Assembly (NCBI GenBank): GCA_002796345.1
Contig: PCXC01000074.1
Location: 1-33,818, forward strand
Origin: Deltaproteobacteria bacterium CG11_big_fil_rev_8_21_14_0_20_42_23
Lineage (GTDB): Bacteria; UBA10199; 2-02-FULL-44-16
Length of the DNA stretch: 33,818 nt
Direction: 5' to 3'
Part shown: positions 1 through 33,818 of the stretch, one piece after another
Position numbering within the stretch: position 1 is the stretch's first letter
Layout: each line of letters begins with the position of its first letter
Notes under the pieces: generated by a model
Told to the model about the DNA's origin: nothing
Database searches by the model: none
The model's input: only the letters and a program-made list of their open reading frames with translations
Program-made: the position numbers and the translations under genes

Positions 1-755
1 ACATCCTCAGGATTATTAATGGTGATAAATTCATCGGCTACATTCTCCACACTCGCCGCATCATGGGCAATACCTTTTGCTTCATCAGCACTCTTGCCTT
101 CCATTTTTTCAGCAACAAAGCTTGCGAAGTCATGCGCCCAAGTTGGATTGTTTCTTTTGTCTGGGACTGCATCCGTGAGCTTTTTCAAGTTTGCATCTAA
201 ATCGGCAGACTTTAACTTCAAGGCTTGAAGAAGGTCTGTTAGATCTTTACCAGTGTAACCTTTAGCTGTAAGTTGCTTTTTTGCATCAGCAACAACTCTG
301 TCACTTAGCCCAGCAGCTTTTCCTCCGCCTACTTTTTCAAATCGGCTTGGTGATTCGGAACCTGCGTCGTAGCCTCCACCGCCGTAGCTTGCTGGTGTAG
401 CTGTGTTTGCTGGTGTTTGAGCACTTGGCTCTGGCTTTAAAATTTTAATGCCGGCAAGTCTGAAATTGCCTAAGACATTGCGTACATCGTTTGTAAAACG
501 TCCTGCGTTTTTGATGGTGTTTGCAATGGCGTTTTGGTTTACATCACCAATAAGTCCGCGCAAAAATGCACTTCCGTGAAAGCCTGCAGAATTTCCAAAA
601 TAACTTCGAGCACCACCCCAAAGGGTTTCGCCACCGCCCAAAGAAAATGCTCTGTCTTGCACATTTTCAAATCCAGCCGCATCGCGAGCTAAGTTTAAAA
701 AGGCTTGATCAAACGATGGAGCTCCATATCCATACTGTTGTGATAAATAAGTCAT
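1..755 (-). CDS. Hypothetical protein, 3' part cut by window edge
   Basis: An open frame of about 251 codons runs from an ATG at 755 to the window edge without a stop, so the C-terminus is missing. I do not recognise the family. The N-terminus (MTYLSQQYGYGAPSFDQAF) has no signal peptide. It is followed by a Gly/Ala-rich segment, a Pro/Thr/Gln-rich linker near residues 115-135, then a charged helical stretch rich in Lys, Asp and Ala. No membrane helix or known motif is visible. The ATG overlaps the stop of the upstream gene by one base (TAATG), so the two are probably co-translated and work together. Codon use looks like its neighbours. The frame is certain; the function is unknown. Confidence 0.75.
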   Translation of the reverse strand, partial: MTYLSQQYGYGAPSFDQAFLNLARDAAGFENVQDRAFSLGGGETLWGGARSYFGNSAGFHGSAFLRGLIGDVNQNAIANTIKNAGRFTNDVRNVLGNFRLAGIKILKPEPSAQTPANTATPASYGGGGYDAGSESPSRFEKVGGGKAAGLSDRVVADAKKQLTAKGYTGKDLTDLLQALKLKSADLDANLKKLTDAVPDKRNNPTWAHDFASFVAEKMEGKSADEAKGIAHDAASVENVADEFITINNPED

Positions 756-1801
756 TAGGCGAATATCCCTCCGTAAATGTTTTTCAACATTTTTTCTAAC
801 TCTGATCCGTCGCTCTCTTCACCGGGAAGCGCTGCATAGCGCTGGCTAAGTGCAACAAGACCTAAGTTGAGTTTTGTTTCTTCAGGTGATGCAATATTTG
901 GAAGCGTTGGGCGTGGTCGCAAAACTAAACGCGAAAATTCTAGCCCCGCTTTATGACTATGCTCTTCCGCTTTTGAAGCAGGATTAAAGACAAGCAAAGA
1001 TTCTTCTGCGGCTAATTCTGTAACGTGCTCTTCGCCACCTTGCGATGAAACTCCAGTGCCAAGGCTGCCAAGCGCACCACCACTTGCTTTGTGGGCATGT
1101 CCTGCTCTTCCACCCTTTGCTGAAGCTTGAGTTTCTTCTTTATCTTTATCACTTTTCTTTTCTGTTTTGGTTTCAGTTTGAGCTTTTGGAGCTTCGCGAG
1201 GAGCAAGCGTTGCTGCAAGTTGCCCCGCAGCTTTTGTTGCTGCAGCTTGTGCGCTTGCAGCTGGCGTTTTTGTAGCATCAGCGACTGGCTTTTGAAGCGG
1301 TGCTTCTTTCGTTGGTAATGCCGCAGCATTTGGTGCTGGAGCTTTCGGCCCCACAAAAGCAGAGGCAACAAGCGGTGCTTGTGCAGCCACGTTTGCTTGT
1401 GGCGTTTTAGTTGGTGCTGTTCTCGCGCTCGAAGCAAAGTTCTGAAATTCTTGAGCCGGATTTCGAGTGGCTGGCTCATAGCTTTGCTGCGGCGCTTTTG
1501 GTGTTGAAGCTAAAGCTTTACTTGAACTTGGTTTGGCTCCAATCGCTGGTTTTTTTAGACCCTCTTTTGTCGGCGCAGTTTTGTGATCACCCTCGCCTCT
1601 GATATTGCTTTTTGGACTGGCAGCTTGCTGCCCGGTTTGAGGAGAAGCCGGCTTGGCAGAACCCTGTAACAGCGCTTTCAAACCTTTAAGCGTCTGATCT
1701 TTAGAAGCCTGATCCGCTGTTTTTTTATCTGCCTCATTTTTAGCGTGCAGCCTTGAAGCAGCACCTACATTTGGAGGAGTAATGTTCTTATCTATCGCCA
1801 T
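755..1801 (-). CDS. Ala/Pro/Lys-rich hypothetical protein, largely disordered
   Basis: A 348-residue protein starting at ATG 1801 with an AAGGA ribosome site five bases upstream. Residues 1-225 are dominated by Ala, Lys, Pro, Thr and Gln with few hydrophobic residues, as expected for a disordered region. A Lys/Glu cluster lies near 215-230 and a Gly-rich segment near 232-260. Only the last ~90 residues look folded, with an amphipathic end (ALSQRYAALPGEESDGSELE). No signal peptide, membrane helix or known domain is visible. Long Ala/Pro-rich tracts occur in linkers, length-control proteins and secreted effectors, but nothing here selects one of these. It is the first gene of a pair with the truncated gene at 1-755 (TAATG overlap). 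Confidence 0.75.
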   Translation of the reverse strand: MAIDKNITPPNVGAASRLHAKNEADKKTADQASKDQTLKGLKALLQGSAKPASPQTGQQAASPKSNIRGEGDHKTAPTKEGLKKPAIGAKPSSSKALASTPKAPQQSYEPATRNPAQEFQNFASSARTAPTKTPQANVAAQAPLVASAFVGPKAPAPNAAALPTKEAPLQKPVADATKTPAASAQAAATKAAGQLAATLAPREAPKAQTETKTEKKSDKDKEETQASAKGGRAGHAHKASGGALGSLGTGVSSQGGEEHVTELAAEESLLVFNPASKAEEHSHKAGLEFSRLVLRPRPTLPNIASPEETKLNLGLVALSQRYAALPGEESDGSELEKMLKNIYGGIFA

Positions 1802-2154
1802 GTCTTTTCCTTATATAAGCAGACCTGGAGCATAGGCTCCCAGCAGTGCTTACCCTCTAGAGTGCAATGCAAATGCCAAGACCGCTAGTGGCGAGCACTT
1901 CATATCTATTTGATATTGTTATGTATTTTTTAGTGATTTTAAAGAGAGGTGGGCAAAAAATACTCCGAGCAACACCCTTCTGGGGTCTAAAAACCTCAGA
2001 GAAACAGATCCGGTTGTGATGAAGGAAACGGGAGAGGCGAGGTAATATTCTCCCCTCTTAGATTAAGAGGGGCTGGGGGAGTTATGTTTTTTAGAGTGCA
2101 AAAACAATAACCCCACCTAACCTCCCCTTAATCTAAGGGGAGGGAAGAAAAGCA
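1802..2154. other. Non-coding stretch upstream of the hypothetical pair
   Basis: These 353 bases contain no convincing gene. Around 1823-1843 is a short hairpin (GGAGC/GCTCC) in the leader of the minus-strand gene that starts at 1801. About 1900-1945 is AT-rich and may hold its promoter, but I could not choose boxes. The right third, 2050-2145, is an inverted repeat listed separately. Confidence 0.5.
2050..2145. repeat. Inverted pair of hairpins (palindromic intergenic repeat)
   Basis: Two self-complementary units face each other. Unit 1 has a perfect 9-bp stem (2052-2060 with 2064-2072) and a 3-base loop. Unit 2 has a perfect 10-bp stem (2121-2130 with 2134-2143) and a 3-base loop. Read on opposite strands, both units share the core CTTAGATTAAG and a flank resembling GGGGAGTTATGTTTTT, so the whole also forms a larger imperfect stem around a short centre near 2093-2099. 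It ends about 10 bases beyond the nagZ stop. No T-run follows either stem, so it is not a standard intrinsic terminator. It resembles REP/BIME-type or small MITE-type repeats. Confidence 0.7.
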
Positions 2155-3261
2155 TTAAAACGACATGCTTTTTCGGATGCGCAGCTTCGCCCCACCCTGA
2201 AGTGGATCGTGCGCTTCAATACGTTTGCACAATTCGCGATGCTCTTTGCAGCCAATCACGTTCAAGTCTTGTGGACGTTGTTTCACATAATGTTTTTTCA
2301 GCATCGCAATGCGCTCTTGCTTTTGCTTTACTTCAGCAGCAGGAATTTCGCCCGCAGCAAGGGCTGCATCAAGGCGTTTCAAGCAAGCTTTTTGTACTGT
2401 AATATCGCCGCGAAGCAAGGCAATGTCACAACCAGCATACAACGCCCGCACGGCAACATCGGGAACTTCACCCACACTTTGCAACGCCTTCATGCCTAAA
2501 TCATCACTGACCACAAGGCCACCAAACTGAAATTCTTCGCGCAAGATTTTGGTGAGCACTTTTCTGCTGCACGTCATCATATGGTCTCTATCTAAAAGGG
2601 GAACCTTCAAGTGACCTGTCATTATCGACGGCAAACCCGCTGCAATAGCTTGTTTGAAGGGAATGAATTCACACACCTCAAAACGTTTTTTGGTATGAGA
2701 AAGCGTTGGCAAACTTAAGTGGCTGTCTTCGTTGCTATCGCCATGGCCGGGAAAGTGTTTTCCACATGACATTACGCCAGCGGCTTCTAAACCTTCGATG
2801 AACTTCACGCCAAGCTCAGCAACGCGATCTTGGTTTTCGCTAAAAGCTCTTTCGCCAATGATGGGATTAAACACGTTGGTACTCACATCCAAAACAGGCG
2901 CAAAGTTGTAGTTAATGCCACAGGCCGCAAGCTCTTCTCCCATAGCCTTTGCCGCCTGAAACACAATATCGTCACCTTCGGCCGAAGCAGCTTTGGCCAA
3001 AACAGAAAATGCTGGAAAATGTGTAAAGGGTTTTGAGGTCCGCACTACTTTTCCGCCTTCGTGATCGATGGCAATAAACAGCTTTCCATCAGCTGCAGCT
3101 TGGAGCTCTTCCGTTAAGCTTTTCACTTGTTTTGGAGAACTGATGTTTTCGGAAAAAAGTACCACCCCGGCCAAGTGCTGCTGGCGGAGAAGGTCTAAAA
3201 AATCGGCCTCTGGGCGTTTTCCCTTGAAACCAAACATGAAAAAATTTCCAGCTTTTTGCAT
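2155..3261 (-). CDS. nagZ: Beta-N-acetylhexosaminidase NagZ (GH3)
   Basis: NagZ removes GlcNAc from GlcNAc-anhydroMurNAc muropeptides in the cytoplasm during peptidoglycan recycling. The 368-residue protein has the GH3 signature KHFPGHGDSNEDSH at 168-181, which carries the Asp179/His181 acid-base dyad of this family. It also has the nucleophile motif SDDLGM (first Asp, 253) and the sugar-binding DHEGGKVVR segment near 66-74. There is no signal peptide, consistent with a cytoplasmic enzyme. The ATG at 3261 follows GAGGAG by a few bases. It lies about 100 bases downstream of two oligopeptide-type permease genes on the same strand and may be transcribed with them. The C-terminal tail beyond about residue 330 is basic and slightly longer than in the E. 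coli enzyme. Confidence 0.93.
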   Translation of the reverse strand: MQKAGNFFMFGFKGKRPEADFLDLLRQQHLAGVVLFSENISSPKQVKSLTEELQAAADGKLFIAIDHEGGKVVRTSKPFTHFPAFSVLAKAASAEGDDIVFQAAKAMGEELAACGINYNFAPVLDVSTNVFNPIIGERAFSENQDRVAELGVKFIEGLEAAGVMSCGKHFPGHGDSNEDSHLSLPTLSHTKKRFEVCEFIPFKQAIAAGLPSIMTGHLKVPLLDRDHMMTCSRKVLTKILREEFQFGGLVVSDDLGMKALQSVGEVPDVAVRALYAGCDIALLRGDITVQKACLKRLDAALAAGEIPAAEVKQKQERIAMLKKHYVKQRPQDLNVIGCKEHRELCKRIEAHDPLQGGAKLRIRKSMSF

Positions 3262-3336
3262 TTTTTGCTCCTCATCAGTAATAGCGGCCGCAATCTGCCC
3301 CAGCAGGAAGAAGACGTCAAGACTTGGACCACAGAT

Positions 3337-3389
3337 TTACCAGAAAGTGCCAGGCACTTTCTGGTAACTATTTTGTGTCGGGGACAAAA
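3337..3389. repeat. Two adjacent palindromes at the end of the dppC-type gene
   Basis: The first palindrome has perfect 15-base arms (3337-3351 and 3353-3367) around a single A, with the core AGTGCCAGGCACT. The second has TTTTGT/ACAAAA arms (3371-3376 and 3384-3389) around a GTCGGGG centre. The permease stop codon (3368-3370) sits between them, so the second palindrome is inside the coding sequence. Sequences of this kind (GTGCCAGGCACTTTC, GTGTCGGGGACAAA) resemble dispersed REP-like repeats that can be mobilised by REP-associated tyrosine transposases. No T-run follows on the minus strand. Confidence 0.7.
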
Positions 3390-4186
3390 CGGTCTCTTAG
3401 GCCATCGCCCAAAAAGTTGAAGGCCAGCACCACCAGCATGATGCAAAGGCCTGGGAAAAACGAAAGATGCGGAGCTATTAGCAAATACTGCGTGCCTTGG
3501 TCTAGCAGCGCGCCCCAACTTGGAGTGCCCGCGGGAACACCAAGGCCCAAAAAAGAAAGCGAAGACTCAATCATAATCACGCCGGCCATTCCAAAGCTGG
3601 CGTTAATTACAAGTGGGCCCAGCATGTTGGGCAAGAGGTCTTTGAAGGCGATGCGAGATTTGCTGGCACCAAGTGCGATGCTGGATTGCACATAAGCTTG
3701 CTCGCGCAAAGAGAGTGCCTGCCCGCGGATGAGCCTGGCGTAACTCACCCAGCCTTTCAGCGAAAGAATGAAGATCACATTTGAAATGGACGGCCGCAAA
3801 AAAGCAGCCACTGCAATGGCAAACAAAAAACTGGGAAACGCAAGAAAAACATCGGTGAGAAAGAGAATGGCATTATCAATTGGGCCACGGCAGAGCGCGC
3901 CGCACAAACCCAAAAGAGATCCAAGCACGAATGAAACAAGTGTCACCACCAACGCAATACCAAGTGAAACTCTGGCGCCATATAAAACCAACGTAAAAAT
4001 ATCTCGGCCCTCAAAATCACATCCAAACCAATGCGTAGTATTTGGGGAAAGAAAGGAATCGGAAAGATTGTAGTAATGAAGATCGAACGGAGAAAGCAAA
4101 GGAGCAAAAACAGCAAACACTGATAAAACAAGGATCAGCACAAGACCGAGGTAAAGATAAAATGCTTTATATTCAGTTTTTTTCAT
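3368..4186 (-). CDS. Oligopeptide-type ABC transporter permease (DppC/OppC family)
   Basis: The inner-membrane permease (272 residues) is the second of two that form the channel of a peptide importer. One helix near residues 10-32 is followed by the N-terminal segment with WFGCDFEGRDIFTLVLYGAR, typical of OppC/DppC. Several helices and the EAA-type loop follow (ALGASKSRIAFKDLLPNM, around residues 170-187), where the ATPase docks. The family ending GDGLRDR is present, but the last residues (FVPDTK) are encoded by a palindromic repeat. The ATG overlaps the stop of the upstream permease (TAATG). No ATPase gene accompanies it in this window. The family is certain; the substrate is not shown by the sequence. 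Confidence 0.92.
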   Translation of the reverse strand: MKKTEYKAFYLYLGLVLILVLSVFAVFAPLLSPFDLHYYNLSDSFLSPNTTHWFGCDFEGRDIFTLVLYGARVSLGIALVVTLVSFVLGSLLGLCGALCRGPIDNAILFLTDVFLAFPSFLFAIAVAAFLRPSISNVIFILSLKGWVSYARLIRGQALSLREQAYVQSSIALGASKSRIAFKDLLPNMLGPLVINASFGMAGVIMIESSLSFLGLGVPAGTPSWGALLDQGTQYLLIAPHLSFFPGLCIMLVVLAFNFLGDGLRDRFVPDTK

Positions 4187-5106
4187 TACAAATTCACTCG
4201 CGGATCAATGACTTTATAAAAGCAATCGGTGATGGCGTTAATAAAGACATACAAAAACGAAATCACTAAAATGGTTCCTTGCACCACCGGATAATCTCGC
4301 CGGTTGATAGCATCTAAAAGTAAGGTACCCAGACCTGGCCACGCAAAAACTTTTTCGGTAATAATAGCACCGGCAAAAAGTGCGCCCAGCTGCAAACCTA
4401 CAATAGTCACAATGGGATTAAGCGCGTTTCGCAAAATATGCTTGTACAAAATACGACGCTCCGAAACCCCTTTTGCACGCGCAGTAGTCACATAGTCTTT
4501 TTTCATTTCAGACAGCATTGTTGAACGTATCATTCGGGAAAGCATTGCTGCAAGCGCAGTTCCCAAGGTAATGGAAGGAAGCACAAAAGAAGCAAATCCT
4601 TCGCGGCCGGAAATGGGAAACCAGGAAAGCCAAAGTGAAAAAACAATAATCAACAATGGGCCTAACCAAAAATTGGGAATTGAAATACCAAGCAAAGAAA
4701 AAAACATGGCGGCACTATCTGCACACTTCCCTTTTTTTACCGCAGCTAATATTCCCAGCGGAAGTGAAATAAAAAGCGCTACTAACAGGGCAGAAAAACT
4801 TAAGCTTATGGTTGCCATAAAACGACTGCCAATATGAGCCAGCACCGTTTTGTGATCGTAGAGCGAGCGGCCCCAATCTCCGGTGACAAGCCCGCCTAGA
4901 AAATCGAAATACTGTTCATGCAAAGGCTTGTGTAAACCAAGCTGCACAATAAGGCTCTGCCTATCCGCACTTATAGCTTGCTCGCCCAAGATAAGATCTA
5001 CAGGATCTCCGGGAATAGCGTGAAGAAGAAAAAAAACCAACGTTGAAACAGCAAGCAACACGGGAAGAAGTAAAAGCATGCGTTTGAGAAAATACCGAAA
5101 AACCAT
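4186..5106 (-). CDS. Oligopeptide-type ABC transporter permease (DppB/OppB family)
   Basis: The first permease of the peptide importer, 306 residues. I start it at the ATG at 5106 (MVFRYFLKRMLLLLP), one base beyond the stop of the binding-protein gene. An upstream start would overlap that gene and add residues the family lacks. Family marks are the N-terminal helix followed by HAIPGDPVDLILGEQA, the LGLHKPLHEQYFDFLGGLVTGDWG segment split across residues ~53-78, and the EAA loop TARAKGVSERRILYKHILRN, which contacts the ATPase. Six helices are evident. The tail KVIDPRVNL matches the usual IDPR ending. It overlaps the next permease by one base (TAATG). Confidence 0.93.
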   Translation of the reverse strand: MVFRYFLKRMLLLLPVLLAVSTLVFFLLHAIPGDPVDLILGEQAISADRQSLIVQLGLHKPLHEQYFDFLGGLVTGDWGRSLYDHKTVLAHIGSRFMATISLSFSALLVALFISLPLGILAAVKKGKCADSAAMFFSLLGISIPNFWLGPLLIIVFSLWLSWFPISGREGFASFVLPSITLGTALAAMLSRMIRSTMLSEMKKDYVTTARAKGVSERRILYKHILRNALNPIVTIVGLQLGALFAGAIITEKVFAWPGLGTLLLDAINRRDYPVVQGTILVISFLYVFINAITDCFYKVIDPRVNL

Positions 5107-5107
5107 T

Positions 5108-6661
5108 TTAGTGTTTACCTGCCTGCTTTGTAAGTTCTGCCAGCATTTTAAAGCTAGCATCGGGGCTTAAGTGCACGCCTTCAATTGTATTCCAAAAAGC
5201 CACTACATTATCTTCATACCATAACGGAATCAGCGGAAGTTCAGTGAATAATATGCTTTGTGCTTCAAGATAATATTTTCTGCGCGCCTCAGGTGTTTGC
5301 GCTTTTCTTGCTGCGAGCAAAATGGGATCAAGCGCTTTGTTTTTGTATCTTCCTCGGTTCAAGCCTTCGGGAGGAAGATTTTTTGAGTAGAAAATGTCGT
5401 ACAGTAAATCTGGCTCGGTTACGCCAACCCATTGCAAACTGTAGAGTTCAAAATTTCCTTTTTTGATGTCATCAAAAAATGTTCCCCATTCATACGACTG
5501 AACCGCAACCTCAACACCAATCTGGCCTAGCTGTCTGGCGATCATTTGCGCAATTTCAATACGCTCTTTTGAGCTTGAAGTTTTATACTGCAAGCTAAAT
5601 CTGGGTTTTGGTCCATTTCCATCTGGATCTGGATAGCCTGCTTCATCTAACAAACGCATTGCTTCTTTTTGATCATACTGTATTTGAGGCAAATCTTTGT
5701 TATAGGCCCAGTTGGAAGGTGAAAGAATGGAATTTGCCTTTCGCGCATAGCCTTTTCGATAATGAACAATCAGCTCATCCCGATTAAGCGCAAGTGCAAT
5801 GGCTTTTCTCACCTTTGTCTGCTTAAGAATGGGATTTTCTAGATTCATCCCTAAGTAAGAAACGGTAATGCCGAAATCTGAAAGCACATTTATGTTTTCC
5901 TTCTGTTTTACTTTTTCCAACAATACTGGAGGAACTCCATTTAAGGCAAGGTCAACATCGCCTTTCAAAAGCTTCAGCACCAGCAAGTTATCGTCTTTTA
6001 AAATATCAAAACGAATACCCGCATTTTTGGGAATGCCCTGAAAAGCTTGGGGAAAAGCTTTTAGCTCTACAAAGGCATCATCTTGCCATTGCACAAACTG
6101 GTATTGGCCAGTTCCAATGGGATGACGAGTAAAATCATCTTTGAGTTTCAGCACCTCTTCTTTGGGAACAATGCCTAAGGAAAGTGCCGTTAGGAAAGGC
6201 GCGTAGGGTTCTTGAAGTGAAATGGAAAATTCATACTTTCCTTCTTGCTGAATGGTTTTCACCTTTTCAAAAGCAGATTTAAACGGCGAAGCCACTTCAT
6301 CCTTCAAAATGGAATTGTAGGTATAGAGCACATCATCGGCCGTAAGCTCTTTGCCATTATGGAAACGCACCTCTTTACGAAGGACAAAGTGGTATGTGTT
6401 TGAAGTTTTTTGCTGATAGCTCTCTAGCAAATCTGGCACCAGTTCAAGTTTTTCATTGAGGCGAAACAAGCCATTGAAGATTAATTTTGAAAGTTTAAAT
6501 CCAGTTCCATCCGTTGCAAGGCGTGGATCGAGGTTGAGGGGAGGAGCTTTAATGGCAACGTGAAGCAAATGATCGGTGCGATTTCCTTTTTGGCAAGCTA
6601 AAGATGAAAAAATAATGAGCACTAGAAAACATTTCACAAAAACTGATTTCGCCTTAAACAT
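5108..6661 (-). CDS. Extracellular solute-binding protein, family 5 (peptide-type), lipoprotein
   Basis: A 517-residue periplasmic binding protein of the DppA/OppA/SBP_bac_5 class that feeds the two permeases downstream. It begins with a lysine-containing signal peptide ending SSLAC, so Cys23 is the probable lipid anchor. Family marks are NLDPRLATDG near 44, VRFHNGKELTADDVLYTY near 99, and the repeated-domain region with VRKAIALALNRDELI near 280. The order binding protein, permease B, permease C with 1-base gaps or overlaps is an operon. Linkage to nagZ downstream and to PBP4/MltD across a divergent promoter suggests muropeptides or murein peptides as ligand. That is inference; general oligopeptide uptake is equally consistent with the sequence. 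Confidence 0.92.
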   Translation of the reverse strand: MFKAKSVFVKCFLVLIIFSSLACQKGNRTDHLLHVAIKAPPLNLDPRLATDGTGFKLSKLIFNGLFRLNEKLELVPDLLESYQQKTSNTYHFVLRKEVRFHNGKELTADDVLYTYNSILKDEVASPFKSAFEKVKTIQQEGKYEFSISLQEPYAPFLTALSLGIVPKEEVLKLKDDFTRHPIGTGQYQFVQWQDDAFVELKAFPQAFQGIPKNAGIRFDILKDDNLLVLKLLKGDVDLALNGVPPVLLEKVKQKENINVLSDFGITVSYLGMNLENPILKQTKVRKAIALALNRDELIVHYRKGYARKANSILSPSNWAYNKDLPQIQYDQKEAMRLLDEAGYPDPDGNGPKPRFSLQYKTSSSKERIEIAQMIARQLGQIGVEVAVQSYEWGTFFDDIKKGNFELYSLQWVGVTEPDLLYDIFYSKNLPPEGLNRGRYKNKALDPILLAARKAQTPEARRKYYLEAQSILFTELPLIPLWYEDNVVAFWNTIEGVHLSPDASFKMLAELTKQAGKH

Positions 6662-6685
6662 TTTTCGCTCACTTTATGCTTAAAA

Positions 6686-6714
6686 TTGACAGGCTTTCCT
6701 TGCCTGGGTATGCT
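6686..6714 (+). promoter_or_regulatory. Sigma70-type promoter for dacB
   Basis: A perfect -35 box TTGACA (6686-6691) is separated by 17 bases from TATGCT (6709-6714). The start codon of dacB lies 35 bases further on. This is the best housekeeping promoter match in the window. The gene on the other side is divergent, and its own promoter must lie in the same 87 bases, but I could not pick convincing boxes for it. Confidence 0.75.
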
Positions 6715-6748
6715 ACGGTTATAACGCACCTTCAAAGAAAGCAAGCTT

Positions 6749-8212
6749 ATGTCTCGATCCTCATTTTTTTTCGTATTTCTTTTTCTTACCTTCACGTTCC
6801 CAACATTTTTTTCGTCTCTCGCCTCCGCAGAAAATATCCAACAAGCTCTTGAGCGAGAAATCAAAAACCCTGCTTTTTCTCCCCAGCAAACAGCCTTGGT
6901 GGTTGCAAAAGCCGAGACCGGAGAAAAAATTGCCGCCATTCATGCCGATGAACTTCTTTCGCCAGCATCAACCGCAAAAATTGTTACTACCGTTGCAACG
7001 CTTTCACTTTTGGGCCCTCAGTATACTCTTCCCACTTATTTTTACGCCGACCAGGCTCCTCGCCAGGGAAAAATCAAAAACCTTTACATCAAAGGAACCG
7101 GCGACCCTTTCATTGTCAACGAACAACTCTGGCGAATGGTTCACAACCTCGCAATAGCTGGGGTTGAAAGCATTGAAGGTGACATCATCATCGACAATAG
7201 TTTTTTTGACGCCTACGACTACCCTAGTTCTGGTCAAAACTCTATGCGTGCTTACGGAGCTCAAACAGCAGCTTTTTCTACCAACTTCAACTCCATTGCG
7301 CTGCATCTGTTTCCTACACAAAATAACGCACCAGCAAGAGTGATCATGGATCCTCCCATTCAAACCATTAAGCTTATCAACCGTGTAAAAACGGGGAAAA
7401 AATATACCATTCATTTTGATTCTATGGTTGCAAATGGCATCGAAACAATCACCATTTCAGGATCACTTCCTGCTTCGATGAAAAGAAAAACAATTTATCG
7501 AAGCGTTGCAAACCCACTTGCAGCAGCAGGTGGAACGCTGCTCTACTTTTTGGACCAACACGGAATAGAACATCGCGAACACATTCAAATTCGAAATGAG
7601 AAAGTTCCCGCATCTGCTAGTTTGATCTTGAAGGAAGAATCCAAATCGCTTTCCCTTTTGCTTCGTGACATGAATAAATTTTCAAATAATTTTGTTGCCG
7701 AACAACTCACCAAACATCTCGGTGCTGTAAAATATGGTTTTCCCGGCAGCACTGAAAAAGGCATCCGAGCAATGCACAGTTTTTTCACTGCGAAAAATAT
7801 TCCTCTCGATGGCATGCAAGTGGAAAACGGTTCTGGGCTTTCCAACAAAACTCGCTTAACCGCCCGGCAACTTGTTTCTATGCTTGAAATAGCGTACCAG
7901 GATTTTTCTCTTCGCTCCGATTTAATGCAAAGCCTGTCGGTATTTGGCGTCGATGGCACTTTAAAACATTGGGGTGGAAATGAAGCGCATCCTCTCTATG
8001 GGCAGCTCAAGGCAAAAACAGGTACTCTTTCTGGCACAAGCGCACTAGCTGGTTTTGTTCCACTCAAAAATGGTGAGGTGGCCGTTTTTGCTCTAATTGC
8101 AAATGGATTTCGAAAAAGTATTTCACACGTGCATGATGCACAGCTCAGCATTGCTGAAAAAATAATGAATTCAAGTTTTTCTCTCTCAACGGCATCAGAA
8201 GAAATAAAATAA
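6749..8212 (+). CDS. dacB: D-alanyl-D-alanine carboxypeptidase/endopeptidase PBP4 (peptidase S13)
   Basis: A periplasmic penicillin-binding protein that removes the terminal D-Ala or cuts peptide cross-links in peptidoglycan. The 487-residue protein has a hydrophobic signal peptide (cleavage near residues 26-28, SLASA). The three catalytic motifs of the class are in order: SxxK as Ser74-Thr-Ala-Lys77, SxN as SNN at 312-314, and KTG at 423-425. Between the first two lies the ~200-residue insert typical of S13 enzymes, with the GTGDP and DNSFFD segments. Length matches the family. It heads a plus-strand operon: the transglycosylase gene starts one base after its stop. A strong promoter lies just upstream. 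Confidence 0.95.
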   Translation: MSRSSFFFVFLFLTFTFPTFFSSLASAENIQQALEREIKNPAFSPQQTALVVAKAETGEKIAAIHADELLSPASTAKIVTTVATLSLLGPQYTLPTYFYADQAPRQGKIKNLYIKGTGDPFIVNEQLWRMVHNLAIAGVESIEGDIIIDNSFFDAYDYPSSGQNSMRAYGAQTAAFSTNFNSIALHLFPTQNNAPARVIMDPPIQTIKLINRVKTGKKYTIHFDSMVANGIETITISGSLPASMKRKTIYRSVANPLAAAGGTLLYFLDQHGIEHREHIQIRNEKVPASASLILKEESKSLSLLLRDMNKFSNNFVAEQLTKHLGAVKYGFPGSTEKGIRAMHSFFTAKNIPLDGMQVENGSGLSNKTRLTARQLVSMLEIAYQDFSLRSDLMQSLSVFGVDGTLKHWGGNEAHPLYGQLKAKTGTLSGTSALAGFVPLKNGEVAVFALIANGFRKSISHVHDAQLSIAEKIMNSSFSLSTASEEIK

Positions 8213-8213
8213 A

Positions 8214-9896
8214 ATGAAACGAGAACAACTTATCATCAATATTTTACTGGGCCTTTGCATATGCTTTGGACTCTTAGCCCTCACCAGCTATTTATCCGAA
8301 CGCATGAGCCATGCAAAAATGGCAGCTCCACGTTCACAAAAAGAAAAAACTGACGAAAAAACTTCGCTTGCGGATGTTATCGAACTTAATACTCCTGATA
8401 CTGAAAAAAAAGAGCACCATTTTTTTTCTGAAGATGGTTTCATCGCTCGGTTTGTTCCTGAAAAAAATCCGCTTCAAGAACAAACCCCACATAAAGCTAG
8501 TGACTTAGAATCTTCAGTCTCTGACTTCACACCACAGGAATCACCCGAAGCTTTTCAGCGCTTTGTTCAAACGTATACCTTTCCTCTATCTTGGTTAAAC
8601 ACCTACACCCCTTCTGCAAAAGGAAGCCACAAAAGCCCCGACTGGACTGCAGTTCCGGATGGCTTAAAAACTGAAGTTACATTTTGGAAAGATATTTATG
8701 CACGATACACCAACCAAGAAGTGGTAATCCACGATTCAAAATATCTTGATATCATTTATACAACCCTCAATCTTGGCCCACTTTACAGCAAGACTGGCAT
8801 TTCTGAACTTCAACGAGAAAATGAAATTGAAGACACAATAGAAGATGCGAAAAATAAGATTCGAGACTCACTTAAAAAATTGAGTTCCGTCACAAATGCA
8901 AGAGATCTTACTCCTGAAGAATGGACGCTTTGGAAATTATATAAAGATATTAATGAGGAAAATAAATTTGAAGCCGCCAGGACAAGAGTACGAGCACAAG
9001 CAGGGCTCAAAAATATTTTTAAGGAAGGCCTCGCGGCTTCAAGTGCTTATCTCGGAGAAATGGAAAATCTTTTTGAACAAGCAGGACTTCCTCCCGAACT
9101 CTCTCGACTTGTTTTTGTAGAATCTCTTTTCAACCTCAACGCACATTCATCTGCTGGTGCAAAAGGCGTTTGGCAGTTCATGGATGGAAGTGCAAAATTT
9201 TATAACCTTAAAAACAATCACCTCACTGATCAACGTCTTGATCCAATCTTGGCAACAAAAGCTGCCATCAAACTATTGAAAGACAACTTTGAAATGCTTG
9301 GCACCTGGCCAACTGCGATCAATGCTTACAATGCGGGCAGAGGGAGATTGCGTGAGGCAACACAAACCCTTGGCACACACGATATCACCAGAATCATAAA
9401 AGAATTTAAACACACAAAATTTGGCTTTGCTTCACGAAATTTCTTTCCTTCTTTTTTAGCTGCCTATGCAATTTGTGAAAATTATAGAGATTACTTTGGA
9501 AACGTGGAATTTTCTCCAGTGCTTTCGTTTGACCTCGTTGAAACTGACTACAACATTAAAGTTCCTGATGCGTCCTTGCTCAGCGCAATTACCTTGGCAG
9601 AGGTGAAAACTTTAAATCCGGCTTTGAAGCCTAAAGTTTTTTCAGGTGAATATTATTTACCTATGGGTTTTCCGCTTCGTCTTCCAAAGGGAAAAGGTGA
9701 ACAATTTCTCAAGACGATTCCAAAAGTTCCATCAAGCCACCGAAAAGATATTGTCCACAAAGCAAAAGCTGGAGAAAGTTTAAAGGGAATTGCAAAGACC
9801 TACGGCATCAGCGAAGAAAGTTTGAAGCACGCCAATAAGAGCTTGGGCAAAATACAAGAAAACCAAGAAATTGTAATCCCTCGCAAGTTTCTCTAA
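8214..9896 (+). CDS. mltD: Membrane-bound lytic murein transglycosylase, MltD-like, with LysM
   Basis: Cuts the glycan strand between MurNAc and GlcNAc with formation of 1,6-anhydroMurNAc. The 560-residue protein has one N-terminal hydrophobic segment (residues ~7-26) without a clear lipobox, so it looks anchored by a helix rather than a lipid. A long low-complexity linker and a helical domain follow. The SLT domain starts near residue 290: the catalytic Glu is about 303 in VFVESLF, followed by SSAGAKGVWQFMDGSAKFY and INAYNAGRGRLREA. A single LysM-like domain ends the protein (HKAKAGESLKGIAKTYGISE). E. coli MltD is a lipoprotein with two LysM repeats, so this is a variant. It sits one base after the dacB stop. 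Confidence 0.9.
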   Translation: MKREQLIINILLGLCICFGLLALTSYLSERMSHAKMAAPRSQKEKTDEKTSLADVIELNTPDTEKKEHHFFSEDGFIARFVPEKNPLQEQTPHKASDLESSVSDFTPQESPEAFQRFVQTYTFPLSWLNTYTPSAKGSHKSPDWTAVPDGLKTEVTFWKDIYARYTNQEVVIHDSKYLDIIYTTLNLGPLYSKTGISELQRENEIEDTIEDAKNKIRDSLKKLSSVTNARDLTPEEWTLWKLYKDINEENKFEAARTRVRAQAGLKNIFKEGLAASSAYLGEMENLFEQAGLPPELSRLVFVESLFNLNAHSSAGAKGVWQFMDGSAKFYNLKNNHLTDQRLDPILATKAAIKLLKDNFEMLGTWPTAINAYNAGRGRLREATQTLGTHDITRIIKEFKHTKFGFASRNFFPSFLAAYAICENYRDYFGNVEFSPVLSFDLVETDYNIKVPDASLLSAITLAEVKTLNPALKPKVFSGEYYLPMGFPLRLPKGKGEQFLKTIPKVPSSHRKDIVHKAKAGESLKGIAKTYGISEESLKHANKSLGKIQENQEIVIPRKFL

Positions 9897-9940
9897 ATTG
9901 TGCCTTGCAGCGCTTTTCTTTCCTTGCTAGGCATAGGCCC

Positions 9941-10261
9941 ATGAAAATTCTCGTCGCCCTTCTTCTTTGCCTGTGCGTTTCTTGCGCCTCTCTCACTCCA
10001 AGCAACAAAAGAGCTGAACATATCATCCACAGCTACTTCAAAGACTACGCCAAAAAATATCCCACTACTCCTTTTGGTGAAAAAGGTGTTGAAAAAGTTG
10101 AAATCATCTCGCAGAAACAACTGCGCAAAAATTACAGTGCTGCAGACGCTTATGTCTATTTGAAAACCGGCGATATCATCCAAGTTGATGCAACGTTACA
10201 AAAAAAAGCCATTATGTGGAAACTGCTTTCATGGGAAAATCCTTACAACGAAGAACAGTAA
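9941..10261 (+). CDS. Small putative lipoprotein, unknown function
   Basis: A 106-residue protein, with the start taken at the ATG at 9941 because it gives a short signal peptide (MKILVALLLCLCVSCASL). Cys15 is the probable lipidation site, although the residue at -3 is Cys rather than the usual Leu. The mature part is basic and has no recognised domain. It contains a short predicted strand/helix mix with VYLKTGDIIQVDATL. It follows the transglycosylase gene by 44 bases and is probably co-transcribed. Its position suggests an envelope role next to wall enzymes, but no function can be assigned. Confidence 0.7.
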   Translation: MKILVALLLCLCVSCASLTPSNKRAEHIIHSYFKDYAKKYPTTPFGEKGVEKVEIISQKQLRKNYSAADAYVYLKTGDIIQVDATLQKKAIMWKLLSWENPYNEEQ

Positions 10262-10281
10262 TATCTTTCTCCTAAGCAGCT

Positions 10282-12732
10282 CTAATACACTGCTCTGAGT
10301 CCATGCTTTATTCTGGAAGTCGTCACTTCAATTTTTCTTCCATCTGTTTCAAGTTCAATCAAACCATCTTTGTCCGTTCCAAAAACAGTTGAAAACTTTC
10401 TCTGCAAACGCTGCATCACAAGTGGATTTGGCAAATGATAACGGTTTCCTTTTCCAACTGAAAGAAGTGCAATTTTTCCTTTAAAGGCATCTAAAAAGTT
10501 CTGAGACGAAGAGGTTTTACTTCCATGGTGAGCCACTTTGAACACATCGAAGGTTTTTCCTTCCAGCTTTGGAATGAGTTTTTTTTCAGTTCTTTTTTCG
10601 ATGTCACCCGTGAAAAGCATTGCAACGTCTTTATACCGAAGCTCAGTTACAACTGAAGCATTGTTCTGGGTAGAAAATCTGTGCTCGTCGGATGGCGCCA
10701 AAGGACATAGGCTTATTTTTTTCTCTTCATAGCAGGCTGAATTTTCATTAACGGCCAGCATTGGAACATGATGCAGCTGAAGTTCGGCTTTAAGCCTTTT
10801 CCATTGTTCACTTTGAGGATTTGGTTCAAATCCATTCCACCAAAAAGTTTTAATGGAAAACAGCGGAAGTAAAGAATGAAAGCCAAACGCATGATCGTAG
10901 TCAGCATGAGTAAGCAGCGCAAGATCGAGAGAGCTTATTCCCTTTCTCCACAAGAGAGGCGCAATCACTTTTTGCCCTATTTCAAAAGAAGATCCCGTTA
11001 AGCCTCCAGCATCGATGAGCACAGACTTTCCGCCGGGAAGCTCAATCAGCATTGAATCACCTTGGCCAACATCAATTACGCTTACTTTTAGAGTTCTCTG
11101 AAAGGAATGAAAGAAAAAAGGAGCATAAAAAATGAAGCAAAAAAGAAAAGTAAAAAACAGAAAATGATTTTTTTTTCTTTTCCAAACGGGGAAGAAAAAA
11201 AGAAGAAGAACAAAATAGAGAGCAACAACACTCAAAGCACTTGGAGCACAGTGAAACACCAGACTTTTTGTATGCTCATAAAAAGAACTTGCTCCATGCA
11301 ACACTCTTTCCAGAGAAAAGCTTGCAAACTTCAAAAAGAAAACTGAAAGACGTGCAAAAGGAAAGAAAATGAAAGCCGCCATTAAAAGTGGCAAAAGAAA
11401 GAAAGCAAAAAATGGAACCACAAAGAGATTACTTACTATTCCTAAAATACTCACGAAGTGAAAAGCGTAAGCCACAAGCGGAAGGGAAACGAGACTTGCC
11501 ACACAAGTTAAAACAATAAATTGAACGAGCTTCCAGGTGTAGTATTTTTTCTGCACATCGGGAAAGAGAGATGAAATCAAGAGAAGCGCCCGAGGCATAA
11601 AAAGGATGATGCCGCCAACACTTAAAAACGAAAGCTGAAAAGAAAGATCAAACACTGAAAGTGGCCAGATGAAAACTATAATTAATGCCGAACATGAAAG
11701 TGTGGTCAGTAAATCTTGTTTCCTCAGTAAAAATTTACCAAGCACAAAACAACTGAGCATAATACCAGCTCTCACTGATGAAATGGGCATTCCCACAAAA
11801 ACAATAAAAACCCATACACATAACAAAGCCAAGGGACTTACCAGTTTCCAGCGCGGAATATGAAGAAAAAAATCTCGAAACGGAAACAACAGAAGTGAAA
11901 TCAACAAGGCCAACAAGAGAAAAATAAATCCAATGTGCAAACCTGAAATAGCAAGCACATGTGCAATACCCAATTCTGAAAAAATCTGCTTCGTGTCATC
12001 TTGAAGATCATTTTTTTCGCCCAAAAGAAGTGCCTTCATTATCGGAGCGCTTTGAGCTGAAGCCGTTTTCTCTATTCTTTTTTGCAAGGCGAGATAAGTT
12101 TTTTGAAAAATACTTTTTTCGCTTACTTCTATTTTTTTCAAAGTTTCATTTTTTGAAAAGGCAAGTGTCCCAATGTCTTTTGTAGAAAGATAAAGTGGAT
12201 AATTGAACGAAGCCGGATTCTGAAAAGCGTTTGGCTTCTTAAAGCTAGCCTCGCCCTGCAAAACATCGCCGGGCTCATATTTCCCCGCTTCCGCAAAAAT
12301 GAAAAGTTGGGTTTTGAAAGTTTGTTCAAATTCCGCACACGCCAACACTTCAGCAATATAGGAATCACCCTTCTCTCTTTTACGCGCCGCTTCCATCACA
12401 GAAAAGGTACAAACAGATTTCACACTGTCTTTACCTGCAAAGACATCTTCCAAGTGATGAATCTGCACATAACGTTGTTGCGTGCTAAAAAAACCAAGCG
12501 AAACGAGTGAAAAAACAAAAAGAGAAAGTGTGAAGCGTCTTCTGTGGCGACGAAGAAAAAAGGAAAGAGAAAAAAGAAGAAACAAAAGGAAAATGAAAAA
12601 AGGAAAAAAAGGTAAAAATGAAGGAAGAGAAAGAGAACTAAACTGCGCGAGGAGCACGAGACAAGTGCAACACACGAGCGGGCGAATGCTTAAGGGCTTT
12701 ATCAATACTTTCAAGCTGCTGTGCAATGGCAT
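10282..12732 (-). CDS. comEC: ComEC/Rec2 family DNA uptake channel
   Basis: An inner-membrane protein that passes single-stranded DNA into the cytoplasm during natural transformation. The 816-residue protein begins with a very Phe/Leu-rich membrane region. A soluble segment and the competence domain follow, with the hallmark ELGIAHVLAISGLHIGF near residue 235 and many further helices. A C-terminal metallo-beta-lactamase-like domain starts near 550 (VIDVGQGDSMLIELPGG, then THADYDHAFG and VAHHGSK). I use the ATG at 12732 because GGAG lies six bases upstream. That start overlaps the preceding gene by 95 bases. A GTG at 12657 would shorten the overlap to 20 bases but has no clear ribosome site. 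The Phe/Leu richness makes the opposite strand extremely purine-rich. Confidence 0.92.
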   Translation of the reverse strand: MPLHSSLKVLIKPLSIRPLVCCTCLVLLAQFSSLSLPSFLPFFPFFIFLLFLLFSLSFFLRRHRRRFTLSLFVFSLVSLGFFSTQQRYVQIHHLEDVFAGKDSVKSVCTFSVMEAARKREKGDSYIAEVLACAEFEQTFKTQLFIFAEAGKYEPGDVLQGEASFKKPNAFQNPASFNYPLYLSTKDIGTLAFSKNETLKKIEVSEKSIFQKTYLALQKRIEKTASAQSAPIMKALLLGEKNDLQDDTKQIFSELGIAHVLAISGLHIGFIFLLLALLISLLLFPFRDFFLHIPRWKLVSPLALLCVWVFIVFVGMPISSVRAGIMLSCFVLGKFLLRKQDLLTTLSCSALIIVFIWPLSVFDLSFQLSFLSVGGIILFMPRALLLISSLFPDVQKKYYTWKLVQFIVLTCVASLVSLPLVAYAFHFVSILGIVSNLFVVPFFAFFLLPLLMAAFIFFPFARLSVFFLKFASFSLERVLHGASSFYEHTKSLVFHCAPSALSVVALYFVLLLFFFPVWKRKKNHFLFFTFLFCFIFYAPFFFHSFQRTLKVSVIDVGQGDSMLIELPGGKSVLIDAGGLTGSSFEIGQKVIAPLLWRKGISSLDLALLTHADYDHAFGFHSLLPLFSIKTFWWNGFEPNPQSEQWKRLKAELQLHHVPMLAVNENSACYEEKKISLCPLAPSDEHRFSTQNNASVVTELRYKDVAMLFTGDIEKRTEKKLIPKLEGKTFDVFKVAHHGSKTSSSQNFLDAFKGKIALLSVGKGNRYHLPNPLVMQRLQRKFSTVFGTDKDGLIELETDGRKIEVTTSRIKHGLRAVY

Positions 12733-13105
12733 CCTTCACTCCAGGCTTCACGTTAGCGCCAGAGTTTGGCTTTAGCAAGGAGGATAAGCGAGCTTTTGCA
12801 CCTCTTAAAAATTTTTCCGCATTTAGTGTAGGATTTTCCGAATAGCGCCGAACAAGTTGCTCGTAATCAATTCCATTTACGGTTACTCCACCTGCTTTTT
12901 TCATAGCTGGATTTAAACCTGAAGAGATGTGAGAAAATGCTCTTCGCACATTTGATTCATCATCGTTATCAGCTGAAATAAAGGACGATTGATTTCTAGC
13001 CAGGTCATGGTGCTGTTGATGCTCTGGTGTAACGCGAGTTTGCGGGGAGGTACCGTTTTGTACCTTTGATGGCGAGACGAAAATATCTTTAATCGAAAAT
13101 CCCAT
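12638..13105 (-). CDS. Hypothetical protein upstream of comEC
   Basis: A 155-residue protein starting at ATG 13105, with AAGGA about ten bases upstream. The first ~55 residues are polar (Ser, Asn, Gln, His) and look disordered. The rest is helical and basic (YEQLVRRYSENPTLNAEKF, then KARLSSLLKP). No signal peptide, membrane helix or familiar motif is visible. It starts directly after the stop of the upstream hypothetical gene, and its 3' end overlaps the comEC start by up to 95 bases. This gives a three-gene operon. A link to DNA uptake is possible only by position; I do not recognise the family. Confidence 0.7.
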   Translation of the reverse strand: MGFSIKDIFVSPSKVQNGTSPQTRVTPEHQQHHDLARNQSSFISADNDDESNVRRAFSHISSGLNPAMKKAGGVTVNGIDYEQLVRRYSENPTLNAEKFLRGAKARLSSLLKPNSGANVKPGVKDAIAQQLESIDKALKHSPARVLHLSRAPRAV

Positions 13106-13528
13106 CTATTTTCTTTCCTTAAGGCTTTGGTGGAGAAAGACTCCTTCAGAAAGCTTATCGGCTAAGAGCCTCTCTAAAGTTGCTTCATAAGCAGGTAAAA
13201 GTGATTTTCCCCTCTTATCCCGCTTTAAAGCCGGGAAAACGGCATAAAGAGCCTCTTTCTCCTCGGGAAGTAAGTGGAGGTTCTGTAGGTTTCGACCACG
13301 AAAATACACTTCACCCTTCGCACGGTCGAAATGGATAGAGGCTACTTCAGAGCCCAACATGAAGGTGAAGGTAAAGCGGTCGCGGTAACAGGCCAGCATG
13401 CTGTCTGGCAGAAGGGGCGAAAAGTGATTTACCTTCCTTGCTCGCGATTCGTGTAAGGTCACTTTTTCTGCTTCGGCATTTTTGCTTTCGCGCTTTTCCA
13501 ACCACTTTTGAAGTTCTTCTTTCACCAC
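13106..13528 (-). CDS. Hypothetical protein, first gene of the comEC operon
   Basis: A 140-residue protein starting at a GTG (13528) with a strong GGGAGG site five bases upstream. It begins with a charged helix (MVKEELQKWLEKRE). An alternating hydrophobic stretch follows that looks like beta strands (RDRFTFTFMLGSEVASIHFD, then GEVYFRG), then a charged helical end. No signal peptide, membrane segment or known motif is visible. It lies head-to-tail, without a gap, with the next hypothetical gene and then comEC. The function is unknown; a small cytoplasmic alpha/beta protein is the most that can be said. Confidence 0.72.
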   Translation of the reverse strand: MVKEELQKWLEKRESKNAEAEKVTLHESRARKVNHFSPLLPDSMLACYRDRFTFTFMLGSEVASIHFDRAKGEVYFRGRNLQNLHLLPEEKEALYAVFPALKRDKRGKSLLPAYEATLERLLADKLSEGVFLHQSLKERK

Positions 13529-13834
13529 AGGGGCCTCCCTTAAAAAAAGTACCTACCCTCCTTTTTTGCAGCATTTGTGCCAAAGGCATGAGGATAAAAG
13601 CTTTGCTAACGGCTTGTTCTGTAAGCATTTTTCTGGGAAAGAAAATAGTGTGGAGAGAAAAAAATTCTCAATGTGAAAAGAAAGAAAAAAAAGAGAAAAG
13701 ATTGACACTTCGAGTATCTTGCTGCTTATTGAATTTCATGAAGAAAATGTTTTGCGACTCTTCAGCTTCCCCTCACCTTGGCACTGTTTGCTGTGCATAC
13801 TCAAAAAAACTTTTAGCATTTGAAAGCGAGGCCT
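13529..13834. other. Divergent intergenic region, purine-rich on the plus strand
   Basis: These 306 bases separate the comEC operon (minus) from the EF-hand gene (plus). About 13633-13700 is strongly purine-rich on the plus strand (long A/G runs). A perfect TTGACA lies at 13702-13707 on the plus strand, but 17-18 bases downstream only CTTATT or TTATTG is found, so a promoter there would be weak or need an activator. Open frames in this stretch have no ribosome site and odd composition, and I do not call them genes. Confidence 0.5.
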
Positions 13835-15310
13835 ATGGCAACAATCTCTGTTGAGAAAAATAAACTTATTCCCATTTTTATCAGCGAAGAACTGCTTGAA
13901 ACACTCCCTGCCTCGTCACAAACTTTCTTAAATGAACTCGATACCAATCAAGATAACTATCTTGATGCCAGCGAACAAAGAGATTTTTTACAAAAATCTC
14001 TTGGCAATCTCAAACTGAGCACTCCACAACTTTGGATGAAAAAAAAGATATCTGCAGCAAAGTTGCTCACGCAATTGTATCAAGAGTGTAAAGTTTTCTT
14101 CGAGGAGGATCATTTTACCACGCAAGATATTTCTTTTCATCTTTCGTGGATGGAAAACACACAAGTTCTTTCCCTGCTTGTGTATTCCTTTTCTTCTTCT
14201 GATGCTGCAGCTTTAGCTCCATTTTTGGAACATTTTCCCAAACAAACAGCTTCTTTCATTCGTAATAACATCAATGAACGAGGAGAACAGTTTGCAACTT
14301 TAACACAGTCATTTGCAAAAATTTCTCCTCATAGCACCGAAAAATTTCTTCAAACACTTGGAAAAACTTATGATGGCGCTGAAAGAGCAATGACGCTGGT
14401 GAGTAGGCTTACTCCAAAAAAATGTATTGAACTTTTTTCTGAAATGCATCCCGCTTTGAATGCACAGATTCTTTTTCACTTACAACATGGTGACAAAAAA
14501 CAACAGGAACTCGCTCGTTTTCTCCTTGATCAAACCCAATGGAATCGAGTTTTACTTCAAAACGAAGATGATCTGGGAAAGGCTGAAGAGATTGCAAAAA
14601 AACTTCTTCGCATCGATTCCTTTCTTGATCTTTTCTTTGATGTGCAAGATGTCAAAAAAAATGTAAGCGTTTTACCCACTCTTCATTCTGCAGCGCTATC
14701 AACTCTTTCTTCTTGGAAACCTAAGCAAAATGATGAGCACATGCTGATTCTTCTTAATGATGCAAAATTTTTCCCTGAATTTTCAGGAGCTGAAATTGCT
14801 GCAAACGAATTCACTCAAGATAATAGCCGAATAAAAATTTACGTGGACAGAACGGTTCAGCTTCCACCCAAAGAACCAACGCAGAAAAAATCTCCTTCTT
14901 TTTTTTCAGATCAGTTTATTGCTGAATCAATTCTCACAGAAGAAACTTATTTTGACTTAAAACCAGAAGTGCAATTAGGCGGAACCCTTGCGGCAAACAG
15001 CTTTGGTGTTTTAAGCTTTGCTATAAATGACGATACCGGAAGTAGTTATCTTCTTTTTTCTGACGATGTAAGAACCATTGAATTTGAGCTTGAATCAGGT
15101 AAGGCACTTCTTTTTGAAAGAGGTGAGCATCGGCCCTCGCTTATGATCGACTTTAGAAATCCTGAAAAGTCTTTTGGATATGATGGACCAACTTACAACA
15201 TTGATCAATATGCAGAAGATCTTAAAAAACTTTACTATGAGATGTTAAGCAGCATTGAAGATAAATCTCTTCGATTTAGGTACACTGATTTCTTCAAGCA
15301 AGCTCTCTAA
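13835..15310 (+). CDS. Unknown protein with an N-terminal EF-hand loop
   Basis: A 491-residue protein. I choose the ATG at 13835 (MATISVEKNK), preceded by GCGAGG, over a TTG 15 bases upstream. Residues 36-47 are a textbook EF-hand loop (DTNQDNYLDASE: Asp, Asn, Asp, Tyr, Asp and Glu at positions 1, 3, 5, 7, 9 and 12), so calcium binding is likely. Residues ~80-260 are helical, with repeated patterns such as SRLTPKKCIELFSEMHPALN that loosely recall MgtE_N/FliG-type helical repeats. The C-terminal ~150 residues look beta-rich (YFDLKPEVQLGG, then GVLSFAINDDTG). There is no signal peptide or membrane helix. It stands alone between divergent and convergent neighbours. The function is unknown. Confidence 0.75.
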   Translation: MATISVEKNKLIPIFISEELLETLPASSQTFLNELDTNQDNYLDASEQRDFLQKSLGNLKLSTPQLWMKKKISAAKLLTQLYQECKVFFEEDHFTTQDISFHLSWMENTQVLSLLVYSFSSSDAAALAPFLEHFPKQTASFIRNNINERGEQFATLTQSFAKISPHSTEKFLQTLGKTYDGAERAMTLVSRLTPKKCIELFSEMHPALNAQILFHLQHGDKKQQELARFLLDQTQWNRVLLQNEDDLGKAEEIAKKLLRIDSFLDLFFDVQDVKKNVSVLPTLHSAALSTLSSWKPKQNDEHMLILLNDAKFFPEFSGAEIAANEFTQDNSRIKIYVDRTVQLPPKEPTQKKSPSFFSDQFIAESILTEETYFDLKPEVQLGGTLAANSFGVLSFAINDDTGSSYLLFSDDVRTIEFELESGKALLFERGEHRPSLMIDFRNPEKSFGYDGPTYNIDQYAEDLKKLYYEMLSSIEDKSLRFRYTDFFKQAL

Positions 15311-15317
15311 AAACTTT

Positions 15318-15968
15318 TTACAAACTCGCTTCAGCCTTTTTTACGAGCTCCGGCTCATGCTTCTTCTTTTTTGAAAGTGGAAGAGCTGGAACCGCGCGCT
15401 CAACACTCAAGTCTGGATCGAAGCATGCTCTGCAACGCGCTTCATAGGCTTCTCCGGAGCCTACCACAACTGTGCCTTGGTCGGTTGTAAGACGTTGTGT
15501 TTTGGAAGCAAGCCCACCGCATACTTTGCAAATAGCTTTTAATTTGAGCACTGATTCAGCAAGCGCCAAAAGTGTTGGCATACTTCCAAAAGGCCTGCCT
15601 TTGTAATCTTGATCTAAGCCAGCAAGAATAACTCGAAGTCCGCGATTGGCTAACTTCACGGCAACATCAGCAATTTCCTCACTATAAAATTGAGCCTCGT
15701 CGATGCCAACCACTCTCGTGTTGTCGTGAATTTTATCTAAGATTTCTTTTGCGGTGGAGACGGGTTCACACTCGAAACGTTGTGCACTGTGAGACATAAT
15801 GTAAGCTTCATCATAACGATCATCAATAACAGGTTTAAAAATTTGAACCCTTTGCTTTGCAATTTGAACAAGCTTTAAGCGGCGAATCAATTCTTCAGTT
15901 TTCCCCGAAAACATTGGGCCACAAACCACTTCAATCCAACCTGAATATCTTCCTTGATGTGCAAACAT
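15318..15968 (-). CDS. tdk: Thymidine kinase
   Basis: Phosphorylates thymidine to dTMP in nucleotide salvage. The 216-residue protein is a type II (cellular/bacterial) thymidine kinase. It has the P-loop GPMFSGKT at 17-24, the DEAQF motif with catalytic Glu91, and four zinc-binding cysteines (Cys147, Cys150, Cys179, Cys182) in the lasso region. A basic C-terminal tail follows. The ATG at 15968 has a G-rich ribosome site. It is the last gene of the udp-nupC-tdk operon, 34 bases after nupC, and converges with the EF-hand gene. Confidence 0.95.
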   Translation of the reverse strand: MFAHQGRYSGWIEVVCGPMFSGKTEELIRRLKLVQIAKQRVQIFKPVIDDRYDEAYIMSHSAQRFECEPVSTAKEILDKIHDNTRVVGIDEAQFYSEEIADVAVKLANRGLRVILAGLDQDYKGRPFGSMPTLLALAESVLKLKAICKVCGGLASKTQRLTTDQGTVVVGSGEAYEARCRACFDPDLSVERAVPALPLSKKKKHEPELVKKAEASL

Positions 15969-16002
15969 ACATTCCCCCGTTTTTAAAAATGAAAAACTTT
16001 AC

Positions 16003-17283
16003 TTACGATACCAAAATCCCCGCTATGCAGGCGGTGATGCAGGAAACAACAGCTCCTCCTAGCATCGCCCTAAAAGCAAGTTTTGCAAAATCAGTTCTTC
16101 GTTCTGGCGCAAGTGCCGACAAACCACCGATCTGAATACCAATTGAAGCAAAGTTTGCAAATCCACAAAGCATGTAGGTAGACATGATCTGAGCTTTTTG
16201 GGAAATAAGGCCACCTTTGATAAGAGGTGCAAGTTGAGAATACGCTACAAATTCGTTCACAGAAAGCTTGATGCCTAAAAGATTTCCCACTTCATAAACA
16301 TCCGCCATGGGAACTCCCATCAAATAAGCAAGTGGCGAAAAGATGGTTCCAAAAAAAGTTTTCAAACTTCCTGGAAAAAATCCAGAATATTCTCCGCTGC
16401 TTAAAACTGCTCCCCCAAAAAGATTCCCGTCGATCAGTCTGTCTAAAACAAGGAGAATTTTATCTGCAAGTGCAATCAACGTAATGAACGCCACCAACAT
16501 GGCAGCAACATTGAGTGCCAGATGCAAACCATCGTGCACTCCTTTGGAAGCTGCATCTAATAAATTTGAGCCTCCATCAACATGAGGAACTTTAATCACA
16601 CCCTGCGTTTCCGACACTTCAGTTTCAGGGTACAAAATTTTTGCAATCATCAAAGAAGCTGGAGCAGCCATAACTGAGGCAATCAAAATATGCTGCGCAG
16701 GAATTCCCATCCCAATATAGCCAGCCATTACACTCCCAGCGATGGTTCCAAAACCGCCAACCATTATGGCGTGAAGCTCCGACTTGGTGCAGCTATTTAA
16801 AAACGGACGAACCAAAAGTGGCGCTTCGGTTTGACCAAGAAAAATGTTGGCCGAGCATGAAAGTGATTCTGCGCCGGATGTTTTCATGAGCTTACTCATC
16901 GTCCAGGCAAACACTTGAACAATTCGTTGCATCACCCCAAGGTAATAAAGGATGCCCATAAACGAGGCGAAGAAAATGATGATGGGGAGCACACGAAAGG
17001 CAAACTGAAAACCAAAAGTATCCATCATTTCGGGATTTACTAAATTACCAAAAAGAAAACTGGTTCCTTGATCGGTGAGAAAAAGAAAACTGGTTACCTT
17101 TGCTGCAACAATTTGAATAAAATGATTTCCAGCTTCCCACTTAAAAAGCAAAATTCCTAAAAAAAACTGGAGGGACAAACCAACTAAAACCGTTCGATAA
17201 TTTATTTTTCTTCTGTTATTTGAAAACAAAAACGTAAGGCCTAGCAAAACAATAATTCCTACAAATCCAATTAGTCGATCCAT
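16003..17283 (-). CDS. nupC: Concentrative nucleoside transporter (NupC/CNT family)
   Basis: An inner-membrane symporter that brings nucleosides into the cell using an ion gradient. The 426-residue protein has the usual CNT layout of N-terminal helices, gate domain and core domain. Marks include NIFLGQTEAPLLVRPFL near residue 147, GGFGTIAGSVMAGYIGMGIP near 177, and LGIKLSVNEFVAYSQLAPL near 350. These carry the two re-entrant loops that bind the nucleoside. Length matches the family. The ATG at 17283 follows GGAGG. It lies between a nucleoside phosphorylase and a thymidine kinase, so pyrimidine nucleosides are likely cargo. Confidence 0.93.
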   Translation of the reverse strand: MDRLIGFVGIIVLLGLTFLFSNNRRKINYRTVLVGLSLQFFLGILLFKWEAGNHFIQIVAAKVTSFLFLTDQGTSFLFGNLVNPEMMDTFGFQFAFRVLPIIIFFASFMGILYYLGVMQRIVQVFAWTMSKLMKTSGAESLSCSANIFLGQTEAPLLVRPFLNSCTKSELHAIMVGGFGTIAGSVMAGYIGMGIPAQHILIASVMAAPASLMIAKILYPETEVSETQGVIKVPHVDGGSNLLDAASKGVHDGLHLALNVAAMLVAFITLIALADKILLVLDRLIDGNLFGGAVLSSGEYSGFFPGSLKTFFGTIFSPLAYLMGVPMADVYEVGNLLGIKLSVNEFVAYSQLAPLIKGGLISQKAQIMSTYMLCGFANFASIGIQIGGLSALAPERRTDFAKLAFRAMLGGAVVSCITACIAGILVS

Positions 17284-17309
17284 TATGCCTCCGTATCAGT
17301 CGTTTGTTT

Positions 17310-18146
17310 TCACATTCCTAGTGATGGGAACCAATGCTGATGTTTTTTCTTTGCTTGGTCCATTTTATGAAGTTGCAAAATTGCTTCGAGCCCTGTTTCA
17401 ATACATCTTTTTTCTGCCAAGTCTTTTGTTTCGGTGTCAATAAACACATCTTTGTGGCGATTTGCATAAACAGCACACACAGCACCAGTGCGAAAACCAC
17501 GATAAGTGCCAAGCGTAAACCAGCACGATGCTTCCATTTCCAAATTTGATACATTCATTGCATCTAATTCTGCCGGAAGATTTTGATTGCGCGGAGTAAA
17601 ACCTGGAACGGCGCGGCCTTGTGATCCATAAAAACCAGATGCTGTTGCCGTAACTCCTAGATGATGGGGAAGCGAAAGTTTATTGGCAGCTTCAAGCAAT
17701 GCCAAAACACATTCGTAATGCGCTACAGCAGGATAACCTTGAACTACATAGGAAGTAGAAGTATTTTCCAAGCGAACCGCAGAAGTAGAAATAACAAGGT
17801 CGGCAAGCTCAATACCTTTTTTGAGGCTTCCCGATGAACCAATGCGAATGACAGTTGGATGCTCCACAATTTGGCAAAGTTCAACACATGCAATTTCGGT
17901 ATTATCTGGCCCCATCCCCGTTGCCATCACACTGAGAGGCACACCTTTGTACACACCAGTAAACGTAAGGTATTCTCGCGAAGCACGTTCGCACGTTACA
18001 GTATCAAAATAAGTGGAAACACGCCTGGCGCGATCGGGTTCACCCGTAACTAAAATGAAAGGAGCTAGTTCTCCAGGCGCAAGCCCGATATGATATTGGC
18101 GCCCTTCTTTGGTTGAAACCATCTGAGCTGATTTATACGTAACCAC
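17310..18146 (-). CDS. udp: Uridine phosphorylase-type nucleoside phosphorylase
   Basis: Splits nucleosides with phosphate into base and ribose-1-phosphate. The 278-residue protein has the PNP_UDP fold marks: FILVTGEPDRARRV near 31-44 for the phosphate site, TGMGPDNTEIACVELCQ near 76, RIGSSGSLKKGI near 101, and NLEMEASCWFTLG near 205 for the ribose site. It starts at a GTG (18146) preceded by an excellent GGAGG. Uridine specificity is inferred from overall similarity and the neighbouring thymidine kinase; a broader pyrimidine or purine nucleoside preference cannot be excluded. It is the first gene of the salvage operon, 26 bases before nupC. Confidence 0.88.
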   Translation of the reverse strand: MVTYKSAQMVSTKEGRQYHIGLAPGELAPFILVTGEPDRARRVSTYFDTVTCERASREYLTFTGVYKGVPLSVMATGMGPDNTEIACVELCQIVEHPTVIRIGSSGSLKKGIELADLVISTSAVRLENTSTSYVVQGYPAVAHYECVLALLEAANKLSLPHHLGVTATASGFYGSQGRAVPGFTPRNQNLPAELDAMNVSNLEMEASCWFTLGTYRGFRTGAVCAVYANRHKDVFIDTETKDLAEKRCIETGLEAILQLHKMDQAKKKHQHWFPSLGM

Positions 18147-18238
18147 AAGCCCTCCAAAAAGTTGCGTTTTTGTAATATGCCTTTTTCAAAGATGCAATAA
18201 GGAAAGCGGCAAGAATATTCCTTCTGCACAACAAGTCT

Positions 18239-18838
18239 TTATTCCACTCCCTTAAAAGATTTACGATGAAGCGGACTGGCTCCGTGCACAGATAATTCTT
18301 CATAATGTTTTTTTGTGCCGTAACCCTTATGTGATAGAAAAGAGAATTCAGGATAATCCGCTTGAGATGCAACCATAAGGTGATCTCTGCTCACCTTCGC
18401 CAAAATTGATGCTGCGGCAATGCACGGAGACAAATCATCACCTTTGACAATGGCTTTTTGGGGAAGTTTCACATCGGCAAGAGTAAATATTCCATCGATC
18501 AACAGATATTCTGGCGAAAGGCTTAACGTGGCTAATGCAATGCTCATGGCCTTTAGCGAGGCGCGGTGAATATTAATGCGATCCACCTCTTCAGCCGAGA
18601 CACTCGCCACAGAAAAAGAAAGAGCCTGTGAACAAATCTGTTCGTACAGGCTCTCTCGTTGTTTTCCACTTAATTTTTTTGAATCTCTTAGCCCTACAAT
18701 GCAATGTTCTTGAGGCAAAATGCACGCGGCTGCTACCACCGGACCTGCTATACAACCTCTTCCCACTTCATCAAGGCCTGCTACATATCGGAAACCTTGC
18801 GCGTATATTTCGGTTTCGGGAAAGGGGTGCAAAGCCAA
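18239..18838 (-). CDS. rnhB: Ribonuclease HII
   Basis: Removes RNA from RNA/DNA hybrids, including single ribonucleotides in DNA. The 199-residue protein has the N-terminal signature AGLDEVGRGCIAGPVV with catalytic Asp23 and Glu24. The other acidic ligands are likely Asp115 (LLIDGI) and Asp152 (ILAKVSRD). A TTG start at 18838, with GAGG about eight bases upstream, is the only early start and lies three bases after the rplS stop. It ends the r-protein/tRNA-modification run. The order rpsP-rimM-trmD-rplS-rnhB is widely conserved. Confidence 0.94.
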   Translation of the reverse strand: MALHPFPETEIYAQGFRYVAGLDEVGRGCIAGPVVAAACILPQEHCIVGLRDSKKLSGKQRESLYEQICSQALSFSVASVSAEEVDRINIHRASLKAMSIALATLSLSPEYLLIDGIFTLADVKLPQKAIVKGDDLSPCIAAASILAKVSRDHLMVASQADYPEFSFLSHKGYGTKKHYEELSVHGASPLHRKSFKGVE

Positions 18839-18841
18839 GGC

Positions 18842-19264
18842 TTACGCCTCTGCTCCTGATGTTGCTTCCACTTCTTCTACAGCATTGTCTTCATCTGCGA
18901 AGACAAGACCTTCTAAGTTGTCCAAGCGTTTTTCTCTGATTCTTGCAGCTTTACCGCGAAGATCGCGAAGATAGAAGAGTTTAGAACGACGTACACGACC
19001 ACGATTTACGAACTCAAGTTTTTCAATCAATGGTGAGTGAACCGAAAACACACGCTCAACCCCAACACCAAAAGAAATTTTTCTTACAGTAATAGTAGAG
19101 AGAGAACCTGCTCGTCGGCGGGAAATAACAACACCTTCATATACCTGAGTACGTTGCTTATCCCCTTCTTTGATTTTGCAGTGAACCCGAACGGTATCGC
19201 CAGGTCTTAGATCTGGAGTTCCAGGTCTAAGGTTTTCTTGTTTTAATTTTTCTAAAATATGCAT
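18842..19264 (-). CDS. rplS: 50S ribosomal protein L19
   Basis: L19 of the large subunit, at the interface with the small subunit. I start it at ATG 19264 ([13 protein letters not shown]), preceded by GAGG; an upstream start would add 37 residues foreign to the family. Recognisable parts are FRPGD-like [20 protein letters not shown] near 19-38, [12 protein letters not shown] near 42, [19 protein letters not shown] near 65, and [20 protein letters not shown] near 85. The acidic Ala/Glu-rich tail after residue ~115 makes it longer (140) than the ~115 residues of E. coli L19. Confidence 0.95.
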
Positions 19265-19397
19265 AGTGACCTCAATACTCCTGCTGAAACGAAAGAGTGG
19301 GCAGCTTCTAATGTCTTCCCACAAAGATGTCAACAGATTTAGGCAAAAGCCCACACTTCCCATTTCTTGCGCCAAAAACTACGTAAGCGCTTGATAT

Positions 19398-20135
19398 TTA
19401 TTGATTTTTCTTCTTCGTTTCTAGAGCCTGCAAAAGGCTTTTTTCTTCTTCTGAAAGCTGCTGGCCAGAAAGCAGGTCTTTGCGATTTTTCCACGTCTTC
19501 CGCAGTGATTCTTTCCTTCTCCATACCTCAATTTTTTTATGGTCTCCTTCAAGCAAAACATCCGGCACCAAAAGCCCTCGGTATTCCCGGGGTTTTGTAT
19601 AGTGGGGATGCTCAAGAAGACCCGACGAAAAAGATTCTTCTTCCACTGAAGCAATGTTTCCAAGAACACCCGGAATAAGTCTTGTTACTGCATCAACAAG
19701 TGCCATCGCAGGAATTTCACCGCCTGAAAGAATAAAATCGCCAAGAGAAATTTCCTCATCCACCACAAGCTTTATGGCTCTTTCATCAACACCCTCATAG
19801 CGCCCGCAAATCAGCACCAACTGGTCAAAAGAACTGAGTTCGTTTGCCTTGGCTTGAGTCAATTGCTTGCCTCGAGGTGAAAGCAAAATCACTTTTCTTT
19901 TTTCCATTTTGGGAAGTGATTCCACTGCTTTTACCAAAGGATCTGGCATCATTACCATTCCAGCGCCGCCACCATAAGGAGTATCATCTACTTTGTGGTG
20001 TTTGTTTTCTGAAAAATCTCGAATGTTATGCAAATGATATTCAACACAGTTTTTCTCTTGAGCACGTTTTAGAATGGACTCGGAGAAAACAGATTCAAAC
20101 ATTTCCGGAAACAAGGTTAAAAGATCAAAGCGCAT
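19398..20135 (-). CDS. trmD: tRNA (guanine37-N1)-methyltransferase
   Basis: Methylates G37 next to the anticodon, which prevents frameshifting. The 245-residue protein starts at ATG 20135 (MRFDLLTLFPEMFES), the family's standard beginning, with AAGGA upstream. It overlaps the rimM end by 11 bases. SPOUT-class marks are present: DTPYGGGAGMVM near 51, LICGRYEGVDERAIK near 108, and the knot segment SLGDFILSGGEIPAMALVDA near 130, which binds S-adenosylmethionine. A stretch of 133 bases separates it from rplS. Confidence 0.95.
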   Translation of the reverse strand: MRFDLLTLFPEMFESVFSESILKRAQEKNCVEYHLHNIRDFSENKHHKVDDTPYGGGAGMVMMPDPLVKAVESLPKMEKRKVILLSPRGKQLTQAKANELSSFDQLVLICGRYEGVDERAIKLVVDEEISLGDFILSGGEIPAMALVDAVTRLIPGVLGNIASVEEESFSSGLLEHPHYTKPREYRGLLVPDVLLEGDHKKIEVWRRKESLRKTWKNRKDLLSGQQLSEEEKSLLQALETKKKNQ

Positions 20136-20655
20136 TTTTATCCTTTTCAGATTCGAACAATCCGGGAAGTTCATGAACAATCATTTCACCTTTTTTCACG
20201 TCTACCTTTAGTACAATGTCTTTCACGGCTGGAATTAAATATTCACTCCCAGCTTTTGCTCCATCAGGTAAAATTTCGTAGATATCATTTGATCCCGTGT
20301 TAAAAATATTGGTGAGAACGCCTAGTTTTTTTCCTTGCTCATTCAACACCTGCATTCCCAAAAGCTGGTACGAGTAGTACTCATCTGTTTCCAATGAAGG
20401 CAGCAAATCCTCTGGTAGATAGAGTTTGGTGTTGGTAAGTTTTTTCGCATCTTCTGGAGAAGTAATTTCTTGGAAAGCAATAATGCATTTACTTCCACCA
20501 GAACTTAAGCTCTTCACCGAAAGCGTTTTATATCCATCTTTTTCTTCACCATAAATATCATCCCCAGATGACAATGGTGGAAGATCATTGTTCCAAAACA
20601 CAACCAGCTCACCTCGTACACCAAAAGGCCTGCCCAATTTTCCACAGAAAATCAT
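20125..20655 (-). CDS. rimM: 16S rRNA processing protein RimM
   Basis: Assists maturation of the 30S head and binds S19. The N-terminal domain begins with CGKLGRPFGVRGELVV (residues ~4-19), and the C-terminal PRC-barrel domain carries YYSYQLLGMQVLNEQGKKLG and GSNDIYEI. I use the ATG at 20655 (176 residues); a TTG 33 bases upstream is possible and would place the start in the terminator's T-run. A rho-independent terminator lies directly upstream, between this gene and khpA. The end overlaps trmD by 11 bases. Confidence 0.93.
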   Translation of the reverse strand: MIFCGKLGRPFGVRGELVVFWNNDLPPLSSGDDIYGEEKDGYKTLSVKSLSSGGSKCIIAFQEITSPEDAKKLTNTKLYLPEDLLPSLETDEYYSYQLLGMQVLNEQGKKLGVLTNIFNTGSNDIYEILPDGAKAGSEYLIPAVKDIVLKVDVKKGEMIVHELPGLFESEKDKNAL

Positions 20656-20685
20656 TTTTTGTTTTTTCTGACTCAAGTTGAACTC

Positions 20686-20721
20686 CAAAAAAAAATCCCC
20701 ACAAAACGATTGAGGGGATTT
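20686..20721 (-). terminator. Intrinsic terminator between khpA and rimM
   Basis: On the minus strand an 8-bp perfect stem (AAATCCCC with GGGGATTT; 20721-20714 pairing with 20700-20693) closes a 13-base loop and runs into a tract of T. The tract continues for about nine bases (with the stem end) to 20689. It lies 21 bases after the khpA stop and just before rimM, inside an otherwise unidirectional run. It probably reduces transcription of rimM-trmD relative to rpsP-khpA. Confidence 0.75.
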
Positions 20722-20741
20722 GAGAAAAAAGAAAAAAATTC

Positions 20742-20984
20742 TTATTCAAGAATTTCAAGAACTGAGCGTTTACGAATCTTTGTTGAAGCCGCGCTGAGAA
20801 TGGTTCTGAGTGATCTCGCTGTGCGTCCCTCTTTGCCGATGATCTTTCCCAAATCTTCTTTTGCAACTCTGAGTTCAACAACTGTTGTTTGCTCACCTTC
20901 AACTTCTGTCACTTCTACAGCTTCAGGCTTATCTACTAAAGCTTTTGCCATCGTCTCTACTAACTGTTTCATTGATCCTGACAT
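20742..20984 (-). CDS. khpA: KH-domain RNA-binding protein (KhpA/YlqC family)
   Basis: A small RNA-binding protein, 80 residues, consisting of little more than one KH domain. The GxxG loop (GKEG, residues 50-53) lies in [19 protein letters not shown]. The start [20 protein letters not shown] matches the family. The family partners with KhpB/Jag in Gram-positive bacteria and sits between rpsP and rimM in many genomes, as here. The ATG at 20984 follows GAGG; an ATG four codons later is equally family-like. Confidence 0.92.
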
Positions 20985-21009
20985 CTTTAGTACCTCAAAA
21001 ACGAACGCC

Positions 21010-21249
21010 TTAAGACGCTCTTTTTAAAAGTTGTGAAACGGTGTCTGTTGTTGTTGCACCTTGAGACAACCAGTAGTTAACACGATCTTTATTGATGACA
21101 AGACCTTCAGCCTCAGGAGTGTGAGGATTATAGGTTCCAAGCACTTCAATAAATCTGCCATCTCTTGGCTTTTCTTTGTGCGCCACTACAATGCGGTAAA
21201 CCGCTTTATGAGTTCTTCCACCTCTTGTTAAACGAATTCTTGCTGACAT
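21010..21249 (-). CDS. rpsP: 30S ribosomal protein S16
   Basis: S16 of the small subunit, 79 residues, starting at ATG 21249 ([20 protein letters not shown]) with AGAGGA upstream. Marks are [22 protein letters not shown] and [20 protein letters not shown], both standard. It follows glmM by 58 bases and precedes khpA by 25. The usual C-terminal extension is short, as in many deltaproteobacterial S16 proteins. Confidence 0.96.
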
Positions 21250-21307
21250 ACTTTTATCCTCTCTTAAGCTTTTTTCCTTAAAAATCAAAGGCGATCTAAA
21301 ACAAGAC

Positions 21308-22717
21308 TTACGCGCTAAAGTCAAGTCCTATTCTTGGGGCCTTTTGTTTATCGTCTTTTTTTTTACTCATATGGCCTTCGATGATATGGGCTAATTCGTC
21401 TGCAAAGCCTTGGATTTGCTGCTGATTTTCACCTTCTAGCATCACTCTGGCAATGTTTTCGGTTCCAGAATACCGGATCAAGTGACGCCCTCTTCCTTTT
21501 AATTTAGCTTCAACATCTTTCAAGGCCGCCGAAAATCCTGGAATATCCTGGAAGGGAATTTTTGCCGATACCTCGATATTTGTAATCACCTGAGGAAATT
21601 TTTCAAAAATGGACGCAATTTGGGAAAGTGGCTTTTGTTGCTGACACATAACAGAAAGCACTCGCAATGCAGCCAACGTTCCATCACCACAATTGGTGTG
21701 ATGCAGAAAAATAATATGTCCGCACGTTTCTCCACCCAAGTTGTAACCTTCTTTACGCATAAGTTCCATCACGTAGCGGTCACCAACATTGGTGCGTAAA
21801 AAGTTGATTCCACGTTCTTTCAACATAAGCTCTAAACCCATGTTGCTCATGTGTGTTCCAACAACTGTATCCTTAGCAAGACTTCCCTTTTTTTGAAGGT
21901 GTGTTGCACAGATGGCAAGGATAGCATCACCATCTACAATATTTCCCTTCTCGTCGCAAAGAATGACTCTGTCAGCATCTCCATCGAGTGCAATCCCAAT
22001 ATCCGCTTTTCTTTCTTTCACAATTTTCGCCATGCGCTCGGGATAAAGGGCACCACATTTTTTATTGATGTTAAGTCCATTTGGGGAAACACAGGTGGGG
22101 ATTACGTCTGCGCCAAGTTCTCTTAACACCATTGGCGAAACACGGTATCCAGAACCATTTGCACAATCGATCACAATGCGAATACCTTCAAGCGTTAAGT
22201 GATTGGGGAAAGTGCTTTTCAGATATTGAATGTATCTTCCTGCAGCATCATCAACGCGAAAGGCTCTGCCCATGTCTGATGGCTCGGCGCGAAGATCATC
22301 AAGTTTATCTTCAAAAATTAATTGCTCCATGTAAGCTTCCTTTTCATCGGAAAGCTTGAAGCCATCATGATCGAAAAATTTTATACCATTGTAATCAATG
22401 GGATTGTGTGAAGCTGAAACCATGGCTCCACCTTTTGCTCGCATACTATTTGCAATGAAGGCAATACCGGGAGTGGGAAGTGGACCGACTAAAACAACAT
22501 TCATCCCCATGGAACAAATGCCTGCAACTAAACTTGACTCAAACACATAGCCAGAAAGACGAGTGTCTTTTCCAACTACGATTTGATCTAAACCATTTAC
22601 ATCGCGCATTACTGTGGCAAGCGCTTGCCCCAACTTGATTGCCATGGGTGCATCCATCGGATATTTATTTGCAATACCGCGAACACCATCCGTTCCAAAA
22701 AGTTTCCTCTCCCCCAT
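21308..22717 (-). CDS. glmM: Phosphoglucosamine mutase
   Basis: Converts glucosamine-6-phosphate to glucosamine-1-phosphate for UDP-GlcNAc synthesis. The 469-residue protein begins with KLFGTDGVRGIAN. The phosphoserine loop is SASHNP (Ser103 the likely active residue), the metal loop is DGDADR, the sugar loop is GGETCGH, and the phosphate loop is RYSGTENIARVM. Two positions differ from the most common forms: GEQSGH is here GETCGH, and SGTEP is here SGTEN. A polar Lys-rich tail (KKKDDKQKAPR) extends past the usual end. The ATG overlaps the nusB stop (TAATG). Confidence 0.95.
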   Translation of the reverse strand: MGERKLFGTDGVRGIANKYPMDAPMAIKLGQALATVMRDVNGLDQIVVGKDTRLSGYVFESSLVAGICSMGMNVVLVGPLPTPGIAFIANSMRAKGGAMVSASHNPIDYNGIKFFDHDGFKLSDEKEAYMEQLIFEDKLDDLRAEPSDMGRAFRVDDAAGRYIQYLKSTFPNHLTLEGIRIVIDCANGSGYRVSPMVLRELGADVIPTCVSPNGLNINKKCGALYPERMAKIVKERKADIGIALDGDADRVILCDEKGNIVDGDAILAICATHLQKKGSLAKDTVVGTHMSNMGLELMLKERGINFLRTNVGDRYVMELMRKEGYNLGGETCGHIIFLHHTNCGDGTLAALRVLSVMCQQQKPLSQIASIFEKFPQVITNIEVSAKIPFQDIPGFSAALKDVEAKLKGRGRHLIRYSGTENIARVMLEGENQQQIQGFADELAHIIEGHMSKKKDDKQKAPRIGLDFSA

Positions 22718-23178
22718 TATCCCCTCTTTTCTTCCAATAAGTTTTCCCTTGTTTTTATCACTGCGGCGTCTTGCAACAATTGATCAAGCACGCCATTAAC
22801 AAATGCGTGGCTCTCTTCTGTTCCAAATTTTTTTGCAAGTTCAATTGCTTCATTCAAAACAACTCGTTCTGGTGTATCAACAATGAACAACAACTCATAG
22901 GCCGCAAGTCTTAAAACAGATTTGTCGATTACCGTCATGCGACTGAGCTTCCAGTTTTTTGAATACTGCGTGATAAGCTCATCAACTTCCTTGCCTTTGG
23001 CAAGAACTCCTTCTACCAAAGTTTCTGCAAAGTGTTTTACTTCGTCATTAAGTGCAGCGCCATCATATTGTTCCCAAAAAAGATTAAAACTTTGAGCATC
23101 ACTGCCTGCAGCAATTTCTTGTTGGTATAACAATTTAAGCGCACACTCTCGTGCTTGTGTTTTATTTTTATACTTCAT
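22717..23178 (-). CDS. nusB: Transcription antitermination factor NusB
   Basis: Binds boxA RNA with S10 and promotes complete transcription of rRNA operons. The 153-residue protein is all-helical, with the family segments ARECALKLLYQQE near 8-20, LSRMTVIDKSVLRLAAYELL near 75-95, and VVLNEAIELAKKFGTEESHAFVNGVLD near 105-132. I use the ATG at 23178; a TTG two codons upstream (23184) is the alternative. It lies about 10 bases after ribH, an arrangement common in proteobacteria. Confidence 0.95.
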   Translation of the reverse strand: MKYKNKTQARECALKLLYQQEIAAGSDAQSFNLFWEQYDGAALNDEVKHFAETLVEGVLAKGKEVDELITQYSKNWKLSRMTVIDKSVLRLAAYELLFIVDTPERVVLNEAIELAKKFGTEESHAFVNGVLDQLLQDAAVIKTRENLLEEKRG

Positions 23179-23187
23179 TGTCAAAGA

Positions 23188-23661
23188 TCACTGTTCCTTT
23201 TTTAATTGATTCAACACATCTATGCTTTCCAAAAGTGTGCACATGGCATCATAGCCTTTATTTCCCATTTTTGAACCAGCTCTTTCAATGGCTTGCTCAA
23301 GGGTATTACAAGCCAGCACTCCAAACGCAAGAGGAACTCCAGTTTCAAGCGATAGGCCTGCAATGCCTTTTGTAGCTTCATTTACCACGAGGTCGAAATG
23401 TGGAGTGTCACCTTTGATTACGGCGCCCAAACACACAATACCGTCAAAAGTATTTTGGCGAATCATCTGTTTTGCAACAAGTGGAATTTCGAAAGCACCA
23501 GGAACTTTTACAACAGTAATGTTTTCTTCATTTCCACCAAGTCTTCGCACAGCATCAAGTGCTCCGCTCAAAAGTTTTTCAGTAATAAATTCGTTAAACC
23601 TGCTCACAATAATTCCCAGGTTTAGATTTTCAATGTTTAATTTGCCTTCAATTTTTTTCAT
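23188..23661 (-). CDS. ribH: 6,7-dimethyl-8-ribityllumazine synthase
   Basis: Joins the ribitylamino-pyrimidine with dihydroxybutanone phosphate, the penultimate step to riboflavin. The 157-residue protein has the family marks SRFNEFITEKLLSGALD (substrate contact), VPGAFEIPLVAKQM, and GAVIKGDTPHFD with the catalytic His88. The end ERAGSKMGNKGYDAM is typical. The ATG at 23661 follows AAGGAAA. It lies nine bases after ribBA and ten before nusB. Confidence 0.96.
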   Translation of the reverse strand: MKKIEGKLNIENLNLGIIVSRFNEFITEKLLSGALDAVRRLGGNEENITVVKVPGAFEIPLVAKQMIRQNTFDGIVCLGAVIKGDTPHFDLVVNEATKGIAGLSLETGVPLAFGVLACNTLEQAIERAGSKMGNKGYDAMCTLLESIDVLNQLKKEQ

Positions 23662-23670
23662 ATCGTTTCC

Positions 23671-24885
23671 TTACACTTTTTCCAAAAGATGTCCCATCTT
23701 CTTTTTTTTCACTTCGAGGTAACTCTTATTATACTTCACAGGTTCAATCTCAATGGGAATACGTTCTACGATTTCTAAACCATAACCTTCAAGGCCTACA
23801 AGTTTTCTGGGGTTGTTGGTCATGAGCTTCATTTTTTTCACCCCAAGCTCCACCAAAATTTGCGCTCCAATGCCATAATCTCTTTGGTCAGCTTGGAAGC
23901 CAAGTCTTTGGTTTGCTTCAACGGTATCGCAACCTTCGTCTTGCAATTGATAGGCTCTGATTTTGTTGTGCAGTCCAATCCCACGGCCTTCTTGTCTAAT
24001 GTAGAGCAGCACACCTTTTCCCGCTTCTGAAATCATCTGCAACGATTTTTGAAGTTGCGGGCCACAGTCACAACGCAGTGAACCGAACACGTCTCCCGTT
24101 AAACACTCGGAGTGAACACGCACCAGCAAAGCTTCTTCCGGATTTATATTTCCTTTTACCAAAGCAATGTGTTCTTTGTTATCGATCGTATTTTTGAAGC
24201 TGTGAATCTGAAAACCTTCATCAACAGCGATGGGAAGTTTTGCTTCTACCGATTGAATAACCAAGCGCTCGTGATGCATGCAATAGCGAATGAGATCTGC
24301 AATAGTGACAACATGAAGCTGATGTTCTTTTGCAAAGACTTGCAGCTGGGGCATGCGCGCCATGCTGCCATCATCGTTCATAATTTCACAAATAATTCCA
24401 GCAGGCTTCAAACCTGCAAGCTGTGCTAAGTCAACCGAACCTTCAGTTTGCCCAGCCCTTACAAGCACACCACCTTTTTTGGCAATAAGTGGAAAAATAT
24501 GACCAGGGCGCACGAGATCGTTGGGGCAAGCGTTGTCGCGCATAGCAACTTGGATTGTTTGCGAGCGATCAGCTGCCGAAATACCAGTGCTAATGCCATG
24601 CTTGGCATCAACTGAAACGGTGAAGTTGGTGTGGTGGAGAGCTGTGTTTTCTTCAACCATCAACGGCAAATTAAGCTCTGCCGCTTTTTCCGCGGTGAGG
24701 GTAAGGCAAATAAGTCCACGGCCATGCTTCGCCATGAAGTTAATTTGTTCTGGCGTTACAAATTCTGCCGCCATGACTAAATCGCCTTCATTTTCTCTGT
24801 TTTCGTCGTCGGTTAAAATTATCATTTTCCCGTGACGAAAATCTTCAATGGCTTGCTCAACTGATGTAAACGTTTCTTTCTTCAT
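23671..24885 (-). CDS. ribBA: Bifunctional DHBP synthase / GTP cyclohydrolase II
   Basis: Supplies both precursors of riboflavin. Residues 1-~200 are 3,4-dihydroxy-2-butanone-4-phosphate synthase, with [16 protein letters not shown] (26-41), [13 protein letters not shown] (96-108) and GHIFPL. Residues ~205-395 are GTP cyclohydrolase II, with zinc ligands Cys261, Cys272 and Cys274 in [15 protein letters not shown], then RQEGRGIGL and [12 protein letters not shown]. Both active sites look intact. Length (404) is normal for fused RibBA. An intergenic repeat (24899-24992) separates it from ribE, and I see no FMN riboswitch upstream. The ribosome site is weak. Confidence 0.96.
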
Positions 24886-24898
24886 GACATTTCTTTTC

Positions 24899-24992
24899 TA
24901 GAATTTTCATCCTCGCAAAGGCGGAGATGACAGCAATCTGCCAATGTTGTTTTTGTCATCCTCTGGCTTGACCAGGGGATCCACAATTCTCA
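24899..24992. repeat. Intergenic element of two inverted hairpins between ribE and ribBA
   Basis: Left unit: TCATC ... GATGA closing an inner CTCGC/GCGGAG stem, 24908-24930. Right unit: ATCCTCTGG/CCAGGGGAT, 24958-24980, around CTTGA. Read outward, both begin GTCATC and end near an AGAATT flank, so they are inverted copies of a related unit. The right unit resembles the widespread GTCATCCTCGGGCTTGACCCGAGGATCC type of dispersed repeat. A separate hairpin (CATTTACA/TGTAAATG, 24991-24998 and 25006-25013) lies next to the ribE stop. Confidence 0.65.
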
Positions 24993-25019
24993 TTTACATT
25001 TAAGGTGTAAATGCAGTTA

Positions 25020-25670
25020 TTAAAAACCATGCTTCCGCAGAAACTCACGTGTAATAGGTGATTCCTCATGGTATTCATCACTTCTCATGTGAGTAAGACG
25101 TTCTACATACTTGCCAATAATATCTACTTCTAAGTTAACCTGCTTTCCAACAGAAAGCTTTGAGAAGGTTGTTTGCAACTGTGTATGCGGAATCACAAAA
25201 AGAGAAAAACAATCTTGCGCCACATGATTTACGGTGAGGCTCACCCCGTCCACCGCAACGGAACCCTTATCGACAACATAGCGAAGTAAGTTGCTCGGTA
25301 TTTCAACAATAAATTCAACTCCGCTCTTTAAATGCTTGATTTCTAATACTTTTCCAACTCCATCCACATGACCCTGAACGATATGCCCACCAAATCTATC
25401 TCCAACTCGAAGCGCTCGCTCCAAATTTACCGGATCGCCGGCTTTAAACTGAGACAAGGTACTTTTAGCAAGCGTTTCGCTGGAAACATCGGCCCAGAAG
25501 CTTGTTCCCAAGCGCGAGGTGATAGTAAGGCAGCAGCCATTCACCGCAATGGAATCACCAATATTGGACTGCTCAAGATCAAAGCCAGTCTCAATATGGA
25601 TTTGCAGCCCATCGCCCTTGGCCCTGATTTCCTTAATACTCCCAACGCCTTCTATAATTCCGGTAAACAT
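25020..25670 (-). CDS. ribE: Riboflavin synthase (alpha subunit)
   Basis: Dismutates two lumazine molecules to riboflavin. The 216-residue protein starts at ATG 25670 (MFTGIIEGVGSI), the universal beginning of the family, although no good ribosome site precedes it. The two lumazine-binding domains are visible as an internal duplication: residues 1-~95 with SIAVNGCCLTI and ~97-195 with GHIVQGHVDGVGK and SVAVDGVSLTVN. It lies 35 bases after ribD and is probably translated by coupling. Confidence 0.95.
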   Translation of the reverse strand: MFTGIIEGVGSIKEIRAKGDGLQIHIETGFDLEQSNIGDSIAVNGCCLTITSRLGTSFWADVSSETLAKSTLSQFKAGDPVNLERALRVGDRFGGHIVQGHVDGVGKVLEIKHLKSGVEFIVEIPSNLLRYVVDKGSVAVDGVSLTVNHVAQDCFSLFVIPHTQLQTTFSKLSVGKQVNLEVDIIGKYVERLTHMRSDEYHEESPITREFLRKHGF

Positions 25671-25705
25671 GCGCGTGTTTAAGCAAATAAAGACAGCCAC
25701 GTCTA

Positions 25706-26791
25706 TCAAAAATTATAACAAGTGACGAGATCGTCTCCGAAGCTTTTGCGCCACTTTGGCATTAGTTTGAGGGCATTTGAGAGTTTTTGGGGGTGGAAGT
25801 TTGGGAAAACATCGCGGCCACTCCCTCCTAAAATGATGGGTGCTTGGCAGTACAGCAATTCTTGAATGCAGTTTTCGTTTAAGAATGAACTCAAGAGTCT
25901 TCCACCGCCTTCAAGGAAGAGTTGCTGGAAACCAAGCTGGGCTAACTTGTGCAAGGCATCACGAACGACAATCTGCCCCTTAAGCGTTTTGCATTTGAGA
26001 AGGTGATGGCCTTTTTTTCTGGCCGCTTCAGTTTTTTTTAAATCGACATTTTCACTCACACACAAAATGAGCTGACCTGCTTTTCGGGTGTAAAGTTTGC
26101 TTTTAAGCGGCATGCGTAACTGAGCATCAAAAACAACTGCTGGCTTAAAGACTTCTTTCTTTCCAAGTCGAATGCTCAAACGAGGATCGTCCGCTAACAC
26201 AGTGCCAACGCCAACTACAATGGCATCGGCTTTTTTTCGTTCTTCATGAACAAATATTCGTGTTTGTTCATTGGTAATCCACTTTGACTCACCCGTTGAT
26301 GTTGCTATTTTTCCATCCAGTGAAACCGCAACTTTTGCAATTACATAAGGCAAGTTTGTTTTTATTTTGTGTGAAAAATCTTTGATGAGATCTTCACATT
26401 CTTTTTTCAGCACGCCAACTTTTACCGTGATACCAGCTTTGCGTAATGCCCGTATTCCTTTTCCCGCTACAAGCGGATTGGGATCTTTGCAGCCTACAAC
26501 AACATTTTTAATTCCCGCTGCAATGATGGCTTCAACACACGGTGGTGTTTTTCCGTGATGGCAACATGGCTCTAGGGTTACAAAAAGAGTTGCGCCTTTC
26601 GCTTTTTGCTTTGCTTTTTTTAAGGCATGAATTTCAGCGTGTGGTGTTCCAGCTTTTTGGTGATAAGCACTTGCAATTATTTTTCCTTGTTTCACCACCG
26701 CTGCACCCACAAGTGGATTGGGCGCAGTGTTGCCACTTGCTTTTTTTGCAAGGGCAATTGCCTGTTTCATGATTTCATTTTCGCTTGGCAC
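25706..26791 (-). CDS. ribD: Bifunctional riboflavin deaminase/reductase RibD
   Basis: Performs the second and third steps of riboflavin synthesis. Residues 1-~145 are the deaminase, with zinc ligands His51 (HAE, Glu53 catalytic), Cys76 and Cys85 in PCCHHGKTPPC. The rest is the reductase, with SLDGKIATSTGESKWIT, ADDPRLSIR and LEGGGRLLSSFL. Length (361) is normal. The GTG at 26791 is preceded by AAGG; a start at the ATG 21 bases later would also keep the family core. It follows nrdR by 27 bases. Confidence 0.95.
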   Translation of the reverse strand: MPSENEIMKQAIALAKKASGNTAPNPLVGAAVVKQGKIIASAYHQKAGTPHAEIHALKKAKQKAKGATLFVTLEPCCHHGKTPPCVEAIIAAGIKNVVVGCKDPNPLVAGKGIRALRKAGITVKVGVLKKECEDLIKDFSHKIKTNLPYVIAKVAVSLDGKIATSTGESKWITNEQTRIFVHEERKKADAIVVGVGTVLADDPRLSIRLGKKEVFKPAVVFDAQLRMPLKSKLYTRKAGQLILCVSENVDLKKTEAARKKGHHLLKCKTLKGQIVVRDALHKLAQLGFQQLFLEGGGRLLSSFLNENCIQELLYCQAPIILGGSGRDVFPNFHPQKLSNALKLMPKWRKSFGDDLVTCYNF

Positions 26792-26818
26792 AAAAGGACC
26801 CTTGGAAGAAGTGAAATG

Positions 26819-27277
26819 CTATTTTGTTTTATCAATCATTTCTTGAAGCTCATTCATAAATTCACTCACATCGCGGAAAGAGCGATAAACAGAGGCAAAG
26901 CGGACATAGGCAACTTCATCAATTTTTCGAAGTTCAAGCATAACGAGTTTTCCAATTTCTGCACCTTGAATTTCTTCTTCACCTATATCTAAAACAGCTC
27001 GCTCAACTCGACTTACTGCTTCTTCAATAGTTTTTGTACTCACTGGCCGTTTCTCACATGATTTTCTCATGCCTGAAAAAATTTTGTTCCGATCAAAACT
27101 TTCACGACGTCCATCTTTTTTTACTACCACTGGAAACTGTTCTTCAAGCCTCTCATAAGTAGTGAAACGATGCCCACATTCTTCGCATTCTCTTCTGCGC
27201 CTGATCAACTGGCCGTCTTTTCCAAGACGTGAATCGATCACTTTACTTTCTAAATAGGAACAAGCTGGGCATTTCAT
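26819..27277 (-). CDS. nrdR: Transcriptional repressor NrdR
   Basis: A zinc and ATP-cone repressor that senses ATP/dATP and controls ribonucleotide reductase genes. The 152-residue protein has a zinc ribbon with Cys3, Cys6, Cys31 and Cys34, the linker [18 protein letters not shown], and an ATP-cone domain starting [17 protein letters not shown]. The final region [19 protein letters not shown] is standard. Linkage with ribD and glyA is common in proteobacteria. A structured repeat (27331-27467) lies upstream. I saw no NrdR box in this window. Confidence 0.96.
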
Positions 27278-27330
27278 GAAATGCAGTCTCCAGTTTTCAG
27301 TTCTTGGTTTTTAGTTTCTATTTTACGGCA

Positions 27331-27467
27331 TGTGGACAATTTTTGCGCTGTCATCACGAGGTTCCGTCTCTGGCGGAAACGTGGTGATCTCGATTTTTGA
27401 ATTGTCAGAGGAGATTGCCACGTTTCGTTTCACGAAACTCGCAATGACAAAATCCTCATTGTCCACA
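27331..27467. repeat. MITE-like element of two inverted hairpins upstream of nrdR
   Basis: Perfect 10-bp outer inverted repeats (TGTGGACAAT at 27331-27340 and its complement at 27458-27467) enclose two hairpins. Unit 1 (plus strand, 27350-27391) begins GTCATCACGAG and ends GTGGTGATCTC. Unit 2 (minus strand, about 27412-27448) begins GTCATTGCGAG and ends GTGGCAATCTC. Each unit folds on itself: ATCAC with GTGAT, and ATTGC with GCAAT. The differences between units are compensatory. This resembles the widespread GTCATTGCGAG...GTGGCAATCTC intergenic repeat class. No open frame is inside. Confidence 0.8.
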
Positions 27468-27485
27468 CACTCTAGTTCTATTATT

Positions 27486-27512
27486 TTGTCATTCTGAAAA
27501 GCTAAATGACAA
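27486..27512 (-). repeat. Hairpin immediately after glyA
   Basis: An 8-bp perfect stem (TTGTCATT at 27486-27493 with AATGACAA at 27505-27512) and an 11-base loop lie next to the glyA stop. On the minus strand it is followed by AATAATAG rather than a T-run, so it may stabilise the 3' end or be part of the neighbouring repeat rather than a strong terminator. Confidence 0.5.
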
Positions 27513-27513
27513 T

Positions 27514-28758
27514 TTATTTCTTATAAATCGGAAACTGTAAACAAAGCTCTTTAATTTCCTTTTTAATTTTTTCTTTTACTGCACTGTCTGAGATATTAAA
27601 AATCACATCCGCCATCCAGTTGGCAATGGTTTTCATTTCTGCTGTTCCCATACCTCTTGTGGTAAGCGCTGGTGTTCCAACTCTGATACCACTTGTCACA
27701 AATGGTGATCTGGTTTCTCGCGGAACGGTGTTTTTGTTTACCGTAATGCCGGCTTCACCAAGTGCATTTTCTGCATCTTTTCCACTCACGCCTGTTTCGG
27801 TGAGATCAACCAGGAAACAATGGTTATCGGTGCCATCTGAAACAATGCGTATATTTCTTTCTTTAAGTGTTGCTGCAAATGCTTTTGCATTCTTGATTAC
27901 ATTTTCGGCATACACCTTAAAGCTTGGTTGCAAAGCTTCTTTGAAGGCAACCGCTTTTGCAGCAATGACGTGCATAAGCGGGCCACCTTGAATTCCAGGA
28001 AAAATATTTTTGTTGATTTGTTTTTCAAATTCATTGCTGCTCATAATCATTCCACCACGTGGACCACGAAGGGTTTTGTGTGTTGTGGTTGTTACCACAT
28101 GGCAATGAGGAGACGGATGCGAATGTAAGCCTGCCGCTACAAGCCCTGCTGGATGTGCAATATCCGCCATGAGATAGGCGCCAACTTCATCTGCAATTTC
28201 ACGGAAGAGTTTAAAATTGATATCACGTGAATAGGCTGAGGCACCTGCAATAATCATTTTTGGTTTTGATTTTTTCGCTTTTTCTCTGATGTCATTAAAA
28301 TCGATACGTTCTGTTTCGGGATTCAAGCCATAAGAAACTACATTATAAAATTTACCTGAAAAATTTACCGGAGAACCATGTGTTAAATGTCCACCATGCG
28401 TTAAATCCATACCCATTATGGTATCGCCAGGTTCAAGCAATGAAAAATACACTGCCATATTGGCTTGGCTTCCGGAATGCGGCTGCACATTCACGTATTC
28501 ACACCCAAAAAGTTTTCGAGCTCTCTCTTGTGCAAGTGACTCCGCTAAATCCACATATTCGCAACCACCATAATAGCGTTTATTTGGATACCCTTCGGCA
28601 TATTTGTTCGTGAGCACCGAACCTGTAGCTATCAGCACATTTTCAGAAACATAATTTTCTGAAGCAATTAACTCTAGTTTATATTCCTGACGATCGAGCT
28701 CTTTTTCTATAATCTGCGCAATTTCAGGATCACCTTGAAGAAGCATTTCATTTTTCAT
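27514..28758 (-). CDS. glyA: Serine hydroxymethyltransferase
   Basis: Interconverts serine and glycine and loads one-carbon units on tetrahydrofolate, using pyridoxal phosphate. The 414-residue protein has [11 protein letters not shown] near 29-39, [12 protein letters not shown] near 94-105, and the PLP lysine Lys228 in [16 protein letters not shown]. Length is normal. The ATG at 28758 follows AAAGG. It lies 35 bases after rpiB, and the order rpiB-glyA-nrdR-ribD is shared with many deltaproteobacteria. A repeat-rich gap of 236 bases separates it from nrdR. Confidence 0.97.
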
Positions 28759-28793
28759 TGCTAGCCTTTCAAAAAAAATTGTTGGGGAAAAAA

Positions 28794-29225
28794 TTACGTC
28801 AGTTCGATTTTTTGAACTCGTATTGCATGACGCCCTCCAGAAAAGGGAGTGTCTAAAAAAATCTGGAGAAAACGAACTGCCTCTTCCGGAGAAAGAGCGC
28901 GCTCACCAAAACAGGCTACGTTTGCATTATTGTGCTCTCGGCTCAAACGAGCTTCTTCTTCATTGTTGATCACCGCTGCCCGCACACCCTTGTGTCTATT
29001 GGCTGCCATGGCCATGCCAATTCCTGAACCACAAACAAGAACACCAAACTCATGAGCATGAGCAGCAATATCACGTGCAAGTTTATGGGCAAAATCAGGA
29101 TAGTCAGTTCGGTCTGCGGTGCTTGGGCCAAGATCGTCAACCGTGTGGCCCTTGGAAAGAAGTTCTTTTTTGAAAAGCTCTTTTAGCTTAAAACCTGCGT
29201 GGTCTGAAGCAATAACAAGATGCAT
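28794..29225 (-). CDS. rpiB: Ribose-5-phosphate isomerase B
   Basis: Interconverts ribose-5-phosphate and ribulose-5-phosphate in the pentose phosphate pathway. The 143-residue protein has the N-terminal [10 protein letters not shown] (Asp8, His9), the catalytic Cys65 in [20 protein letters not shown], and [13 protein letters not shown] with His98. These match the LacAB/RpiB family and the Cys-type active site. It lies eight bases after acpP and just before glyA. Confidence 0.95.
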
Positions 29226-29233
29226 GGATTTAC

Positions 29234-29476
29234 CTAGTGGGTTTCGAGTTCAAGGTATTTAATTAATTCTCCAACAGATTTTACTTTTTTTATGGTGTCG
29301 TCTGGAATTTCAGTTTCAAATTCTTCTTCAAGGGCAAGAATAAGTTCGACGATATCAAGAGAATCTGCACCAAGATCGGAAGAAAAAGATGACGTGAGCG
29401 TGATATCTTCATCAGAAATACCAAGCTGATCGGCTGTAATTTGAATAACTCTGGATTCAAGATCAAAAGATGACAT
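29234..29476 (-). CDS. acpP: Acyl carrier protein
   Basis: Carries growing acyl chains on a phosphopantetheine arm. The 80-residue acidic protein has the DSL motif, with Ser39 in [19 protein letters not shown] as the attachment site. The rest ([20 protein letters not shown]) is standard. The ATG at 29476 has a G-run ribosome site. In related genomes acpP is flanked by fabG and fabF; here it lies directly between rpmF and rpiB, without other fab genes. Confidence 0.95.
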
Positions 29477-29501
29477 ATCCCCCCGTTCCCAGTTTTCTGG
29501 A

Positions 29502-29684
29502 CTAGACGTTCACTTCGATGATCTGACGGCCTTTGTAGAAACCACAATGTTTGCACACATGATGAGAGCTTTTTGCACGTTTGCAGTTGTCGCAAACTGA
29601 CAAAGCTGGCCCAGTGTATTTCATATTGTGTGAACGGCGCATACGCGTTCTAGATTTTGATTGTCTCCGCTGTGGAACTGGCAT
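29502..29684 (-). CDS. rpmF: 50S ribosomal protein L32
   Basis: L32 of the large subunit, 60 residues, beginning [20 protein letters not shown]. It has two Cys pairs (CDNC and CKHC), so it is the zinc-binding form. The ATG at 29684 follows GGAG by six bases; a GTG one codon earlier is less likely. It follows yceD, as in most proteobacteria, and probably has its own promoter in the 118-base gap. Confidence 0.96.
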
Positions 29685-29726
29685 CACATACTCCTTTGGG
29701 TCTATTGCTTACTTAAAAGAGCTCGT

Positions 29727-29755
29727 CTCCTACATAAAAGCTTGTTTAATGTCAA
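29727..29755 (-). promoter_or_regulatory. Probable promoter for rpmF-acpP-rpiB
   Basis: On the minus strand a perfect TTGACA (29755-29750) is followed after 17 bases by TAGGAG (29732-29727), a moderate -10 match. The rpmF start codon lies 42 bases further. This would let L32 and acyl carrier protein be made independently of yceD. Confidence 0.45.
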
Positions 29756-29802
29756 TTGAAGTCTTTATTCTTCTTTTTGCCGGGCTAAAAAAGGGAAAAA
29801 GA

Positions 29803-30381
29803 CTATTTTTCTTTTATTTTCAGCAGCTTAAGCGCTTCAAACCTGGGGTCAACTTTTTTCTCCGAACAGGAACAGGCCTTCTCATTTAAATTTTGTCCGC
29901 ATTTTGGGCAAAGGCCAAGGCATGAAGGCGTGCAAATGCTGGTCATGGGCTGATCGAGGTAGATTTCTTGCAAGAGCAAATCCGCCAGATCGAAGGTGTC
30001 ACCTTCGTAGTAGCGAAAAGCTTCATCTTCTTTTGCAAGCTCGTCTTGATCAAATTTTCCAGCTTTTGACTTTTCATGAAGAGGAGAAAAATGAGTCTGA
30101 AGAGAGATGTCGCCATGCTTTTGGAACGAAGCAAGACAACGATCACAGGTAAGATGGCAGGAATAATGGAGCTCACCAAAAAGATCGAGATCACGCTTGC
30201 ATCTGATCAACTGAAGTGAAAAAGAGGCCTCGTCATTTTCGGCAAAGCCTTCCCCAAATGCCGTTTTCAAGTCTTCCAAAAACCAGGGGTCAAGCCTGGT
30301 GTTTCCCTTCAGGATTTTTCCCGATTCTGGAATGTCTAAGACATAGACTTCAAAGCCTTTATTATTTTTTTTTGTTTTCAT
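29803..30381 (-). CDS. yceD: YceD/DUF177 family protein
   Basis: A conserved protein encoded next to rpmF in most bacteria and linked in the literature to 23S rRNA and L32 metabolism. Family marks are the central YSCHLTCDRCLASFQ, the acidic FDLADLLLQEIYLDQP, and the Cys-rich end CTPSCLGLCPKCG, which looks metal-binding. I start it at ATG 30381 (192 residues, MKTKKNNKGFEVYVLDIPES), because the residues before it are not family-like and a promoter candidate lies at 30492-30520. An ATG at 30450 is possible. The ribosome site is poor in either case. Confidence 0.88.
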   Translation of the reverse strand: MKTKKNNKGFEVYVLDIPESGKILKGNTRLDPWFLEDLKTAFGEGFAENDEASFSLQLIRCKRDLDLFGELHYSCHLTCDRCLASFQKHGDISLQTHFSPLHEKSKAGKFDQDELAKEDEAFRYYEGDTFDLADLLLQEIYLDQPMTSICTPSCLGLCPKCGQNLNEKACSCSEKKVDPRFEALKLLKIKEK

Positions 30382-30486
30382 AAAAAAGTGAACTGCCCTT
30401 CGTTTGTTTTGGGGGCTGATAGTAGATATTTTCAACCCTTCGTCAAGCATTGGCTGCGAATCCTCATCACAATTCACTTGAACTGG

Positions 30487-30520
30487 GGGAGATAATACAA
30501 TACTCCCAGACAAACTTTAA
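30487..30520 (-). promoter_or_regulatory. Candidate yceD promoter with overlapping inverted repeat
   Basis: On the minus strand TTAAAG and TATTAT (30497-30492) are separated by 17 bases. The -10 box lies within an inverted repeat GGGAG-11 bases-CTCCC (30487-30491 and 30503-30507), a possible operator. The -35 match is weak (3 of 6), so this is tentative. Confidence 0.3.
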
Positions 30521-30536
30521 CGCGGGTATTTAAAAT
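30507..30536 (+). promoter_or_regulatory. Candidate gltX promoter
   Basis: CAGACA (30507-30512) and TAAAAT (30531-30536) are separated by 18 bases, with the gltX start codon 23 bases downstream and a GAGG ribosome site between. Matches are 4 of 6 and 5 of 6 to the sigma70 consensus. It would overlap the divergent yceD promoter region. Confidence 0.35.
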
Positions 30537-30558
30537 CTAGCATTCTCTTGAGGTATTT

Positions 30559-31953
30559 ATGTCTGTAAAAGTACGTTTTGCTCCATCTCCTACAGGAAGT
30601 TTACACATTGGCGGCGCCAGAACGGCTTTGTTCAACTGGCTTTACGCAAGACATAGCAATGGAAAGTTTTTGCTTCGCATTGAAGACACCGATAGAGAGC
30701 GCTCTACAAAAGCATTTGAAGAAAGCATTTTGGCTGGCATGAAATGGCTTGGCCTCGATTGGGACGAAGAACCTCTCTACCAATCAAGCCGGCTAGAAAT
30801 TCACCAAGCTCATATTCAAAAACTCTTGGATGAGGGCAATGCCTATTATTGCACTTGTTCGTCAGAACTCTTGGAACAAAAAAGAGAGGCCGCACTCAAA
30901 GCTGGAAAAAAACCTGTCTACGACAGAACCTGTCGTCACAAAACAGAAAAACCAAATGTGCCAGCCGCAGTTCGATTTAAAGCTCCAGAAACAGGAGTAA
31001 CAACGTACAAAGATATTTGCCGCGGGACGATACAGTTTGAAAACAAAGAATTAGACGATCTCATTATCGCGCGAAGTGATGGTAATCCCACTTACAATTT
31101 TGTGGTTGTGGTTGATGACGCCACCATGGAAATTACGCATGTGATTAGAGGCGACGATCACATTAGCAATACGCCAAAACAAGTACTGCTCTACAATGCG
31201 CTTGGTTACTCGCTCCCAGCTTTTGCACATTTGCCTATGATTCACGGTTCCGATAAGAAAAAACTTTCTAAACGCCACGGCGCCACTTCGGTTGTTGAAT
31301 ATGAAGCAATGGGTTACCTTCCCGAAGCAATGATCAATTATCTTGCTCGCTTGGGTTGGTCCTATAAAGATCAAGAAATTTTTTCTCGTGACGAACTTGT
31401 TTCCCACTTCTCTCTTGAATCGGTAGGACAATCGCCATCCATTTTCGATACCGAAAAACTAGCTTGGGTGAACAGCCAGCACATGGCAAAACTGAGCATT
31501 GAAGAGCTTCTTGAAAAAGTAGAGCCCTTTCTGTATCAACTTGGGGTGAAACATATCGATCGCGAATTTGCACTTAAGGCGCTCGCATCTGAAAGAGAAA
31601 AAGGAAGAACTCTTTTAGATATTGCGAAGTCTATTTATTTTTATTTCACTGATTCTGTGATTTTTGATGAAGAAGTTGCAAAAGAATTTTTGAATGCAGA
31701 AGCAAAAGCAATTTTACATGCTTTGCATACCGAACTGCTTTCTCTTGAGAGTTTTTCTCACGATGGCATCCAAAGCAGCTTTAAAAATGTGATGGAAAAA
31801 ACACAGCAAAAAATGGGAGCCATCGGAAAACCTTGCAGGGTGGCGCTTGTAGGAAGCTTGGTTGGCCCTGGTATCTATGACATTTTGGAAATTTTAGGCA
31901 AAAGAAAATCGCTTCTCCGTTTAGAAGAAGCGATTCAAAAAATTGTTGAATAA
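30559..31953 (+). CDS. gltX: Glutamyl-tRNA synthetase
   Basis: Charges tRNA with glutamate. The 464-residue class I enzyme has the first signature as HIGG at 16-19 in FAPSPTGSLHIGGARTALFN and the second as KKLSKR at 234-239. Zinc ligands Cys98, Cys100, Cys125 and His127 are all present, at the same numbers as in E. coli. The anticodon-binding helical domain follows, ending CRVALVGSLVGPGIYDILEI. Length is normal. The last codons contain a strong hairpin that may terminate transcription coming from the opposite strand. Whether the enzyme is discriminating (Glu only) cannot be told here. Confidence 0.97.
   Translation: MSVKVRFAPSPTGSLHIGGARTALFNWLYARHSNGKFLLRIEDTDRERSTKAFEESILAGMKWLGLDWDEEPLYQSSRLEIHQAHIQKLLDEGNAYYCTCSSELLEQKREAALKAGKKPVYDRTCRHKTEKPNVPAAVRFKAPETGVTTYKDICRGTIQFENKELDDLIIARSDGNPTYNFVVVVDDATMEITHVIRGDDHISNTPKQVLLYNALGYSLPAFAHLPMIHGSDKKKLSKRHGATSVVEYEAMGYLPEAMINYLARLGWSYKDQEIFSRDELVSHFSLESVGQSPSIFDTEKLAWVNSQHMAKLSIEELLEKVEPFLYQLGVKHIDREFALKALASEREKGRTLLDIAKSIYFYFTDSVIFDEEVAKEFLNAEAKAILHALHTELLSLESFSHDGIQSSFKNVMEKTQQKMGAIGKPCRVALVGSLVGPGIYDILEILGKRKSLLRLEEAIQKIVE
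31907..31935 (-). terminator. Putative terminator for the pilQ operon inside the gltX 3' end
   Basis: A perfect 10-bp stem (AATCGCTTCT at 31907-31916 with AGAAGCGATT at 31926-31935) closes a 9-base loop. On the minus strand it is followed by TTCTTTTG, a T-rich but interrupted tract. On the plus strand no T-run follows. It lies 24 bases past the stop of the minus-strand cold-shock-like gene, within gltX codons. Confidence 0.5.
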
Positions 31954-31958
31954 TTGAG

Positions 31959-32276
31959 CTAGTACATTTTTATTCTGTTTACATGTACACCCTTTGAGGT
32001 CCACGCCACATCATAGCCAATACGTAATCCTACGCATAGGCGATCGACACTGGCGTTCTCTCCCACCAACTCCAATGCTTGAAGCGAAAAATATGCTTCT
32101 TCATTGTTGTTGAGACGAACAAATCCAAATTGCTGACGAGGAAAAAAAGAAACAATTTCACCTTTGCTAAACTTATCCATTTCATCAACTTGATAAGCTG
32201 GAGCCCCAACAACTGCAGAACATCCCTCCGGCAAGGGCATCCAATGAGCTTCTCGTTTTTGTACTTGGAGCGACAT
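31959..32276 (-). CDS. Degenerate cold-shock-domain-like protein
   Basis: A 105-residue protein. Residues ~38-103 fit a cold-shock (OB-fold) pattern: KGEIVSFFPRQQFGFVRL carries an RNP1-like FGFV (50-53), AYFSL (61-65) takes the place of the RNP2 VFFH, and the last strands GYDVAWTSKGVHVNRIKM match the family ending. The spacing between the two motifs is normal, but several aromatic residues that stack on nucleic acid are changed, and a ~37-residue N-terminal extension is present. The ATG at 32276 follows GAGG inside the pilQ end and is one base after its stop, so it is translationally coupled to pilQ. The role is unknown; nucleic-acid binding is inferred. Confidence 0.7.
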   Translation of the reverse strand: MSLQVQKREAHWMPLPEGCSAVVGAPAYQVDEMDKFSKGEIVSFFPRQQFGFVRLNNNEEAYFSLQALELVGENASVDRLCVGLRIGYDVAWTSKGVHVNRIKMY

Positions 32277-32277
32277 A

Positions 32278-33762
32278 TTACCTCACATATTTATTTGCTT
32301 TTCGAGAAAGAGATTTTTTCTCTTCATCACGTATTTCTTTTTTCTCTGCTTCTTTTTGGTAGTTCAGCATTTCATCCACATACATTGATTCACGACGTTG
32401 TTCAATTTCTCTTACTCTCACCTGAACCGGAAGCTGGCCTTCAGTGCGAACTATGGTTGGCTTGATAAAGACCATCAGCTCTGTATTTTCTTTTGATCTT
32501 GTTTTCGACTTAAAGAGATTGCCCACAACTGGAATGCGAGAAAGTCCGGGGACTCTGCTCTCGGACACAGCATCAGAAAAACGAGTAAGCCCTCCAATTA
32601 CTGTGGTTTCTCCATCTTTCACCATCACCGTCGTTTGCGCCGTGTTATCTACAATAACGGGAAGCCCGTCAATAGCTCTGGAAAAATCTGGTGAAGAAGT
32701 AATGGTTTCAATCTGAAGCTTCACAAAACTATTCATAGAAATCTGCGGAGTTACGTTAAGTTCAACCCCAGTCTCAATTTGCTGAAGCCCAGCTCCGCCA
32801 GAAGTTGAAGTGCCACCTTCTCCACCAATATTAATATCGCCACTTGCATTGATGAGCAAAGTTGCTCCACTTCTAATTTTTGCTGCCACTCCATTTGAAG
32901 TTACGATGGAAGGATCAGATAAAACATATGCATCACCTTTATTTTCGGCAGCCGATAATTGGATATCGAGATCAATTCCACTTACAACTCTTCCAATAGC
33001 AATGGCAGCACCGCTGTTAGGTGAAGAAGCTGGTGTGTTGAAAATAAGATTGTTTCCATTGTCTGCAGCACCAACGGCGGACAATCCAGAAAAAGTTACT
33101 TTTCCAGCCGCTCTGTTTGCTCCCCACTGTATACCAAGCGAGCGACCGAAAGATCTTGTCGCTTCAATAATTTTTGCTTCAATGAGAACTTGAGCATCTC
33201 GAATATCAACTTGTTCAAGGTACCTTTTGACGTTGTCAATATTTGCTGGAACTTCGCGCACGATAATAGAATTGGTGCGTTCATCTGCAAACACCGAACC
33301 TCTTTCAGAAAGCAAAGTTTTTAACTGAACAACCATATCTCTGGCCGTTGCATACTTAAGCCGAAGTGTTTCTGTTTTCAAATCTTCACCAGAATCTTTG
33401 AAAAGTTTTCCTTCACCAAGGCGAATCACCCCACCCTCTACAGTGTAATCCAGCTCATTTGCCTTGATGATGGAGTTCATGGCATCGCCTAAAGTAATGT
33501 CACGAAAAGAAACAGTCACCACTTTGTCTACACCTTGTGGGATAATCATATTCACATCTGCAATCGTAGATAAGAATTGGAGAACTTCTCTTAAAGAAGC
33601 TTTTCGAAATTTTATGTTGTAGCGAACATTTGCATTTTCACCAAAGTAATTTCCAATTGAACCATGAGAAAAACTGCCAGTATCAACAGGAGCTGCAACG
33701 GCAGTAACAGAAAGCAGAATCGCGCCACATAAAGCTATAAGAGAACGCTTGAAAACTTTCAT
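32278..33762 (-). CDS. pilQ: Type IV pilus secretin (PilQ-like)
   Basis: Forms the outer-membrane ring through which the type IV pilus passes. The 494-residue protein has a signal peptide (cleavage near AVAA, residue ~24). An STN/N0 domain follows (~48-115, LREVLQFLSTIADVNMIIP), then an N1 domain (~130-192, DERTNSIIVREVPANIDNV) and the secretin barrel (~195-450). The barrel includes the gate region rich in Gly/Ser and the signature VPGLSRIPVVGNLFKS near 410. There is no AMIN domain, so it is shorter than classical PilQ. The last ~40 residues are highly charged. A general type II secretion role is less likely because of the N0-N1-secretin layout, but only neighbours outside the window would settle it. 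Confidence 0.85.
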   Translation of the reverse strand: MKVFKRSLIALCGAILLSVTAVAAPVDTGSFSHGSIGNYFGENANVRYNIKFRKASLREVLQFLSTIADVNMIIPQGVDKVVTVSFRDITLGDAMNSIIKANELDYTVEGGVIRLGEGKLFKDSGEDLKTETLRLKYATARDMVVQLKTLLSERGSVFADERTNSIIVREVPANIDNVKRYLEQVDIRDAQVLIEAKIIEATRSFGRSLGIQWGANRAAGKVTFSGLSAVGAADNGNNLIFNTPASSPNSGAAIAIGRVVSGIDLDIQLSAAENKGDAYVLSDPSIVTSNGVAAKIRSGATLLINASGDINIGGEGGTSTSGGAGLQQIETGVELNVTPQISMNSFVKLQIETITSSPDFSRAIDGLPVIVDNTAQTTVMVKDGETTVIGGLTRFSDAVSESRVPGLSRIPVVGNLFKSKTRSKENTELMVFIKPTIVRTEGQLPVQVRVREIEQRRESMYVDEMLNYQKEAEKKEIRDEEKKSLSRKANKYVR

Positions 33763-33818
33763 TACAGTCTCCCTTCAATAGAAAGCGTAAAGGTAATATC
33801 AAGCCTTCTTAAAATTAC
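33762..33818 (-). CDS. C-terminal end of a gene upstream of pilQ (window edge)
   Basis: Eighteen codons run in frame from the window edge to a TAA whose last base is the A of the pilQ ATG (TAATG overlap). The residues are VILRRLDITFTLSIEGRL. Tight coupling and position suggest a pilus assembly gene such as pilP or pilO, but the fragment is too short to identify. Confidence 0.5.
   Translation of the reverse strand, partial: VILRRLDITFTLSIEGRL

Follow-up and report, generated by a model that had tools for sequence, protein, structure and literature searches.

A nagZ-linked peptide-type ABC importer as a probable replacement of AmpG in the candidate class UBA10199

Wall recycling is governed by the uptake of muropeptides, which in many bacteria also controls the induction of beta-lactamases. 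The glucosaminidase NagZ needs imported GlcNAc-anhydroMurNAc peptides, and the usual importer is AmpG, an MFS muropeptide permease which has no substrate-binding protein (SBP) and is not ATP-driven. E. coli MppA, a family 5 SBP for murein fragments, binds the free tripeptide and borrows the whole permease of OppBCDF, encoded elsewhere. In Agrobacterium, AmpG is replaced by the ABC system YejBEF-YepA, which is also present in other Rhizobiales and Rhodobacterales (Gilmore and Cava, 2022; PMC9790009). In the literature searched, AmpG and the alphaproteobacterial YejBEF-YepA were the only muropeptide importers found. The ATPase MsmX serves several sugar importers without an ATPase of their own (PMC7658222). 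Searches on the class UBA10199 combined with peptidoglycan, and on shared OppDF ATPases, gave nothing useful.

The window is one entire contig (C74, 33,818 nucleotides) of a 2.03 Mb genome of this class, and shows a tight operon SBP–OppB–OppC–nagZ on the minus strand (6661 to 2155), divergent from the genes encoding PBP4 and an MltD-like enzyme on the plus strand; all of them are located where the sequence-only reading had placed them. The first gene (5108–6661) encodes a family 5 SBP (PF00496, SBP_bac_5, 271 bits), a probable lipoprotein and candidate muropeptide receptor, with an N-terminal hydrophobic stretch containing a Cys, which the relatives have at the same place. It is followed by the genes encoding an OppB-type permease (4186–5106; PF00528 156 bits, NCBIfam Opp2B 357 bits) and an OppC-type permease (3368–4186; PF00528 85 bits, best NCBIfam model Opp4C 265 bits), which overlap by one base. 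Both permeases show an intact EAA loop; the family 5 SBP and the two BPD_transp_1 permeases of an Opp/Dpp-type importer are present. The first ATG of OppB is at 5160, and an alternative ATG at 5106, one base past the SBP stop codon, is probably the true start. A perfect 31-base palindrome (hairpin) at 3337–3367 lies between oppC and nagZ. The nagZ gene (2155–3261) encodes a single-domain GH3 beta-N-acetylglucosaminidase (PF00933 269 bits; NF003740 248 bits, over the model cut-off of 207 bits) with the motif KH(F/I)PG(H/L)GxxxxD(S/T)H, here KHFPGHGDSNEDSH; its GH3 domain starts at residue 16 and the protein appears to have no signal peptide, as expected of the cytoplasmic enzyme. On the plus strand, the PBP4/DacB gene (6749–8212; peptidase S13, PF02113 285 bits, TIGR00666 229 bits, over the cut-off; STAK, SNN and KTG motifs) is followed by a gene encoding an MltD-like lytic transglycosylase (8214–9896; SLT domain PF01464 76 bits, LysM domain PF01476, ESLFN catalytic motif) and by a gene encoding a 118-residue protein, hyp118 (9905–10261), which has orthologues at the same place in many relatives and no Pfam or NCBIfam match. 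ComEC (10282–12732, minus strand; TIGR00361 299 bits, over the cut-off), also conserved in position, is the far end of this scaffold. Ahead of the PBP4 gene, the 87-base divergent gap contains a promoter-like TTGACA-17-TATGCT on the plus strand (6686–6714), matching 10 of 12 positions in a region whose number of such sites is not above that of shuffled sequences.

SBP–OppB–OppC is probably (roughly 0.78) an importer that replaces AmpG in this lineage and brings in products of peptidoglycan turnover, GlcNAc-anhydroMurNAc peptides being the most likely substrate; the sequence-only reading had proposed a muropeptide or murein-peptide importer. In the periplasm, the MltD-like enzyme and PBP4 would free anhydromuropeptides for capture by the SBP lipoprotein, and OppB/OppC would move them inwards through the inner membrane. 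The energy would come from an unlinked OppD/OppF pair; the best candidate is the conserved App-type pair of the relatives, which in this genome lies on contig C38. In the cytoplasm, NagZ would take off the GlcNAc, and LdcA and an Mpl/MurC-type ligase would reuse the peptide. Compared with YejBEF-YepA, this would likewise be an ABC importer with a family 5 SBP that replaces AmpG while NagZ is kept. However, in YejBEF-YepA the YejF ATPase is in the operon and the SBP is unlinked, whereas here it is the ATPase that is unlinked, the SBP and the permeases being linked with nagZ; the permeases, which score best with Opp2B and Opp4C, score far lower with microcin C/YejB-type models. With AmpG, the system shares its probable function, not its protein family.

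According to the sequence-only reading, an ampG gene elsewhere in the genome, an SBP clustering with general di- or oligopeptide receptors and a lack of conserved nagZ linkage would together speak against muropeptide import; all three turned out the opposite way. The genome, which is 99.99% complete, contains no ampG. AmpG is present in 21 of the 46 genomes of the class that were compared, and repeating the class-wide searches for AmpG and SBP did not change the outcome. Across these genomes the arrangement ComEC–hyp118–MltD–PBP4, divergent from an importer and nagZ, is conserved, and in at least 10 of them the importer slot is occupied by SBP–OppB–OppC. Genomes from different families and orders of the class share this gene order, so the arrangement is not due to chance. 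In the sister family f5, it is AmpG that lies between PBP4 and nagZ: two genomes (G017 and G021) show this, and another two (G010 and G031) show it as far as their contigs reach. The operon under study takes AmpG's place beside nagZ, at exactly the position that AmpG has in close relatives, so that it is probably an independently evolved second route of fragment import. One odd member of f5, G036, whose nagZ, PBP4 and MltD nest within the family, has SBP-OppB in the slot, and OppC-nagZ starts another contig; no overlap was found between the contig ends, so the continuity of OppB and OppC there is inferred. If true, a third, unrelated importer trading places with AmpG would show that the import step is readily replaced, and this would help to explain the use of NagZ in bacteria without AmpG.

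The two systems tend to avoid each other, as AmpG and YejBEF-YepA do: six genomes contain both SBP and AmpG, 18 only SBP, 15 only AmpG and seven neither (Fisher p = 0.007, uncorrected for kinship; 0.032 in near-complete genomes; p = 0.18, not significant, with one vote per family). Counting against the importer reading, G006, G014 and G019 carry both complete systems, nagZ adjoins PBP4 in G002 and G033 and neither importer was found there, and G025 keeps the SBP and has no nagZ. In favour of this reading, the two genomes that show SBP-nagZ without adjoining OppBC (G029 and G039) both have AmpG elsewhere. In G026 and G043, a third importer beside nagZ was considered; the neighbouring ORFs, read by eye, do not resemble transporters. 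In family f12, a divergent OppC beside OppB was also considered and rejected, as the next ORFs in L057 and L059 encode other proteins; the OppC-type gene of this family sits with nagZ elsewhere.

The SBP forms its own clade (support 100/99), apart from OppA/MppA, DppA, GsiB, NikA and YejA, and not among the general di- or oligopeptide receptors. It is also outside the Yej clade (split 100/100), for which the rhizobial sequences were used without dividing them between YejA and YepA. By this tree, the SBP is not a direct orthologue of YejA/YepA or MppA, and the kinship with YejBEF-YepA suggested by the sequence-only reading would hold for function and does not hold for ancestry. A PDB search with the SBP sequence gave only remote matches; its AlphaFold2 model (mean pLDDT 88) best matches AppA, NikZ and GsiB at less than 30% identity. 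We consider it rather likely that the operon is a second, independently evolved ABC substitute of AmpG, with a distinct SBP-OppBC clade for anhydromuropeptides, exchanged with AmpG at one slot and using borrowed OppD/OppF.

The operon might import free murein peptides or general oligopeptides, nagZ being merely a fellow wall-turnover gene: MppA with OppBCDF is a precedent, peptide receptors belong to the Pfam family of the SBP, and stem peptides are what PBP4 and LdcA/Mpl work on. This is unlikely: besides the position of the SBP outside the OppA/MppA and DppA clades, no member of the SBP clade has an Asp where OppA has Asp419, which anchors the N-terminus of free peptides and is present in MppA; the substrates of NagZ are sugars, not free peptides; and it is AmpG, the importer of the sugar-bearing form, that occupies the same slot in f5. 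A much smaller chance is given to the uptake of GlcNAc oligosaccharides, of the chitobiose type or others, in which case NagZ, a GH3 glucosaminidase, would be a catabolic N-acetylglucosaminidase. Some family 5 systems do serve sugars, such as that of Vibrio chitin-oligosaccharide uptake, and the fold matches of the SBP include the sialic-acid SBP 5z99; however, no chitinase or sugar-catabolism genes adjoin the operon, its neighbours are murein enzymes, and the swap with AmpG also argues against it. It is just as improbable that the SBP is mainly a periplasmic sensor or chaperone of wall fragments with an accessory or decaying permease, as might be thought from its occurrence without a linked permease in some class members and other phyla: OppB and OppC are about 50–67% identical across the class with intact EAA loops, and where the locus is split it is the permease rather than the SBP that stays with nagZ (OppB-OppC-nagZ in G015 and G030; OppC-nagZ in G022, G027 and G032).

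The importer reading of SBP–OppB–OppC requires an ATPase, and no ATPase gene is present in the window, confirming that the operon does not have its own. A concealed ATPase near the operon was also rejected, as the OppD/OppF profiles of contigs C29 and C38 recognise none in the clusters of the relatives. These two contigs contain the four OppD/OppF-type genes (two pairs) of the genome, and an App-type ABCDF system, not linked to the operon, is present in all relatives from which the oppD/F region was retrieved, in agreement with an ATPase supplied from elsewhere. Because this system often contains the only OppD/OppF-type pair (most relatives have only two oligo_HPY genes), shared OppD/OppF ATPases are likely to be the motor of SBP–OppB–OppC. 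Partners encoded elsewhere are also used by MppA, which borrows a whole permease, while only the ATPases are missing from this operon. MsmX/MsmK are a precedent for ATPase-less importers that share a multitask ATPase (PMC7658222); unlike here, they serve sugar importers, and what is shared would in this case be a pair of different ATPases, OppD and OppF. If true, a peptide-family importer would share a heterodimeric motor with another full importer, and the operon is a clean test case for ATPase sharing in peptide-type importers.

The remaining recycling genes differ from those of E. coli, as no match to AmpD (PF01510) or AnmK (PF03702) was found in the genome, the latter being among the genes that the sequence-only reading had proposed to search for. 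This leaves the release of the peptide from anhydroMurNAc without explanation and counts against the importer reading. LdcA and an Mpl/MurC-type ligase, also on that list, are found together on contig C37. The ligase scores higher with MurC (405 bits) than with Mpl (376 bits, just under the cut-off), whereas the ligases at the corresponding position in G022 and G019 exceed the Mpl cut-off.

The operon shows four genes on the reverse strand: the gene encoding the family 5 solute-binding protein (SBP, 6661-5108), oppB (from its most likely start at 5106, one base past the SBP stop, to 4186), oppC (4186-3368, overlapping oppB by one base) and nagZ (3261-2155), whose product exceeds the NagZ model cut-off and has the KHFPGHGDSNEDSH loop. 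The identities that the sequence-only reading had assigned to these products were borne out by Pfam and NCBIfam. The 106-base gap between oppC and nagZ contains a perfect 31-base palindrome at 3337-3367, TTACCAGAAAGTGCCAGGCACTTTCTGGTAA, found in one copy only within the window, which may be an attenuator, a processing site or an operator. PBP4 and the MltD-like SLT+LysM enzyme, both with catalytic motifs, are divergent from the operon, and no ATPase gene was found within the window. Two proteins here match no known family: one of 118 aa with a possible lipobox (hyp118, 9905-10261), kept beside MltD throughout the class, and an Ala/Lys/Pro-rich one of 348 aa downstream of nagZ (755-1801, reverse strand).

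The window, one entire contig, belongs to a genome of 2.03 Mb, estimated to be 99.99% complete, in which AmpG (TIGR00901) has no match, and SBP-OppB-OppC is read as a putative muropeptide importer replacing AmpG. SBP orthologues (E < 1e-75; next best 1e-57) are present in 24 of the 46 class genomes analysed, and the order ComEC-hyp118-MltD-PBP4, divergent from SBP-OppB-OppC-nagZ, is found repeatedly across families. G001, G003, G005, G006, G008, G014, G016 and G019 show the block in full or for the most part and G004 shows it up to the contig limit, while in G012 no PBP4 was recognised and one ORF separates oppC from nagZ. Where the locus is broken up the permease stays with nagZ, as OppB-OppC-nagZ (G015, G030) or OppC-nagZ (G022, G027, G032). 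In family f5, AmpG is located on the same scaffold: G017 shows ComEC-hyp118-MltD-PBP4 divergent from AmpG-nagZ, G021 the same arrangement reaching only to hyp118, G010 hyp118-MltD-PBP4 divergent from AmpG, and G031 AmpG-nagZ at a contig end. The best match of these AmpG proteins is the AmpG subfamily, at 217 bits, under its cut-off of 350. In G036, also of f5, PBP4 is adjoined by SBP-OppB and OppC-nagZ opens another contig; no sequence overlap joining the two was found, and we infer their continuity. Since nagZ, PBP4 and MltD of G036 nest within f5 (FastTree local support 1.0), only the importer differs. In family f14 (G020, G035) AmpG and nagZ are adjacent and divergent. In G002 (L149, on C187) and G033 (L135, on C51) PBP4 directly adjoins nagZ with no importer gene between them, and AmpG was not found in either genome (83-84% complete).

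Six genomes contain both SBP and AmpG, 18 SBP alone, 15 AmpG alone and seven neither (Fisher p = 0.007; p = 0.032 among near-complete genomes). Counting complete permeases instead of SBPs, a count chosen after the data were seen and with OppB/OppC sought in fetched loci only, gives p of 0.0003 to 0.001. With one vote per family p is 0.18; part of the exclusion could thus reflect kinship. G029 and G039, the only genomes with SBP-nagZ and OppBC not adjoining, both carry AmpG elsewhere.

The AlphaFold2 model of the SBP shows a confident family 5 fold (pLDDT 88), closest among solved structures to AppA, NikZ, HpDppA and GsiB (YliB), each below 30% identity. In a maximum-likelihood tree of 55 rows, the class orthologues and SBPs from Calditrichota, Bdellovibrionota, Gammaproteobacteria and Myxococcota MAGs form a clade (support 100/99) separate from OppA/MppA, DppA/SapA, GsiB, NikA, DdpA, YejA and the rhizobial YejA relatives, and excluding both other SBPs of the window's genome. 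OppA Asp419, the anchor for the free amino group of the peptide, is matched by Asp in MppA, DppA, SapA and the SBP of contig C29, and in no member of the clade, where V, I or L mostly occurs. This absence fits an N-terminally blocked peptide ligand, such as anhydromuropeptides, and argues against a standard peptide receptor; it is not proof of substrate, because NikA, GsiB and YejA likewise have no Asp there. Members of the subfamily from Calditrichota, Gammaproteobacteria and Myxococcota MAGs (L006-L010, L013, L014) have no linked permease and adjoin unrelated genes, such as those encoding an RlmD-like methyltransferase and an aspartate kinase. A Bdellovibrionota MAG (L011:39-5371) shares the window's divergent arrangement of the SBP gene and PBP4-MltD; next after the SBP comes an LspA-like protein, and OppBC and nagZ are both absent nearby. 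YejBEF-YepA is an ABC muropeptide importer (PMC9790009), and no other was found in the literature searched. By comparison, SBP-OppBC has a binding protein of another clade and a differently composed operon, is linked to nagZ and lacks an ATPase gene; it would therefore be a distinct muropeptide importer, its substrate being predicted.

In the rest of the genome, contig C37 contains consecutive genes (L181:9958-13560) encoding LdcA (PF02016), an S12 beta-lactamase-family protein (PBP4B nearest) and an Mpl/MurC-type ligase. Against the MurC model the ligase reaches 405 bits, and against the Mpl model 376 (cut-off 388.7); it is probably Mpl, because C37 has a second, separate MurC-like gene and the counterparts adjoining LdcA in G022 and G019 exceed the Mpl cut-off. 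Neither AnmK nor Amidase_2 (AmpD) was matched in this genome and each is present in only 6 of the 46, so the steps after NagZ differ from those of E. coli. NagZ, LdcA and the Mpl-type ligase are common in the class, although AnmK and Amidase_2/AmpD are each absent from 40 of the 46 genomes.

As for the motor, docking of ATPases should still be possible, since the EAA loops of OppB and OppC are retained. The genome has four OppD/OppF-type ATPase genes, in two complete SBP-B-C-D-F systems (C29 and C38), and either pair could serve; the C38 pair is the preferred candidate, since it is of the conserved type, a C38-like (App-type) system being present in every relative with a fetched oppD/F region. 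Among near-complete genomes carrying the ABC cluster, the majority show one OppD/OppF-type pair only; this pair must then serve two permeases, unless the ATPase employed has no oligo_HPY domain. No report of ATPase sharing by peptide-type importers was found in the literature searched; for sugar importers it is documented (MsmX; PMC7658222). Tandem arrays of about 6-8 different family 5 binding-protein genes are located at G001:C22:109857-121317 and G002:C35:11330-20783, those of G001 adjoining C29-type BCDF genes.
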